From NCBI RefSeq assembly GCF_000768875.1, contig NZ_JRAO01000010.1, positions 64,759 through 128,758 of the forward strand: a DNA stretch of 64,000 nt, read 5' to 3'. The notes beneath the pieces were generated by a model. It had not been told where the DNA came from. It did not search any database and was given only the letters and a program-made list of their open reading frames with translations. The position numbers and the translations under genes were made by a program. Each line of letters starts with the position of its first letter. Position 1 is the stretch's first letter. Shown here in pieces: positions 1 through 64,000 of the stretch. Source of the DNA: Porphyromonas sp. COT-239 OH1446 (GTDB lineage Bacteria > Bacteroidota > Bacteroidia > Bacteroidales > Porphyromonadaceae).

Positions 1-56
1 GATTTTACGGTTATTTGACACCTTCAAGCACAAGCAGCCAAATAAGCACAAAATCC

Positions 57-90
57 CCCGACCTTGTGGCTCATTGCTCACAAGGTCGGG
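57..90 (-). terminator. Hairpin near the left edge, possible terminator
   Basis: A perfect 12-bp stem (CCCGACCTTGTG pairing with CACAAGGTCGGG) encloses a 10-base loop. Read on the minus strand it is followed by GGATTTTG, a short T-run, so it could end transcripts moving leftward. The neighbouring gene beyond the window edge is not visible, so its real target is unknown. Confidence 0.5.
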
Positions 91-199
91 TAGAGGGGAG
101 AGGATAGCACCACTGAAAAACACAGCGTCAAGCAGCAAAAAACGATTGGAAAGAACATGGTGATATAACCCTGGCATTGCGCAATAGTCTCCATAGAGA

Positions 200-251
200 A
201 AAAAAAAACGAAGAGGGTGCGGCAGAGCAATTCGATCTCTACCACACCCTC
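200..251 (-). terminator. Rho-independent terminator of the alpha-2-macroglobulin-like gene
   Basis: On the minus strand, directly after the stop of the large gene, a GAGGGTG...CACCCTC stem of about 15 bp with two mismatches closes an 8-base loop. It is followed by TTCG and a run of nine T. This is a textbook intrinsic terminator. Confidence 0.85.
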
Positions 252-276
252 AGACATTAGAAGGGAGAGGGCTCGT

Positions 277-3200
277 CTACTGAGTCTGCTCTCGGACAGT
301 TATTCGCCCACCAAAGCCAGTCGTCGCCGTATATTCGGGGGCGTAGGTAGACTGCACCTGGGCAGAGACTGCCTGATAGACCCCAGAGCGAACAACATGC
401 TGCTCATACTCCAGGCGATATTCGCCCCTATTCAAATGCTCGAAGTAGAAATTCGTTTGTTTATCCTTCGGCTCATAGTAGTAGAGCGTACCAGCCTCAG
501 CCCTCATGTGAGAGAGCTGTTGAGTAGGCTCGGCAAAGCCTATACGAGGATCGCTCAAAGAGACGAAGTCAATATCTCGCTCCAACTTGATATAAATCTG
601 GGTGAGAAGAATGTCCCCCACACGCAGCTCATGCCCTTGATCTAGCGGACGAAGGCGAGTCTCTCCCCCCTCCACAGTCTTGATGAAGAGGCGGCGCTCT
701 ATAGAAAGTTCTCGTCCCGAAGCTCGTAGACTATCGATAGGCACAGGGTATCGGGCGACAACAGCTCCCCAAACCTGCCCATCACGCTGCGTCTGAACCT
801 CGAGCTTGTCCGGGTATTGAGTTCGCTTCAGGCGGAGGGAGAGGTCGATGCGCTCACCCTGCTTCGTTTGCCTAGAGCCGTCTGAGAGGACGAGGGTTAG
901 CTCGGTCTTGTTCATCTCCTTGAGGGCTTCTGCACCCGAGCCACTGAGCAGGGCATAGAGAGCCTCCACAGAGGCAACCTCACTCTCCCAGCCCACCGAG
1001 CGACGCTGGTTGAGCAGCCATTGCCTTAGGGAGATAACGGTCGCTTCATCCTCAGGGGCAATAAGCTGTAGAGCCTCAATGAACTCAGTAATCAGGGTGT
1101 AGTTGCGGTTGATCCACCAATAGCCCCAGGTGCTGGAGTATTTGGCGAAGAACTCCCCGACCTCATCCTCGACGAGGTGCTGTCGTAGAGACTCCAGCAC
1201 GAGCTTGGCTACCTCTGGATAAGCTCTGCGCAGGGCCATTGCTGCACGGGGCTTGTCGTAGAGGGGCAGGTGCAAGGCCATCTGCCGGAGGCGATCGGTG
1301 TGGTACTTGACAAGGCTCTGATTGCTCTCCCTGCGAGCCTCGGGGGCTAGCTCGAGTAGATAGAGGTAGTCAAGGACTAGACCGGAGAAGTAATTGGGGC
1401 TCTTCGCCCCTTGGGCTTGCTCCTCAGACATAACTTCAGAGACGTAGGCCTCGAGTGGAGCCCAACCCTTGGAAATCATCTGTTCAAGCCCACTTGAACG
1501 TCTGTCAGGGGGCAATAGCTGACGTAGCCTAAGCAGCTGACGCATCACCACGTTTGTTACATAGATATTCCCTGACATGCCTGAGAACCAAGACCACTTA
1601 CCATCGGGCTGTTGCAGTTCAGCAAGTTGCTTGACGAGCTCAGCCTCGATAAAGGGGCCTTCACGCTTAGCAGAGTCGAGGAAGGTGAAGAGCTCTGAGG
1701 CCCGACGTCTCTCCTCTCTTAGATCTTCGCTCCATGGTCCTTCACTGCCTGGCAGCAGAAGCAGGCTGTCTCGGCCAACTCTTAGGGAGAGGCCCAGGGC
1801 CTTGGCTCGCTCTTGCGCCCAGGATTCCAAGCCAGGAGTGAGGGCAATGTGTCGAGCGAATACTTGAGTGAAGAGGTTTGCGCTCAGCGAGATCGCATTG
1901 GTAGAACGCTCTCGGACGATCGAGGGCAGACTCTCAAGAGCTATGAAGAGTGGGTTGCTCTCGAGGCGCAGATCGAAGCGGCCAGCCTCTGGCCTGAAAA
2001 TTCCCGTAGGATAGAGCTCTGCGAGGGAGATCGTTCTCCGCTCGGCCTTTTGCAAAGTAAAGGCAAGGCCTTGAGCGGTCTCCTCTATGGCGGGCAAGAT
2101 CGCTAGGGCATGCTGCTCTCCATCGGAGAAGTTCTTCCCTCGGGCCATGAGGCGCACCCCTACGGAGTCTAGGCCCTTGGGGGTATCGAAGCTAAAGTGA
2201 TAGGCCTGCCCCTTCTGAGGCTCAAGGGAGAAGGATTTCTGCTCACTCAGCAGGATGCGCTCCGTCCTTAGGTCGAAGAGCTCCAGGGTGATCTTCCCCT
2301 TTTGGGCCTTGTCTGAGGAGTTGTACAGCTGAGTCGAGAGGCTTGCATGGTCTCCCTGACGCAGCTGCCGTGGCAGGAAGGGTCTAAGCATCAACTCTCT
2401 ATAGCTCTCCACATAGGCACTTCGATGACCCACAGAAAGATCCTCCGTATGCGCAACGAGCTCGACGCGCCAGCGGGTTAGGGCCTCGGGCAGATCAAAA
2501 GACCAAGACACTTCGCCCGAGGAATTACTCTGCATCCGAGGGCGGAAGAAGGCTAAGGAGGAGAAGTTGCGCCGCACCACGGGCTGCTTACCCGAGGGGG
2601 CAGGCCGAGAGCTATTGCCCAGCTCCTTTAGAGCATCAGGGAGGGCTGAGCGGTCTATCTCTATCTCGGGCTCGTGAAGGACGCCCATCGAGGCATCCTC
2701 CTCTTCACTCTCAAGAGACTTAGGGGCTTGCATAGCGATCACTCCTGAAACCCTACCCGCAAACCTCGTAGCAAGAGATCCGACGGCAATCATACGACCG
2801 AGGCTTCGACGCTGTCCTACGCCCGAGGAATAATCAATGCAACCATCGTACCAATCCCCGTACACATCCCAGTAGCTTTCATAGCTCCTGGGCGTACTTA
2901 TGGAGTTGGGGAAGAACTGATCCTCAAACAAATGATCGATCCCATAAGAACCACGAATAGGACGCTGCACGGGGGCAAATCTATCGAGGTACAGCCCATT
3001 AACCTTGTCCAAGGCACTGTCGAACATCCATGCGGCCAGGGCTGCCCGTACGGGCTTGCCATCCTTCAAGATCTGTAAGCTCCAGGTCTCGTGGCTACCC
3101 GCACGCACTCGGTTGCGAAAGCTCTGCCAGCGTAGCTCAAGCTCCCTATTAGGCAGGCGATACTCGTATTCAAGGCGACGCTTGTATAGGCGGGCATTGT

Positions 3201-6087
3201 GCACCATATAGACATCGACGACAACGCTTTGGCTACGTCCCTTGAGGTCTATGACTAGGTGATGGAGCTTCTTGGCCTCGGAGCGAAAGTGTCCCATGCT
3301 GTGGGTGCGTCCATCGACCGAGACACGATAGCTGATGTAGCTCGTAGGGAGGCTAGAGGCAACGAGGAGGCGAGGCGGATGCTTCTCGTCGTAGTAGTCT
3401 CGCACGGCCCTCACCCAGAGGGCCTCGTTGTCGATAGTCATGCGTTCGTCTGTGGGGCGATAGAGGACGAAGTTTGTCGTGTCTCTAAGCACTTTACCCG
3501 AGGAGATCTGAGCCTCAGTACAGATCTGATACTTGCCTGAGGGCAAGGAGGCCGTGTGGGGGGCTAGATTGATCTCTTCGCCTGTCTGACCACCCCCCTG
3601 ATGGACGACCTTGCCTTGGCCTAAGATCTCATAGCGAACGGCCAATGGCTGAGGGTCGGGCTTTTGATGTCGCTGCATCACACGGATTTTGAGGGGTTGC
3701 TCGAGGAGTGAGGCGTCGAGATACTCTGGGAGGTCAATCTCTACGGCACTGGGCTTACCCACGGGGAGAGTCAGATAGGTCTCCTGCGTTTGCGCTTCGC
3801 CCGTGGTGCTCACAGCCTTGATCTCGAAGGAGTAGCTGATCCAATGATATTTGATTTGATCTGTGCCCTCGGGCTCTATCGGATCGAAAACGAAGCTCAG
3901 CTGGGCACGACCCTCTTCGTCAGTCTCCACCTCCTTGATCTCGAAGGAGTTTGCATGCCCACGGGGGCTATGAATCCCAGCTCGGTAATACCTATACCCC
4001 TCGCTCACATTAACCTCGGCACTCAGGCGTACGCCCGAGATCCTTGCACCAGTGAGGTCTACAGCACGTACCTCTATTCGGATCGTATCCCCTCTCTCGG
4101 GTCGCACCTCTGGGATCTCTGGGATCTGTAGCTCAAAGGTGGGTGCTTTGTACTCTTCTATACTGAACGAGGCCTCACGCAGCCTCTTGCCTGCCTTTAC
4201 GACCCTCAAGTCATAGCTCCCTCTAGGTTGATCCTTTGGGGCTACGAAGCTGTAGGTGAAGCGACCCAGAGCATCCGTCTCGACATCGACGGAGAAGTGC
4301 TCTTGGCTCGAGGGGGTAATGAGCCTTAGGCTAAGCTCCTCATGGGGCAATACACGACTACGCTCGACGAGAGGCTCTTCCCTGAAGAGGTAACCATAGA
4401 TCTGCACCGTATCGCCAGGGCGATAAGCCCCTCGATCGGAGGTAACAAAGGCTGAGACCTCCCCCTCGAAAGGGCTATCCATATAATTCCCATAGTTGTC
4501 ATGCTGGGAAGCAAGCGGGTCAAAGGCATCCAGGCTCACGAAGAAGCCTTGATGATCGGCCACTCGCAAGCCCTTGCGCTCAGACTTGGGCAAGGTCATC
4601 ATCCCCTCTTGGTCGGCTTGCAGGAGCGTGCGCACCGAGTCCGGGGTGAAGTAATGGATGCGCTCGCCCGAGAGGGGCTCTCCCGATACACCGTCAAACC
4701 ACTGTAAGGAAGAGGCTTCGCCTGCATGGGGCTTGTGCCAGAGAGGGTACTTGTTCGTGAGCTGATAGTCGAGATAGCGATGCTCCCAGCCCTTGAAGTC
4801 GCCCTTCGTGGCACGCTTATGGGGGATGGGTGTGATCTGTATATAGTACTGACCGAGGGTAGGATGTAGCTGTGAGTCTTTGAGTACGAGGGTATCTATC
4901 GAGCGATCCCACTGCTCATGCTCTCGAAGCTGATAGGTGAAGGTCTTAACGAGCTTCATCTGCTTACGTTCGGGGATGAAGATCGGGGCTATCGTGGGGG
5001 CTTGGTAGACCGATATGCGGCACGCCTGTAGGTGCTGGTGCTCGAAGCACACGACCTGCTCTCTACGTCCCACGACCACATTGCTCCCTAGATCGACAGA
5101 GAGGTTCGGACGAAGTAGCTCCTCCCTCAAGCTCTTGATCGGCCTGATCGAGGCAGCATGGCGAGACGATGGGTAGAGCTTGAGGAAGCGATCGATATGC
5201 TCCACCTGAGCTCGGGTGCTATAGTTGTGGGCATTGGGGAGCAAAGTTGGCAGGAGGTGGAGGATCTCCGAATGACGCTCATAGCGGTCAATGAAAGCCT
5301 TGTACTCCTCGGCCTTAAACTCCCTTCTCCATCCACGAGACGAAGAGAAGTAGAGATACTCGTACTCGGCCATCATCCGCTCTCGACCTATTGGTAACCC
5401 TTCGGCATAAGTGCGGATACGCTCCTTCCAATATTCCTTGTTATCGCCGACCAAACTCCTAAGAGTGTGAAAGATGAGTGCCGCATAGGTCTCTCGCCAT
5501 GGGTGCTCGGGCTGGATCATTAGAGGGATGATCTCCTCGGGGACTCTTCTGCTCAGAGGAGTAAGGTTGGCCAGGGCCTCGCGTGCCAAGGCTTGGGTTC
5601 GCTCCTCATACTGCTGCTGAGTCCATCGACTGGGATCAAGAGTATCGACCAGGGCATCGGTTTCTTGCCTACGTGGCCTGTCTTCGTAACTATTCCATCC
5701 ATGTATGCGATAAACATGGTAGATATAGGCCAGCAAGAGGCTACGCTCCTCTGCTCGGAGCCAAGTCTGCCGACGGGCTCGGTCAAGCTGCTCGAAGATC
5801 GGACGCCGATCGAGATCTCCGTAGAGATCCCTATGTGCAGAGCGCAGATGGTGCAACCCGATGAGTAGATCGGGATAGCTCTGCTCTTGAATCGAGAGCT
5901 CCACGAGCTGGGCGGACAGAGTGGCCAGCTTCTTGGGCTGACTGAGCCTTTGGGCCTGGTCTATCTCCGTCTTGAGCTCTGTACGCTGGGCTGAGCCTTG
6001 CTTCGCCCGCTGTGCCTCTAGGGGCTGCATGGGCAGCAGTAGGAGGCACAATCCCACGAGGGAAAGAAGTCGTGTGAAGATTTTCAT
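277..6087 (-). CDS. Alpha-2-macroglobulin family protein, large exported
   Basis: A 1936-residue protein. The N-terminus is a typical signal peptide (MKIFTRLLSLVGLCLLLLP..., ending near LEAQ), so it is exported to the periplasm or envelope. Around residue 560 it carries the macroglobulin MG2 signature (TSDRGAYRPGDTVQIYGYLF), and near residue 1230 an A2M-domain-like stretch (YVESYRELMLRPFLPRQLRQG). Further on comes the helical region with LQQPDGKWSWFSG, typical of the thioester-domain scaffold. The thioester motif (CxEQ) expected in classical members is not seen: the corresponding stretch reads RERSTNAISLSANLF. Bacterial members are thought to trap or inhibit proteases or protect the cell envelope; without the thioester, covalent trapping is unlikely. 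The gene stands alone, with its own -7 box and terminator. Family assignment is firm; the cellular role is inferred. Confidence 0.85.
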   Translation of the reverse strand: MKIFTRLLSLVGLCLLLLPMQPLEAQRAKQGSAQRTELKTEIDQAQRLSQPKKLATLSAQLVELSIQEQSYPDLLIGLHHLRSAHRDLYGDLDRRPIFEQLDRARRQTWLRAEERSLLLAYIYHVYRIHGWNSYEDRPRRQETDALVDTLDPSRWTQQQYEERTQALAREALANLTPLSRRVPEEIIPLMIQPEHPWRETYAALIFHTLRSLVGDNKEYWKERIRTYAEGLPIGRERMMAEYEYLYFSSSRGWRREFKAEEYKAFIDRYERHSEILHLLPTLLPNAHNYSTRAQVEHIDRFLKLYPSSRHAASIRPIKSLREELLRPNLSVDLGSNVVVGRREQVVCFEHQHLQACRISVYQAPTIAPIFIPERKQMKLVKTFTYQLREHEQWDRSIDTLVLKDSQLHPTLGQYYIQITPIPHKRATKGDFKGWEHRYLDYQLTNKYPLWHKPHAGEASSLQWFDGVSGEPLSGERIHYFTPDSVRTLLQADQEGMMTLPKSERKGLRVADHQGFFVSLDAFDPLASQHDNYGNYMDSPFEGEVSAFVTSDRGAYRPGDTVQIYGYLFREEPLVERSRVLPHEELSLRLITPSSQEHFSVDVETDALGRFTYSFVAPKDQPRGSYDLRVVKAGKRLREASFSIEEYKAPTFELQIPEIPEVRPERGDTIRIEVRAVDLTGARISGVRLSAEVNVSEGYRYYRAGIHSPRGHANSFEIKEVETDEEGRAQLSFVFDPIEPEGTDQIKYHWISYSFEIKAVSTTGEAQTQETYLTLPVGKPSAVEIDLPEYLDASLLEQPLKIRVMQRHQKPDPQPLAVRYEILGQGKVVHQGGGQTGEEINLAPHTASLPSGKYQICTEAQISSGKVLRDTTNFVLYRPTDERMTIDNEALWVRAVRDYYDEKHPPRLLVASSLPTSYISYRVSVDGRTHSMGHFRSEAKKLHHLVIDLKGRSQSVVVDVYMVHNARLYKRRLEYEYRLPNRELELRWQSFRNRVRAGSHETWSLQILKDGKPVRAALAAWMFDSALDKVNGLYLDRFAPVQRPIRGSYGIDHLFEDQFFPNSISTPRSYESYWDVYGDWYDGCIDYSSGVGQRRSLGRMIAVGSLATRFAGRVSGVIAMQAPKSLESEEEDASMGVLHEPEIEIDRSALPDALKELGNSSRPAPSGKQPVVRRNFSSLAFFRPRMQSNSSGEVSWSFDLPEALTRWRVELVAHTEDLSVGHRSAYVESYRELMLRPFLPRQLRQGDHASLSTQLYNSSDKAQKGKITLELFDLRTERILLSEQKSFSLEPQKGQAYHFSFDTPKGLDSVGVRLMARGKNFSDGEQHALAILPAIEETAQGLAFTLQKAERRTISLAELYPTGIFRPEAGRFDLRLESNPLFIALESLPSIVRERSTNAISLSANLFTQVFARHIALTPGLESWAQERAKALGLSLRVGRDSLLLLPGSEGPWSEDLREERRRASELFTFLDSAKREGPFIEAELVKQLAELQQPDGKWSWFSGMSGNIYVTNVVMRQLLRLRQLLPPDRRSSGLEQMISKGWAPLEAYVSEVMSEEQAQGAKSPNYFSGLVLDYLYLLELAPEARRESNQSLVKYHTDRLRQMALHLPLYDKPRAAMALRRAYPEVAKLVLESLRQHLVEDEVGEFFAKYSSTWGYWWINRNYTLITEFIEALQLIAPEDEATVISLRQWLLNQRRSVGWESEVASVEALYALLSGSGAEALKEMNKTELTLVLSDGSRQTKQGERIDLSLRLKRTQYPDKLEVQTQRDGQVWGAVVARYPVPIDSLRASGRELSIERRLFIKTVEGGETRLRPLDQGHELRVGDILLTQIYIKLERDIDFVSLSDPRIGFAEPTQQLSHMRAEAGTLYYYEPKDKQTNFYFEHLNRGEYRLEYEQHVVRSGVYQAVSAQVQSTYAPEYTATTGFGGRITVREQTQ

Positions 6088-6114
6088 ATCTCATCCATTA
6101 TTTGTTTCATTCCC

Positions 6115-6122
6115 CAAATGTA
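6115..6122 (-). promoter_or_regulatory. -7 box of the alpha-2-macroglobulin-like gene
   Basis: The reverse strand reads TACATTTG, matching the Bacteroidota TAnnTTTG element, about 28 bases ahead of the start codon. No clear TTTG is seen at the -33 position. Confidence 0.5.
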
Positions 6123-6284
6123 ACCAAAATATGGCTAAACCTCGATGACCCAATACCTCAGTTCGTAAAGGAATATCCTACAAATGTTAATCATCGATGC
6201 AAGGCTGGACTGAGGCTAGTCAGAATGGGTTTGCATGGGGCAGTGGGTAAGCATCCCTCTTGGATCACAGCCCTCCCCCTCTAG

Positions 6285-6405
6285 AGACTCAAATAGGATC
6301 GACAATGAGATCTAAGTAGGAGCTCGAGAGAAGTCCTATCTGAGCCTCGATCGAGAGCCTATTTGGATCTCAATCGAGGATCTATTGGGCCGCTCGGCTG
6401 AGCTC
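6285..6405. repeat. 23-base degenerate repeat array A (strand-switch, divergent)
   Basis: About five imperfect units lie in the 510-base gap between divergent genes. The first two are in the forward sense (AAATAGGATC..., AAGTAGGAGCTCGAG...). The following ones are in the reverse sense (GTCCTATCTGAGCCTCGAT, GCCTATTTGGATCTCAATCG). The rest of the gap (6123-6284 and 6406-6597) shows no gene or structure I can name. Confidence 0.7.
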
Positions 6406-6597
6406 CCCTCTAGAGCGTATCCGAGCCCCTATCGCCCCCTCGGGGCACAGTCCCCAAAGCGAATAGATGGAGCTCTACCCAAGTCTCTCCTCCTCACCGA
6501 GGCGATATGCCAACGATGAGGTTTGTCCCTTTGAGCTTTTTGGACTATTTTTGGGCATTAATTGTCTGTATAGCACTTTGTCAAACCACTTCATAGC

Positions 6598-9150
6598 GTG
6601 CACTTGAAAGATATATTGGCCAGCTGGCGAACCCGCCTCTCTTCGAGCTTCCCAACTGTGGGGTTTATTGCGCTGATGGCCTTCTTGGCCTTGGCCTACT
6701 TCACCCCAGCAGTCTTCGAGGGGCGTGAACTCTTCCAGCATGATGTCGCTGGAGCGAGCGGTACGGCCCAAGACGTACGGGATCACCATGCCCAGACGGG
6801 AGAGACAGCCTACTGGACTAATAGTCTCTTCGGAGGGATGCCCATGTATCAGATCTCGCCGAGCTATCCCAGCATTGGGCTACTCAAACAAGTGCAGGAT
6901 CTCTTGACCCTACAATGGCCGCTCAACTTGCTCCCAGGATACAGCTGGCTGCTCTTCGCCATGATGGTAGGCTTCTTCATCTTCATGAGGGCTCTGCGTG
7001 TACGGCCTTTGCCTGCGTGGCTAGGGGCTGTGATGTGGACTTTCTCGAGCTACTTCATCATCCTCATACAGGCGGGTCATATTTGGAAGCTCATGACCCT
7101 GGCTTTCATCCCTCCAACTATTGCAGGCCTGGTGTGGGCCTACCGAGGGCAGTGGCTCAAGGGCGGTGTCGTGGCTGCATTCTTTGCTAGCTGGCAGATC
7201 ATGTCCAACCACGTACAGATGAGCTATTACTTTGGCTTCTTGATGCTCTTCTTCGCCGTGGGCTACCTCGTTGAGGCCCTCCGAGAGCATCAGCTGAGGC
7301 GTTGGCTCATCGCCACCGCAACCATGCTCGCAGCAGGGGCGATAGCCCTAGCGATCAATGGCTCGAACCTCTACCATACCTACCAGTACACGCAGCAAAC
7401 TATGCGTGGAGGCTCTGCCCTCAGCCAAGGGGCTAGTGCAGCCCCATCTAGCGGCCTTGATAAGGACTACATTACACAGTGGAGCTACGGCAAGGCGGAG
7501 ACTTGGACGCTACTCGTGCCCAATGCTTTTGGCGGTGCTTCGGGGGCGTTGCTGAGCAATCAAGAGGCCTTGGCCTCCCTCGAGCCTCTAGAGCGACAAC
7601 AGCTAGAGAGACTCAATCAATTTTGGGCTCAGCAGCTGGGCCAGCCTCTCAATCATTATTGGGGAGATCAGCCCTTTACCTCAGGGCCTGTCTATGTGGG
7701 GGCTTTTGTCCTATTGCTCTTCTTACTCGGATGCTTCATCGTTCGAGGGCCGATCAAGTGGGCACTGCTTGCTGGCACCGTCCTCTCTATTGTACTCTCC
7801 TGGGGTCATAACCTCATGTGGCTCACGGATCTATTCATCGACTATGTGCCGCTGTACAATAAATTTCGCACCGTCTCCTCAATCCTCGTTGTGGCAGAGT
7901 TTACAATCCCTGCACTGGCCGTGCTGGCCCTGCTCGAGTTCGCCCGAGATCCCAAGGCTCTCCTACGTCGTCCCGTAGTGCTTTCGTTTGCAGGGGTAGC
8001 CACGCTAGGCGTTGCCCTCTTGATCGCCTTGATGCCAGGGACGACTTTCTCTCTGCTCAGTGAGCAGGAGCAGGGCATCTATCGCCTCATGGTCGGACAG
8101 CCAGGGGTTTCAGAGGCCTTGGCGGCACTCAAGACGATGCGTGCGGACATCGTCCGTAGCGATGCGATCCGCTCGGTCATTGTGCTTCTGCTCAGTATTG
8201 GCGTGTGCTACCTATACTATAGGGAGCGTATCACCCGTTCATGGCTCTTTGCCCTCCTGGGCGTAATTACCTTGAGTGATCTTTGGCTTGTAGACAAACG
8301 TTATCTGAACGATGAGCACTTCATCGATGGAGCTGTGGTCGAGCGAATGGCTCATCCGACGACCTCGGCAGACCTCGAGATCGCTCAAGACACTGACCCT
8401 CACTATAGGGTCTTGAACCTTAGCGTCTCCACCTTCAACGATGCTACAACCAGTTACATGCACCGCAGTGCTGGAGGCTATCATGCCGCTAAGCTCAGCC
8501 GCTACCAAGATCTGATCGAGCACCAGCTCTCCCGATTGGGCGATACCTTACGCCCCGCAAATCCCGATGTCCTCAATATGCTGGATATCCGTTACCTCAT
8601 CCTTCCCCCGCAGCAGCGTGGAGCTGCCCCTCGAGTAGCTCACAATGCTGATGCTTTCGGGCCAGCATGGTTCGCTGACAACATCATTGTCGCTGAAGAT
8701 GCGTACGAAGAAATGGAGCTATTGGGCAAGGCTAACCTCAAGAGCACAGCAATCATGGAGCGGTCGGCTCTTGGAGAGCTTCTCCCCGAAGCTCTGCATG
8801 TGGCCGAAGGCTTGGGCTCTAAGGCCTCAGTTCGCCTTGAAAGCTATGTGCCTGGTCGAGCAGTCTACGAGACAGATACCGATCGAGAGAGGCTGCTTGT
8901 GCTTAGCGAAGTATACTACCCCGATGGCTGGCAGCTGTATATAGATGGGGCAGCAGCTCCTATATACCGAGCCAATTACCTCCTACGGGCAGTCAAAGTC
9001 CCCGCTGGAGTGCATCGACTCGAGATGGTCTTCGACCCCGAGAGTATTCATACGACGGAGCTTGTCTCCAGGCTGGCGCAGGGCTTGCTTGCCCTAGGCA
9101 TCCTGCTTTGGCTGCTCCTAGGCTTCCTAGGTCAGAGGCAGGTATCCTAG
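6598..9150 (+). CDS. YfhO-family multi-span membrane protein
   Basis: An 850-residue integral membrane protein. Many hydrophobic segments fill the first 560 residues (for example GFIALMAFLALAYFTPAVF and the stretches near 115, 135, 160 and 215). Next comes a soluble region and a final membrane segment at the C-terminus (LLALGILLWLLLGFLG). The early loop with DVAGASGTAQDV and the overall plan match the bacterial YfhO family, which is related to GT-C glycosyltransferases and acts on lipid-linked sugars in some Gram-positives. In Bacteroidota the substrate is unknown. The start is GTG: the frame is open upstream to a TAG at 6571 but holds no ATG. The last residues before the stop are charged. 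Assignment to the family is good; function is not established. Confidence 0.75.
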   Translation: MHLKDILASWRTRLSSSFPTVGFIALMAFLALAYFTPAVFEGRELFQHDVAGASGTAQDVRDHHAQTGETAYWTNSLFGGMPMYQISPSYPSIGLLKQVQDLLTLQWPLNLLPGYSWLLFAMMVGFFIFMRALRVRPLPAWLGAVMWTFSSYFIILIQAGHIWKLMTLAFIPPTIAGLVWAYRGQWLKGGVVAAFFASWQIMSNHVQMSYYFGFLMLFFAVGYLVEALREHQLRRWLIATATMLAAGAIALAINGSNLYHTYQYTQQTMRGGSALSQGASAAPSSGLDKDYITQWSYGKAETWTLLVPNAFGGASGALLSNQEALASLEPLERQQLERLNQFWAQQLGQPLNHYWGDQPFTSGPVYVGAFVLLLFLLGCFIVRGPIKWALLAGTVLSIVLSWGHNLMWLTDLFIDYVPLYNKFRTVSSILVVAEFTIPALAVLALLEFARDPKALLRRPVVLSFAGVATLGVALLIALMPGTTFSLLSEQEQGIYRLMVGQPGVSEALAALKTMRADIVRSDAIRSVIVLLLSIGVCYLYYRERITRSWLFALLGVITLSDLWLVDKRYLNDEHFIDGAVVERMAHPTTSADLEIAQDTDPHYRVLNLSVSTFNDATTSYMHRSAGGYHAAKLSRYQDLIEHQLSRLGDTLRPANPDVLNMLDIRYLILPPQQRGAAPRVAHNADAFGPAWFADNIIVAEDAYEEMELLGKANLKSTAIMERSALGELLPEALHVAEGLGSKASVRLESYVPGRAVYETDTDRERLLVLSEVYYPDGWQLYIDGAAAPIYRANYLLRAVKVPAGVHRLEMVFDPESIHTTELVSRLAQGLLALGILLWLLLGFLGQRQVS

Positions 9151-9234
9151 CAGACGACTTAGCTCCCCACATCCTCATTGAGATAAGTTAGAGAACAATA
9201 CATTATTAACACTTAATCCAATAACACGTAACCG

Positions 9235-10938
9235 ATGAAGAAAACTTTGTCAACCCTGCTGCTCGCTGTAGCGACAGTATTCGTTTTGGGTAGCTGCTCG
9301 AAGAAGTTGCGTCCATTGCATGGAGACAACGTTAAGGTCGAGCCTCAGATGCTTGAGGTGGTAGCAGGTCAAGTGCCCGCTAAAATCCATGTAACCTTCC
9401 CAGCCAAATGGTTCCCCAAGAAGGCTGTCCTGACCATCACTCCTGTGCTGCGCTACAATGGTGGGGAAAAGGTGGGCGCAAGCTATACCTTCCAGGGAGA
9501 GAAGGTATATGGCAATGACCCCGTAGTCTCTTATACACACGGAGCTAATGCCACGCTGAGTTTCTCCGCTCCCTATGTGCCTCAGATGGCCAAGAGCAAG
9601 CTATTGCTTACCTTCGGCCTCAAAGGCTCGAATAAGCCCATTGCTGATCTAGAGATCGCTCAGGGTGTTATCGCTACCGAGATGCTGGCAACGGCTCAGG
9701 TGGCCAAGGTTGCCTTAGCTCCCGATAGCTTCCAGCGTATCATCAAGGAGTCTTATGATGCGAGCATTCTCTTCCAAATCCAGCAGGCAGACATTCGCCG
9801 CTCTGAGCTCAAGAAGGATGACGTCCAGGATTGGAAGGGACTGGTACAGCAGGCAAAGCAGGCTGACAACCAGACTGTAAGCGTAGAGGTGCAGGCCTAT
9901 GCCTCTCCTGATGGAGGTCAGAAGCTCAACGAGAAGCTCTCAGAGCAGCGTGAACGCAATACGACCAAGATGCTGAAGAAGGAGTTCAACAAGCAGCGCA
10001 TGAGCGACATCGCTATTGATGCTCATTACACCGCCCAGGACTGGGAGGGCTTCAAAACGCTCGTTGAGCAGAGCGACCTACAGGACAAGGAGCTCGTGCT
10101 GCGTGTCCTCTCAATGTACTCTGACCCTGAGCAGCGTGAGCGTGAGATCCGCAATATCTCCGCTGCCTTTAGCCAGCTGGCTGATGAGATCCTGCCCAAG
10201 CTGCGTCGCTCCCGTCTGATCGCCAACATCCAAATCACGGGTAAGAGCGACCAGGAGATCAAGGAGTTCCTCGACAAGGCTCCCAAGGAGCTTACCCTCG
10301 AAGAAATGCTCTATGCTGCAACCCTCGTTCAGGGCAAGGAGCAGCAGGAGAATGTCTACCAGCTCATCAGTAAGCTACATGCCAAGGATTATCGAGCCTT
10401 TAACAACATTGGGACACTACTCTACGAGCGTGGTGCCCTCGATCAGGCTCAGGTTTACTTCGAGGCTGCTAAGAACAGACAGAACAACCCTTACTCCAAC
10501 ATCAACCTCGGTCTGATCGCCCTCTCTAAGGGAGATCTAGCTCAGGCTGCAACCCTCATCGGTGCTGGCTCTAGTGTCCCCGAGGCTGCCCCTGCACTGG
10601 GTCTGCTGTACCTCAAGCAGGGTCAGTATGCTAAGGCTGTAGCTGCCTATGGCAAGACTATTAGCAACAATGCTGCTGTGGCACAGCTCTTGAACTCAGA
10701 CTATGGTCGTGCGCTCTCTACGATCAATGCGCTACCTCAGCCCGATGCCACAAGCTTCTTGATCAAGGCTATTGTAGGTGCTCGCACCAACGACTCTACA
10801 CTGGCTCTCTCGAGCCTCAAGAAGGCGATCTCTATGGACAGCAAGATCGCTCATCTGGTGTCAGGCAACCTTGAGTTTGCTAAGTTTGCTGGCACTCCTG
10901 AGTTTGCACAGTTGCTCTCCTCTACCTCTACGCACTAA
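9235..10938 (+). CDS. Lipoprotein with OmpA-like and TPR-like regions
   Basis: A 567-residue lipoprotein. The N-terminus is a lipoprotein signal (MKKTLSTLLLAVATVFVLGSC, lipid-bearing Cys at 21). Residues about 40-150 look beta-rich. Residues about 210-290 resemble the OmpA peptidoglycan-binding fold (VEVQAYASPDGGQKLNEKLSEQR). Residues about 380-560 form helical repeats of TPR type (YRAFNNIGTLLYERGALDQAQVYFEAA, NPYSNINLGLIALSKGDLAQAATLI). This suggests an outer-membrane lipoprotein that contacts peptidoglycan and acts as a scaffold, but no specific partner can be named. It follows the YfhO-type gene after 84 bases. The long hairpin at 10967 ends it. Confidence 0.75.
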   Translation: MKKTLSTLLLAVATVFVLGSCSKKLRPLHGDNVKVEPQMLEVVAGQVPAKIHVTFPAKWFPKKAVLTITPVLRYNGGEKVGASYTFQGEKVYGNDPVVSYTHGANATLSFSAPYVPQMAKSKLLLTFGLKGSNKPIADLEIAQGVIATEMLATAQVAKVALAPDSFQRIIKESYDASILFQIQQADIRRSELKKDDVQDWKGLVQQAKQADNQTVSVEVQAYASPDGGQKLNEKLSEQRERNTTKMLKKEFNKQRMSDIAIDAHYTAQDWEGFKTLVEQSDLQDKELVLRVLSMYSDPEQREREIRNISAAFSQLADEILPKLRRSRLIANIQITGKSDQEIKEFLDKAPKELTLEEMLYAATLVQGKEQQENVYQLISKLHAKDYRAFNNIGTLLYERGALDQAQVYFEAAKNRQNNPYSNINLGLIALSKGDLAQAATLIGAGSSVPEAAPALGLLYLKQGQYAKAVAAYGKTISNNAAVAQLLNSDYGRALSTINALPQPDATSFLIKAIVGARTNDSTLALSSLKKAISMDSKIAHLVSGNLEFAKFAGTPEFAQLLSSTSTH

Positions 10939-10966
10939 GCGCAGAGGACAGGAGGAGCTATCCTCC

Positions 10967-11014
10967 ATACACAATCGCCCCTGGCTCGAAATCGAGCCAG
11001 GGGCGATTGTGTAT
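10967..11014. terminator. Perfect 23-bp hairpin between convergent genes
   Basis: The halves 10967-10989 and 10992-11014 are exact reverse complements around two bases (the core is CTGGCTCGAAATCGAGCCAG). It sits between the converging TPR lipoprotein gene and dnaG. Neither side carries a T-run, so if it terminates transcription it does so by stem strength or blocks both directions. Confidence 0.7.
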
Positions 11015-11026
11015 CAAGACTAGAGC

Positions 11027-13135
11027 CTAGCCAATAATGGTGCGCTCACCGAGCGCGTGGGCGAAGTCCTTCTTCTGCTCATTGAGCTCCTTGAGCTCGA
11101 GCATGAGCTCGGTAATGCGTCGGCTGTCGCCCTGCCGCTGTGCCTCTCGGATCTCCTGCTGCACCTCTCGGATGGTCTGTAGGACGAAGGAGATACGCAT
11201 ATAGTCCAAGGCCCTCAAGACCTCCTCGCCCAGACCACGCTGCTCCTCGAGGAGCTGTCTATGCAGATACTCGAGGCGCAGTACCTCTCGCTGCTCAGGA
11301 TCTGTCTCATGCTCCCAGGCTTCGATACCGAGGGGCTCGCCTACCCGATCGTCAGCATAGCGATCGCTCAGTAGGTCGGCCGATAGTCGGCGAATGTCCT
11401 CCTCGGCATGGTTGCTGAAGTAGGTGGCACAACTAAGCTGTCTGGGCAAGCAGTCCTCAAGGGCCTCTGAGAGTATCTGGCTCATCAGAGGGGTCAAGAG
11501 ATCGAGTACGCCATCGAGCTCTAGTTCGCCCGCAATGTATTCGGTTAGGGTATAGGAGATGAGGCCTTGTGTCTCGGGCTCTTGATGGGCAAGCTCCTCG
11601 TCGTAGATGAGGATCGTCTCGCCCCCCTTGCTGATCAGTAGGCGCAGCAGCTCAATCTCGTAGGGGGCAGCCGATCGGGGTGTGGGTAGCAGCTCTCTGA
11701 CCTCCTGTGAAGAGGAGGCCTCAGGCTCAGGAGCTACCTCGACCCTCGCCTCGCTCTGTGGCAGTGGGGAGGGGGTAGGGCTAGCGGCAGACTGAGGCTC
11801 AGGCTGATAATAGCCAGAGGCATGGATCCCACTCTGACGCAGGCGGCGGATCTCATCCATGAGAATGCGCTCATCCATCTTGAGTTCGCCGGCAGAGCTC
11901 TGGATCAATACCGTACGGCGTATGGTATCGGGGATGAGGGCAATGCTGCGCAGGATGTCGGAGATGAGCTGAGCCCGCTTGATGGGGTCTCGCTCCATCT
12001 CCTCCTGATACAGCCTAATCTTGAAGTGTATGAAGTCGGTCTCGGCCTCGTTGAGGAAGCGGAGGAATTCCTCCGCCGTGTGGCTCTGAGCGTAGGAGTC
12101 GGGGTCGTGGCCCTCGGGCAGGAGCACAACCTTGATATTGAGTCCCTCCTCGAGCAGAAGGTCTATTCCCCTAAGAGCTGCTTTGATGCCTGCGCTATCA
12201 CCGTCATAGAGCACTGTGATCTGAGAGGTAAAGCGTTTGAGCAGTCGGATCTGTGGGATGGTTAAGGCTGTGCCTGAAGAGGAAACTACATTTTCGATAC
12301 CGCACTGATGCATCGAGATCACGTCGGTATAGCCCTCGACTAGATAGCACTTATCCTGTCGAGATATGGCGGACTTGGCCCAATAAATCCCATAGAGCTC
12401 TCGCCCCTTGGAGTAGATGGGGCTCTCGGGCGAATTAATGTACTTGGCGACCTTGTCTCGCTGGCCCATGATCCGTCCACCGAAGGCCACATACTTGCCC
12501 GCCAAATTGCGCACGGGGAAGATCACTCGACCTCGGAAGCGGTCTACAGCAGGCCTACCCTCATCATACTGGAGAGAGAGCCCTACACCCATGAGACGCT
12601 CGAGCTTATAGCCTGCTGCTAGGGCTGCATCGGTCAAGGCACTACGCTCCTCGGGGGAGTACCCCAGGCCAAACTTTTTGATCGTCTCGGGGCGAATGCC
12701 TCGCTCACGAAAGTACTCCAAGGCGACACGCTGCCCCTCGGGGCTATTGTGCAGCTGATCGACGAAGAAGCTCTGGGCATACTCGTTGATGATGAGCAGG
12801 CTCTGCCGTTCGCTGGCCATGCGTCGCTCTTCGTCGGTAAGCTCTCGCTCTCGGATCTCGATATTGTACTTCTTGGCTAGGTAGCGCAGAGCCTCATTGT
12901 AGTCCATCTGCTCGTGCTTCATGATGAAGTGCACGGGCGAACCGCCCTCACCACAGGAGAAGCATTTGCAAATATTACGAGCGGGATTGACGTAGAAGGA
13001 TGGATTACGGTCGCTGTGAAAGGGGCATAGCCCCACATAACTCACCCCTCGCTTGCGCAGGCGAACGAAGTCCTGCACGACCTCGAGGATATTGGCCGTG
13101 TCTAGGATATGCTGTTTGGTTTGGCTGTCGATCAT
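11027..13135 (-). CDS. dnaG: DNA primase DnaG
   Basis: A 702-residue primase that makes RNA primers at the replication fork. The N-terminal CHC2 zinc domain has C37-x2-H40 and C58-x2-C61 (CPFH, CFSC). The catalytic core follows, with a TOPRIM domain at about residues 260-350 (YLVEGYTDVISMHQ; YDGDSAG). The C-terminal 250 residues, rich in Glu and Gln, should hold the helicase-interaction domain. The start codon overlaps the last four bases of kdsB, so the two are translationally coupled. It is a complete member of the family, with no defects seen. Confidence 0.96.
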   Translation of the reverse strand: MIDSQTKQHILDTANILEVVQDFVRLRKRGVSYVGLCPFHSDRNPSFYVNPARNICKCFSCGEGGSPVHFIMKHEQMDYNEALRYLAKKYNIEIRERELTDEERRMASERQSLLIINEYAQSFFVDQLHNSPEGQRVALEYFRERGIRPETIKKFGLGYSPEERSALTDAALAAGYKLERLMGVGLSLQYDEGRPAVDRFRGRVIFPVRNLAGKYVAFGGRIMGQRDKVAKYINSPESPIYSKGRELYGIYWAKSAISRQDKCYLVEGYTDVISMHQCGIENVVSSSGTALTIPQIRLLKRFTSQITVLYDGDSAGIKAALRGIDLLLEEGLNIKVVLLPEGHDPDSYAQSHTAEEFLRFLNEAETDFIHFKIRLYQEEMERDPIKRAQLISDILRSIALIPDTIRRTVLIQSSAGELKMDERILMDEIRRLRQSGIHASGYYQPEPQSAASPTPSPLPQSEARVEVAPEPEASSSQEVRELLPTPRSAAPYEIELLRLLISKGGETILIYDEELAHQEPETQGLISYTLTEYIAGELELDGVLDLLTPLMSQILSEALEDCLPRQLSCATYFSNHAEEDIRRLSADLLSDRYADDRVGEPLGIEAWEHETDPEQREVLRLEYLHRQLLEEQRGLGEEVLRALDYMRISFVLQTIREVQQEIREAQRQGDSRRITELMLELKELNEQKKDFAHALGERTIIG

Positions 13136-13917
13136 ACCTGCACTTTGCCTTCGTCTGAGTATAGACCCTCACGACGAATATAGTCGATCGCCCGCTCGAG
13201 ATCCTCGGGGGTGTCTATCCCGATCGTAGCGGTAGTTGTCTCTCGAGTACCGATGTGCATGCCTGCCTCTAGCCAGCGCAGCTGCTCGAGAGACTCGGCC
13301 ACCTCGAGAGGGGAGGCGGAGAGGTTCTTGAGCTGAGGCAAAACCCTAGAGCGAAAGGCATAGAGGCCGATATGGCGGTAGTAGCGATGATGGCGGCAAA
13401 GCTCGCTCTCCACCCCTCTGAGATGGGGGATGACCGAGCGGCTAAAGTAGAGGGCCTCTCCCGAGGTCGAGCGGACGAGCTTGACCATGTTGGGGTTGTG
13501 AAGGACTGCGTCAGGGGTGTCGCTCGGCAGGGCCTCAGCTAGGGTGGCGATGTCGATCGCTTCGTCCTCGAAGGCCGCTAATAGAGAGGCGATCTGCTCC
13601 CTTTGAATGAAGGGTTCATCGCCCTGTAGGTTGAGCACGAGCTCCTCGCCCTGGCCAATGAGTTCGAAGGCCTCGATGCATCGCTCAGTACCCGAGCGGT
13701 GATGCGTCCCGGTCATGACCACCTCGCCGCCAAAGCTCTGTACAGCTTCGTAGATCAGCGGGCTATCAGTTGCCACGACAGCTCTGTCTACGATCTCAAG
13801 GGCTCGCTCAACGACCCGCTGGATCATGGGTCGACCGAGGATATCTGCAAGGGGCTTGCCGGGGAAGCGGCTCGAGTCGTATCGAGCTGGTATGATGGTG
13901 AGTACTTTGCTTGCCAT
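13132..13917 (-). CDS. kdsB: 3-deoxy-manno-octulosonate cytidylyltransferase KdsB
   Basis: A 261-residue enzyme that activates KDO with CTP to CMP-KDO for the inner core of lipopolysaccharide. The nucleotide-binding N-terminus IIPARYDSSRFPGKPL is present, with LQGDEPFI near residue 97 and the GTHHRSGTERC stretch near residue 74, all typical. It is the first gene of a two-gene unit with dnaG (4-base overlap) and has a good -7 box upstream. Another KDO-pathway gene, kdsD, lies at about 39 kb in the same window. Confidence 0.95.
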   Translation of the reverse strand: MASKVLTIIPARYDSSRFPGKPLADILGRPMIQRVVERALEIVDRAVVATDSPLIYEAVQSFGGEVVMTGTHHRSGTERCIEAFELIGQGEELVLNLQGDEPFIQREQIASLLAAFEDEAIDIATLAEALPSDTPDAVLHNPNMVKLVRSTSGEALYFSRSVIPHLRGVESELCRHHRYYRHIGLYAFRSRVLPQLKNLSASPLEVAESLEQLRWLEAGMHIGTRETTTATIGIDTPEDLERAIDYIRREGLYSDEGKVQV

Positions 13918-13955
13918 AATGTTTTGTAGTGCCCATGAGGGCTATATATCAGGAA

Positions 13956-13963
13956 CAAAGATA
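13956..13963 (-). promoter_or_regulatory. -7 box for kdsB-dnaG
   Basis: The reverse strand reads TATCTTTG about 40 bases ahead of the kdsB start, matching TAnnTTTG. No convincing -33 element is seen. Confidence 0.5.
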
Positions 13964-14170
13964 CAACAATGCGGGCAAGATAGGCTGTAAAATCGAGCGT
14001 GCTGCACACGAGGCTCAGCAGAGAATCTTCATGTGCGGCACGAATAAGCAAGGGCTCTCGAGGGCCTCTATCACTTGCTCTGCTGTCTGATCTATGCGAT
14101 CTATTGATCGGCTTCGGCTAACTGGGGCTCTGCCCTTGCCGTCTCAGTCGCTCGACTAAGGCATGCCACT

Positions 14171-14365
14171 GAGGTCTCGATCGAGGCTCGCTTGAGGTGC
14201 TAGATAGGGCCTCGATAAAGACCTCTCTAGACACTCAATAGAGGTACAAGTAGAGCCTCGATCGAGGTATAGATAGGATCGAGGTGGAACTCCTACTTGG
14301 GTCTCACTTGCGATCCTATCTATACTTCAATTGTGGTCTAAGTAGGATCGAAATGGAGTGCCTCG
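14171..14365. repeat. 23-base degenerate repeat array B (strand-switch, divergent)
   Basis: About eight imperfect units lie in the 720-base gap between divergent kdsB and thyA. Orientation changes within the array: AGATAGGGCCTCGAT and AGATAGGATCGAGG are forward, while CTCCTACTTGGGTCTCA and GATCCTATCTATACTTCA are reverse. A frame spanning 14284-14643 starts inside this array and is not credible as a gene. The segments 13970-14170 and 14366-14500 hold nothing I recognise. Confidence 0.75.
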
Positions 14366-14503
14366 ACACCTCTCCCCGAGACACCTCTATCTGTCTCTAT
14401 CTCGAGAGGGTCATGAGGCAGAGACAGAAGACCCTCGCCCCACTCCTTCCTCACCCACATACTGGAGCTCCGTATAGACTCGGGACGTTATGCCGAGCAA
14501 AGC

Positions 14504-14534
14504 ATTGCTCTAGGCTCGGAATTGACTATCTTTG
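14504..14534 (+). promoter_or_regulatory. Promoter of the thyA operon
   Basis: ATTG at 14504 is followed after 19 bases by TATCTTTG at 14527-14534, a close match to the Bacteroidota consensus. The start codon of thyA is 105 bases downstream, leaving a leader of about 100 bases. Confidence 0.6.
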
Positions 14535-14639
14535 CCCGACTAGTTACTACAGGGTGGACCCCTTGCAGGCGACGAGGCTCATCGCTCGCCCTCGGGGCTA
14601 TGCCTCCTGCTATGTGAAGAAAAGAAGAGCCAAGCAAGT

Positions 14640-15434
14640 ATGAAGCAGTATCTCGAACTACTGAGACATATCAAAACTCACGGAGAGGTCAAGGACGATC
14701 GTACAGAAACGGGTACGATCAGCACCTTTGGCTATCAGATACGCTTCGACCTCAAGGAGGGCTTCCCACTCCTGACGACCAAGAGGCTACATCTGAAGAG
14801 TATCATCTACGAGCTCTTGTGGTTCTTGCGAGGAGACACCAATGTCCATTACTTACAGGAGCACGGGGTGAGGATATGGAACGAATGGGCCGATGCCGAC
14901 GGATCGCTCGGCCCTATCTATGGGGCACAGTGGCGTTCGTGGCCTGACTATTCGGGAGGGACGATAGATCAGATACAGGACATTGTCCGAGAGATCCGTA
15001 CCAACCCTAATAGTAGGCGGATGCTTGTGAGTGCGTGGAATGTCGCCCAGATCGACGAAATGGCCCTGGCCCCGTGCCATTGCCTCATGCAGTTTTATGT
15101 GCAGGGAGGTCGGCTGAGCCTACAGCTCTACCAAAGGAGCGCAGATGCTTTCCTCGGAGTGCCCTTCAACATCGCCTCTTATGCGCTTCTGCTGCTGATG
15201 GTCGCCCAAGTTACAGGGCTGGAGGCAGGCGAGTTTGTACATACCTTCGGAGACCTACATATCTACCTCAACCACCTCGAGCAGGTGGATACTCAGCTCG
15301 AGCGGACACCGTACTCGCTACCCAAGATGTGGCTGAACCCCGAGATCCAAGAGATCGACGACTTCCGCTTCGAGGACTTTGAGCTCAGAGACTACGAGGC
15401 TCATCCGCACATAGCAGGTCTCGTCTCGGTATAA
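14640..15434 (+). CDS. thyA: Thymidylate synthase ThyA
   Basis: A 264-residue enzyme converting dUMP to dTMP with methylene-tetrahydrofolate. The length equals that of the E. coli enzyme. The catalytic Cys lies in [13 protein letters not shown] (about residue 146), and the folate/dUMP-binding [18 protein letters not shown] follows. It is the first gene of a six-gene run, 18 bases ahead of folA, whose product recycles the dihydrofolate that ThyA forms. Confidence 0.97.
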
Positions 15435-15452
15435 TTCTAAGGTATATCCATC

Positions 15453-15968
15453 ATGATCCTATCTCTCATCGTTGCGGTATCTCGTGAGCGAGCCATTGGG
15501 CGAGCCAACACCCTGCCCTGGCATTTGCCCCAAGACCTCAAGAGGTTCAAGGCCCTGACCACTGGGCACAGCATCCTCATGGGGCGCAAGACCTTCGAGT
15601 CGCTGCCCAACGGGGCTCTACCCCATAGGCGCAATATCGTCGTCAGCCGCACACTATCCGAAGCTCCAGGGGCAGAGCTCTACCACAGCCTCGAGGAGGC
15701 TCTCCAGGCTCTCGAGACAAGCGACGAGGAGGTCTTCGTCATCGGAGGAGGCGAGCTCTACCGCAGCCTCATCGACAGGGCGGACAAGCTCTATCTGACC
15801 GAGGTCGAGATCTCGATTAGCGATGCAGATACTTTCTTCCCCTCCTACGACCTCGATGAATGGCAGATCATCCGACAGGAGCACTGCCCACAGGATGAGC
15901 GCAATCCATACAGCAGCACTTATTACGAACTTCAACGCCCCAAAAGGGGAGCTATACCCATCAAATAG
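15453..15968 (+). CDS. folA: Dihydrofolate reductase
   Basis: A 171-residue enzyme reducing dihydrofolate to tetrahydrofolate with NADPH. Family marks are the N-terminal [25 protein letters not shown] (substrate-site Asp in PQDL), GRKTFESLP for NADPH binding, and VIGGGELY near residue 98. The C-terminal beta strand [11 protein letters not shown] ends the fold. It directly follows thyA, the usual functional pairing. Confidence 0.96.
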
Positions 15969-16000
15969 ATCAATCACCAGGCCTCGGCCAACCAACCAAT

Positions 16001-17365
16001 ATGCAGAAACCCAGTATTCCCAAAGGAATGAGAGACTTCGGGCCCATAGAGATGGCCCGACGCAATTATATATTCGACACCATCCGCTCCGTCTACGCCC
16101 TCTATGGCTACCAACAGATCGAGACCCCGACGATGGAGCAGCTCTCCACCCTCATGGGCAAGTATGGGGAGGAGGGGGATAGATTGCTCTTCAGGGTACT
16201 TAACTCCGGAGACTATCTCAAGGGTGTATCACCCGAGGAGCTAGAGAACCCTCAGCTCAATCGCCTCTCCGCCAAGCTGTGCGAGAAGGGTTTGCGCTAT
16301 GACCTAACCGTCCCCTTCGCCCGTTATGTGGTCATGCACCGGGATGAGATCACCCTACCCTTCCGCCGCTATCAGATCCAGCCCGTATGGCGGGCAGACA
16401 GGCCACAGAAGGGGCGTTATCGAGAGTTCTATCAATGCGATGCGGATGTGATCGGCTCTACCTCGCTGGTCAATGAGGTCGAGCTACTACAGATCATCGA
16501 CGAGGTCTTTCGCCGCTTGAAGCTGCGCACACGCATCCTGCTCAACAACCGTAAGATCCTCAGCGGGATGGCCGAGGTGATCGGGGCTGCAGACCGACTC
16601 GTAGATATCACCGTAGCTATTGACAAGCTGGACAAGATCGGCCAGGACAAGGTCAATGATGAGCTCCGCAGCAAGGGCTTCGACGAGGAGACCATCGCTC
16701 GCCTACAGCCACTCCTCGAGCTCAAGGGCAATAACCTAGACAAGCTCAAGGAGCTCGAGGTGATCTTCGCCTCAAGCCCCACAGGACTCAAAGGGATTGA
16801 GGAGCTGCGCTTCATCCTCGATCGCCTCGAGAGCGTAGAGCTAGAGAGTGAACTCGTAGTCGATCTGAGCTTGGCTCGAGGCCTCTCCTACTACACTGGG
16901 GCGATCCTCGAAGTCAAGGCCCTGGATGCCTCCATCGGCAGTATATCAGGCGGTGGACGCTATGACGACCTTACGGGGATCTTTGGGATGCCCGGTCTGA
17001 GTGGTGTGGGGATCTCCTTCGGGGCAGATCGTATCTACGACGTCCTCGAAGAGCTGAGCCTATTCCCCGAGGAGACCAGCCGAGGTACGGAGCTCCTATT
17101 CGTGAACTTCTCTGAGCAGGAGGAGCATTACCTCATCCCCCTTGTGGCCCGCCTGCGCCGCCGAGGTCTTAGAGTAGAGCTCTACCCGGAGAGCTCCAAG
17201 CTCAAGAAACAGATGAACTATGCCAATACCCTACATATCCCCTTCGTCGCCCTCGTGGGCGAGAGCGAACGTCTCTCGAATACAATCACCCTCAAGAATA
17301 TGGCCACGGGCGAGCAGCATAGCCTGAGCGAGGAGGAGCTCGTTGTGGCTCTACGCCCTGAATAA
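16001..17365 (+). CDS. hisS: Histidyl-tRNA synthetase
   Basis: A 454-residue class II synthetase that charges tRNA-His. Motifs visible in order are [10 protein letters not shown] at the N-terminus, the histidine-site [13 protein letters not shown] (about 95-107), the motif-2 region [29 protein letters not shown], and the histidyl-specific [14 protein letters not shown] and GGRYDDL near residues 290-325. A C-terminal anticodon-binding domain follows. It lies 32 bases after folA in the same run. Confidence 0.96.
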
Positions 17366-17389
17366 TTTACCTCGCATGGTGAGGCTCTG

Positions 17390-19363
17390 ATGAGCCCCCT
17401 ATATGATGATCACTTATACTACTACGAGCTTCAAAAGCCCAACAACGTCGTCCAAGCTATGAAGTACCCGCTACTAGATACGATTCATTCACCGCAAGAC
17501 CTCAAGCGGATTCCTCGAGAGCAGCTGCCTCAGCTCTGCCAAGAGCTGCGCTGGTATCTGCTCAATGCCCTCTCGATCAACCCCGGACACCTCGGGTCAA
17601 ACCTCGGGGCTCTCGAGGCAACCGTAGCCATGCACTATGTCTACGATACTCCCTATGATCGTATCGTGTGGGATGTGGGGCATCAGGCCTACATCCACAA
17701 GCTGCTCACGGGCAGGAGAAAGGCCTTCCACACCCTACGCAAGTGGGGCGGTCTATCGGGTTTCCCTCTGCCAGCCGAGAGCCCCTATGATACCTTCGCC
17801 GCAGGGCATGCGTCGAACTCTATCTCCGCAGCCCTAGGGATGGCTGTCGCCTCAGCGAGCAAGGGTGAGCACCGTAATGTGGTGGCCTTCATCGGAGACG
17901 GATCGATGACGGGAGGTCTAGCCTTTGAGGGGCTCAACAATGCCTCCTCCTTCCCCAACAACCTACTGATCATCCTCAACGACAACAATATGTCCATCGA
18001 CCGAAACGTGGGTGGACTGAACCGCTATCTCGTCAATCTACTGACCAACAAGACCTATAACCAAATGCGCCACAGAGTGTATCGAGGTCTACGCAAAATC
18101 AATGTGATCGGTGATGGTCGAGGGCGAGAGATCCAGCGTTTCAACAACCGCCTCAAGGCTATTGTCTCGAGGCAGCCGAACTTCTTCGACAGCTTTAGCC
18201 TGCGCTATATTGGCCCAATAGACGGCAACGATGTACTGCGTATGGTACATGTCCTCGAGGAGATCAAGAAGCTCAAAGGCCCTCGAGTGCTACACATCTC
18301 TACGACCAAGGGCAAGGGCTATGGGCCTGCCGAGCAAGAGCCTACGATCTGGCATGCCCCAGGTAAGTTCGACCCCGAGACGGGCGAGCGCAAGCAAGCC
18401 CTCCCAGCAGCAGAGCCTCCGAAGTTTCAGGATGTCTTCGGCCAAACCCTCATCGAGCTAGCCAGGATGGATCCGCGCATCGTCGGCATCACGCCCGCCA
18501 TGCCCTCGGGTTGCTCCATGTCTATGCTCGAGGAGGCAATGCCCGAGAGGATGTACGACGTCGGCATTGCAGAGGGGCATGCAGTTACTTTCTCCTCGGG
18601 CATGGCCTCCGAGGGATTGATCCCGGTGTGCAATATCTACTCTACCTTCATGCAGAGGGCCTATGATCAGCTCATCCACGATGTGGCTATGCTCGACAAC
18701 CACGTAGTCTTCTGCCTCGACCGTGCAGGTCTGGTCGGCGAAGATGGGGCGACACATCAGGGGGCATTCGACCTCTCCTACCTCAGAGGGATACCACACA
18801 TGAGCGTCTGTTCGCCCATGGATGAGAAACAGCTGCGCCATCTGATGTACTCCGCCTGCCTGCACTGGAGCGGCCCAGTGGCTATACGCTACCCCCGAGG
18901 CAAAGGATCGGTCATAGACTGGCAAGTCCCCATGCAGCTCCACCCCCTGGGTAAGGGTCGAGAACTAACCCGAGGCCGAGAGCTGGTCTTCCTAAGCATC
19001 GGCCCTATCGGGGTCGAGGTTGCTCGGGTGGTTGAGGAACTGAGAACCGAGGGGATCGATGCTGGGCATATCGACCTCGTATTTGCTAAACCCTTGGATC
19101 TCGAGCTCCTGCACCGCGTGCTCAGCGAGTGTCCTTGTGCCATCAGTGTCGAGGAGGGTACGCTCATCGGGGGGGTTGGCTCTGCCATCGCTGAGCTCAT
19201 CCTAGAGAGAGACTATGCGACGAAGCTCCGTCGCCTTGGCCTACCAGATGAATTCATCGCTCATGGCACTCCCGAGCAGCAGCGTAGTTACTGCGGCCTA
19301 GACCATGCCTCCATCAAGCGCACAGCTCTAGAGCTGCTGGGCAAAGACCTACAAACCTCCTAA
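17390..19363 (+). CDS. dxs: 1-deoxy-D-xylulose-5-phosphate synthase Dxs
   Basis: Condenses pyruvate and glyceraldehyde-3-phosphate, the entry step of the non-mevalonate isoprenoid pathway; needs thiamine diphosphate. [11 protein letters not shown], the thiamine-binding [16 protein letters not shown] and the catalytic [11 protein letters not shown] region are all present. The 657-residue frame starts at 17390 behind a GAGG; an inner ATG at 17459 ([16 protein letters not shown]) fits the start of relatives better, so the first 23 residues may be untranslated or an unusual extension. It is the fourth gene of the thyA run. Confidence 0.95.
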
Positions 19364-19374
19364 GAGCTTCCAAT

Positions 19375-20721
19375 ATGCGGATCGTTATCGTTGGAGCTGG
19401 AGAGGTGGGGAAGCATCTAAGTAAGATGCTCTCTAGTGAAGGGCAAAACATCGTCCTTATGGACAGCGACCCCAAGAAGCTGTCAGAGCTCAGCCACAGC
19501 GTCGAGGTGATGACTCTAGAGGGTAACCCACGCCTCATCGACGACCTCGAGCGAGCTCGAGTCAAGGGGGCAGATCTCTTCGTCGCCGTTACACCCGACG
19601 AGGCAACTAACATCCTCTCATGTGCATTAGCCAAGAAGATCGGAGCTCTGCACACCCTGGCCCGCATCAACAACCCTGACTATCTAGCCGCTGAATATGT
19701 GGACATCTTCGGGGAAATGGGTGTCGATCGAATGATCTATCCCGAGGAACTAGCCGCACGAGAGATCGCCTCTACAACGCTCAATCCGTGGGCTAGGCAG
19801 TATGTAGAGCTCTTCAATGGGGCTCTGACCCTCGTCGGTATCAAGGTTAGACAAGGGGCTCCGATCCTCGACAGACCTCTGAGCGAACTCGGTGGGGAGC
19901 AGGGGCATAAGTTCTACCACGTCGTTGCGATCAAACGAGATCTCGAGACCATTATCCCAACAGGATCGACGAGGATTAAGCACAATGACCTGGTCTTCTT
20001 CACTTGTACCACTGGCCACCTGCAAGAGCTGCGGATACTCACTGGCAAGCCCAATCCTCTAGTGCGTAAGATGGTCATCATGGGGGCTAGCCGTGTGGCG
20101 ACACAGACCATCCGCAAGCTACCAGAGAGCCTTCGGATTTGCCTCATTGAGCGGGACAAGGAGAAGTGTATGCGCCTCTCCGAGATCCTCCCCTCCAACG
20201 TAGAGATCTACCACGGCGACGGCCGAGACCCTGAGCTCCTGGACGAAGTAGGGCTCGACGATGCCGAGGTCTTCGTTGCCCTAACGGAGAACTCCGAGAC
20301 CAATATCCTGGCCTGCCTCGCCGCAATGCGCTTCGGAGTCTACAAGACCATTGCCAAGGAGGAGAATATCGACTACATCCCCCTGGCTTATCGCCTTGAT
20401 ATCGGGACGCTGATCAACAAGAAGATCCTCGCCATCGGGCATATCTATCGCATCCTCCTAGGGATGGAGACAGGCTCGGTAATCAGCCTCTCTCTAGTCA
20501 ATAATGCCGAAGTGGCCGAATTTGTGGTCAAGCGAGGCTCTAAGATCGACCAGCAGCGTATGAGCCAGCTACGCCTGCCTGGCAATATGACCTTTGGAGG
20601 AATGGTGCGTAATGGCGTACCGCAGATGATCGACGGCGATACCGTATTTGAGCCCTATGATCATATTGTGATCTTCTACCACAACATCCCGATCGGAGAG
20701 CTACAGGCACTCTTCCACTGA
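19375..20721 (+). CDS. trkA: Trk potassium uptake regulatory subunit TrkA
   Basis: A 448-residue cytoplasmic protein that binds NAD(H)/nucleotides and gates the TrkH channel. Two RCK units are visible: a Rossmann start MRIVIVGAGEVGKHLSKML with an acidic LMDSDPKK, and a second MVIMGASRVATQTIR near residue 232, each followed by an RCK_C-like region. It sits 11 bases after dxs and 31 bases before trkH, the membrane partner. Confidence 0.95.
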   Translation: MRIVIVGAGEVGKHLSKMLSSEGQNIVLMDSDPKKLSELSHSVEVMTLEGNPRLIDDLERARVKGADLFVAVTPDEATNILSCALAKKIGALHTLARINNPDYLAAEYVDIFGEMGVDRMIYPEELAAREIASTTLNPWARQYVELFNGALTLVGIKVRQGAPILDRPLSELGGEQGHKFYHVVAIKRDLETIIPTGSTRIKHNDLVFFTCTTGHLQELRILTGKPNPLVRKMVIMGASRVATQTIRKLPESLRICLIERDKEKCMRLSEILPSNVEIYHGDGRDPELLDEVGLDDAEVFVALTENSETNILACLAAMRFGVYKTIAKEENIDYIPLAYRLDIGTLINKKILAIGHIYRILLGMETGSVISLSLVNNAEVAEFVVKRGSKIDQQRMSQLRLPGNMTFGGMVRNGVPQMIDGDTVFEPYDHIVIFYHNIPIGELQALFH

Positions 20722-20752
20722 TCCGAAAAAAGATCTCTATAGCACTGGTCTC

Positions 20753-22204
20753 ATGCATAGTATCAACCACAAGTTCATCACACGTATCGTGGGTCAGATG
20801 TGTCTGATCGAGGCCCTTATGATGGTCATCACAACCCTCGTCGGGATCTATTACGGCGATGAATTACTCCCCTACTTCACCGCAACCTTTGTCTATCTAC
20901 TGATAGGCTCTCTCCTGCTGACTCGGGGCAGATATGCGGCCAATACAAAGGTAGGCAGAAGAGAGGGGATGCTGACCGTTACCCTCACTTGGCTCACCCT
21001 ATCGCTCCTGGGGACCGTCCCTATGCTGATGAGCGGAGCTACAGACGACTTCATGAGTGCACTGACAGAGACGATCTCAGGCTTTACCACAACAGGGGCG
21101 ACTGTATTCGACGAGGTCGAGCAATTGCCCCATGCCCTTCTCTTTTGGCGTAGCCTGATGCAGTGGCAGGGGGGGATAGGGATCGTCGTCGTTACCCTTG
21201 CCCTATTGCCGATCTTTGGCGGTGGGGCTAGTCAGATCTACAATGCCGAGACGACAGGCATCACGCACGACCGCTTTCTGCCTCGTATCAAGGACGTTGC
21301 TCGTCGTCTCATGATCGTCTATGCTGCCGAGACCTTGCTGCTCATCCTCCTATTATGGCTTGGGCCTATGGGCCTCTTCGATGCTATCTGCCATGCTCTT
21401 TCGTGCATCTCTACTGGGGGATACTCTACTCGCAACGAGGGAATATCCTCCTTCGACTCAGCCTATGTTGAGTATGTTCTCTCAGGGTTCATGTTCCTCG
21501 GGGGGCTGAATATCGCCTTGATCTTCTTCGCCCTTACAGGCAAGCCTCGCCAGCTATTCCAGGACGAGGAGTTTCGCTGGTTCTCGGCTCTGATGCTGGG
21601 AGCATCGCTGGCCACTGCCTTTTGGCTTTGGCATGAGGGGGTATATGCCAGCATAGAGGAGACGTTCCGAAAGGCACTCTTTCAGGTGGTTTCTCTGGGG
21701 ACGAGTACGGGTTTCTTAACCGCAGATATTACCTCCTGGAAGCCTTTCTTTTGGATGCTTGCTCTGCTGGTCATGTTCGTCAATGGTTGCGCGGGCTCAA
21801 CCTCCGGAGGACTCAAGGTTTCTCGATTCGTAGTTCTACTCAAGAACCTGTACAATGAGTTCAAGAAGCAAGTACAACCCCATCTGCTTACCCCTGTTCT
21901 GCTCAATGGCAAGCAGCTAAGCATTAGCGTCGTGCATCAGATCTTGGCCTTCTGCGTGCTGTATATCCTCCTGCTCTTCGCTGGGGCCATGCTGCTCATG
22001 CTAGACGGAAATAACTTCATCTCAGGGATTAGTATCTCTTGCTCAGCCCTAAGCAATTCTGGGCCAGGCATAGGCGAATATATGAGCAATATCGGCGAGG
22101 CTAGCGACTTCTCCAAGGGTATGATGTGCTTCTTGATGTTGGCAGGACGCCTCGAGGTCTTCACCGTGATCGGGATCTTCAGCCCGCATTTCTGGAGGCG
22201 GTAG
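20753..22204 (+). CDS. trkH: Trk potassium transporter membrane subunit TrkH
   Basis: A 483-residue integral membrane protein with the four-fold repeated membrane-pore-membrane plan of the TrkH/KtrB family. Pore-loop stretches include SGFTTTGATVF (near residue 110), CISTGGYST (near 220), LGTSTGFLT (near 317) and ALSNSGPG (near 430), each carrying the filter Gly. It forms the potassium uptake system with the trkA product just upstream. It is the last gene of the six-gene run. Confidence 0.95.
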   Translation: MHSINHKFITRIVGQMCLIEALMMVITTLVGIYYGDELLPYFTATFVYLLIGSLLLTRGRYAANTKVGRREGMLTVTLTWLTLSLLGTVPMLMSGATDDFMSALTETISGFTTTGATVFDEVEQLPHALLFWRSLMQWQGGIGIVVVTLALLPIFGGGASQIYNAETTGITHDRFLPRIKDVARRLMIVYAAETLLLILLLWLGPMGLFDAICHALSCISTGGYSTRNEGISSFDSAYVEYVLSGFMFLGGLNIALIFFALTGKPRQLFQDEEFRWFSALMLGASLATAFWLWHEGVYASIEETFRKALFQVVSLGTSTGFLTADITSWKPFFWMLALLVMFVNGCAGSTSGGLKVSRFVVLLKNLYNEFKKQVQPHLLTPVLLNGKQLSISVVHQILAFCVLYILLLFAGAMLLMLDGNNFISGISISCSALSNSGPGIGEYMSNIGEASDFSKGMMCFLMLAGRLEVFTVIGIFSPHFWRR

Positions 22205-22346
22205 TCTCGCTTGGCCGAGATCGAGGTCGCATTAGGGCTAGCCATGAGGGATCGGTAGCCTCCCGGCATCTTACGGGGTAATAGTTTGAGTGGTAGCCTA
22301 TTCCTTTAGAAACCCAGGAAAAAGCTCAATATCTTTTAGGAATATA

Positions 22347-22378
22347 TTTGGCGAATTAAAATATTTGCCCTACATTTG
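22347..22378 (+). promoter_or_regulatory. Promoter of the tRNA-Gly pair
   Basis: TTTG at 22347-22350, then exactly 20 bases, then TACATTTG at 22371-22378. This is an excellent Bacteroidota promoter about 35 bases ahead of the first tRNA. Confidence 0.8.
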
Positions 22379-22412
22379 CACTCGGATTTGAGAGATCAGT
22401 CCACGAGAAGCG

Positions 22413-22485
22413 GCGGAAGTAGCTCAGTTGGTAGAGCATAACCTTGCCAAGGTTAGGGTCGCGGGTTCGAGTCCCGTCTTCCGCT
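22413..22485 (+). tRNA. tRNA-Gly (anticodon GCC), copy 1
   Basis: A 73-base cloverleaf with acceptor GCGGAAG/CTTCCGC, D-arm AGCTCAGTTGGTAGAGC and anticodon loop TTGCCAA on a TAACC/GGTTA stem. The T-arm carries GGTTCGAGTCC. The 3' CCA is not encoded. Confidence 0.97.
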
Positions 22486-22511
22486 CTATCGCTGCTCAAC
22501 TCATCATTACT

Positions 22512-22584
22512 GCGGAAGTAGCTCAGTTGGTAGAGCATAACCTTGCCAAGGTTAGGGTCGCGGGTTCGAGTCCCGTCTTCCGCT
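22512..22584 (+). tRNA. tRNA-Gly (anticodon GCC), copy 2
   Basis: Identical in all 73 bases to the copy 26 bases upstream and presumably co-transcribed from the same promoter. No CCA is encoded. Confidence 0.97.
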
Positions 22585-22592
22585 CTGATCAG

Positions 22593-22625
22593 TAGGCGTA
22601 CCAGTTATTTGGTACGCCTATTTTA
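22593..22625 (+). terminator. Terminator of the tRNA-Gly unit
   Basis: TAGGCGTACCA pairs with TGGTACGCCTA around a short loop and is followed by TTTTATTT. It stands between the tRNAs and the converging pseudouridine synthase gene and may serve both. Confidence 0.85.
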
Positions 22626-22637
22626 TTTCACTCCTTT

Positions 22638-23333
22638 CTAGAGGGAGGCTGCTCGACGCTGCTGCAAGGTCTGCCAAAGGACATCATTAGGCAGGGGGGC
22701 CTCCAAATAAAGCTCCTCCGAGCTCACAGGATGGACGAAGCGCAGCGATCGAGACAAGAGGCTGATGCTTCCATCTAGGTTGCTCCTCTTAGCCCCATAC
22801 TTAAGATCCCCCTTGATCGGGCAACCGATGGCCGAAAGCTGGCAGCGAATCTGATGATGCCTCCCCGTGTGTAGCTCGACCTCGACGAGGTGATAATGCT
22901 CAGCCGAGGAGAGATGCCTATAGGTCAGCTGGGCACGCTTGCTGCCAGGACGCTCGTCGAGTGAGGCATAGCTTCTATTCTGTCGTTCGTTACGTAACAG
23001 GTAATGTGTGAGCAGCTCTTCGCTGCGAGGAGGTTTGTTGGCCACGATGGCCCAATAGGTCTTATGCACCTGCCCCTTCTGAAAGAGGGCATTCATGCGA
23101 CTAAGGGCCTTACTCGTCTTGGCAAAGATCACCAGCCCTCCGACAGGACGGTCGAGGCGATGCACCAGGCCTAGGAAGACATTTCCTGGCTTATTATACT
23201 TCTGCTTGAGGTAGTCCTTGAGGTCATCAAGCATACTTCTATCGCCTGTCTTATCGCCTTGGACGATCTCTCCAGGACGCTTCGAGACGACCAAGAGATG
23301 ATTGTCCTCGTAGACTATGGTAGGGGTGTACAT
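22638..23333 (-). CDS. RluA-family RNA pseudouridine synthase
   Basis: A 231-residue enzyme that isomerises uridines in rRNA or tRNA. The catalytic motif HRLDRPVGGLVIFAKT (Asp near residue 61) and the later GRHHQIRCQLSAIGCPIKGDLKYGA are characteristic. There is no N-terminal S4 domain, so it resembles the compact members such as RluA/TruC rather than RluD; the target base cannot be told from sequence alone. It follows fabG on the same strand but is separated by a strong hairpin. Confidence 0.88.
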   Translation of the reverse strand: MYTPTIVYEDNHLLVVSKRPGEIVQGDKTGDRSMLDDLKDYLKQKYNKPGNVFLGLVHRLDRPVGGLVIFAKTSKALSRMNALFQKGQVHKTYWAIVANKPPRSEELLTHYLLRNERQNRSYASLDERPGSKRAQLTYRHLSSAEHYHLVEVELHTGRHHQIRCQLSAIGCPIKGDLKYGAKRSNLDGSISLLSRSLRFVHPVSSEELYLEAPLPNDVLWQTLQQRRAASL

Positions 23334-23360
23334 ATAGCTTCAAAAATGATAGGAGAGTAA

Positions 23361-23407
23361 AATCAATCAGGGAGAGAGCGGGCAAGCCGCTCTCTCCCTG
23401 ATTGATT
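23361..23407 (-). terminator. Perfect 21-bp hairpin after fabG
   Basis: Arms 23361-23381 and 23387-23407 are exact complements around five bases (core GAGAGCGGGCAAGCCGCTCTC). On the minus strand the stem runs into TTTTACTC, so it should end the tetR-fabG transcript ahead of the pseudouridine synthase gene. Confidence 0.8.
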
Positions 23408-23423
23408 ATAGGCTTGGGGATCA

Positions 23424-24170
23424 CTAGCAGTTCATCCCTCCGCAGACGTGGATCGTCTGACCAGTAACGTAGCTAGAAAGATCGCTAGCCAAGAAAGTTG
23501 CAGCATTGGCCACATCCTCAGGCGTACCTCCACGGCGCATGGGGATCTGGGCCTCCCACTCCTTGCGCACCTCTTCACTCAGAGCATGTGTCATATCGGT
23601 GATGATGAAGCCGGGAGCGATCGAGTTGGCACGGATTCCTCGAGAGCCAAGCTCCTTGGCGATACTCTTGGCCAAACCGATCATACCAGCCTTGGAGGCT
23701 GAGTAATTTGCCTGTCCTGCATTGCCCGAAACCCCTACGACAGAGGCCATATTGATGATGCTGCCGCTGCGCTGCTTGATCATCACGGGAGTGGCCGCAT
23801 GGATGAGGTTGAAGGCAGACTTGAGATTGACATTGATCACCAGATCCCACTGCTCCTCTGTCATGCGCATCATCAGCCCATCGCGGGTAATCCCTGCATT
23901 ATTGACCAGGATATCGAGGCGGCCAAAGTCCTCTACGACCTGCTTAACCGTCTCGTGAGCAGCAGCGAAGTCAGCGGCATTGGAGGCATAAGCCTTAGCC
24001 TTGACGCCGAGAGCCTCTAGCTCCTTGATGAAGGCCTCTACAGTCTCGTCGATCTTGAGGTCTGTGATAGCCACATGAGCTCCCTCCTGTGCATATTTGA
24101 GTGCGATGGCACGTCCAATGCCTCGTCCAGCACCGGTTACCAGTGCTACCTTATTGTCCAGTAGTCCCAT
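23424..24170 (-). CDS. fabG: 3-oxoacyl-ACP reductase FabG
   Basis: A 248-residue short-chain dehydrogenase that reduces beta-ketoacyl-ACP with NADPH in fatty-acid elongation. The nucleotide site VTGAGRGIGRAIA, the NNAGITRDGLMMRM stretch (usual in FabG rather than other SDRs), the catalytic Ser in NMASVVG and the YSASKAG Tyr-Lys pair are all present. It follows a TetR-type regulator by 41 bases, and the two probably form one transcript. Confidence 0.93.
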   Translation of the reverse strand: MGLLDNKVALVTGAGRGIGRAIALKYAQEGAHVAITDLKIDETVEAFIKELEALGVKAKAYASNAADFAAAHETVKQVVEDFGRLDILVNNAGITRDGLMMRMTEEQWDLVINVNLKSAFNLIHAATPVMIKQRSGSIINMASVVGVSGNAGQANYSASKAGMIGLAKSIAKELGSRGIRANSIAPGFIITDMTHALSEEVRKEWEAQIPMRRGGTPEDVANAATFLASDLSSYVTGQTIHVCGGMNC

Positions 24171-24211
24171 TGTTAGTTTGTTATCATTAATAGGTTGTAC
24201 ATATATATCGT

Positions 24212-24814
24212 TTACTTGGTCTCCTTGACCCTGATCCCTCTGAAGACGAGCTGCACGACGCTCTCTCGGAGCAATTCGTACTCATGCTCGGTACGCAAGC
24301 GGATGTGCCCACTGATGTAGGGGACCTCCATACCCTTGACAGCATTCTGAAGCAGGTAGGCCATAGTGGGAGCATGTGAGATCTCGAACATACCCATGCG
24401 AATACCCTCCTCGAGCACTTCCTGTATGAGCAGTGTCTCCTTGCGGTCGAACTCACTACGGGATCGCTCTACCTGCCAAATGTCTCTAAAGAATTCGGCC
24501 CTAAGACTTCCGTTACGCAGCACCAGTGTACGTACAGTCTCTAGATGAACGTAGATAAGGTTGATGAGCTTCTCGTCTGGGCTCATGGGTAGACGCTTGG
24601 CGACCTCGAGCTCCTTGTGCAGGAAGCTCAGCTCTTGCTCTACGATGGCCTGTACGATCTCATTTTTGCTTTTGAAATAGGTATAGAGCGTTCTGCGTCC
24701 CTTGTGGGCAGCATCGGCAATATCGTTCATAGTCGTATTCTGCACCCCATAGCGGGCGAAGAGCCTACGAGCTACGTCGATCATCAACGTCTTCGTTTTG
24801 TTTAGTGTTGCCAT
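24212..24814 (-). CDS. TetR/AcrR-family transcriptional regulator
   Basis: A 200-residue regulator. The N-terminal helix-turn-helix domain covers about residues 8-55 (MIDVARRLFARYGVQNTTMNDIADAAHKGRRTLYTYF, split here by the turn). The C-terminal helical domain would bind a ligand or dimerise. Its position just upstream of fabG suggests that it senses a lipid-related molecule and controls itself and fabG; this is inference from context only. Confidence 0.88.
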   Translation of the reverse strand: MATLNKTKTLMIDVARRLFARYGVQNTTMNDIADAAHKGRRTLYTYFKSKNEIVQAIVEQELSFLHKELEVAKRLPMSPDEKLINLIYVHLETVRTLVLRNGSLRAEFFRDIWQVERSRSEFDRKETLLIQEVLEEGIRMGMFEISHAPTMAYLLQNAVKGMEVPYISGHIRLRTEHEYELLRESVVQLVFRGIRVKETK

Positions 24815-24837
24815 TGCTCATTCTCCATTTGTATGTG

Positions 24838-24845
24838 CAAAAGTA
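24838..24845 (-). promoter_or_regulatory. -7 box for tetR-fabG
   Basis: The reverse strand reads TACTTTTG 24 bases ahead of the tetR start codon, fitting TAnnTTTG. No TTTG lies at the expected -33 distance, which would suit a regulated promoter. Confidence 0.45.
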
Positions 24846-24919
24846 CGCATTTATCTCCAATTGCCTATACTTAGGACAGGAGAGCGAAGGAACAATGGGC
24901 AAAGAAGGAGATAAAGAGC

Positions 24920-27067
24920 CTAGCGCATGCGAGAAGCATCGGGCCTATAGTCTCGATACTCCTCGACCACTCGCTGCCCTTTATTGAGCCGCAACCTGAG
25001 ACCCAAGTTGACCGTTGCGCCTTGGTACATCACCCCTCGAGTGTACCTCCCCCTTAGGAAATAGGAGGTACTCCAGCTATCTCGATCGAAGAGGCCATAG
25101 GAAGAGAGATAGAGCGTGAGGTTCTTCTCTTTGGGAAAGGAGTACTCGAGGTCTACCTCCCACCTCGTGCGCCAAGGGCGAGACTCGAGGGTAACAGAGT
25201 AGTTGGGGAAGAATCGGCCCATCACCGACAGGCTCAATCGATCCGTAGGCGCATAGCGCACGAACATGCTATAGTTATGTACCCAGTAGTCCGTTGCTCT
25301 ACCTGCGGGGGGTGTGAAGCCATTCCTCAGATTGATCAGCTGTTCATAGGCCACATTCGCCTGTAGCTGTCCCGTAAGCTTTCGCTTGAAGAGGGCGAAG
25401 GGCAGGACGATATTTGCCCGATACGAACGCTTATCAGCTATATTGTCCACCGAATGCCTGAGTCGCCCATCCTCGAGGGTGTAAACGCTGCCCGAATAGT
25501 TCTCAAAGAAATGGCACGAAAGATTAAGCTGCGCATAGCGAAAGAGGGTGTTGTTCAGGACTAACCCATAGGCATTCACGGGCTTAATATCGGGGCGACC
25601 CACGAAAGAGATATAGTTATTCACACGTCGCTCTCCAGGCAGCATCCACTCATAGTTAGGACGTACAATATTGGAGATCAGCCCTGTGGAGAGGTTATAG
25701 TTCGGACTATCGTAGTAGAAGAGTAGCGAGGGGAAGAGGTTGGTGAACTGCTTCACCTCCTCCTTCTCCCCAAGGATATACTGATAGTGGGTGTGCTCAA
25801 GGCGTACCCCTGCTCGCAGACTGACTCGGTCGCCGAACTTGTACCGAGCCTGAGCGTAGAGGGCGGGGAGTAGCTCGAAGCCTGTGAAGAGCGTCCGCTC
25901 TCGCCCTGTCGCTATCGTAGGGGTACGATAATCGGATCGATCCCAGATGCTGTTGTGATCGATCTGAATACCATAGTTCAACTGCCAAGGGCCAAGACTC
26001 GAGGCGAGGCTTGCCCTGAGGGTTTGCATCCAGCCCTCCATATCAAGGATGGCCTTGCTCGAGAGCCGCTCTTGATCATCGAGGTAATCGGTCTTCGAAT
26101 GTATCCCACCATAGGAGATCGAGTAGGATACAGAGCCATGGAAGCGTCTCTCCGTCGAGGGGATCCGATAGGTTACAGCGATGTTGTAGAGGTCGCTACG
26201 CTCACGACGCACTTCTGTACCTTGTCTCGCCGGGGTGCTCCACTCGGTCTTCGGCTTGGCGAAGTCATCGTACACAAAGGCGTTGAGATCCAGGGATCGA
26301 CCACTAGGGAGCTGATAGTTGAGCGAGGCTTGGTAGGTGAAGACATGCGTCCGCCCCTGTTGCAACCTCTCGCTCTCGAGCACCCTTCGGCCTCCGATCA
26401 ATAGACCGTCGATCTGCTGGGAGTACATCCTATTATTGTTGTAGGAGAACGTATTGTGGAAGAGCAGGCGATTCATCTTGACCATATAGAAGAGACTGCT
26501 CCCAAAGTCTCTGAGTCCATGGCGATAGGCCGAGGCAGACAGACTCGGCTGTAGCGAATAGCCCAATGGCATATTGGGGCGGGTCTTGATATCAATAACG
26601 GCCTCAGTATTGGCCGAGTACTGACCCGTATTGATACTCACCAGCTCAATGGAGGAGACTGCCGTTGCGGGCAGACTAGAGAGGAAGGCCTCGAGAGAAC
26701 CAGCCGTAATGCGCTGCTTGATCCCATTGATATAGATGGTGGCGGACTTACCATTGAGCGAATAAGCCCCACCCTCGAGCTTGATAACCCCTGGGATCTG
26801 CTTGAGCACCTGATCCGTGCGCAGCTGCTTGACGTTGGGGATTTGGGCAACATTGACCACAAGGTTACCCTCCTTACGATAGACCCAGTTGGCCGAGACG
26901 ACAAGGTCGTTGAGGGTCGTGTACTTGCTCTCGAGCTGCGTCGTATCCGCAGCAGAGAGAGGTGGATTGGTCTCGGAGCTACTCTGTCCTCTAGCCATCG
27001 TGGTAGAGATGCCCTCAACCAGCAATACGAGGATGAGGACGGGGTAGATACTTCTTCGTTGTGCCAT
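24920..27067 (-). CDS. Outer-membrane beta-barrel receptor, TonB-dependent type
   Basis: A protein of 715 residues from the ATG at 27067 (MAQRRSIYPVLILVLLVEG, a signal peptide); a longer frame to 27130 would bury this signal. After a short linker comes a plug-like domain (about 50-170: LNDLVVSANWVYRKEGNLVVNV, QVLKQIPGVIKLEGGAYSLNG, ATIYINGIKQ). The rest is an alternating beta-strand barrel ending in RLRLNKGQR and a short tail. It lacks the usual N-terminal carboxypeptidase-regulatory-like repeat seen in the related gene at 61.9 kb. The substrate is unknown, and no SusD-type partner is adjacent. It lies 105 bases upstream of tetR on the same strand. Confidence 0.82.
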   Translation of the reverse strand: MAQRRSIYPVLILVLLVEGISTTMARGQSSSETNPPLSAADTTQLESKYTTLNDLVVSANWVYRKEGNLVVNVAQIPNVKQLRTDQVLKQIPGVIKLEGGAYSLNGKSATIYINGIKQRITAGSLEAFLSSLPATAVSSIELVSINTGQYSANTEAVIDIKTRPNMPLGYSLQPSLSASAYRHGLRDFGSSLFYMVKMNRLLFHNTFSYNNNRMYSQQIDGLLIGGRRVLESERLQQGRTHVFTYQASLNYQLPSGRSLDLNAFVYDDFAKPKTEWSTPARQGTEVRRERSDLYNIAVTYRIPSTERRFHGSVSYSISYGGIHSKTDYLDDQERLSSKAILDMEGWMQTLRASLASSLGPWQLNYGIQIDHNSIWDRSDYRTPTIATGRERTLFTGFELLPALYAQARYKFGDRVSLRAGVRLEHTHYQYILGEKEEVKQFTNLFPSLLFYYDSPNYNLSTGLISNIVRPNYEWMLPGERRVNNYISFVGRPDIKPVNAYGLVLNNTLFRYAQLNLSCHFFENYSGSVYTLEDGRLRHSVDNIADKRSYRANIVLPFALFKRKLTGQLQANVAYEQLINLRNGFTPPAGRATDYWVHNYSMFVRYAPTDRLSLSVMGRFFPNYSVTLESRPWRTRWEVDLEYSFPKEKNLTLYLSSYGLFDRDSWSTSYFLRGRYTRGVMYQGATVNLGLRLRLNKGQRVVEEYRDYRPDASRMR

Positions 27068-27339
27068 CGCTATTAGGTATGATGTGGTGTGGATGTCGTG
27101 TGCTCTGCCCAACCTCCCCATGAAGTCCATCCGTCGATCATCCGTGCCTCGACGAGAGAGTCGCTGAACACGAAGCGAATATAATCAAATCATCCCAAAC
27201 TAGACCCCTATATTCACCCCAAAGAATATGAGATCTCGCTGCAATATCATCCATATCTAGTCTACCCCCGCTGTGCGAACCCTCCCCCACTCCGATCAGA
27301 GGGCTAGTCTCTCCCGATCTCCTCACTACCCCCTCATCT

Positions 27340-27530
27340 AGATCCTATCCATAACCTCGACGAAGATCCTATCTAAGCCTCCATGGAGATCCTATTTAGA
27401 CCTCGATGGAGATCCTACTTGAGTCTCAACTGCAATCCTATTTGGGTCTCTACCGAGACCCTACTTAACCCTCTATTGAGATCACATCTATATCTTCACC
27501 CACGATCCTACTTGTAGCTCAATCGCATTC
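27340..27530. repeat. 23-base degenerate repeat array C (strand-switch, divergent)
   Basis: The clearest array in reverse orientation: about eight head-to-tail units such as GATCCTATCTAAGCCTCCAT, GATCCTATTTAGACCTCGAT and GATCCTACTTGAGTCTCAAC, with spacings of 22-24 bases. It occupies the 710-base gap between the receptor gene and pyrG. The remaining parts of the gap (27068-27339 and 27531-27640) contain no gene that I can support. Confidence 0.8.
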
Positions 27531-27647
27531 CCCCAGCGAGATCGACCAAGAGGGAGAGAGCCGATAGGACGACGAGGGACAAACGAAGCTAACAAGACCC
27601 TAAGCACAGGCGAACAAAGAGGGCGAAGAATTACCGAATAAAAAGCG

Positions 27648-27655
27648 TACTTTTG
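27648..27655 (+). promoter_or_regulatory. -7 box ahead of pyrG
   Basis: TACTTTTG matches the Bacteroidota -7 element and would give a leader of about 115 bases before the GTG start of pyrG. The leader contains a CCGAG...CTCGG pairing that could form a hairpin. No -33 element is evident. Confidence 0.4.
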
Positions 27656-27756
27656 CATAGCCGATTTTGGAGCTTGGTGCTTAGCCTATGCCACATAGAC
27701 CGAGCGAACAGCTCCTCCCTCTTACTCGGCTAGAGTGAGCATATAGAGATAATTAA

Positions 27757-29382
<1,626 letters not shown>

Positions 29383-29472
29383 CGATCTCAGTATCTTCAA
29401 GACGTAACAACTATATAGCCACTGCCGACACACCTCAGTGCATCTGGGAGGCCGTCGGCGAAAGACTTAGCA

Positions 29473-31371
29473 ATGGATAGAAACACCCTAATTGGCCTCG
29501 TACTCATCGGGGCAATACTCCTCGGCTTCTCCTGGTTTAGCCGCCCGAGTGCCGAGGAGATCGCTCGTGCCGAGCAAGAGGCTCGAGCTGCACAGCTAGC
29601 TCAAGAGGAGGCGAGCTCTGCTGAGCGAGCCACGGCCCTTCCCCTACAGCCTGCGGAGGCTTCTCCCTCGACCGACAGCATCGCCCAAGATCAGCTCCCC
29701 CTCTATCGTCAAAGACGAGATGAGCAGATCATCGAGCTGAAAAACGACCGCATCCATCTCAGCCTATCAACCCATGGGGCTCGTCCCATTGAGGCCATTT
29801 TGCCTGCCTACCTCAACAACGCAACAGCTGAAGGAGAGGAGAGGCCTCCTGTGCGCCTCTTCAGTCGAGAGGATATCTTCCTCAATCTTCCCCTGCGCAC
29901 CTTTGACAACCAGCTCATCAACACCTCAGAGGTGCAGTTCGAGCTCATGGAGCAGACCGACAGCACAGTCCTCATGCGCCTTCCCCTTACCGAGAGTAGT
30001 CATCTAGACTTTAGGTATACCCTGTTGCCCGATGACTATCGAGTGCGCTTCCAGATCAGCGGAGCGCATCTAGACAAGATCTTGCCAGCGAATATGAGTG
30101 TGCAGGACATCGAGTGGCAACAGCGTCTGCCCCAACTCGAGCAGTCCTGGAAGTTTGAGGGCCAGTACAGCTCTATCTACTATTATTACCCTACTGGAGA
30201 GGTGGATGACCTAAGCACCAGCAGTCAAAGCCAAGAGAGTGTCAAGGAGAGTGTCAAGTGGTTTGCCTTCAAGGATAAATACTTCAGCTCTGTCTTGATC
30301 AACAATAGCTCTCGCTTCACCGACTCATCGCTAGAGATTAAGGTGGAGCCCGAGGGCAGTGGCTATGTGCGCAACTGTTGGATGCGCTCGACCTTTGCCT
30401 TTGGTCCTCGTGCTACACAGCAGCAAGACTTTACCTTCTTCTTCGGACCTAACGACTACGACCTCTTGCGCTCCTACGACGAGGGCGTAGAGGAGTCTGA
30501 ACGTCTACAGCTAGACCATCTCGTCTATCTGGGGATTAACATCTTTCGTGTGATCAACCGCTGGCTCATCATCCCAGTGGTAACCTTCCTACAGCAGTAC
30601 ATTGGCTCGTGGGGGATCATTATCCTCCTGCTAACGATCTTCATCAAGCTGCTCCTCTCGCCCTTCACCTACAAAGGCTATCTCTCTCAGGCCAAAATGC
30701 GCGTCCTACGCCCACAGGTCGAGGAGATCAATGCACGCTACCCTGGCAAGGATCAGGAGACTATGCTCAAGAAGCAGCGAGAGACGATGGCCCTCTACAG
30801 CTCGGCGGGGGCTAGTCCAATGAGCGGATGCCTACCGATGCTGCTGCAGATGCCCTTCCTCATCGCCCTATATATGTACTTCCCCACCTCGATCCTACTT
30901 CGTGGGGAGAGCTTCCTTTGGGCCGAGGACCTCTCGACTTACGACCCAGTGATCTCGTGGTCGTTTGACATTCCTCTAGTGAGCAGCTTGCTGGGCAATC
31001 ACATCAGCCTCTTCTGCCTACTCATGACCATCGTCAATATCGTGTACAATAGATACATGATGAACCAGAGTGCGTCAAGCAGCGAAGCTATGCCAGGGAT
31101 GAAGTGGATGCCCTACATGATGTCGATCATGTTCTTCTTCATGTTCAATCAGAATGCTTCGGGCCTGAGCTACTACTACTTCATCTCTACACTGATCACG
31201 ATCTTGCAGTACTTCTTCTTCCGCTTCACGATCAACGAGCAGAAGTTGCTCTCGCAGCTGGAGGAGAACAAGAAGAAGCCTCGCAAGAAGTCGAAGTTCA
31301 TGCAGCGTCTTGAGGAAGCCCAGCGTCTACAGCAGCAACAGGCTGCCCAGCGGGCTCGAGGCAAACGATAA
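29473..31371 (+). CDS. yidC: Membrane protein insertase YidC
   Basis: A 632-residue Oxa1/YidC-type insertase. The first 25 residues form membrane segment 1 (NTLIGLVLIGAILLGFSWF). A large periplasmic beta domain (about 60-350) precedes the conserved core of five membrane segments beginning near residue 365 (SWGIIILLLTIFIKLLLSPFTYKG, SPMSGCLPMLLQMPFLIALYM). The C-terminal tail is very basic (KKPRKKSKFMQRLEEAQRL), fitting ribosome contact. A short GCCGAC/GTCGGC hairpin (29424-29459) lies in the 90-base gap after pyrG. Confidence 0.95.
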   Translation: MDRNTLIGLVLIGAILLGFSWFSRPSAEEIARAEQEARAAQLAQEEASSAERATALPLQPAEASPSTDSIAQDQLPLYRQRRDEQIIELKNDRIHLSLSTHGARPIEAILPAYLNNATAEGEERPPVRLFSREDIFLNLPLRTFDNQLINTSEVQFELMEQTDSTVLMRLPLTESSHLDFRYTLLPDDYRVRFQISGAHLDKILPANMSVQDIEWQQRLPQLEQSWKFEGQYSSIYYYYPTGEVDDLSTSSQSQESVKESVKWFAFKDKYFSSVLINNSSRFTDSSLEIKVEPEGSGYVRNCWMRSTFAFGPRATQQQDFTFFFGPNDYDLLRSYDEGVEESERLQLDHLVYLGINIFRVINRWLIIPVVTFLQQYIGSWGIIILLLTIFIKLLLSPFTYKGYLSQAKMRVLRPQVEEINARYPGKDQETMLKKQRETMALYSSAGASPMSGCLPMLLQMPFLIALYMYFPTSILLRGESFLWAEDLSTYDPVISWSFDIPLVSSLLGNHISLFCLLMTIVNIVYNRYMMNQSASSSEAMPGMKWMPYMMSIMFFFMFNQNASGLSYYYFISTLITILQYFFFRFTINEQKLLSQLEENKKKPRKKSKFMQRLEEAQRLQQQQAAQRARGKR

Positions 31372-31435
31372 ACCCACCCTAGGCAAAGCATCAGCACATC
31401 ACCCTATTAGTATGAAACCGAGATAGTGATCTCAA

Positions 31436-31489
31436 GCAAGGGGCTGAACCGAGGAGCAGAAGACTCCGAGGCTCAGCCTCTTGCCTTTT
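31436..31489 (+). terminator. Terminator after yidC
   Basis: GCAAGGGGCTGA pairs with TCAGCCTCTTGC (one G-T pair), with further imperfect pairing inside, and is followed by CTTTTC. It separates yidC from purF. Confidence 0.6.
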
Positions 31490-31529
31490 CGCCCGAGAGC
31501 ACTATTCACCAGCCAACATAACAAACTCA

Positions 31530-33422
31530 ATGGAACCACTTAAACATGAGTGTGGCATCGCCACCATTCGTCTTCGCAAGCCGCTGTCCTACTACCAAGA
31601 GAAGTACGGCACCTGGATGTACGGCCTCAACAAGCTTTACCTGCTTATGGAGAAGCAGCACAACCGAGGGCAGGAGGGTGCAGGGATGGCCGTTGTCAAG
31701 CTGCATAGCTCTCCGGGGGAAGAGTATCTCTACCGCCATCGTGCCGAAGGAGCCTCTGCAATCAAGGAGATCTTCGACATGGTGCATCAGTCCTTCAGGG
31801 AGGTCGATACTCGCCAGCTTACCAATATGAGCTTCGTGGAGAATAGCCTGCCCTTCGCAGGCGAATGCTACATGGGGCATCTGCGCTATAGCACCTCGGG
31901 CAAGAATGGACTGACCTACGTCCATCCGATGATCCGACGCAGCAATTGGAAGGCCAAGTGTCTAGCCATCTGCGGCAACTTTAACCTCACCAACGTGAGC
32001 GACGTCTTCGACAAGATCGCCTCCGTAGGCCAGCACCCCCGCCACGTCTCGGACATGCACATCCTGCTCGAGCAACTGGGGCATCGCCTCGACAGAGAGG
32101 TCGAGCGGGTCTACAAGCGAGGGCATGATCAGGGACTTCGTGGGATGGAGATCACCCACTTCATCGAGCGAGAGATCGACCTGGTCAATCTGCTCAAGGA
32201 GTGTGCCCCTCTTTGGGATGGCGGCTATGCTATGTGCGGGCTAACGGGCAGTGGCGAGAGCTATACGCTCAGAGACCCCTGGGGTATCCGCACAGCCTTC
32301 TACTACGCTGACGATGAGGTCATCGTTGTGGCCTCGGAACGGCCAGTGATCCAAACGGTCATGAATGTGAAGAGCGATCGGATCCGTGAGCTCAAGCCTG
32401 GCGAGGCCATTCTGATCAATAGAGCGGGCCAGATGCGCCTGGAGCAGATCCTCGAGCCCAAGGAGCTCTTCCGCCCCTGCTCGTTCGAGCGGATCTACTT
32501 CTCCCGTGGCAGCGACGAAGATATTTACCTAGAGCGTAAGGCTCTAGGGCATCAGCTCACTGAGCGCATCCTGCGTTCGGTGAATGACGACATAGATCAT
32601 ACGGTCTTCTCCTTCATCCCCAACACTGCGGAGGTGGCCTACTTCGGAATGCTCGAGGGGATGAATGAGCGTCTCGATAACGAGAAGCTCGAGGCCCTAA
32701 GGGCTCTCAAAGAGCCCACCGACGAAGAGATCCGAAGCATCCTACAGCGTAGAGTACGCAGCGAGAAGGTCGCCATCAAGGATATTAAGCTACGCACCTT
32801 CATCTCCGAGACCAAGAGCCGCAACGACCTGGCCTCACACGTCTACGACATCACTTATGGCTCGGTAACCCCTGGGGTGGACAACCTCGTAGTCATCGAC
32901 GACAGCATCGTCCGAGGCACTACGCTCAAGCAGAGTATCCTAAGCATCCTCGACAGGCTAGAGCCGAAGAAGATCGTCGTCGTCTCGAGCTGTCCTCAGG
33001 TTCGCTACCCGGACTATTACGGGATCGATATGAGCAGAATGAAGGAGTTCATCGCCTTCCGCTCTGCGGTCGAACTGCTACGAGATCGAGGGATGATGCA
33101 CCTACTGGACAAGCAGTATGAGAAGGCTCGAGAGCTCTCGAGCTGCCCATGGAGTGAGCCCGTGGAGAATGTAGTCAAGGCAATCTACGCCCCCTTCACC
33201 GATGAGGAGATCTCGGCCAAGATGGTCGAGCTGCTCCGTCCTAAGGATCTGAGGGCCGAGGTCGAGCTCGTCTTCCAGGGAATGGAGGGGCTGCATAAAG
33301 CGATCCCCAACCACCCAGGCGACTGGTACTTCAGCGGTGATTATCCCACGCCTGGAGGTAGCCATCTAGTCAATCAGGCCTTCATCGACTATATGGAGCA
33401 AGAGCGGCCAACGGGTCGATAG
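31530..33422 (+). CDS. purF: Amidophosphoribosyltransferase, long Bacteroidota form
   Basis: A 630-residue enzyme; the family transfers ammonia from glutamine to PRPP, the first committed step of purine synthesis. The class II amidotransferase nucleophile would be Cys8 (MEPLKHECGIA), exposed by removal of a seven-residue propeptide. HNRGQEGAGM and the gating CGNFNLTN region follow. The phosphoribosyltransferase motif VVIDDSIVRGTTL is near residue 455. The protein is over 100 residues longer than E. coli PurF (505), a form seen in Bacteroidota. PurD is encoded at 51.9 kb. A regulatory or alternative role of this long form cannot be excluded. Confidence 0.85.
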   Translation: MEPLKHECGIATIRLRKPLSYYQEKYGTWMYGLNKLYLLMEKQHNRGQEGAGMAVVKLHSSPGEEYLYRHRAEGASAIKEIFDMVHQSFREVDTRQLTNMSFVENSLPFAGECYMGHLRYSTSGKNGLTYVHPMIRRSNWKAKCLAICGNFNLTNVSDVFDKIASVGQHPRHVSDMHILLEQLGHRLDREVERVYKRGHDQGLRGMEITHFIEREIDLVNLLKECAPLWDGGYAMCGLTGSGESYTLRDPWGIRTAFYYADDEVIVVASERPVIQTVMNVKSDRIRELKPGEAILINRAGQMRLEQILEPKELFRPCSFERIYFSRGSDEDIYLERKALGHQLTERILRSVNDDIDHTVFSFIPNTAEVAYFGMLEGMNERLDNEKLEALRALKEPTDEEIRSILQRRVRSEKVAIKDIKLRTFISETKSRNDLASHVYDITYGSVTPGVDNLVVIDDSIVRGTTLKQSILSILDRLEPKKIVVVSSCPQVRYPDYYGIDMSRMKEFIAFRSAVELLRDRGMMHLLDKQYEKARELSSCPWSEPVENVVKAIYAPFTDEEISAKMVELLRPKDLRAEVELVFQGMEGLHKAIPNHPGDWYFSGDYPTPGGSHLVNQAFIDYMEQERPTGR

Positions 33423-33450
33423 CCTCTAGAGCGAGCAGACAAGTCTTCAT

Positions 33451-33496
33451 GCAACGAGCGCGGGGGAGGGCCTAAGCCCTCCCCCGCGCTCGTTGC
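33451..33496. terminator. Perfect 21-bp hairpin after purF
   Basis: Arms 33451-33471 and 33476-33496 are exact complements around CTAA (core GGGGAGGGCCTAAGCCCTCC). No T-run follows on either strand. It lies just downstream of purF and ahead of repeat array D. Confidence 0.7.
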
Positions 33497-33552
33497 GAGT
33501 CTGTGGGCTCATCCGCCTCTCCACTTGCTCGTCAAGTGTGCAGACGTCCCCA

Positions 33553-33756
33553 CCTCGATCCTATACAGGAACCCGACTGAGCCCTCTCCGAGAGCTCGAA
33601 TGAGGGTCAATCGAGACCTCAAGTGAGGGTTCTCCGAGAACCCTATCTCGATCGAGATAGGGAAGCACGTGAGATCCAGGTAGGAGCTCAATAGAGATAT
33701 AAATAGGAGTTCGGCGGCGATCCTAATTGGGTTCCCATCGAGGCTCTATCGAGAGC
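33553..33756. repeat. 23-base degenerate repeat array D (strand-switch, convergent)
   Basis: About eight units, the most decayed of the six arrays, with mixed orientation: TCGATCCTATACAGG, AACCCTATCTCGATCGAGAT, AGGTAGGAGCTCAATAGAGAT, AAATAGGAGTTCGG, GATCCTAATTGGGTTC. It fills most of the gap between converging purF and hydE. Confidence 0.65.
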
Positions 33757-33807
33757 TCTCAGGCGAGGCCGAAGGAATGGTCTAGAGAGGGGGCGAGCCC
33801 CATCGAC

Positions 33808-34845
33808 CTAATAGGGGCTATCGCCACGCTCGAAGGAGAGCTCGTAACCGATGCTCTCCAACTGCTGGCTCAAGAGGTGCAAGCCCTCGGCAGCCTCCGC
33901 CCCCAGGGCAGCCTTGTCATTGTACAGCTCGTACTTCTTGCGCTGCTCGGCGGGCGAGAGGTTGGGCATGACGACATTGCAGCCAGCGAGGATACCCCTA
34001 AGCCTCCCCTCGGGGTGCAGAGTCGCCAGTGCCGTTGTCGAGGGTATCAAGGCACGTGGATGCATCAGGCGCAGGATAGACAGGAGGCGCAGTGTGAGCT
34101 CGAGCGATCCTGCCCTCTCCGCTGCGAAGGGGGTCTGCTTATGCGGCAGGAAAGGCCCTAGACCGATCATCTGCGGACGAAACTCCTCGATGAAGCGAAT
34201 GTCCTGGATCAGGTGATCGATCGTTTGCCCAGGCGAACCCACCATGACACCCGTACCAGTCTGGAAGCCGATCTCCCGAAGCACCCTGAGACACTGCTGC
34301 CTGTGCTCGGCAGACATACCCTCGGGGTGCAGTCTAGCGTAGTGCTCGGGGTCGAAGGTCTCATGGCGCAGGAGAAAGCGATTAGCCCCAGCAGCGAAGA
34401 AGCGTTCGTAATCCCCCCGGTCCCACTCACCCAGCGAGAGCGTGATCGCACAGTCGGGGTACCCTTGGCGGATCTCCCCGATCAGGCGCACCAGCCGATC
34501 AGCCGTCCAGTAGGGGTCTTCCCCACCCTGCAGAACGAAGGTTCTAAAGCCCAACGAGTAGCCATGAGCACAGCACTCGATGATCTGCTCGTGCGAGAGG
34601 CGGTAGCGCAGCACAGCTCGATTGCTCCGCCGAATGCCACAGTAGTAGCAGTCGTTGCAGCAGATATTCGTCAGCTCGATCAGCCCACGAATGTAGACCT
34701 TGCGGCCGTAGTGCAGCTGGCGCACCTCTTGGGCCTGCTCGGAGAGCAAATGCAGAGAGAGAGCATCGCAGGCACTGAGCAGTCTGCGAAGCTCTCTCTC
34801 GGGGAGCGTCTCTTCGTCTCGAAGACGACGGATGATCTCGTCCAA
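33808..34845 (-). CDS. hydE: [FeFe] hydrogenase maturase HydE
   Basis: A 345-residue radical-SAM enzyme of the biotin-synthase-like group that helps build the diiron part of the hydrogenase H-cluster. The cluster motif C62-x3-C66-x2-C69 lies in NICCNDCYYCGIRR, and the following LQGGEDPYW and the GTGVMVGSPGQT stretch are as in HydE. It begins 54 bases after the hydrogenase gene, which supports the assignment over BioB or PylB. The other maturases, HydF and HydG, are not in this window. Confidence 0.9.
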   Translation of the reverse strand: MDEIIRRLRDEETLPERELRRLLSACDALSLHLLSEQAQEVRQLHYGRKVYIRGLIELTNICCNDCYYCGIRRSNRAVLRYRLSHEQIIECCAHGYSLGFRTFVLQGGEDPYWTADRLVRLIGEIRQGYPDCAITLSLGEWDRGDYERFFAAGANRFLLRHETFDPEHYARLHPEGMSAEHRQQCLRVLREIGFQTGTGVMVGSPGQTIDHLIQDIRFIEEFRPQMIGLGPFLPHKQTPFAAERAGSLELTLRLLSILRLMHPRALIPSTTALATLHPEGRLRGILAGCNVVMPNLSPAEQRKKYELYNDKAALGAEAAEGLHLLSQQLESIGYELSFERGDSPY

Positions 34846-34899
34846 CGCTCTAAGCGTTTATCGTTGTCCCCTTGCGGGAGGATTGGTGGCGAGCAAGCA

Positions 34900-36372
34900 T
34901 TAGACCGTCTCCATATCGGCATAGGTCTCCTTGCGCTTGGCTAGCTCGGAGACTAGGCGACGAGTACCAGCGGCCGTATCACCATGGGCGCAAGGGCCTG
35001 TGATGCACCCTCCAGGGCAAGCCATGACCTCGATGAATTGGGCAGGGGCCTTCTTCGTCTTGGCTGCTGTGCGCAGGAGGGTCATGCTCTTACGGTCAAT
35101 ATCTGCGATGTTGAGGGCGGTGAAGCTGCTGGCCTTCTCCTTGAGATAGGCCTGCACCGAGCCCATCACTCCACCAGCTTGGGCGAAGCCATGGGCCTCA
35201 CGAACGGAGGTGAAGGCTGGCGCATACTCGGGAGCTTCGTCCAGCACAACGCCCATGCCGTCTAGGATGGCGGCCATCTCCTCGAAAGTCCAAACGAAGT
35301 CCACAGCCTCGTCTCGCTTGGCCTCCTGACGCTTCGCCAGGCAAGGGCCGATGAAGACAATCTCGGCGTCGGGATGCTGCTGCTTGGCAATGCGGGCAGC
35401 ATAGTACATGGGCGAACCCGTATGCGAGACAAAGGGCTTGATGTCGGGGATATGCTTCTCTGTGAGCTCAATGTAGGCAGGGCAGCAAGAGGTAGTCATG
35501 AAGGGCTGACCCTCCTCGAGCTTCTCAAGGAGCTCATGGGCCTCGTTGCTGATCGTATCCATAGCTCCCTGGGCAACCTCGATGACATCGTAGAAGCCGA
35601 TCTCCTTGAGAGCTCCGTAGACCTTATCGATCGAGGTCTTGAACTGTCCGAGCACCGAGGGGGCGGGGATGGCTACCATCTTCTTCCCCTCACGAATGCG
35701 CTGCAGGACGTCGAAGGTCTGACTGATCTCGAAGATTGCTCCGAAGGGACAGGCATTGACACACTTACCGCAGTAGATGCAGCGGTTCTCGTCGATACGC
35801 TCGATGCCGTGCTCGTCCTTCTTGATCGCCTTGACGGGGCAAGCCTCCTCACAGGGGACGGGGATGTAGACGATGGCATGATAGGGGCAGCTCTTGTGGC
35901 AGATCCCACAGCTGATACACTTGTCATGGTCGATCTCCGCCTGCCCGTTGCGCTTGAAGTCTACGGCATCCTTGGGGCAATTGCTCGAACAGCTCTGTGC
36001 GACGCAGCCCTTACAGAGGTTAGAGACCTCGTAATTGACCTGCACACAGGACGAGCAAGCCTCATCGATCACGCAGAGGATGTTCTCCTTGAGGATTTGC
36101 TTGCGCTCGAGGGCCTTACGAGCATAGTCCGAGAGAGGGGTCAGCTCGTCGGTCTCGTCGCTCATATCATAGCCGAGCAGGGGGAGCGATTTGTACTTCC
36201 ACACCACTCGCTCCTTGTGGATGCAGCAGCGTCCACGAGGCTTGGCATTGCGGGGGCTAAAGCGTAGGGGAAGGCGGTCGATGTCCTCGACGAGTTTGTC
36301 ATCTTTCCACAGGCGTACGAGCTCTGCGAGTAGGCGATGACGCACGATCATCACATTGTTGGTAAAGGCCAT
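34900..36372 (-). CDS. [FeFe] hydrogenase, group B type
   Basis: A 490-residue iron-sulfur hydrogenase. The first half carries many cysteines: a Cys-rich CSSCVQVNYEVSNLCKGC region, then ferredoxin-like CISCGICHKSCP and CIYCGKCVNACP (about 165-245) for electron transfer. The H-cluster domain has TSCCPAYIE (about 295), GPCLAKRQE (about 345) and EVMACPGGCITGPC (about 453). These differ from the classical TSCCPxW, MPCxxKxxE and MACxxGCxxGGG and fit the group B1/B3 monomeric family, whose length is similar. HydE is encoded directly downstream. Whether it evolves or takes up hydrogen, or senses it, is not shown by the sequence. Confidence 0.88.
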   Translation of the reverse strand: MAFTNNVMIVRHRLLAELVRLWKDDKLVEDIDRLPLRFSPRNAKPRGRCCIHKERVVWKYKSLPLLGYDMSDETDELTPLSDYARKALERKQILKENILCVIDEACSSCVQVNYEVSNLCKGCVAQSCSSNCPKDAVDFKRNGQAEIDHDKCISCGICHKSCPYHAIVYIPVPCEEACPVKAIKKDEHGIERIDENRCIYCGKCVNACPFGAIFEISQTFDVLQRIREGKKMVAIPAPSVLGQFKTSIDKVYGALKEIGFYDVIEVAQGAMDTISNEAHELLEKLEEGQPFMTTSCCPAYIELTEKHIPDIKPFVSHTGSPMYYAARIAKQQHPDAEIVFIGPCLAKRQEAKRDEAVDFVWTFEEMAAILDGMGVVLDEAPEYAPAFTSVREAHGFAQAGGVMGSVQAYLKEKASSFTALNIADIDRKSMTLLRTAAKTKKAPAQFIEVMACPGGCITGPCAHGDTAAGTRRLVSELAKRKETYADMETV

Positions 36373-36636
36373 ATTGCTTAGTTTTTAGTGTCTTGTCGGC
36401 TAGAGCAAAAGAGGGGAGGCAGCCCTGGGTATATCCGTCTCTAGGGAATAGCTAGGCCTTGCCTCCAAGCATCCAAATGGTCTTATAAAATCCGTTTATA
36501 GTAGGTGAATAAATCCATGGCGAAATTACTCATTTGCCCATAAATGAGCAAATATCTAGCCCACCGCTACAGACATTTCTACACTTCAGTGTGAGTCCCT
36601 CATGCTGAGGCAATTGGCTTCCTCGGCCAAGCGTCC

Positions 36637-36750
36637 AAATTTTCTTGCGGAAGAAAATTTATTTCCTTGCGGAAGAAAATATTTTTTCTTGCGGAAGAAA
36701 ATAAATTTTCGTGCGCACGAAAATTTATTTCTCTGCGCACATAAATTTGC
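36637..36750. repeat. Tandem palindromes upstream of the hydrogenase gene
   Basis: Three near-identical dyads TTTTCTTGCGGAAGAAAA (first T of the second changed) are followed by a perfect palindrome TTTTCGTGCGCACGAAAA and a decayed fifth (TCTCTGCGCACATAAA). Centres are spaced about 21-25 bases apart and separated by AT-rich ATTTATTT-like linkers. They lie 265-380 bases upstream of the hydrogenase start, in a 560-base gap to the helicase gene. A separate inverted repeat, CTCATTTGCCCATAAATGAG, lies at about 36528-36547. Confidence 0.8.
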
Positions 36751-36846
36751 GGCTCTGCTCACCCTCTTACAGGAAGCCCCCTAGAGGCTGCCCCCTCATT
36801 CCCCAGGGTGGATCCTCAGCCCCCCCTCAAGGCCCCATACAAAGCA

Positions 36847-36885
36847 AGCGTGCCGACCGATCTGTCCAAGATCAGCCGACACGCT
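36847..36885 (-). terminator. Possible terminator of the DEAD-box helicase gene
   Basis: AGCGTG pairs with CACGCT, with further imperfect pairing up to ATCT/AGAT around a small loop. It lies 50 bases beyond the helicase stop on the minus strand. The T-content after the stem is weak (TGCTTTG). Confidence 0.4.
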
Positions 36886-36935
36886 CTAGGAGTCAATGGG
36901 GTGGAGACTACGATCAAGCCCCTCCCCCGAGGGGG

Positions 36936-38774
36936 CTAACGCTCCCGACGCTTGCTCGGGATATAGGCACTCTGACCACGACGGTTACGCTCCCTGGCGT
37001 CTCCCTCCCTCGAGCGACGCTCCCTTGCCTGCGGCTTTCGCTCCCAGCCCGAGGGCTGATCATCGAAGCGGCGAGAGGAAGACTTCTTCTCTCGGGCCTT
37101 CGCCTTCTTGGTATTGAAGTCCCCGATCTGAGCCTCCTCGGCATACTCGACCGAGATGCGACGGCCCTCGACCTCGAAGCGGTTCATCGAGGCCACCACA
37201 TCGGCTGCCTCGGCCTCGTCCACCTCAAAGAAGGAGAAGCGAGGCATCAGATCGATCTTCCCAATACGCACGCGACCTGGGACGCACTTATTGATCAGCT
37301 CAATAAGCTTATTGGGGTACATCCGATCGAACTTGCCGAAGTTGATGAATAGGCGCGTCATCCCCTCCTCAGCCATAGCATTACGCTTGTCTCGCTTGGC
37401 CTTGGCCTCGCCGTGCAGTCGTCCCTTCTCGTCGGCCTCCTCAATCTCCTCGACACTCTCGTAGTAGTCGAGCAGACGGCGAAACTCGAGCAACATCAAG
37501 CGACGAATGAGCTCGTCCTTCTCGATCCAATCGAGCTTGCGCACAATGCCCGGCAAGAAGCTCTCCAGCGTGGCATCCTCAGTCAGCTCCACCCGCTCGA
37601 TCTTGTCGGCTAGGTTGTAGAGCTGCTTCTCGCAGATGGCACTCCCCGAGGGGATGCGCACCCGCTCGATCTTACTCCCGACGATGCGTTCAATATCTTT
37701 CAGGCGACCTCGCTCACGGCTGTGGCAGATGGCGATAGAGAGACCCGTCTTGCCAGCTCGAGCCGTACGGCCGCTGCGGTGCGTATAGCTCTCGACATCG
37801 TCAGGCAGGCCGTAGTGGATGACGTGCGTTAGGTCGTCCACATCCAATCCTCTGGCGGCAACGTCCGTTGCCACAAGGATCTGTAGGTTGCGAATGCGAA
37901 ACTTCTGCATCACATAGTCTCGCTGCGCCTGGCTGAGCTCGCCATGCAGCGAGTCGGCATTGTAGCCGTCCTGGATGAGTTGGTCGGCGATCTCCTGAGT
38001 CTCCTTGCGAGTTCGGCAGAAGACAATCCCGTAGATATTGGGATAGAAGTCTGCAATACGCTTGAGGGCAAGGTACTTGTGCCGAGCCGCCACCATGTAG
38101 TAGGTATGCTTGATATTCGCATTGCCTGCATTCTTATTGCCCACGGTGATCTCCTTGGGGTTCTTCATGTACGAAGAGGCTATGCGGGCGATCTCCTTAG
38201 GCATCGTGGCCGAGAAGAGGAGCAAATGACGCTCCTCAGGCACTTCGCTCAGAATCGTCTGGAGGCTCTCGCTGAAGCCCATATTGAGCATCTCGTCAGC
38301 CTCGTCCAGGACGACCGTATGCACCGAGGAGAGCGAGGCTGCCCCACGCTCCATCAGGTCAATCAGACGGCCAGGCGTGGCGACAATCACCTCTACCCCA
38401 CGCTTGAGGGCTCGGATCTGCGCCTCGATCGAGGAACCTCCATAGACAGGCAAGATGCGCACCTGGGGCAAATACTTGCTGTATGAGGTCAGATCGTCAG
38501 CGATCTGTAGGCAAAGCTCTCGTGTGGGGCAGAGCACCAAGGCCTGAGGCTTGGACTGCTCGCCCTGGGGCATGAGGGAAATATTCTGCAGCAGAGGCAG
38601 GCCAAAGGCTGCCGTCTTGCCCGTCCCCGTTTGGGCTAGGGCAATCAGGTCAATGGCTTCTCCCAAGAGATAGGGGATTACAGCCTCCTGTACGGGCATA
38701 GGTTGTTCGTAGCCAAGGTCAGTGATGGCTTGGCATATCGGAGCGGATACTCCTAGTTCTAAGAAACTTTTCAT
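36936..38774 (-). CDS. DEAD-box ATP-dependent RNA helicase (DbpA/CsdA-like)
   Basis: A 612-residue helicase from the ATG at 38774 (MKSFLELGVSAPICQAITDLGY, the usual N-terminus); an upstream extension to 38870 looks spurious. Motifs in order: Q motif, AQTGTGKT, PTRELCLQIA, TPGR, VLDEADEML, SATM, ATDVAARGLDVD, HRSGRTARAG. A DbpA-type RNA-binding domain lies at about 480-555 (LFINFGKFDRMYPNKLIELINK), and the end is a basic Arg/Ser-rich tail of about 55 residues. Such enzymes act in ribosome assembly or cold-related RNA remodelling. It is a single gene, with no partner evident. Confidence 0.9.
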   Translation of the reverse strand: MKSFLELGVSAPICQAITDLGYEQPMPVQEAVIPYLLGEAIDLIALAQTGTGKTAAFGLPLLQNISLMPQGEQSKPQALVLCPTRELCLQIADDLTSYSKYLPQVRILPVYGGSSIEAQIRALKRGVEVIVATPGRLIDLMERGAASLSSVHTVVLDEADEMLNMGFSESLQTILSEVPEERHLLLFSATMPKEIARIASSYMKNPKEITVGNKNAGNANIKHTYYMVAARHKYLALKRIADFYPNIYGIVFCRTRKETQEIADQLIQDGYNADSLHGELSQAQRDYVMQKFRIRNLQILVATDVAARGLDVDDLTHVIHYGLPDDVESYTHRSGRTARAGKTGLSIAICHSRERGRLKDIERIVGSKIERVRIPSGSAICEKQLYNLADKIERVELTEDATLESFLPGIVRKLDWIEKDELIRRLMLLEFRRLLDYYESVEEIEEADEKGRLHGEAKAKRDKRNAMAEEGMTRLFINFGKFDRMYPNKLIELINKCVPGRVRIGKIDLMPRFSFFEVDEAEAADVVASMNRFEVEGRRISVEYAEEAQIGDFNTKKAKAREKKSSSRRFDDQPSGWERKPQARERRSREGDARERNRRGQSAYIPSKRRER

Positions 38775-39018
38775 TGTTTTGAGTAAGTGCACAGCTCCTA
38801 GACTGGTATCCCTAGAGAGGGAATGCCCCAAGCTTAGTAGTCTGTACGATTGAGAATAAGTGAAGGCCACAAGCCTTGCAGCCTGCCACTCGGCAAGCAG
38901 ATCTTGGGCAGCTCTGGTCTAGGGTTTTTAGGCCCCAAAGAGGAGGAGGCAGACACCTAGAACCCAAAGGCTCTCAACGTGCTGCGGATAGATGTGGAGG
39001 GAGAAGTGGACAAGAGAA

Positions 39019-39645
39019 CTAACCCTGAGTACTCAACGTACGGCTCTTGTGTCCGAGATAACCTCCGTGATGCCTGAGGGCATAGTCCTGATACGAGAAG
39101 CCTATGCGCTGCATCATGCTAACGACCAACAGGTCTCCCAGGACGGTCATCACCGTCGTACTCGTCGTAGGCGTTAGCCCGAGGGGGCATAGCTCGCGAG
39201 GGTTACCTGTGGACAGGCTTACATCTACCATCTCAGCCAGAGGGCTATCTGTATTGCCTGTGATCAATATAATAGGTATGCTGGGGATCATATTGCGAGC
39301 AAGCTCGACCAGTTCGATTACCTCTCTCGTCTTGCCGGAGTTGCTGATGAGTAATAAAATATCCTTGGAGCAAACCATCCCGAGGTCGCCATGCTGCGCC
39401 TCACTGGGATGCAAGAAGTACGCTGGTGTCCCTGTCGAGCTAAAGGTCGTAGCAATGTTGAGGGCGATCTGCCCAGCCTTGCCCATCCCCGAGGTGATCA
39501 GGCGACCACCCTGGCGGTGTACGGCCTCTAAGATGAGCTCTAGTGCTCGCTCGTAGTCATTGTCTTTGGGTATAGACCTAAGAGCTGTAATCTCTGCCTG
39601 CAGCATCTCGTCGATCGAGATGAATGGAGCTTGACTTGGTTGCAT
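39019..39645 (-). CDS. kdsD: KpsF/GutQ-type sugar-phosphate isomerase, SIS domain only
   Basis: A 208-residue protein from the ATG at 39645; the longer frame to 39732 runs through the promoter region. The SIS fold is visible: LITSGMGKAGQIALNIATTFSSTGTPAYFLHPSEAQHGDLGMV, split over about 50-95, then ISNSGKTREVIEL. This matches arabinose-5-phosphate isomerase, which supplies the precursor of KDO. The usual C-terminal pair of CBS domains is absent, so the protein is about 115 residues shorter than E. coli KdsD. Single-domain forms are known. kdsB in the same window supports a KDO role, but the exact sugar is inferred. Confidence 0.8.
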   Translation of the reverse strand: MQPSQAPFISIDEMLQAEITALRSIPKDNDYERALELILEAVHRQGGRLITSGMGKAGQIALNIATTFSSTGTPAYFLHPSEAQHGDLGMVCSKDILLLISNSGKTREVIELVELARNMIPSIPIILITGNTDSPLAEMVDVSLSTGNPRELCPLGLTPTTSTTVMTVLGDLLVVSMMQRIGFSYQDYALRHHGGYLGHKSRTLSTQG

Positions 39646-39652
39646 ACCTATA

Positions 39653-39682
39653 TTTGATTGTGGTACAAATGTATTAGTTTTG
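39653..39682 (+). promoter_or_regulatory. Promoter of the M16 peptidase gene
   Basis: TTTG at 39653-39656 and TAGTTTTG at 39675-39682 are separated by 18 bases, slightly short of the usual 19-21. It lies across the kdsD promoter on the other strand. Confidence 0.55.
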
Positions 39683-39696
39683 CCGCTATAAACAAA
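39666..39696 (-). promoter_or_regulatory. Promoter of kdsD
   Basis: On the minus strand TTTG (39693-39696) is followed after 19 bases by TACATTTG (39666-39673), a near-perfect Bacteroidota promoter 21 bases ahead of the ATG. Confidence 0.75.
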
Positions 39697-39714
39697 ATAT
39701 ATTGTAATAATTGT

Positions 39715-40938
39715 ATGGATTACCAACAGCATACGCTTCCCTCCGGGCTCAGGATCGTACTCCGACCTGCTCGAGGGCAGGTTGCCTATCTAGGTGTCGC
39801 TGTAGGTGTTGGCTCGAGGCATGAGAACGGCCGACAGCATGGCCTGGCTCACTTCACCGAGCATATGCTCTTCAAGGGGACACGCAAGCGCAATGCAAGG
39901 CAAATCATCCAACGCCTCGAAGGTGTAGGCGGTGCTCTTGATGCCTATACCTCCAAGGAGGAAACCCTCGTCTATGCCGTCGTCCCACAAGCCTACTTCA
40001 GCCGATCGCTACAGCTACTCTCCGATATTGTCTGCTCCAGCATCTTCCCTGTCGAGGAGCTAGAGCTAGAGCGGACGGTGATCACCGACGAGATCGCCTC
40101 GTACGAAGATAGCCCTTCAGAACTCATCTTCGACGAATTTGAGCAGCTACTCTTCCGAGCCCATCCTCTGGGACATCCTGTGCTGGGGACTGTCCGCTCG
40201 GTCTCTTCGTTCACCAAGAGAATGCAGGAGGATTTCTTCCACAGGCATTACCACACGGGCAATATGGTGCTATTCGTCCAGGCGGATATTGCACTCGAAG
40301 AGCTCGTCCAGCGAGCAGAGGAGCTCTTCCCCAGCAAGGGGCAGAGGGGGGCAAGGGCCTTGGAGACCTCGACGATGATAGCCCATCCACCTCAGTACCA
40401 GCTTAGGCGCAGACAGACGCATCAGCGTCATGTCATCATCGGGGGCTATGCCTACTCGATGCACTCACCTAAGAGACTAGCCTTAAATATTTTGGTCAAC
40501 CTGCTCGGAGGGGCAAGTATGAACTCTCGACTCAACCTCCTGCTCCGAGAGCAGAACGGCCTCGTCTACCATGTCGAATGCAGCTATACAGCCTACTCCG
40601 ACACTGGGATGGTAGCCATATACTTCGGCTGCGCTCCGAGACACATGTCCCGGGCTATAGAGCTTGTCGAGGGCGAACTGCTACGCCTGTGCCAAGAACC
40701 CCTTAGCGAGACCGAACTGCTGGCTACCAAGCGTCAGCTCAAGGGACAGCTAGCCGTGGCGAATGACAACCCGGAAACGACCTTCCTATCTCTAGGCAAG
40801 AACTACCTGCACCACGGCAAGGTAGACTCGGAGGAGGAGCTCTATGAGCGCATTGATGCCGTAAGTCCCGAGCTGCTGCACGAGGTTGCCCTAGAGGTGC
40901 TGCATCCGAGCCTCATGCACCGCCTCATCTATGCCTAG
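39715..40938 (+). CDS. M16-family zinc peptidase
   Basis: A 407-residue protein from the ATG at 39715 (MDYQQHTLPSGLRIVLRP); the upstream frame start at 39658 lies inside the promoter. The inverted zinc motif HxxEH appears as GLAHFTEHMLFKGT near residue 45, with the downstream acidic zinc ligand region following as in processing peptidase beta-type proteins. A second, inactive-like half follows (about 215 onward), with LLREQNGLVYHVECSYTAY. There is no signal peptide, so it is probably cytoplasmic. The substrate is unknown. It converges on pgl with only 16 bases between the stop codons. Confidence 0.9.
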   Translation: MDYQQHTLPSGLRIVLRPARGQVAYLGVAVGVGSRHENGRQHGLAHFTEHMLFKGTRKRNARQIIQRLEGVGGALDAYTSKEETLVYAVVPQAYFSRSLQLLSDIVCSSIFPVEELELERTVITDEIASYEDSPSELIFDEFEQLLFRAHPLGHPVLGTVRSVSSFTKRMQEDFFHRHYHTGNMVLFVQADIALEELVQRAEELFPSKGQRGARALETSTMIAHPPQYQLRRRQTHQRHVIIGGYAYSMHSPKRLALNILVNLLGGASMNSRLNLLLREQNGLVYHVECSYTAYSDTGMVAIYFGCAPRHMSRAIELVEGELLRLCQEPLSETELLATKRQLKGQLAVANDNPETTFLSLGKNYLHHGKVDSEEELYERIDAVSPELLHEVALEVLHPSLMHRLIYA

Positions 40939-40954
40939 GGCCTAGGCCTCGGGG

Positions 40955-41656
40955 CTAGTGCAGCTGCTGATCTGTATAGAAGGCAATATCGTCTCTCTCC
41001 CGAATCAGGTAGGCACTAGGATAGGCCTCGGAGCCTGGAGCCTGGGAGAGGATCTCCGCCAGGATAGCCCCTTTGCTCGCCCCTACTGCATGAAAGAGCA
41101 CTCGCCGAGCCGCTAGGATCGTCGGGCCAGTCAAGGCGATACGCTTCTGCCCCGAGGGGTGGGTCGCCACAACGTAGGGGGTGGGGGTAACGAGGAGCTT
41201 CATCTGATGGGGGAAGATCGATGAGGTATGCCCATCGTCGCCCATCCCCAGGATAATAAGGTCGAAGACTGGGAGCGAAGAGGCCATCGGAAGTCTTTGC
41301 CTTACAAGCTGGGTATAACGCTCAGCCTCCTGCTCGGGATCAGCCTCGCCATGGATGCGATGGATCTGCTCCGCGAGAAGGGGTACATGCTCCAGGAGGG
41401 CTCGGCGTGTCATACCATAGTTGCTCTCGGAGTCTGTAGGGGGCACACACCGCTCATCCACCCAATAGAGCTCGATATGATGCCAGGCGATGCGCTCCCG
41501 GTAGTCTTCGCCGGCCATTAGCTCGAAGAGGAGCTTAGGCGTACTCCCCCCCGAGACAGCCATACGGAGGCGGCCAGCCTGACTCAGCGGTAGGATCTCC
41601 TCTTCGATGAGGGCTCGAGCCACCTGCTCGCTCGAGGGATAGGTCTTCAGGATCAT
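40955..41656 (-). CDS. pgl: 6-phosphogluconolactonase
   Basis: A 233-residue enzyme of the DevB/Pgl type that hydrolyses 6-phosphogluconolactone, the second step of the oxidative pentose phosphate route. MAVSGGSTPKLLFELM, the DERCVPPTDSESNYGM stretch and LGMGDDGHTSSIFP are diagnostic. Its start overlaps the end of zwf by four bases, so the two consecutive enzymes are co-translated. It is the last gene of the minus-strand operon. Confidence 0.95.
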   Translation of the reverse strand: MILKTYPSSEQVARALIEEEILPLSQAGRLRMAVSGGSTPKLLFELMAGEDYRERIAWHHIELYWVDERCVPPTDSESNYGMTRRALLEHVPLLAEQIHRIHGEADPEQEAERYTQLVRQRLPMASSLPVFDLIILGMGDDGHTSSIFPHQMKLLVTPTPYVVATHPSGQKRIALTGPTILAARRVLFHAVGASKGAILAEILSQAPGSEAYPSAYLIRERDDIAFYTDQQLH

Positions 41657-43194
41657 AGCTCGCAGTAGAGATCAGAGTTGGTTAAGTTCTTACAGGGATT
41701 TGTCCAGCTATGCCCATGGTCGATGATGCTATCGCTCTGCTTAGGCCCCCAAGTACCCGCAGGATAGCCATAGAGGGGGAAGTCCTCCTCCTGCCAAGCC
41801 TTAATAATCGGATCAAAGAACCTCCAGCTCATCTCTACAGCATCGCTACGGGTGAAGAGCGTAGAGTCGCCCAACATACAGTCCTCCAAGAGACGAGAGT
41901 AGGCATCACCCGAGGCTAAGCCCCCGAGCTGATCATAGGAGAACTCCATGGACACCTTCTTCACCTCAAAGCCAGAGCCTGGCATCTTGGCAGCGAACTT
42001 GAGCACAATCCCTTCGTCGGGCTGTATGCGGATGATCAGCTGGTTGGGGATAGAGCGGCCATCGCTCGAGGCAAACATCTTGTGCGGGGTAGGCTTGAAG
42101 TGCACAACGATCTCCGTAACCTTCGTTGGCATCATCTTACCCGTACGGATATAGAAAGGAACGCCATGCCAACGCCAGTTGTCGATATAGAGCTTCATGG
42201 CCACGAAGGTCTCGGTACGGCTATCGGCTGCGATTTTATCCTCGTCTCGGTAGGCTAAATGATTGATACCCTTCCACTCGCCTTCGGTGTACTGTCCTCG
42301 GATCACTCGCTCTCGGATGTCAGTCTCACTCATGGGAGAGAAGGACTGGTAGACCTTGACCACCTCGTTGCGGAAGAGGTCTGCGTTGAACTGTACTGGG
42401 GGCTCCATGGCCACTAAGGCCACTAGCTGAGCGAGGTGGTTCTGCACCATATCTCGCAGAGCTCCCGTCTCATCATAGAAGCCGCCCCGGCTCTCTACAC
42501 CCATGTTCTCCACGGCCGTAATCTCCACACGATCGATATAGTTCCTGCTCCACAGAGGCTCGAAGATCCCGTTGGCGAAGCGCAGAGCCATGATATCCTG
42601 CACTGTCTCTTTACCGAGGAAGTGGTCAATACGATAGAGCTGATGCTCCTCGAAGGCACTCTGATAGATACGATTGAGCTCCTCCGCCGAGGCCAAATCA
42701 TAGCCGAAGGGCTTCTCGATCACGATGCGTCTCAGGCCCGTCGTCTCGTCCTCGACGTTGAGCCCCACCGAAGCCAAATGCCTGGGGATATCCCCATAGA
42801 GCGAGGGAGGTGTAGAGAGGTAATAGATGTAGTTACCAGGGTTGGAGATCTCCCGATCAATAGAGCTCAGACGCTCGCACAACTCCCCATACTGAGCCCC
42901 ATCGGAGGGGTCGATCGAGAGATAGTACACCGAGCTGAGGAACTGCTCGGCCATGGAGGCATCGTACTCCCCACGGGCGAGATACTTCTCAAGCGAGGTA
43001 TCTAGATGTGGGCGATAGGTCTCGTCCGTATAGGCACTGCGCCCCACACCGAGGACTGCAAAGCGACGAGGAAGCTTGCCCTGCTTGAAGAGCTGATAAA
43101 GTGAAGGGATGAGCTTGCGCTTGGTCAAGTCTCCTGAACCACCGAAGATCACGAGGACTAGGCTCTCGGGCTTACTAAGAGGTTTCTGTAACAT
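41653..43194 (-). CDS. zwf: Glucose-6-phosphate dehydrogenase Zwf
   Basis: Oxidises glucose-6-phosphate to the lactone, producing NADPH. The protein has 513 residues from the ATG at 43194 (MLQKPLSKPESLVLVIFGGS); the longer frame to 43260 would overlap recO. The coenzyme site IFGGSGDLTKRKLIPSLY, substrate-site RIDHFLGKETVQDI and the conserved EKPFGYDL are present. It lies between recO (55 bases upstream) and pgl (4-base overlap). A 6-phosphogluconate dehydrogenase gene is not seen in the window. Confidence 0.96.
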   Translation of the reverse strand: MLQKPLSKPESLVLVIFGGSGDLTKRKLIPSLYQLFKQGKLPRRFAVLGVGRSAYTDETYRPHLDTSLEKYLARGEYDASMAEQFLSSVYYLSIDPSDGAQYGELCERLSSIDREISNPGNYIYYLSTPPSLYGDIPRHLASVGLNVEDETTGLRRIVIEKPFGYDLASAEELNRIYQSAFEEHQLYRIDHFLGKETVQDIMALRFANGIFEPLWSRNYIDRVEITAVENMGVESRGGFYDETGALRDMVQNHLAQLVALVAMEPPVQFNADLFRNEVVKVYQSFSPMSETDIRERVIRGQYTEGEWKGINHLAYRDEDKIAADSRTETFVAMKLYIDNWRWHGVPFYIRTGKMMPTKVTEIVVHFKPTPHKMFASSDGRSIPNQLIIRIQPDEGIVLKFAAKMPGSGFEVKKVSMEFSYDQLGGLASGDAYSRLLEDCMLGDSTLFTRSDAVEMSWRFFDPIIKAWQEEDFPLYGYPAGTWGPKQSDSIIDHGHSWTNPCKNLTNSDLYCEL

Positions 43195-43249
43195 ATCGAT
43201 AAGTGCTTGATGCGATTGTGAATATATGAAGACAACCCCTCCGCCCCTC

Positions 43250-44002
43250 TTAGGGTTCACTGCCAGAGGGCTGATGTGCCCCTCGAAGGATCTGTAAAGA
43301 TCTCAGCATGGGGAAGTCGGGCAGATGTAGGCGGTAGTAGGTCAAGGTCCAGTCTAGGATGTAGGAGCGTTGCTCCCGATTGAGCATAAGGCTGGGCAGG
43401 CGGTCATAGCTCAACCGCCGCAGCACGGGCAAGAGCCGAGCCACCTCGGGCGGCAGAGCATAATGCACATCCGTGGGGTAAGGCGTATAGCTCGAGTCGA
43501 TGAGATCGAACCACATGCGCTCATTGTAGCCCGAGGGGCGAACGAGGTTGGGCTCGATGGCTAGATGATGGAGTAGACGAAAGCAGAAGAAGAGGTAAAA
43601 ATTCGCCACCCCTTGCTCCATCGTCTCCAAATGCTCTATTCCTCGACGGATGAAGTCGTACGTGGGCTCGTCCGCCTGCCCCTCGCCCAGTGCCCGAGAG
43701 AGGAGCTCGCTGATGAATAGCACTTGGGCCGCCTTGCTCGACTCCACCTGGATGCGCCAATGGGCCGAGAGGCGATGCGACTGTCTCAGGAGGTAGAGAC
43801 CGCCCCCCTTGCGAGACTGCCGCAGCTCTAGCTCCAGCTCCGTAAGAGGGGAGAAGCTGCTGCGAGAGATAGAGGCCGTGCGCCTGCCCTGAGGCACCAG
43901 CACTCCGATGCGTCCGAGCTCTCGGCTGTAGACCTGGGCGATGAAGTAGCGGTCGTTGTAGGCCCTGCGGTGCAGGACGATAGCATGACTAGTAAGGGTC
44001 AT
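43250..44002 (-). CDS. recO: DNA repair protein RecO
   Basis: A 250-residue protein of the RecFOR pathway, which loads RecA onto gapped DNA. The N-terminal OB-fold region (TSHAIVLHRRAYNDRYFIAQVYSRELGRIGVLVPQGRR, spanning residues 4-41) and the helical C-terminal part (VANFYLFFCFRLLHHLAIEP) are typical. The four-cysteine zinc site of some relatives is absent. It is separated by three bases from the upstream phosphatase gene, so it is part of the operon. Confidence 0.88.
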   Translation of the reverse strand: MTLTSHAIVLHRRAYNDRYFIAQVYSRELGRIGVLVPQGRRTASISRSSFSPLTELELELRQSRKGGGLYLLRQSHRLSAHWRIQVESSKAAQVLFISELLSRALGEGQADEPTYDFIRRGIEHLETMEQGVANFYLFFCFRLLHHLAIEPNLVRPSGYNERMWFDLIDSSYTPYPTDVHYALPPEVARLLPVLRRLSYDRLPSLMLNREQRSYILDWTLTYYRLHLPDFPMLRSLQILRGAHQPSGSEP

Positions 44003-44005
44003 AGC

Positions 44006-44719
44006 CTAGAGGAGACGATAGAGCTCTCGCAGATCGTGGATTTGGGTCAGCAGCGTACTCTGCCCTGCATCCTCGGGCAGGGATAGGTGCTCAGGATTGT
44101 ACCATAGGCTTCGGATGCCTGAGGCTGTCGCCCCAGTGATGTCTGTGCCCCAGCTATCACCGATCATAAGGGTTTCATCAACTGAGCAACCCATCTGCTC
44201 AAGCGCATGGGCGAAGATGCGAGGGTCAGGTTTGTTGTAGCCCACCTCGTCCGAGAGGACTACCCCATGGCAATAGCGAGAGAGCCCGCTACGCTCGAGC
44301 TTGTCATACTGCAACTCTCGAAAGCCATTGCTCAGGATGCAGATACGATAACGCTCATGCAGATAGGCCAAGACCTCCAAGGCATGAGGGCAGAGCGTGC
44401 GTTTGAGGCGCACACGACCCCGATACTCCTCATCGATCGAGAGCCAACTCTCTTCGGATAGATCTAAGAAGTCCTTTAGTGGATGGCTTAGCCGCTCGAC
44501 ACAGAGCTCCTCCTTGGTGATCAGACCATGATTGTAGCGATCCCATAGCTTATTGTTGTGTCGGATATAGACGTCGTAGTAGGCCTCGAAAGAAACAAAA
44601 TACTGCCCCCAGTCGAGGGCAGTATAGAGCTCTTGCAGGCCATCCCGATTGTTTCTCTGGGTTGCCCAAAGGGTATCATCCAGGTCAATAAGCAGCAGCC
44701 TAATGTTTGAGTGCATCAA
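44006..44719 (-). CDS. YjjG-type HAD pyrimidine nucleotidase
   Basis: A 237-residue HAD-superfamily phosphatase. The nucleophile motif LLIDLDDTLWAT lies at the N-terminus, ILSNGF near residue 132 is motif II, and DEVGYNKPDPRIF plus MIGDSWGTDITGA are motifs III and IV. The family removes phosphate from non-canonical pyrimidine nucleotides, a house-cleaning role. The start overlaps the lipoprotein gene by four bases, and recO follows directly. Confidence 0.85.
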   Translation of the reverse strand: MMHSNIRLLLIDLDDTLWATQRNNRDGLQELYTALDWGQYFVSFEAYYDVYIRHNNKLWDRYNHGLITKEELCVERLSHPLKDFLDLSEESWLSIDEEYRGRVRLKRTLCPHALEVLAYLHERYRICILSNGFRELQYDKLERSGLSRYCHGVVLSDEVGYNKPDPRIFAHALEQMGCSVDETLMIGDSWGTDITGATASGIRSLWYNPEHLSLPEDAGQSTLLTQIHDLRELYRLL

Positions 44720-45570
44720 TCTACCTGTACAATGAGCATTTTGGAGCTTGACCAGAAGGCTACGGCATCCTTGATCACTAGGGTAAGGGTCTTATCGCTA
44801 CCAGGGACGAACTCGTAGGAGGACTCAGGGTGCAAGGAGAGCACCTTAGCCTTCTTGCTCATCAAGGGAATTTGAGCCAGCTCTCGCAGATCTGCGCTAG
44901 TGAAGTAGTCTAGGTTGGCATGCTCGGTGGTCAATCGTCCCCCCTTGATCAACTTCATATCCTTGAGGTCAGAGCTCGTACCGATGCAGTAGCGGACGGT
45001 ATTCAGAGCCTTATCCTGTGCGGCCAGGGCAGCAGCCTGACTGGCTGAGGTCTCGTTGAGGCGATCGACATCGGCCGAGAGCGAGGAGACCATCGAGTCG
45101 AGGGCTCCGAGAGCGATGTTCTTCCGATGTAGCTCTTCGGTCAGTTCTATCATACGGTTCTTCTGCAGGGCAAGCTCCTTCTTCAGCACCGAGATCGTGT
45201 GCCTAAGGCGTCTATTCTCCGACTTCCCAGTCTCAAGCTTCTTAGTCAGGGCCTCGAGAGCTTCACTACTGGCACGGAGCTTATCCCCAATAAGCTGCAC
45301 GTTGTCCTTGATGCGCTCGCGCTCGCTTGTGCGCATATCGCCCGAGTTGGGATTGATGTTGATCATCCCCTCTACCGAAGAGATATCCTGGAAGTTCGTC
45401 AGCACACTGGCTACGAGCGAGTCAGTCTCGTTTAGGTCAGCTTCGTAACCCTGCACGACAGCTGTCAGCGAATCAAGCTGACTGCGAATTTGCTTGTAGG
45501 CAGTTGAGTTCTCTCCACAAGAGACTAGGGCGAGACACAGGGCTCCAGCCCATATAAATTTCTGTTTCAT
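44716..45570 (-). CDS. Coiled-coil lipoprotein
   Basis: A 284-residue lipoprotein with signal MKQKFIWAGALCLALVSC (Cys 18). Residues about 25-195 are strongly helical with heptad-like Leu, Glu and Lys spacing (LTKKLETGKSENRRLRHTIS, LQKNRMIELTEELHRK), which points to a long coiled coil. The last 90 residues form a small mixed domain (ALNTVRYCIGTSSDLKDMKLI..., SSSKMLIVQVD). Lipoproteins with this plan occur across Bacteroidales, and one described in Bacteroides fragilis as collagen-binding (Cbp1) may be related; I cannot confirm that. It is the first gene of the operon with yjjG-like, recO, zwf and pgl. Confidence 0.7.
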   Translation of the reverse strand: MKQKFIWAGALCLALVSCGENSTAYKQIRSQLDSLTAVVQGYEADLNETDSLVASVLTNFQDISSVEGMININPNSGDMRTSERERIKDNVQLIGDKLRASSEALEALTKKLETGKSENRRLRHTISVLKKELALQKNRMIELTEELHRKNIALGALDSMVSSLSADVDRLNETSASQAAALAAQDKALNTVRYCIGTSSDLKDMKLIKGGRLTTEHANLDYFTSADLRELAQIPLMSKKAKVLSLHPESSYEFVPGSDKTLTLVIKDAVAFWSSSKMLIVQVD

Positions 45571-45611
45571 ACCTATGTATATGTAGGAGGGATTAATTTA
45601 ATCTTCCGCCC

Positions 45612-45619
45612 CAAAGGTA
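45612..45619 (-). promoter_or_regulatory. -7 box of the lipoprotein-recO-zwf-pgl operon
   Basis: The reverse strand reads TACCTTTG about 42 bases ahead of the lipoprotein start. There is no convincing -33 element. Confidence 0.5.
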
Positions 45620-45849
45620 ATCATTTTTCTCTCCCCACATAGATCCTTCTCGAGGCAACGGTCTGATTATCCCCATGAAATGAGAGACTTTACCCCAGTG
45701 TTATAAAGGCCAACGAACGGAGAGATTCTCTACGCTCCCAGTAGGCTAATCTCCCTCGTTCCAAGGGCAGTTCATCATCGTAGAAACGACGAAGCCCTCC
45801 TCCCCTCACATACCACCTCGATAGCCTCACGAGCGAGAGACCGATAGAC

Positions 45850-45995
45850 CCTCAATGGAGGGGCTATCTAGAGGTGTCGTTGAGAACTAAATAGGATCGC
45901 CATCGAGGTATAAATAGGATCTCGATGGAGGTATAAATAGGAATGCAATGGAGATATAAGTAGGAATGCAAGTGAAGTGTAAAATAGGAGTAAAA
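45850..45995. repeat. 23-base degenerate repeat array E (strand-switch, divergent)
   Basis: The most regular array. Four head-to-tail units start at 45889, 45912, 45935 and 45958, exactly 23 bases apart: AAATAGGATCGCCATCGAGG, AAATAGGATCTCGATGGAGG, AAATAGGAATGCAATGGAG, AAGTAGGAATGCAAGTG, then AAATAGGAGT. Weaker units precede them from about 45850. It lies between the divergent lipoprotein operon and the phosphohexomutase gene. The stretch 45620-45849 holds nothing I recognise. Confidence 0.85.
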
Positions 45996-46179
45996 TTGGT
46001 CTCTAGCAAGGTTCGCCCGATAGGGACAGGAGGGAGGGTCAGCGACAGGTTGCCCCACATCGGCTGCCCTATCCGAGACAACTTCACCCGCCCCACCCTC
46101 TCACACAGCCCATTCAGAGGTCGAAATACCCCAAGCAATCTCAAGAGACAAAGCTCCGAGAGGGTGCGGAGAAAATGAT

Positions 46180-46187
46180 TACCTTTG
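46180..46187 (+). promoter_or_regulatory. -7 box of the phosphohexomutase gene
   Basis: TACCTTTG, followed by a leader of about 80 bases before the ATG at 46274. No -33 TTTG is seen at the right distance. Confidence 0.45.
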
Positions 46188-46273
46188 CAATGGTGTACCC
46201 CTCGGCACTGATCGAGGCCGTATGCCAAACAGAAATAGGAAGTTTAATTACTCAGTATAGATAAATTGAATTT

Positions 46274-48022
46274 ATGGGACAAAGTGAATTGCTCGCCCAA
46301 GTAAGAGCGAAAGCCCAGGGATGGTTATCCTCAGGCTACGATGCCGAAACACGTGCCGCAGTACAAGCCCTCCTCGACCAAGAGGATAACACTGCGCTGA
46401 TCGACTCATTCTACAAGGATTTGGAGTTCGGGACAGGTGGCCTGCGTGGGATCATGGGCGTGGGAAGTAACCGAATGAACCGCTACACCGTAGGGGCAGC
46501 GACCCAAGGGCTGGCCAATTACCTCAAGCAGGCATTCCCCTCCCTAGAGCAGATCAGCGTTGCGATCGGGCACGACTGTCGTAACAACAGCCCCCTTTTC
46601 GCACGCATCACGGCCGAGGTCTTCTCGGCCAATGGAATCAAGGTGTACCTCTTCGAGAGCCTGCGCCCTACCCCCGAGGTATCATTTGCCATCAGAGAGC
46701 TGGGTTGCCAGAGCGGCGTAATGATCACCGCCTCGCACAACCCTAAGGAATACAATGGCTACAAAGCCTATTGGAGCGATGGGGCTCAGATGATTGCCCC
46801 ACATGACCACAACACCATCGTAGAGGTTGGCAAGATTACCCGTGTCGAGGACATCAACTTCCAGGCCAATGAGCAGCTGATCGAGAGCCTCGGAACCGAG
46901 ATGGATGAGCTCTTCATCAACCGAGTGGCAGCCCTGACCCAGGCCAAGGATGCCATCGAGCGGCACAAAGATATGAAGATCGTCTACACCCCTATCCACG
47001 GCACTGGGGTCAAGATGATCCCTGCTGCGCTGAGAGCTATTGGCTTCACCAATATCATCAACGTCCCCGAGCAGGATGTAGTCAGCGGAGACTTCCCCAC
47101 CGTACATTCCCCTAACCCCGAAGAGCCCGCAGCCCTCGAGATGGCGATCCGTCGTGCCGAGGAGACTGGTGCAGACCTTGTTCTGGCCTCAGACCCAGAT
47201 GCAGACCGACTGGGCGTGGCTGTACGCAACTTAGAGGGGCAGATGACACTCATCAACGGCAATGAGATCTGTTCGCTGCTCACCTACTACGCCATCATGC
47301 AGCGTAAGCAAGCAGGCACTCTCAGCCCCAAGGACTATGTCGTCAAGACCATCGTTACCACCGAACTGATCAAGGCCATCGCAGACAAGAACGGAGTACG
47401 GATGTTCGACTGTTATACAGGCTTCAAGTGGATTGCAGACGTAATCCGCAACCACGAAGGCCAGCTGAACTATATTGGCGGTGGAGAAGAGAGCTACGGC
47501 TATCTGCGAGAGGACTTCATCCGAGACAAGAGTTCAGTGTCAGCCTGCGCCATGTTTTGCGAGCTAGCAGCATGGGCTCTAGATCAAGGTCTAACGATCT
47601 ATGAGCTGTTGCAGCAGATCTACCTCGAGTATGGCCTGTACAAGGAGCAGGGTATCAGTGTCGTTCGCCCTGGCAAGAGCGGAGCGGAAGAGATCCAGGC
47701 CATGATGCGCAACTTCAGAGAGAATCCTCTACGTCAGCTCGCTGGCAGCCCTGTCATCGAAGTCCTCGACTATCAAAGCCTCAAGGGACAGCGTCTCGAG
47801 AGCGGAGAGACTTTCGAGCTGGATATGCCAACGACCAGCAACGTCCTACAGTACAAGACACTCGATGGTACTAAGGTCTCTATCCGACCCTCCGGTACAG
47901 AGCCTAAGATCAAGTTCTACATCGGTGTGCGCAGCGAAGCCTCCAGCAAGGAAGACCTTCTAGAGGCTCAGAGGCTCTGCACTGAGAAGATCCAAACGAT
48001 CCGTCGAGAGCTCGGCATCTAA
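46274..48022 (+). CDS. Phosphohexomutase (phosphoglucomutase/phosphomannomutase)
   Basis: A 582-residue alpha-D-phosphohexomutase that moves phosphate between C1 and C6 of glucose or mannose. In order: FGTGGLRGIMGVGSNRMN at the N-terminus, the phosphoserine loop TASHNPKEYNGYK (about residue 155), the metal loop SDPDADRLG (about 305), the sugar-specificity loop GGGEESYGY (about 405) and the phosphate-binding RPSGTEPKIKFYIG (about 540). The GEES loop is as in enzymes acting on glucose and mannose. The length is that of the long PGM2-like group. It stands alone on its promoter. Confidence 0.93.
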   Translation: MGQSELLAQVRAKAQGWLSSGYDAETRAAVQALLDQEDNTALIDSFYKDLEFGTGGLRGIMGVGSNRMNRYTVGAATQGLANYLKQAFPSLEQISVAIGHDCRNNSPLFARITAEVFSANGIKVYLFESLRPTPEVSFAIRELGCQSGVMITASHNPKEYNGYKAYWSDGAQMIAPHDHNTIVEVGKITRVEDINFQANEQLIESLGTEMDELFINRVAALTQAKDAIERHKDMKIVYTPIHGTGVKMIPAALRAIGFTNIINVPEQDVVSGDFPTVHSPNPEEPAALEMAIRRAEETGADLVLASDPDADRLGVAVRNLEGQMTLINGNEICSLLTYYAIMQRKQAGTLSPKDYVVKTIVTTELIKAIADKNGVRMFDCYTGFKWIADVIRNHEGQLNYIGGGEESYGYLREDFIRDKSSVSACAMFCELAAWALDQGLTIYELLQQIYLEYGLYKEQGISVVRPGKSGAEEIQAMMRNFRENPLRQLAGSPVIEVLDYQSLKGQRLESGETFELDMPTTSNVLQYKTLDGTKVSIRPSGTEPKIKFYIGVRSEASSKEDLLEAQRLCTEKIQTIRRELGI

Positions 48023-48069
48023 CTCCACCCTGGAGAAGAGCCGGCACAACGTCCATACAAAACTAAAAG

Positions 48070-48146
48070 AGGCTGTGTCGCAAAAGGTCTATGAGAAACC
48101 CTCTGGATCTCCAGAGCGACACATCATACGCCTTGCGACACAGCCT
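48070..48146 (+). terminator. Two-level hairpin between the phosphohexomutase and methyltransferase genes
   Basis: AGGCTGTGTCGCAA (48070-48083) is the exact complement of TTGCGACACAGCCT (48133-48146). The 49 bases between contain a second small hairpin, CTCTGGATCTCCAGAG (48101-48116). TCTT follows. It could be a terminator or a structured leader of the next gene, which starts 20 bases later. Confidence 0.5.
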
Positions 48147-48166
48147 TCTTGACTATAACCAGACTT

Positions 48167-49684
48167 ATGCTATTTCGAATGATCGCCAAGACCCTCCTCT
48201 CTCTCGAGGAGGTATTGGCCCAGGAGCTAGAGGCCCTCGGAGCGAAGGATATAGAGATAGGCAACCGCATGGTGGCCTTCACTGGCGACAAGAGCCTCCT
48301 CTACGAGGCTAACCTGCGCCTTAGGACTGCCCTGCGGATCCTTAAGCCGATATACACCTTCAAGGCCTCCAACCCCGACGAGCTCTACGAGGCCCTCAGT
48401 AGATTCGCCTGGCAGGAGGTGATGAGCTCCGATCAGACCTTCTCCATAGACACCGTGGTTTACTCCGACAGCTTCACCCACAGTAAGTATGTCGGCTATC
48501 GGACTAAGGACGCTATCGTAGACTACTTCAGAGCCCTCGAGGACAAGCGGCCCTCTGTACGCCTAGATAATCCAGATATATACTTCAATATCCACATCTC
48601 GCACCAGGAGGTAACCCTATCGCTCGACAGCTCGGGCGAGAGTCTACACAAGCGTGGCTATCGGGCCGTACAGACTGAGGCTCCCATCAACGAAGTCTTG
48701 GCAGCAGGCATCCTCCTGATGGCTGGCTGGAGGGGGGAGACAGACCTCATCGATCCGATGTGTGGCTCAGGGACATTCCTCATCGAGGCAGCCTTGATCG
48801 CCCGAGGCATCTCGCCTGGGATCTATCGCAAGGGCTTTGCCTTCGAGCGTTGGCGAGACTACGACCCTGAGCTCTTCCACAGATTGTATGAGGATGACAG
48901 CCACGAGCGAGTCTTCGAACATAAGATCTATGGCTCGGACGTACTCCGAGAGGCTATCCGCATTACCGAGCGAAATGTCGCTAGAGCAGGCCTGGCCCGC
49001 AACATCGAGCTGGAGATCATGCCCCTACAGCAGAGGCCTCAGCCTACACAGCCAGCCCTCATCGTCATGAACCCTCCCTATGGTGAGCGGCTTAAGCTAC
49101 AGGATGCCTCCGAGCTCTACAGCATGATCGGCGAGCGGCTCAAGCACAACTTCAGCGGCTGCACAGCCTACATCATCGCTTACAAGGCCGAGCACTTTGA
49201 CCACATTGGCCTGCGTGCGAGCAAGCGAGTCAAGCTCATGAATGGCTCTCTCGAGTGTGAACTGCGAGGCTATGAACTCTTCGCTGGCAGACGAGAGGAC
49301 TTCAAGAGCCGTCCTCGTGAGCCTCGCTCCTCCTACAGACCAGCCCCACGGGACACCGCAGGCTACGACCAGGATAAGCCCTACAGAGGTCGCAGAGAGG
49401 AGGGGCAACTTAGAGACAAAAGAGGTCTTCGGGGGCATGCCCCTCGAGAGGGCAAGAGCTTTGGCGACAGAACCCGAGGAGGGCAGAAGCCGTCTGAGAG
49501 GAAGGCCTTAGGCGAGCGCAGAGCCCAGGGGAAGGACAAGCCTCGGTCAGACAGGCGTAGCCCTCAGCGTCTCTGGCCTAGTGATCGCTTCCGCTACACA
49601 GACCAGGAGGGCAGGGAGCGTCGCCGCAACCCCAAGCGTGGGGGCTTTCAGGTCTTCCGAGCAGAGGACGAGGCAGGCGATTAG
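48167..49684 (+). CDS. RlmL-like THUMP-domain RNA methyltransferase
   Basis: A 505-residue protein from the ATG at 48167 (MLFRMIAKTLLSLEEVLAQELEAL, split at the conserved AKT); a TTG further upstream lies within the hairpin. A THUMP RNA-binding domain (about 45-155) precedes a methyltransferase with DPMCGSGTFLIEAA (about 195) and the catalytic MNPPYGERL (about 305). It corresponds to the N-terminal half of RlmL, which methylates G2445 of 23S rRNA. The last 120 residues are a highly basic Arg/Lys/Gly/Pro tail of low complexity, not part of the enzyme fold. dpp-like and purD genes follow on the same strand. Confidence 0.87.
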   Translation: MLFRMIAKTLLSLEEVLAQELEALGAKDIEIGNRMVAFTGDKSLLYEANLRLRTALRILKPIYTFKASNPDELYEALSRFAWQEVMSSDQTFSIDTVVYSDSFTHSKYVGYRTKDAIVDYFRALEDKRPSVRLDNPDIYFNIHISHQEVTLSLDSSGESLHKRGYRAVQTEAPINEVLAAGILLMAGWRGETDLIDPMCGSGTFLIEAALIARGISPGIYRKGFAFERWRDYDPELFHRLYEDDSHERVFEHKIYGSDVLREAIRITERNVARAGLARNIELEIMPLQQRPQPTQPALIVMNPPYGERLKLQDASELYSMIGERLKHNFSGCTAYIIAYKAEHFDHIGLRASKRVKLMNGSLECELRGYELFAGRREDFKSRPREPRSSYRPAPRDTAGYDQDKPYRGRREEGQLRDKRGLRGHAPREGKSFGDRTRGGQKPSERKALGERRAQGKDKPRSDRRSPQRLWPSDRFRYTDQEGRERRRNPKRGGFQVFRAEDEAGD

Positions 49685-49717
49685 TACTTAGTACACCAAC
49701 ACATTAGTTCGATCAAT

Positions 49718-51895
49718 ATGAATACAAAACTCATTGGGAGCTTCATTCTCGGTATGACACTCACGACGTGTCCGCTGTCGGCTCAAGAGACCGCCAGCAG
49801 ACCAACGCTCACCCTAGAGCAGTACACAGCGGGCAACCCTGCCTATCTACAGCCTCGCAATATCCCTGCCCTACAATGGCTGGGTAGCGACTATATCTAT
49901 GTCGATGGCAAGAGGCTAGTCATCGGTCGCCCAGGCAGCAAGGTCAGCGAACGTACCCTGCTCTCTCTAGAGGATCTACAGAGCTTGGTCGGAGAGCAAG
50001 AGACCGGGTTTAGGGGCAAGAGCTTCCCCTCCTTTCGAGTGATAGGAGCACGGAAAGATCTGCTCAAGCTCAGCTCCTCTACTGGGCACTACATCGTCGA
50101 CCCTAGGGCAAAGAAGCTCCTGGCGAGTTACCCTCGAGCGGAGGAGATCAAGGCCGAGCTGATCAGTCCCGACTTGAGCTATCGAGCAGTGGTGCGAGGG
50201 CATCAGCTCGAGATCGAGAGCCTCACGGCAGACAATCCTCACCACACCACCCTCACCCAGGATGGCTCGGCCGAGATCGTCTATGGGCAGTCTGTGCATC
50301 AGAATGAGTTTGGCATCGATGGAGGGCTCTTTTGGAGTCCCAATGGCCGACGCTTGGCCTACTATCGTATGGATCAGAGCATGGTGCATCCCTACCCCAT
50401 CCTGCACGTTAATGACCGCAAGCCCTACGCCGAGCAGCAGTATTACCCCATGGCGGGAATGCCTATCCACCACGTCAGCATTGGTGTCTATGATCTAGAC
50501 ACAAAGCAGACCATTTACCTACAGACCAGTACCCCTGGCGAGACCTACCTCACCAACGTGTGTTGGAGTCCTGATGGAGGGGAGATCTTCGTTGCCGAGG
50601 TGAATAGGGCGCAGAATAGGAGTGAACTGAAGGCCTTTGACCCGACTACGGGCAAAGCCCTACGCACTCTCTTCGTCGAGGAAGATGACCGCTATATAGA
50701 GCCTCGTTACCCTGCCCGCTTCGTTCCTGGGAAGAATAACCTTTTCATTTGGCAATCACGCAGAGATGGTTGGGATCACCTCTACCTCTACAACACTGAG
50801 GGCAGACTGATTCGTCAGCTTACTCGGGGAGAATGGGAGGTCGTGAGCGTGCTCGACTTCTCCCCCGATGGCAAGCAGCTCTATTACCTCTCAACCGAGG
50901 AGAGTCCGCTCGGGCGCAACCTCTATAGCCTCAGCATCGCAACGGGCAAGAAACGCCCCCTAACCCCTGAGGCGGGCTGGCACAGCCCTCGCCTATCGGC
51001 CGATGGCAAGCACTTCATCGACCACTATGAATCGACCGAGGTAGCTCGCCAGATCAAGCTCTATACAACTCAGGGCAAGCAACTGCGTACGATGCTGACG
51101 GCTCGCCACCCTGAGCTCGACTATGCTAGACCTATAATCGAGCTCGGAACGATCAAGGCGGCAGACCAAGAGACCGACCTGTATTATCGTCTGATCAAGC
51201 CGACAAACTTCGATCCCAATAAGCGTTACCCCACGATCATATACGTCTATAATGGTCCTCATGCCCAGCTCGTTCAGAACCGTTATCGAGCTGCAGCACG
51301 AGGATGGGAGCTACACATGGCCACACTAGGCTATGTCATCTTCACAGTCGATGGGCGAGGATCAGCCTATCGAGGGGCTAAGTTTGAGCAAGTAATCCAC
51401 CGCTGCATCGGTACGCACGAGATGGCAGACCAGATGCGGGGTGTAGACTTCCTCCGTTCGCTTCCTTATGTCGATGGGCAGCGGATCGGAGTCTACGGCT
51501 GGAGCTATGGCGGCTTCATGACAACGAACCTCATGCTCACCCATCCAGAGACCTTCAAGGTAGGTGTCGCTGGCGGTGGAGTGATGGACTGGAGCCGATA
51601 TGAGGCTATGTATGGCGAACGCTACATGGACACCCCACAGGAGAACCCCGAGGGCTATCGAGCCAATAATCTACTGCACCGTGCCGCAGACCTGCGTGGC
51701 CGCCTGCTGATGATCCACGGGACTATCGACCCAGTGGTTATTTGGCAGCATACGCTACTCTTCGTCAAGGCCGCAGTAAAGGCTGGCTCTCTGCCCGACT
51801 ACATGCTCTACCCTGAGCATCCGCACAATGTCATAGGCCCAGACCGTGTACACCTGAACAAAGTCATTACTCGCTACTTCCAAGATCACCTATGA
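49718..51895 (+). CDS. Prolyl dipeptidyl peptidase IV-like S9 serine peptidase
   Basis: A 725-residue exported peptidase with a signal peptide MNTKLIGSFILGMTLTTCPLSA. An N-terminal beta-propeller (about 40-480) is followed by an alpha/beta-hydrolase domain with Ser about 596 in YGWSYGGFMT, Asp about 671 in HGTIDPVV and His about 702 in PEHPHNVIG. The double-Glu motif of true DPP-IV is not obvious, so it may be a tripeptidyl or related enzyme. Such enzymes feed peptide use in asaccharolytic Porphyromonas-type bacteria. The stop overlaps the purD start (ATGA). Confidence 0.88.
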   Translation: MNTKLIGSFILGMTLTTCPLSAQETASRPTLTLEQYTAGNPAYLQPRNIPALQWLGSDYIYVDGKRLVIGRPGSKVSERTLLSLEDLQSLVGEQETGFRGKSFPSFRVIGARKDLLKLSSSTGHYIVDPRAKKLLASYPRAEEIKAELISPDLSYRAVVRGHQLEIESLTADNPHHTTLTQDGSAEIVYGQSVHQNEFGIDGGLFWSPNGRRLAYYRMDQSMVHPYPILHVNDRKPYAEQQYYPMAGMPIHHVSIGVYDLDTKQTIYLQTSTPGETYLTNVCWSPDGGEIFVAEVNRAQNRSELKAFDPTTGKALRTLFVEEDDRYIEPRYPARFVPGKNNLFIWQSRRDGWDHLYLYNTEGRLIRQLTRGEWEVVSVLDFSPDGKQLYYLSTEESPLGRNLYSLSIATGKKRPLTPEAGWHSPRLSADGKHFIDHYESTEVARQIKLYTTQGKQLRTMLTARHPELDYARPIIELGTIKAADQETDLYYRLIKPTNFDPNKRYPTIIYVYNGPHAQLVQNRYRAAARGWELHMATLGYVIFTVDGRGSAYRGAKFEQVIHRCIGTHEMADQMRGVDFLRSLPYVDGQRIGVYGWSYGGFMTTNLMLTHPETFKVGVAGGGVMDWSRYEAMYGERYMDTPQENPEGYRANNLLHRAADLRGRLLMIHGTIDPVVIWQHTLLFVKAAVKAGSLPDYMLYPEHPHNVIGPDRVHLNKVITRYFQDHL

Positions 51896-53178
51896 ACATC
51901 CTCCTACTCGGCTCTGGAGGAAGAGAGCATGCCCTAGCATGGCGCATCGCCCAGAGCCCTAACTGCACCCAACTATTTATCGCCCCAGGCAATCCGGGGA
52001 TGGTCTCGCTCGGTACTTGCCTGCCAGGGCTAAACCCGAAGGACTTCCCTGCGATCGTGGAGTTCATCCGCAAGGAACGGATCGAGCTGCTGGTTGTAGG
52101 GCCAGAAGAACCCCTCGTGCTCGGCCTGGTGGACTACGTCCTCGAGCAGGAAGACCTCGCCGAGCTACCTATCGTTGGCCCTGATGCTGCTGGGGCACGG
52201 CTCGAGGGGAGCAAGGACTATAGCAAGGCCTTCATGCAACGTCATGGCATCCCGACAGCAGCCTATCGCAGCTTCAGGGCTGATGAGATAGAGGCTGCCC
52301 GAGCCTTCTTACGAGAGTTGAATGCCCCCTACGTCCTCAAGGCCGACGGTCTAGCAGCGGGCAAGGGGGTGATCATCGCCCAAACGCTAGAAGAGGCTGA
52401 GCAGGAGCTCGGTGAGATGCTCTCTGGTCGCTTCGGTAAGGCCAGCAGCTGCGTCGTCATCGAGGAGTACCTGCATGGGATCGAGTGCTCGGTCTTCATC
52501 GCCACAGACGGTCAAGACTGGCGCATCCTCCCCGTAGCCAAGGACTACAAGCGCATCGGTGAGGGAGAGACTGGCCTCAACACCGGTGGGATGGGCTCCG
52601 TCTCTCCCGTCCTCTTCGCCGACGAAGCCTTCATGGCTCGTGTCGAGGAGGAGGTCGTACGCCCTACGATCGCAGGCCTGATGGTCGAGGGGATAGACTA
52701 CCGAGGCTTCATCTTCGCCGGGCTGATGAATGTAGACGGAGCTCCCTACGTCATCGAGTATAACTGCCGCATGGGAGACCCAGAGACCCAAAGCGTCATG
52801 CTGCGCATACAGTCGGACTTTGTCGAGCTGCTACTGCGCATAGGCAATGGAGCTCTAGGGGACTACGAGCTCAAGATCGACCCTCGAACGGTAACGACCG
52901 TCGTACTAGCCAGCGAGGGTTACCCCAGGAGCTATACCACTGGGCAAGCTATTACCCTGCCCGACCTCCCCGAGGGAGCAATGATCTTCCATGCCGGGAC
53001 GAAGAGCGAGGGTGGCATGCTGCTGACCAATGGCGGACGAGTACTCACGGCAACCTGCTATGGCGACACCCTAGAGGAAGCCATGGAGCGGAGCAATCAC
53101 CTGGCCAAGAGTATTCGCTTTCAGGGGAAGAACTTCCGCCGAGACATCGGTCGAGACCTCCTCGAGCTGGGACAATAG
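51892..53178 (+). CDS. purD: Phosphoribosylamine-glycine ligase PurD
   Basis: A 428-residue ATP-grasp enzyme performing the second step of purine synthesis, using the product of PurF. MNILLLGSGGREHALAW at the N-terminus, VGPEEPLVLGLVD, the ATP-grasp GLAAGKGVIIA (near residue 150) and YNCRMGDPETQ (near residue 290) are all diagnostic. It overlaps the upstream peptidase gene by four bases, although the two functions are unrelated. Confidence 0.97.
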   Translation: MNILLLGSGGREHALAWRIAQSPNCTQLFIAPGNPGMVSLGTCLPGLNPKDFPAIVEFIRKERIELLVVGPEEPLVLGLVDYVLEQEDLAELPIVGPDAAGARLEGSKDYSKAFMQRHGIPTAAYRSFRADEIEAARAFLRELNAPYVLKADGLAAGKGVIIAQTLEEAEQELGEMLSGRFGKASSCVVIEEYLHGIECSVFIATDGQDWRILPVAKDYKRIGEGETGLNTGGMGSVSPVLFADEAFMARVEEEVVRPTIAGLMVEGIDYRGFIFAGLMNVDGAPYVIEYNCRMGDPETQSVMLRIQSDFVELLLRIGNGALGDYELKIDPRTVTTVVLASEGYPRSYTTGQAITLPDLPEGAMIFHAGTKSEGGMLLTNGGRVLTATCYGDTLEEAMERSNHLAKSIRFQGKNFRRDIGRDLLELGQ

Positions 53179-53299
53179 AGCCCAGCGGATACCCTCTACC
53201 TACGGCAGGTTGCCCAAGAGCTCGATAAAGTCTAGCTCTGGACGGCCTGCCGTATTGAGTTTGAAGCAAACAAAAAATCTAGACAACATCCCTAGACAA

Positions 53300-54265
53300 A
53301 TGAACGGCAAACAGAATCTCCCTGCCTCGACCCTCTACCCCACAGTCCTCGGGCTCGCTCTCGTCCTAAGCCTCTGCCACTATCTCGGGCTTCAGATACG
53401 CCCCTGGCCTATTGAGATACTCTGGCACACAGGAGCACAGCCTGGGGCTCTAGTCATGGGACTCGGTGGCCTCATCCTTCTCAGCCTGCTGATGCGGCAG
53501 CTCTCGGAGCAATACATGCTCCAGCAAGAGCGGCAACCAGGCCTCGGGCTGATGTTACTAGGCTGTACAGCCCTATCGCTAGGCTGGTATCATCTGAGCT
53601 CGCTAGTGCCACTCTTGACCCTAGGGCTCATGCTCTATCTGCTCTTCGGGGCATATCAGATACAGAGTGCCTCTAGATACACTTTCCCCACGGGCCTACT
53701 GCTCGGGGTGCTAGCCACCTATCAGCTACACTACCTCATGCTGCTCCCGATCTTGCTCTACCTGCTCTATCCTCTGCGAGCTCTTTCACTACGCAATGCG
53801 CTAGGGATGCTCATAGGGTTCTTCGTCGTGGCCTGGATCGTCATCCCGGCAAGCTGGATCTTCCCCCAGTTGGGTATGCAGGAGTATCTACGGGAGCTCT
53901 GGATCGATGTTCGATCCTCAATATGGGACTTCCCGCTCCGTGATGGTGGGGAATGGATGAGTTACCTCCCCTTCTACCTCATCATCCTGCTGTGGGTGCT
54001 GAGCGTCATTGGCCTCTCGGGCCTCCATGCTCGGGACAATGTGCGCCGTAGGGACTATGGCACTGCGCTCAATCGGCTATCGCTACTGCTCATCCTCTCG
54101 AGTCTCGTATGGCAATCGGAGCAGGCGGTGTTGCTGCTCCAACTAGCCCTCCTGCCGCTATCCATACGGCATATGTCCCTACTCTCCTTCTACACGAGGC
54201 GCACCAAGCTCATCATCCTAGGCATATATAGCCTCGTGCTGCTCTGCCTTGTGCTGCTCTACTAG
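53300..54265 (+). CDS. Polytopic membrane protein of unknown function
   Basis: A 321-residue protein from the ATG at 53300; an upstream TTG at 53210 is less likely. About nine or ten hydrophobic segments cover nearly the whole length (YPTVLGLALVLSLCHYLGL, LVMGLGGLILLSLLM, YQLHYLMLLPILLYLLYPL, LGMLIGFFVVAWIVIPASW, YLIILLWVLSVIGLSG). There are no catalytic motifs I can name. Similar membrane proteins of unknown role (DUF6427-like) occur in Bacteroidota. It lies 121 bases after purD and may share its transcript. Confidence 0.65.
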   Translation: MNGKQNLPASTLYPTVLGLALVLSLCHYLGLQIRPWPIEILWHTGAQPGALVMGLGGLILLSLLMRQLSEQYMLQQERQPGLGLMLLGCTALSLGWYHLSSLVPLLTLGLMLYLLFGAYQIQSASRYTFPTGLLLGVLATYQLHYLMLLPILLYLLYPLRALSLRNALGMLIGFFVVAWIVIPASWIFPQLGMQEYLRELWIDVRSSIWDFPLRDGGEWMSYLPFYLIILLWVLSVIGLSGLHARDNVRRRDYGTALNRLSLLLILSSLVWQSEQAVLLLQLALLPLSIRHMSLLSFYTRRTKLIILGIYSLVLLCLVLLY

Positions 54266-54331
54266 AGCAGTCGAGGACGACTCTGACCGCTAACCTTCGG
54301 ATCAAGACCTCTGCCTGGAGGTAACAAAGAT

Positions 54332-54376
54332 AAGCCTCCCCCACCCGCCTTGTCAAGAGGCAGGTGGGGGAGGCTT
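54332..54376. terminator. Long hairpin between convergent genes
   Basis: AAGCCTCCCCCACC pairs exactly with GGTGGGGGAGGCTT, extended inward by CGCCT/AGGCA with one mismatch. It lies between the membrane protein gene and pepD. No T-run is present, so a bidirectional block is likely. Confidence 0.7.
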
Positions 54377-54406
54377 CGCTTGAGCCCCATCGGGGGCTAG
54401 TAGCAA

Positions 54407-55867
54407 CTACTTCTTAGGGATGTCCTTGAGTACCTCCAGCAGGTGTCTCCACCACAGATCGACAGTCTTGATCTCAATGCGCTCTGCAGGTGAATGCACA
54501 TCACGTAGCGTAGGGCCGAACGAAACCATGTCGAGACCTGGGAAGACATCCAGGATCAGACCGCACTCGAGGCCTGCATGGATGGCCTTGACCTTGGCAT
54601 CCTTGCCGAAGAGGCGACGATAAGACTCCGCTGCTGCCTTGAGGATGGGCGAGTCGGCATTGGGCTTCCAACCAGGGTATGGATCACGAATATCGGCCTG
54701 TGCACCAGCAAGCTCGAAGATGGACTTCACCATCTCGGCAGTGCTATTGCGCAAAGACTCAGTGGAGCTTCTCTGGCTAGTCTCTACTCGGATCTTACCG
54801 CCATCAACGGTCTTGATCGAGGCCAGATTGTTAGAGGTCTCGACCAGATCCTCAATCTCGTGGCTCATGCCGAGCACACCATGAGGACAAGCGTAGAGGG
54901 CACGCACAAGGCGCAGCTTGGTGTCGCAGTCCATAACGAACTGTGGGGCTTGTACACTCTCGAGAGAGAGGTTCACGTTGGGGTCTACACGCTTGAGCTC
55001 GTCCTGCACCTCGCTGCGGAGCTTGGCGAGCAGCTCCTCGACCTTGGCCTTGCCCTCGGCACGTACGCCGAAGGTCGCATGGGCCTCACGAGGGATAGCA
55101 TTGTGCAGGTTGCCTCCGCCGATCTCTGCTAGTACCCAATCGAGGCCATTGCTCTCGAGGCTATAGAGGAAGCGGGTAAGAATCTTATTGGCATTGCCCA
55201 GGCCTACATGGATATCGCCCCCTGAGTGTCCGCCCTTGAGACCAAACACCTTAACTTGGAAGAAGATGTAGTCCGTCGTGTCGGCCGAGTATTTGGGCTC
55301 GAACATAGCGATCACACCCATCCCCCCAGCACAGCCGATGAAGAGCTCGCCCTCGTCTTCGCTGTCGAGGTTCAGCAGGATCTTCCCCTCGAAGAAGCCA
55401 GGCTTGAGGTTCATTGCCCCCGTCATACCCGTCTCTTCGTCCACAGTGAAGAGGCACTCAAGGGGACCATGTTCGAGGTCGTTAGAGGCCAGGATGGCCA
55501 GCTCGGCGGCGCAACCGATACCGTTGTCTGCACCGAGGGTTGTACCATCGGCACGCATCCACTCGCCATCGATGATGGTGCGAATGGGGTCAGTGTCGAA
55601 GTTGTGCTGCTTGTCAGAGTTCTTCTCGCAGACCATGTCCACATGGCTCTGTAGCACAACGGTCTCTCTATCTTCGTAGCCAGGGGTTGCGGGCTTGCTG
55701 ATAACCATGTTACCCACCTCATCCTGCTTGTAGGTCAGCTGATGCTGCTTAGCGAAATTGACTAGGTACTCCAAGATCTTGCCTTCCTTCTTCGAAGGGC
55801 GAGGTACCTGTGTGATCTCATGGAAGTACTTCCACACGATCTGGGGCTTCAATGATGTAATGTCCAT
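54407..55867 (-). CDS. pepD: Aminoacyl-histidine dipeptidase PepD
   Basis: A 486-residue M20-family metal peptidase from the ATG at 55867 (MDITSLKPQIVWKYFHEITQ); the longer frame to 55939 crosses the divergent promoter. The metal site LQSHVDMVCEK (about 75), TTLGADNGIGCAAELAIL (about 115) and the catalytic DEETGMTGA are typical of the Xaa-His dipeptidase (carnosinase) group. It is cytoplasmic and releases His from dipeptides, fitting peptide-based nutrition. The gene stands alone. Confidence 0.94.
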   Translation of the reverse strand: MDITSLKPQIVWKYFHEITQVPRPSKKEGKILEYLVNFAKQHQLTYKQDEVGNMVISKPATPGYEDRETVVLQSHVDMVCEKNSDKQHNFDTDPIRTIIDGEWMRADGTTLGADNGIGCAAELAILASNDLEHGPLECLFTVDEETGMTGAMNLKPGFFEGKILLNLDSEDEGELFIGCAGGMGVIAMFEPKYSADTTDYIFFQVKVFGLKGGHSGGDIHVGLGNANKILTRFLYSLESNGLDWVLAEIGGGNLHNAIPREAHATFGVRAEGKAKVEELLAKLRSEVQDELKRVDPNVNLSLESVQAPQFVMDCDTKLRLVRALYACPHGVLGMSHEIEDLVETSNNLASIKTVDGGKIRVETSQRSSTESLRNSTAEMVKSIFELAGAQADIRDPYPGWKPNADSPILKAAAESYRRLFGKDAKVKAIHAGLECGLILDVFPGLDMVSFGPTLRDVHSPAERIEIKTVDLWWRHLLEVLKDIPKK

Positions 55868-55912
55868 CTCGATTACTTTAAAGTGAGTGTTATTAATGAG
55901 TAAGAAAAGTCT

Positions 55913-55920
55913 TACCTTTG
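55913..55920 (+). promoter_or_regulatory. -7 box of the small membrane protein gene
   Basis: TACCTTTG lies 25 bases before the ATG at 55946 and only 45 bases from the oppositely directed pepD start. Confidence 0.5.
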
Positions 55921-55945
55921 TCAGCAACAAATATAACAATAAAGA

Positions 55946-56158
55946 ATGAAGTTACTGCTCATCGCTGCACTGATTCTGCTATCAATCTCGATTTTGCTCC
56001 TCTCTACGGGCATCTTGCTCCGTCGTAAGGGGGGCTTCCCCAACACCCATGTAGGGGGGCAGAAGGCCTTGCGAGACAAGGGCATCTCCTGTCATACCTC
56101 TCAGCACCGAGAGGAGCTGGAGCGGCGCAAGCTCTCCGATCGGGTACACGAGCTCTAA
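55946..56158 (+). CDS. Small membrane-anchored protein, conserved in Bacteroidales
   Basis: A 70-residue protein. One N-terminal membrane helix (LLLIAALILLSISILLLSTGI) is followed by a cytoplasmic tail with GGFPNTHVGGQKALRDKGISCH, cut here at the conserved Thr-His-Val/Gly stretch. The pattern FPxTHVGxxxALRxxGISC resembles small proteins found in many Bacteroidales, which supports coding. The function is unknown. The Skp-like gene follows after 68 bases. Confidence 0.7.
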   Translation: MKLLLIAALILLSISILLLSTGILLRRKGGFPNTHVGGQKALRDKGISCHTSQHREELERRKLSDRVHEL

Positions 56159-56226
56159 GCACCTGTCAGCAGTAGACTTCTCTCTCGATAGATCACTAAA
56201 AACAAAAAGTAATACATTCACTCTCA

Positions 56227-56850
56227 ATGGCAAAGAAACATCTCATTGCTTCGGCTGCCCTCGCTGTGGCTGCCTTCGTATCGCTCTCACTCACCAGCTG
56301 CCAGGGTTCTGGCTCGTCCAACGCTACCGGATCGGCAACCACCTCCGCAGCTCAGGCCGACTTCCCCATCGCTTACGTACGCATGGACTCCATCTCCTCT
56401 CAGTACAAGCTCTCGCAGGAGATCCAAACCAAACTGTCCAAGGACGCTGAGGAGGGACGTACTCGCCTCTTGAGCAAGAGCAATGCCCTACAGAAGGCTG
56501 CACAGGACTTCGAGCGTCGTGCTCGCATCAACGCCTTCATCTCACAGGAGGCTGCTCAGAAGGAGCAGAACAAGATCCTACGCATGCAACAGGAGGCACA
56601 GGCCCTCGAGGCTGAGCTCTCACAGATGCTTGCTGCCAAGCAGCAGATGATGCTAGAGGATATGATGAATAAGATCCAGGAGGAGCTCAAGGTCTTCATC
56701 AAGGATCGTAAGTACAAGATGGTGCTCACCCAGGTCGGAGTGCTCTACGCAGAGGACGCTACAGACATCACAGAGGAGTTCATCAAGCATCTCAATGACA
56801 ACTACAAGCCCTCGGCCGATCAGCCTGCGGACAAGGCTGTGAGCAAGTAA
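56227..56850 (+). CDS. OmpH/Skp-family lipoprotein
   Basis: A 207-residue lipoprotein with signal MAKKHLIASAALAVAAFVSL and lipid Cys in LTSC (about residue 25). A low-complexity Ser/Ala/Thr linker is followed by IAYVRMDSISSQY, the Skp-type start. Next comes a long helical hairpin rich in Gln, Glu and Ala (LQKAAQDFERRARINAFISQ) and a final strand KMVLTQVGVLYAEDATDIT. The family chaperones outer-membrane proteins in the periplasm; the lipid anchor differs from soluble Skp. A strong terminator follows. Confidence 0.88.
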   Translation: MAKKHLIASAALAVAAFVSLSLTSCQGSGSSNATGSATTSAAQADFPIAYVRMDSISSQYKLSQEIQTKLSKDAEEGRTRLLSKSNALQKAAQDFERRARINAFISQEAAQKEQNKILRMQQEAQALEAELSQMLAAKQQMMLEDMMNKIQEELKVFIKDRKYKMVLTQVGVLYAEDATDITEEFIKHLNDNYKPSADQPADKAVSK

Positions 56851-56878
56851 TCCGCCCCTCGAGACTCAGCCACAATAC

Positions 56879-56919
56879 AGATCGAGCGAACCCGCTATTG
56901 GGGTTCGCTCGATCTTTTT
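56879..56919 (+). terminator. Terminator of the OmpH-like gene
   Basis: AGATCGAGCGAACCC pairs exactly with GGGTTCGCTCGATCT around a 7-base loop and is followed by TTTTA. Confidence 0.9.
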
Positions 56920-56964
56920 ATTCGCCCCCTCTGCTCAGGGCCTAGCCACTGGGGCGATGAGGGT

Positions 56965-57065
56965 TAAGTAGGAGTGCAATGGAGAGTCAAATAGGAGCTC
57001 GATCGAGATCTAAATAGAAACTCGATCGAAGTCCTATCTAAGCCTCCGATGAGCTCTCGGTGGGG
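56965..57065. repeat. 23-base degenerate repeat array F (strand-switch, convergent)
   Basis: Three forward units start at 56966, 56989 and 57012, exactly 23 bases apart (AAGTAGGAGTGCAATGGAG, AAATAGGAGCTCGATCGAG, AAATAGAAACTCGATCGAAG). A reverse unit follows (GTCCTATCTAAGCCTCCGAT). It is flanked on both sides by terminators (56879 and 57136). Confidence 0.8.
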
Positions 57066-57135
57066 GCTCAACCGAATGCCCCATCATCCCTCACCTGCAC
57101 CCCTACCGAGACCTCAATCTGCCACCCGAAGTAAC

Positions 57136-57178
57136 GAACGGGCAGACCCGCTCAGCAGGTCTGCCCGTTCTACTTTTT
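57136..57178 (+). terminator. Second hairpin terminator, beyond array F
   Basis: GAACGGGCAGACC pairs with GGTCTGCCCGTTC around 9 bases and is followed on the plus strand by TACTTTTTC. In that sense it would stop read-through from the OmpH-like gene; it may also protect the end of the converging BspA-like gene. Confidence 0.75.
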
Positions 57179-57234
57179 CATCCTAGAGATGACCCTTGTC
57201 CCTCCTGAGGAGGAGCAGGGTACTTGCCTGTAGC

Positions 57235-59847
57235 TTAATAAGAATAATAAGGAGAAAGGATCCAATCTCTATTAGCCCTAAACCATGACAGTATCCTTCG
57301 GATCTCGGCATTTGTTTTTCCATTCCATGAATCGTTGCTAACATTAGAAGAAATAGTCATTAGTGCATCTGTCATAACATTAGGATTTTCTAGAGCAGTA
57401 CGCTCCCATCCCTGGAGGGTTGCCTGAATATTTGCTTCACTCATGCCACTCCCTCCGAATAACATCTCGATTTGGGCATTGTTAGGGAAGACCCAGCGTC
57501 CCAAATTCCTATTGAAAGCACTAGCAAAACGAAACATTCCGACCATTCTTTTAAGTTTAGAAACATTCCAACCGCTTATATCTCGATTGAAAGCTACAGC
57601 ACTCTCAAACATCGAATCAGCATTTTGTAGGCTAGATGTGTCCCATGCAGATATATCTCCATTAAATGCTCTTGCAGAGTTAAACATGGAACCCGCAAAC
57701 CTAACATTTTTAAACTTCTCCCCCCATAGAAGATCTTGATTGAAGCGAGTGGCCGACTTAAACATGCTGCTCATTTCGATTACATTGGAAATATTCCAAG
57801 CAGTTAAATTCTGATTGAAATTTGTTGCTTCCTCAAACATATAAGACATATATGTTACATTAGAGACATTCCAACCAGATATATCAGCATTGAAAGATGT
57901 TGCTCCCGAAAACATAGAAGCCATAGTTGTTACATTAGAGACATTCCAACCAGATATATTAGTATTGAAAGATGTTGCTCCCTTAAACATAGAAGACATA
58001 TCTGTTACATTAGAGACATTCCAACCAAATATATCAGCATTGAAAGATGTTGCTCCCTCAAACATAGAAGACATATTTTTTACATTAGAGACATTCCAAC
58101 TAGATATATTAGTATTGAAAGATGTTGCTCCCTGAAACATATTTTTCATCGAGACAACCGAAGACATATCCCATTCGTTGATATTCGGAGTACCAGTGAA
58201 ACGCTCAGCCCCAGCAAACATCGCATCTGCACACTTAAGATGTTTGAAATTAGGTTTGTCTTTCGCTGTTACTTCAAGCTCGGTTGCACGGACGAAACAA
58301 AGGGGACAAACCTTCTCTGAATCACTATAAATATGCCCTCCTGTTCCCCACTCATTGGAAGTACCCCAAAGAGTAACCTTCTTAATATCAGGATTTAAGG
58401 ATCCATAAGAACTATAATCCGTCCAGTCAACCAAAGAAAAATAGCTCAGATTCTTCATCCAAATATCATAATCAGTATTGGCATCAAGCCCCGTAAGCTC
58501 CACCTTCTGAGGTTGAATTCGTTCGTCCCACTCACTCAATTTAGGCTCGTTAATCCTAAAAGGAGTCCAGGCACTAGAGGGGGAGTTGGACTTTCGGTAG
58601 TAGAACTTTGCCTTGTGCGTGCTGGCAATCTTTTCGTTATTACGGTTGTGGATACCAGCTGCGTAAAAAATGATTTTACCATCCGATCCTGTATTCCATT
58701 TCGTTTGGAAATACTTAGCCTTGTCTAGGGGAGCTTCCTCGATCTCGAAGTCTATGAATACCATCTTACCCTTACTCACCATGGGCTTCTTTTTCAGGTC
58801 ATAGGAGCGGACCTTGGGAGAAGCCCCTCCATCTTTCCTATAAGTAGCTTTAAAGTTGTAAGTGGGCTGCGTGGTCTCGATGGGAAGAGCCATCGTTATC
58901 GCACGGACATATCGTGAGGATGCCCCCTGGAAGACGTTCTGAAAGTCTTTCTTCAAAGCCTTAGAACTAGGAAGTACCCTGCAAACCGATCTAGGGGTGG
59001 TATTATCTATCCCCTTCATCGAAATCTTCGCTGAATGAGTGAACCCACCTGTTTCGAGCTGAACATGCTTGTAAGGAGCACTGCCTCCCATGTTTTCGGG
59101 GTCAGCAAATTCGATAACCAAAACAGTGCTCAGAAGCTCGAAGCGCAGATTGGTTTTGGGTGGGTTCGCGGAAGTCCTAGGCCCTACATGATCCTTAAGA
59201 TCGATCGGAGGCAAAACGAATACTAGGTTCGAGAAGTTATCAGTTCTTTTCTCATCATTCTTGAGTACGGAAAACTCTTTCGTCAAGTTAAGATCAAATG
59301 TTCCATCCTGCTCAAAGCTTGCGGGAATCGTATGGGCACTGTCTATTACCATCACTGAGACCTTAAACTCACTCAACACCCTTCCCTGGGGAATATTTAT
59401 ATTACTCTTAATAAATACCTTCGGAGCTTTTCCTGACCTTGGGGTTATATCGTACTCCTCTGGGCGCAGATGCTTAAACTTCTCCCAAACACCACCTGTA
59501 GGGCTAGGCTTATGATTGGCGTTAGAGATGGCTACGAGGATATGGGGTCTTTTGTTCTGTTCATGCCAGTCGCATCTAGACCAATCTCGCTCAGGCAGGT
59601 ACGAGGGATTATTGGGGGAGTGCCCCTCAAGACCTACACCAACCCTCGTTTCTTGCTCATCCTCCAGGGGTAAGGAAAGGCTTAGAGGGAGCCTAGCATC
59701 CCTCTTGAGGGGGGTTTTGCTCTTGATTAGCTCCTCTATATCCACATTGAGAGGCTCTGTTTTGTCTTTGCAAGCAGAGAGAGCAAGCAAACCAACGAAC
59801 AAATACAGGACATAACGTACTCGACATCGTATCAACGATATATTCAT
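57235..59847 (-). CDS. Fimbrillin/BspA-like repeat surface lipoprotein
   Basis: An 870-residue lipoprotein from the ATG at 59847 (MNISLIRCRVRYVLYLFVGLL, lipid Cys in LALSAC); a TTG upstream is less likely. Residues about 30-390 resemble the Bacteroidota fimbrillin-like fold (SKGKMVFIDFEIEE). A middle Fn3-like part follows, then about ten 25-residue units of BspA/DUF285 type (MSSMFKGATSFNTNISGWNV) from about residue 560 to 810. Such repeats are thought to mediate adhesion. The DNA is richer in A and T than the housekeeping genes. A small acidic peptide gene lies 39 bases upstream on the same strand and probably shares the transcript. Confidence 0.82.
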   Translation of the reverse strand: MNISLIRCRVRYVLYLFVGLLALSACKDKTEPLNVDIEELIKSKTPLKRDARLPLSLSLPLEDEQETRVGVGLEGHSPNNPSYLPERDWSRCDWHEQNKRPHILVAISNANHKPSPTGGVWEKFKHLRPEEYDITPRSGKAPKVFIKSNINIPQGRVLSEFKVSVMVIDSAHTIPASFEQDGTFDLNLTKEFSVLKNDEKRTDNFSNLVFVLPPIDLKDHVGPRTSANPPKTNLRFELLSTVLVIEFADPENMGGSAPYKHVQLETGGFTHSAKISMKGIDNTTPRSVCRVLPSSKALKKDFQNVFQGASSRYVRAITMALPIETTQPTYNFKATYRKDGGASPKVRSYDLKKKPMVSKGKMVFIDFEIEEAPLDKAKYFQTKWNTGSDGKIIFYAAGIHNRNNEKIASTHKAKFYYRKSNSPSSAWTPFRINEPKLSEWDERIQPQKVELTGLDANTDYDIWMKNLSYFSLVDWTDYSSYGSLNPDIKKVTLWGTSNEWGTGGHIYSDSEKVCPLCFVRATELEVTAKDKPNFKHLKCADAMFAGAERFTGTPNINEWDMSSVVSMKNMFQGATSFNTNISSWNVSNVKNMSSMFEGATSFNADIFGWNVSNVTDMSSMFKGATSFNTNISGWNVSNVTTMASMFSGATSFNADISGWNVSNVTYMSYMFEEATNFNQNLTAWNISNVIEMSSMFKSATRFNQDLLWGEKFKNVRFAGSMFNSARAFNGDISAWDTSSLQNADSMFESAVAFNRDISGWNVSKLKRMVGMFRFASAFNRNLGRWVFPNNAQIEMLFGGSGMSEANIQATLQGWERTALENPNVMTDALMTISSNVSNDSWNGKTNAEIRRILSWFRANRDWILSPYYSY
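57838..58135 (-). repeat. 75-base tandem repeats inside the BspA-like gene
   Basis: Four consecutive 75-base units are nearly identical at the DNA level (each contains ACATTCCAACCAGATATAT or a one-to-two-base variant and GCATTGAAAGATGTTGCTCC or GTATTGAAAG...). They encode the 25-residue motif. Units outside this core have diverged, so this part has been copied recently. Confidence 0.85.
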
Positions 59848-59886
59848 GTCTTTCTTTTCTAAGTTATTATACAATTCTACAGAGAG

Positions 59887-60072
59887 CTATAGATCATCAT
59901 CCAGTGAACCACCAGCCTCAAAATCTCCAAACTCAGTTCCCCCATCATCTATGATCAAGTCTCCCCCAAAGGAAAAGTTTGTCAAGACGTTCATAGGAGA
60001 TCCTAGTTCTATCACCTCAACTTTGGGTGCTTCATAGTCGTTTCTTCTCATTTCAAATGCTTTTCTATCCAT
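59887..60072 (-). CDS. Small acidic peptide of unknown function
   Basis: A 61-residue protein. The N-terminal part is MDRKAFEMRRNDYEAPKVEV followed by IELGSPMNVLTN; the C-terminal half is Gly/Asp-rich (GGDLIIDDGGTEFGDFEAGG, then SLDDDL). The YEAPKVEVIEL block followed by a small Gly/Asp tail is a pattern common in short Bacteroidales proteins encoded near surface lipoproteins; their role is unknown. It lacks a signal peptide. The second Met (60051) is an alternative start. It lies 39 bases before the BspA-like gene. Confidence 0.65.
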   Translation of the reverse strand: MDRKAFEMRRNDYEAPKVEVIELGSPMNVLTNFSFGGDLIIDDGGTEFGDFEAGGSLDDDL

Positions 60073-60197
60073 TTTTGTACGATTTTATGTTGTTATACTC
60101 ATGTATTCCATAGGGATATGCAACACTGGGCGACACCGATTAAGGCATCGCCGAATAAGAATCCTTATGCAAGGTCTACGATTTAATACTATTTTAC

Positions 60198-60425
60198 ATG
60201 GGGGGGGGGGGGGGGGGCAAGGGGGGGGGGGGTAAATTGGGAAACAAAAAATTCTGTGATAGAGCCAATTACAGCTCTATCTCCATTTCCTCTAAACAGA
60301 GTTTGAGGGCAGCTGGTATTCGCAGAATTGTGTTGCAAGGCTTACACCCGTTATCCAATTTAGTTGAGAATTTAATTCCTCGCCGCAAATTTAGATTATT
60401 TTCTCCAGGCAAACAAATCTTGTAA
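60198..60425 (+). other. Possible small frame opening in the poly-G tract
   Basis: An ATG formed at the front of the G tract opens a 75-codon frame: a poly-Gly start, then KLGNKKFCDRANYSSISISS and a basic second half (GIRRIVLQGLHPLSNLVENL, IPRRKFRLFSPGKQIL). The frame depends on the exact number of G. I do not recognise the product, and nothing else supports coding. The region could equally be an untranslated control region. Confidence 0.2.
60200..60232 (+). repeat. Extreme poly-G tract
   Basis: Eighteen G (60200-60217), CAA, then twelve G (60221-60232). On the minus strand this is poly-C, 128 bases ahead of the small peptide start. Tracts this long normally vary in length between cells, and their length in an assembly may be uncertain. 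Confidence 0.9.
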
Positions 60426-60529
60426 CCTTTTCATTAAATAAATAATTACAGAACAGATTATATGATTTTAGATAGAAGATATCTGAGGAAGATTAAAATC
60501 ATCTGTTCAAGAGAGTGCAGGGATGTCCA

Positions 60530-60561
60530 TTTGGATTTGTCGTATTATCTACCTATCTTTG
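60530..60561 (+). promoter_or_regulatory. Promoter of tRNA-Lys
   Basis: TTTG at 60530-60533, 20 bases, then TATCTTTG at 60554-60561, about 45 bases ahead of the tRNA. It is as good a match as the tRNA-Gly promoter. Confidence 0.8.
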
Positions 60562-60605
60562 CACCGCCTTTCGAGGTGGGCCAAGCTTGTCTTGGCATTT
60601 AGGGA

Positions 60606-60681
60606 GAGTCGCTAGCTCAGTCGGTAGAGCACATCACTTTTAATGATGGGGTCTTGGGTTCGAGCCCCAAGCGACTCACCA
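60606..60681 (+). tRNA. tRNA-Lys (anticodon TTT)
   Basis: A 76-base cloverleaf with encoded CCA: acceptor GAGTCGC/GCGACTC, D-arm TAGCTCAGTCGGTAGAGC, anticodon loop CTTTTAA on a CATCA/TGATG stem, and T-arm GGTTCGAGCCC. It is the only tRNA in the window with an encoded CCA. Confidence 0.97.
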
Positions 60682-60683
60682 GT

Positions 60684-60729
60684 AGTACAAAGGGGGATGC
60701 CTTAAGGCATCCCCCTTTGTACTTTTTTG
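60684..60729 (+). terminator. Terminator of tRNA-Lys
   Basis: An 18-bp perfect stem AGTACAAAGGGGGATGCC / GGCATCCCCCTTTGTACT around TTAA is followed by a run of T. Confidence 0.95.
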
Positions 60730-60881
60730 CCCTCTAAGACCAACAGAGGCACCCTCCTAAGCCAAAGAGAGAGGTAATCCCCTACCCCACTGATGAAGCA
60801 CCTAAGACACAGTAAGGACTAGATCCAAGAGGTGAGTAAATAAAAATGCAGACGCAGTGCCGTAAGACAATCAGGATTGTC

Positions 60882-60889
60882 TATCTTTG
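60882..60889 (+). promoter_or_regulatory. Isolated -7 box ahead of the aminotransferase remnant
   Basis: TATCTTTG matches the -7 consensus. No TTTG lies 19-21 bases upstream. It could drive the TetR gene at 61221 through the gene remnant. The stretch 60730-60880 shows nothing else. Confidence 0.35.
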
Positions 60890-60929
60890 CGGCATAACGT
60901 CCAGCATATCGTTGGACGAACAACAGTGA

Positions 60930-61202
60930 ATATTAGAGAAAGCTCAGTATGCGAAGAAGAAATTACGAGAAACCGGGTTATCTACTACCGAATCTTCCTC
61001 CTCAATTATAGGGATACTCACCCCAAGTTATGATGAGGCAGATTTGTGGGCAAAACGCTTGCTTCAGCACGATATTTATATCGTCCCTATCGGCTATCCA
61101 GACACCTCGAAATGTGATCCTCGGTTACGCTTAGCTCTGTCTAGTTTACATTCATACAGCGATATAGATCTTCTCATTTCCAAACTATTCATAGTATCCT
61201 AA
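60930..61202 (+). pseudogene. C-terminal remnant of a PLP-dependent alpha-oxoamine synthase-like gene
   Basis: A 90-codon frame without a start codon, open from a TGA at 60927 to a TAA at 61200. It reads EKAQYAKKKLRETGLSTTES, then LLQHDIYIVPIGYPDTSKCD and PRLRLALSSLHSYSDIDLLI. This is the typical C-terminal end of the family of 8-amino-7-oxononanoate synthase, glycine C-acetyltransferase and serine palmitoyltransferase (short-distance RLRxxLSxxHxxxDIDxLI). The catalytic lysine and the other 300 residues are gone, so it cannot be active. It lies between tRNA-Lys and a TetR gene, consistent with a past insertion or deletion at the tRNA. Confidence 0.7.
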
Positions 61203-61220
61203 AAAGACTACAGATATAAT

Positions 61221-61817
61221 ATGCCTAGGAAGAGACGCTCCTCTGCCGAAATTGCTCTGCTCATTGATAAGGCAACGGAAGAGATTGTAAGAGAAAAGGG
61301 ATTTAGCAGACTTTCTATTCAGGAGGTTTGTGAACGAGCAGAGATAGAACCAGCACTATTCTACAGACGTTATCCCGAGGGATTTGCGTTTTATGTCGAG
61401 AAGTTCATCCGAGATCATGACTTTTGGTTGTCGTACTACAAAAAATTCCCTATCCAGAAGCTAAACAAGACACCAGAAGATTTGACGCAGATTTTGCTCT
61501 CTTTGTGGAGACAAATTTCAGAAGACAGATTACTAGACTCTCTACTTCGCCTCGAGCTCCAAGACACCCCCTTAGAGGCCGCTGTCGAAGTAGCAAAAGC
61601 GAGAGAAAATCAAACAGAAAATTTGGTCGCTTTCTATTCTAAAGGATCTGAATCTCCGAATATGCTGAGGGTACAATTATCCATCCTTACAGCAGGGATA
61701 CAGTACCTAGCTCTGCATAGAGGTGTATCTACTTTCTGTGGCATAGATTTTACAAATATCTCCGAACAAGAGATCCAAACAGCCCTCACACAGCTATTGA
61801 AGGGAGTCCTAAAATAG
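61221..61817 (+). CDS. TetR/AcrR-family transcriptional regulator
   Basis: A 198-residue regulator with an N-terminal helix-turn-helix (LIDKATEEIVREKGFSRLSI, QEVCERAEIEPALFYRRYPE, residues about 12-55) and a helical ligand domain. It starts 18 bases after the aminotransferase remnant and ends 66 bases before an outer-membrane receptor gene on the same strand, so control of that receptor is likely. It is not closely similar to the TetR at 24.2 kb beyond the fold. A+T-rich codons suggest the accessory region. Confidence 0.85.
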   Translation: MPRKRRSSAEIALLIDKATEEIVREKGFSRLSIQEVCERAEIEPALFYRRYPEGFAFYVEKFIRDHDFWLSYYKKFPIQKLNKTPEDLTQILLSLWRQISEDRLLDSLLRLELQDTPLEAAVEVAKARENQTENLVAFYSKGSESPNMLRVQLSILTAGIQYLALHRGVSTFCGIDFTNISEQEIQTALTQLLKGVLK

Positions 61818-61883
61818 CGAAATAGAGCCACACACAGGATCAATAGAAATCGAAGAAACAGAATAATAGACAGGAAATACTCA

Positions 61884-64000
61884 ATGATTAGAATTATGCA
61901 GTCCTATTCATTATCATCAAACCGCATGTTTGTCTCTAGGAGACTCTTATTCATCATTGCCCTTTTAACTCTTACAAATAGTCTAGATGCTCAAAATCGG
62001 GCTATTAAGGGTAGAGTTTTTTCTAAAGCAGACAAAGCTCCTATTGCTGCTGCCTCCATCGTCATTCGGACATTAGATTCTGTCGCTATCGCTGTTACCC
62101 TCTCTGACGAGAGAGGAGAGTTTCAGATCACATTGCCCCCTGGCGAGGACTCTTTGCTCTTACAAGCTCATCATCTCAACTACGAGGATTATTTCTCCAA
62201 AGTTAAGCGTTCGGAGATCGGAGACATCTACATGAAGGCGATCACACGAGAGCTCGCCGAGCTAGTCATTAAGGCACATCGTCCTATGGTCAGGGGACGA
62301 GATGGAGCCCTATTGTACGATGCAAGAACCCTACTAGAGCGCAGCTCTGCTCTAGATGCCTATGCGATACTATCGAGGACACCAGGCATAACGCAACAGG
62401 GCCAAGATCTAGTTCTTGTAGGCAGCCCACGCTATACGATAGCAATCAACGGGCAGATACCGCCAATGCCTCAAGGGCAATTGAAGCAGCTCCTTCAGAG
62501 CATGCCTGCATCTCAAATTGCGTCTGTGGAAGTTTTCTATAATGCGCCCCCACAATATCATGTTCATGGAGCAGTAATCAATATCATCCTAAAAAAGAAA
62601 GAGGAACGAAGCAACCTTTTGCAGGGTGAGGTATATACAACCCTACAGCACAACAAGTACCTCAACCTTAAATCAGGCATAAATCTAAACTACTCGAGAG
62701 ACAAACTATCCCTATCTCTTATGTATGCATACGACGATCGTAAACAACTGCTGGACAATAGACTATTATCTCACCACTCCGTTGGTTCGTCTGTATTTGA
62801 CTTCGAACAGTCCTCCAAACAGAAGGTACTACGACATGCTCATATCAGCTTCATCAACCTTGACTATAAGATTGGTTCAGGGAAACTTAGCGCAAGCTAC
62901 TCAGGCCAATACACCCCCTCTATCGAAAAACATCTAGAGATAAAGGGAACAAATGCAATAGGAAATAATCAGAAAAGAGAGGATGATACTATGCACAGCC
63001 TATCATTGAGTTATACGAATGCAAATGGCTTCCAAATTGGGGCATCTCTTTTGACTTATGTCTACGGTGGTAAGCAAGACTTCTCTATAATATCTCGAAA
63101 CAGAAATCATTCATTTATATCCCATTATGGTCAGAATCTAGAAACTTATAGGGCTTACATTGACAACACTCATGCGCTCCATTACGGTTGGCAAATAAGC
63201 TATGGTCTCAATACAAGTTACACGAACGAGCGAGACTTCCAAGCCTTTCAATCAGCTAAAACTCTTGAAACAAAGGATATCAAAGAAACACTAAGAGAGT
63301 GGATATCATCTGGTTATATCAAGGTTGGGAAGAAGTTTTCCGATAGTTTTAGTCTCTCTGCATCTTTAACGGGGGAATACAGCAACTTTTCCAAGGAAAA
63401 TAGTTTTATAATAATACCTAAAGCGGACATCTCATACATTCTCAATTCGAAGAATATTTTCCAGTTTTCACTTACCTCCGGCAAAGTATATCCATCTTAT
63501 TGGGAGAAGAGGCCTTATCTAACCTCAATAGATGGTTACCTAGAGGGTAGAGGCAATCCCTATTTGATGCCTTATAATGAATATACAGCTCGCCTAAATT
63601 ATATACTCCAGCAGAGGTATGTATTTTCTCTATATCACACCTATCAACCAAGGTATGCCGTCCAACAACTCTATCAGTCCCCAATCGAACCGAAGATGAT
63701 TGCCCAAACACAAAATTGGGACTTCAATCGAACTACTGGACTATTGTCTGTAATCCCCTTCTCCCTTGCCCCAAACTTGAAGTTTAACTACACGCTTAAC
63801 CTATTTGTATCTCACGTCAAGCATGATCACTTTCATGATATGTCTTTTGATCGAATGGCCCTAACAGCCTACAACGGACTTAGTGCCACACTCGCTATAT
63901 CTAAGAAACCCAATATTATGATGGACTTAGAAGGATATTACATTGTCAATCCGATACAGGGGATTTACAATTTGAGTAGCCCATTGGGGCTGGCGATTGG
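61884..64000 (+). CDS. Outer-membrane beta-barrel receptor with carboxypeptidase-regulatory-like domain (cut by window end)
   Basis: The frame is open for 705 codons to the window edge. The start ATG at 61884 follows AGGAAAT. A signal peptide (about 1-37, RRLLFIIALLTLTNSLDAQ) precedes a carboxypeptidase-regulatory-like repeat (about 40-115, IKGRVFSKADKAPIAAASIV). Next is a plug-like domain with DAYAILSRTPGITQQGQDLV and YTIAINGQIPPMP, then barrel strands including SLTSGKVYPSYWEKRPYLTS and EGRGNPYLMPYNEY. The plan is that of the outer membrane beta-barrel family related to TonB receptors. The substrate is unknown. It is probably controlled by the TetR gene upstream. Confidence 0.85.
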   Translation, partial: MIRIMQSYSLSSNRMFVSRRLLFIIALLTLTNSLDAQNRAIKGRVFSKADKAPIAAASIVIRTLDSVAIAVTLSDERGEFQITLPPGEDSLLLQAHHLNYEDYFSKVKRSEIGDIYMKAITRELAELVIKAHRPMVRGRDGALLYDARTLLERSSALDAYAILSRTPGITQQGQDLVLVGSPRYTIAINGQIPPMPQGQLKQLLQSMPASQIASVEVFYNAPPQYHVHGAVINIILKKKEERSNLLQGEVYTTLQHNKYLNLKSGINLNYSRDKLSLSLMYAYDDRKQLLDNRLLSHHSVGSSVFDFEQSSKQKVLRHAHISFINLDYKIGSGKLSASYSGQYTPSIEKHLEIKGTNAIGNNQKREDDTMHSLSLSYTNANGFQIGASLLTYVYGGKQDFSIISRNRNHSFISHYGQNLETYRAYIDNTHALHYGWQISYGLNTSYTNERDFQAFQSAKTLETKDIKETLREWISSGYIKVGKKFSDSFSLSASLTGEYSNFSKENSFIIIPKADISYILNSKNIFQFSLTSGKVYPSYWEKRPYLTSIDGYLEGRGNPYLMPYNEYTARLNYILQQRYVFSLYHTYQPRYAVQQLYQSPIEPKMIAQTQNWDFNRTTGLLSVIPFSLAPNLKFNYTLNLFVSHVKHDHFHDMSFDRMALTAYNGLSATLAISKKPNIMMDLEGYYIVNPIQGIYNLSSPLGLAI

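Follow-up and report, generated by a model that had tools for sequence, protein, structure and literature searches.

The sequence of Porphyromonas sp. COT-239 OH1446 carries intergenic arrays of phased 23-bp palindromic units that recur evenly along the chromosome, roughly every 10 kb; the two arms of the palindrome do not covary, and relatives possess arrays built alike from other units. From these features we infer that a dimeric protein binds the arrays cooperatively and plays an architectural role, and we regard the chances as evenly balanced that such bound arrays organise the chromosome in ~10-kb steps. Altogether, the arrays hint at an undescribed segmentation of Porphyromonas chromosomes.

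The window, the whole 64-kb stretch of DNA analysed (G000:C2:64759-128758), is part of a source genome (G000) of 1,961,776 bases in 37 contigs, whose DnaG has its nearest named match, at 54%, in Porphyromonas sp. oral taxon 278. A 23-column profile with hits chained at 22-24 bp called exactly the six arrays of the original prediction and no more, and the reversed control gave none. These six, together with a minor array of a different family, are listed below.

6296..6434, minus strand: array 1, 6 units, chain score 88, between divergent genes for an alpha-2-macroglobulin (-) and a YfhO-like protein (+)
14155..14362, plus strand: array 2, 9 units, score 115, in the divergent gap between a cytidylyltransferase gene then dnaG (-) and thymidylate synthase (+)
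27305..27536, minus strand: array 3, 10 units, score 163, between divergent genes for an outer-membrane beta-barrel protein (-) and CTP synthase (+)
33563..33746, plus strand: array 4, 8 units, score 75 (the minimum in the window), in a convergent gap with a radical SAM gene at right
45819..46004, plus strand: array 5, 8 units, score 136, in a divergent gap with a phosphoglucomutase-family gene at right
56966..57080, plus strand: array 6, 5 units, score 81, between two convergent genes, one OmpH-like (+) and one of DUF285 (-)
36639..36730, no strand assigned: minor array of a different family, roughly four units of 22 bp that contain the palindrome TTTTCTTGCGGAAGAAAA

Array 3 is the site of the original observation. 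The TAGGA tags of array 2 run both ways, and the genes flanking the six arrays are of mixed function. The minor array lies 3.0 and 9.2 kb from the adjacent main arrays and is possibly an element equivalent to them. The window also contains tandem repeats of 75 bp and 150 bp (57780-58141) within a gene (57235-59874) with DUF285 matches, as well as a G run of 33 bases (60200-60232; 90% match to pure G) that is possibly a phase-variation tract.

The degenerate unit can be written as AAATAGGATCTC-N4-GAG-N4. In the profile of the source-genome arrays, its conserved parts are the TAGGA tag and the CTC-N4-GAG dyad, both of which had been predicted. The original prediction closed the unit with four variable bases; those four, after GAG, are partly conserved, and the most variable stretch of the unit, with little information, is the four bases inside the dyad. 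The units are symmetric sites sharing one consensus, and their dyad symmetry score was matched by 2 of 2,000 column permutations. The training set was the first 464 kb, comprising the window plus twenty segments of 20 kb each from contigs C2 and C23, and the same profile was applied to a hold-out of 397.6 kb (contigs C7, C20 and C37). The two sets contained 40 and 37 arrays, respectively, that is, 77 in 861.6 kb, while the reversed-sequence controls of both halves yielded no chain at a score of 20 or more. The sharp 23-base spacing that had been predicted was borne out across the 77 arrays, in which 433 steps between units were of 23 bp, 47 of 24 and 4 of 22. At 10.5 bp per turn, 23 bp corresponds to 2.19 turns, so that each unit is rotated by ~70 degrees relative to the one before it and the supposed alignment on a single helical face is only approximate. 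The arrays have a median length of 162 bp (range 69-370) and consist of 3-16 units. Extrapolation from the 861.6 kb puts the whole genome at an estimated ~175 arrays. That the unit family is genome-wide was also seen with a two-tag pattern, which gave 79 matches against 8 in the reversed control, and at least 261 model matches at E<=1 were obtained genome-wide with 150 of 1,596 first-look candidates scored.

Other repeats occur in the same genome at low copy number. The 22-bp palindromic family TTTTCTTGCGGAAGAAAA is rare, with two arrays per 861.6 kb, namely that at window 36639-36730 and one at G000:C37 ~19390. The latter has main arrays 10.4 and 9.8 kb on either side and lies at the mid-point of a 20-kb interval. 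A 22-bp array of AATAGTTATAACTATT was found at G000:C20:104969 between genes named by eye from their proteins as ahpC-like and ahpF-like, and a 45-bp tandem repeat adjoins a main array in a convergent gap (G000:C23 ~58278). No regulator candidate was noticed by eye among the neighbours of five minor arrays.

The main arrays are spaced more evenly than any of the null models produced. In the training set, the 37 spacings had a median of 10.4 kb, a CV of 0.43 and a minimum of 5.1 kb, with none of the 37 below 5 kb. Under the nulls, the mean CV was 0.95 for uniform placement and 0.74-0.81 for placement in gaps of the same orientation, and 9-13 spacings below 5 kb were expected, with about 10 for placement in gaps. 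The gap nulls were run both with and without a limit on gap length, and none of the 5,000 simulations per null type was as even as the training arrays. The hold-out gave 34 spacings with a median of 11.1 kb and a CV of 0.385. Only one of the 34, which separates the two weakest arrays, was below 5 kb, against expectations of 12.9 (uniform) and 9-11 (gaps), and neither the 10,000 uniform simulations nor the 5,000 gap simulations included one as even. Pooling the 71 spacings resulted in a median of 10.4 kb, a CV of 0.41 and an interquartile range of 8.4-13.3 kb, with 66 spacings within 5-20 kb and one below 5 kb; the density is one array per 11.2 kb. The longest array-free stretch (30.9 kb) holds ordinary genes, with signs of insertion absent among the 8 predicted proteins scanned, and the next (22.2 kb) is a low-GC capsule/O-antigen locus (9 predicted proteins scanned). 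An explanation of array-free stretches as insertions therefore fits at most one of the two, the capsule/O-antigen locus.

Genes were predicted by a simple hexamer/ORF finder, on which both the following counts and the gap nulls rest. None of the 77 arrays hit a substantial gene; two arrays have their midpoints inside predicted ORFs (186 and 201 bp) and were classed by their divergent neighbours, and one array shares 29 bp with a predicted gene start. Among the 76 arrays classified in 861.6 kb (the 77th lies at a contig edge), 34 were in divergent, 34 in co-directional and 8 in convergent gaps. The original prediction that every array sits at a switch of coding strand is right for the window and wrong for the genome: because of the 34 co-directional arrays, we regard the rule as a feature of the window only. 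Per gap, divergent gaps are preferred: 34 of 68 are occupied, compared with 34 of the 510 co-directional gaps and 8 of the 64 convergent ones. The co-directional arrays run with the genes in 14 cases and against them in 20. The arrays sit close to promoters. An outward TAnnTTTG box, which we take to be the Bacteroidetes -7 type promoter box, lies within 300 bp in 76 of 154 flanks and an inward box in 8 of 154. The distance between array and outward box is 50-199 bp for 59 of the 81 boxes.

A second Porphyromonas genome (G012; one contig, 2.18 Mb) carries arrays of an unrelated unit, GAGGGATATCCCTCA. When up to 2 mismatches are allowed, this unit has 346 forward matches, whereas the control has 6. 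We identified 42 arrays in 460 contiguous kb, or one per 10.95 kb, with exactly four units in 34 of the 42 and steps of 22 bp (128) or 23 bp (7). The occupied gaps comprised 16 of 26 divergent, 22 of 273 co-directional and 4 of 27 convergent ones. The evenness is weaker in this genome than in the source genome: the spacing CV was 0.67 (P 0.003 under the uniform null, 0.015-0.046 under the gap nulls), and 7 of 41 spacings were below 5 kb versus 15 under the uniform null. The four units differ by their position in the array. In 33 four-unit arrays, the left edge TAGGGGGAGG is conserved and is perhaps the site of a second protein; the right edge is weaker. A second family in G012, TTCTTATATTACTTTCG, was picked from two arrays seen beforehand and then searched with one pattern, which gave 13 arrays. 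Their mean distance to the closest main array is 7.1 kb versus 4.0-4.6 kb expected (P 0.002-0.009), the minimum is 3.3 kb (P 5e-5, gap null), and pooling both families lowers the CV to 0.55. Between G012 and the source genome, 7 of 133 orthologues adjoin an array in both versus 5.2 expected (P 0.41), and for 6 the array lies 5' of the gene in both genomes versus 2.3 expected (P 0.013), the latter confounded by long upstream gaps. In the Bacteroidaceae genome RUI437 (G061), CGCNAAGCACTTGGCG matched 224 forward sites against 3 in the control. Among the zero-mismatch matches listed, all 31 steps within clusters were of 22 or 44 bp, and the spacings ranged from 2.9 to 94 kb with a median of 12.6 kb. 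In 60 kb of this genome, four of the seven groups listed span four sites, and some had mirrored ends by eye.

Arrays of a similar build occur in related species, albeit not from the same unit. Under stricter filters, the 23-bp unit of the source genome was found in none of 25 same-genus genomes, and in 60 other genomes it had one weak match each in two (E 0.003-0.006); its exact pattern gave no hit in genome-contig and viral-contig collections, from which the records of the source itself were possibly excluded. On the other hand, sampling of nine further Porphyromonas genomes, and of one named locus, revealed intergenic arrays of different units, whose period is mostly 21-24 bp. With a sequence-blind detector, a lag of 21-24 or its double was found in 30 of 33 periodic regions of Porphyromonas relatives (761 kb), in 47 of 72 at other loci (1.24 Mb; 32 of 79 loci, nearly all Bacteroidales by title), in neither of two from other orders of the class (220 kb), and in both of two from other classes (180 kb), of which one is origin-region-like and one coding-like by eye. 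The shuffle control covers the Porphyromonas groups alone, where no shuffle passed, and the uncurated array calls of the wider survey of loci include some that are simple repeats or coding-like. Of the 77 arrays called de novo in relatives and in other Bacteroidales, 43 had a palindromic unit (P<=0.02) and 34 fell short of significance. Spacings between arrays of the same unit in loci of up to 20 kb (n=42) had a median of 5.4 kb, shorter than in the source genome, a value for which some families were counted repeatedly and from which the short loci remove long spacings. Arrays of 22-bp palindromes occur in the Porphyromonas genome G025. The palindrome AAACGTATACGTTT forms 22-bp arrays with differing neighbour genes in two Porphyromonas genomes (G000:C7:27337; G004, L228:16354), and some minor families are thus common to species.

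To account for these arrays, we propose that each is a row of operator-like sites with one dyad per 23 bp. Dimers of a putative protein would bind the dyads cooperatively, neighbours being coupled through the fixed 22-23 bp phase, and the bound array would become a short nucleoprotein filament of roughly 70-370 bp. The ~175 resulting intergenic complexes, ~10 kb apart and often upstream of outward-facing promoters, would segment the chromosome as loop anchors or supercoiling barriers. We advance more tentatively, with somewhat less than even confidence, the extension that Bacteroidales have a built-in partitioning system of about four to ten phased palindromic sites per ~10 kb. Its sequence would turn over as if co-evolving with the binding protein, the period of 21-24 bp and, in the two well-measured species, the density of one per 11 kb would stay constant, and different families in one genome would space out as if they did one job. 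Against the architectural reading we count the weaker evenness in G012, the 2.9-94 kb range in G061, the 5.4-kb median, the 34 of 77 units without significant palindromy, the signal at one arm pair (8-21), the signal of descent given below and the 30.9-kb array-free stretch of ordinary genes.

The main rival, owing to the promoter association, which fits gene regulation equally well, is that the arrays are upstream control regions (enhancers, silencers or insulators) of a global transcription regulator and that their even spacing is a by-product of regulon layout. We consider this rather unlikely. It would explain the preference for divergent gaps, the outward boxes and their distance from the arrays, and the excess of orthologues with 5'-side arrays, subject to the confounding noted above. 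On the other hand, the spacing is more even than when gaps of the same class are drawn at random, convergent gaps hold 8 of the 76 arrays, the window arrays neighbour genes of mixed function, and a regulon does not predict that the two unrelated G012 families avoid each other. A mobile origin, from a BrickBuilt-like MITE or from a REP/REPIN-like element that a Y1 transposase mobilises, appears improbable to us. No array boundary is conserved among the 77 arrays, and no terminal inverted repeats common to 40 arrays were found (in one of the 40, the two flanks share a 16-bp inverted repeat), in agreement with their reported absence in the original prediction. The BrickBuilt end repeat flanks both sides of none of the 77 arrays and occurs in 7 of 154 flanks versus ~7.5 expected; Y1 transposases number 0 in G000, 0 in G061 and 1 in G012; and insertion does not predict a minimum spacing. 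What speaks for mobility is the dispersal, intergenic location and high copy number of the arrays, the 23-nt unit of BrickBuilt, the near-constant four-unit length and conserved left edge in G012, and a weak signal of common descent. Nearest-array identity averages 0.739 in the source genome versus 0.683-0.693 after unit reassignment (0.798 versus a null of 0.765 in G012), the best four-unit array pairs of the source genome reach 0.93 and 0.91 (null maxima 0.76-0.83), and among 80 flanks of 40 arrays, 11 pairs match at E<=0.01, six of them among just four flanks.

We give very little credence to the arrays being rows of RNA hairpins that serve as terminators, attenuators or mRNA stabilisers. 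Two window arrays do fold beyond shuffles (z -1.8 to -4.1), but on both strands, as is expected from any dyad. The arms do not covary: 6 of 7 arm pairs in the source genome have z<1.5, the weak exception being pair 8-21 (z 3.3). In 167 units of G012, coupling is confined to the two central bases (TA or CG), 7 of 8 outer pairs are without signal and one is invariant, and two outer pairs form in fewer than half of the units. Furthermore, the co-directional arrays run in either direction relative to their genes (14 with, 20 against), convergent gaps are not preferred, and Rfam gave only tRNAs in the 140 kb scanned. The arm pattern would rather resemble independent half-sites of a dimeric protein than hairpins or cruciforms. 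Neutral minisatellites arising from replication slippage are similarly far-fetched in our judgement. Their tandem nature, the 46-bp period found in many arrays by a tandem-repeat finder and the identity of units two apart would suit slippage: in 40 arrays, unit identity is 0.606 at lag 1, 0.643 at lag 2 and 0.586 between arrays, and the lag-2 excess implies some 46-bp duplication and, together with the period, hints at a two-unit module. Nevertheless, local slippage would give far more similar neighbours than these (in G012, neighbours are at 0.623 versus 0.648 for other arrays), the phase is held though the units differ at ~40% of positions, a single consensus runs across the genome, and the spacing is even. 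Thus, arms without covariation, the lack of common ends and neighbouring units that are barely more alike disfavour RNA hairpins, MITEs and slippage. Of the ideas in the original prediction, an architectural protein or nucleoid anchor is the one that the ~10-kb even spacing, the independent arms and the like-built arrays of relatives appear to support best; the mobile-element remnant is disfavoured for want of common ends and with Y1 mostly absent, albeit a weak descent signal persists; the suggested BrickBuilt kinship is likewise disfavoured, and the strand-switch rule fails at the scale of the genome.

Tandem 22-23 bp repeats in Porphyromonas are already noted, and searches of the open-licence literature, outside which subscription papers and preprints largely lie, turned up no description of palindromic arrays set at even distances in Bacteroidales. 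New with respect to that literature are the even spacing, the wide occurrence with unrelated palindromes and the independence of the arms. Supercoil domains some 10 kb in size are known in bacteria, and we know of no fixed sequence that marks them. If the arrays are domain anchors, the domain structure of a bacterial chromosome would be readable from its sequence and testable by deletion. The arrays would then also exemplify fast sequence turnover at constant geometry, a bacterial parallel to satellite arrays and the proteins that bind them, in an order prominent in the human gut and mouth. If they are instead arrays of a regulator, this would be an undescribed one with an estimated 175 arrays per genome, which is still of value.

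Among known repeats, BrickBuilt shares with our arrays the genus, the 23-nt tandem period, the intergenic location and the variable number of units (PMC4596501). It consists of an imperfect tandem unit, AGAYCATARTATCCTCTCRTRTG, always intergenic, with IS5-type terminal inverted repeats, GAGACCTTTGCA, in a leader and a tail, and 19 copies are known in P. gingivalis ATCC 33277, both end repeats being kept in 4 of the 19 (PMC4596501). In its best rotation, AGAYCATARTATCCTCTCRTRTG agrees with the source-genome unit at 14 of 23 positions (P 0.09 against shuffled units), GAGACCTTTGCA occurs around our arrays at chance level, and neither the few matching flanks nor the array edges reveal a leader or a tail. 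We therefore reject identity with BrickBuilt, as the unit, the ends and the copy number (19 versus ~175 estimated) differ. Tandem repeats of 22, 23 and 41 nt are mentioned for P. gingivalis W83, in an excerpt that gives neither spacing data nor a wider survey (PMC4596501); the 22-nt repeats are probably relatives of the wider array phenomenon. Elsewhere, short repeats of 3-31 bp were left unannotated (PMC5771137). BldC, a regulator of Streptomyces development, forms cooperative multimers on direct repeats (PMC5859096), a parallel in which kinship is unsupported.

REP, BIME and REPIN elements are likewise extragenic palindromes dispersed in many copies; they carry GTAG or CGTC tags, form hairpins and have RAYT transposases, and a role in gyrase action and supercoiling is discussed for REPs (PMC3733652). 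The source-genome arrays are also of high copy number, dispersed and extragenic; in contrast to those elements, they are phased tandem dyads, evenly spaced, with arms that do not covary. Two of the three genomes lack a cognate Y1 (RAYT) transposase, and identity with REP/REPIN is disfavoured on this ground and on that of the missing compensatory changes in the arms. In their proposed role, the arrays would work like matS, Noc sites and parS, which are single sites of conserved sequence in restricted chromosomal regions. By analogy with them, a short palindromic site repeated round the chromosome would be bound by a dimeric protein. Like such organising sites, the arrays consist of symmetric sites with one consensus and are distributed non-randomly, in both parts of the source genome and more weakly in G012; unlike them, they are phased arrays set ~every 10 kb, with a sequence specific to the species.
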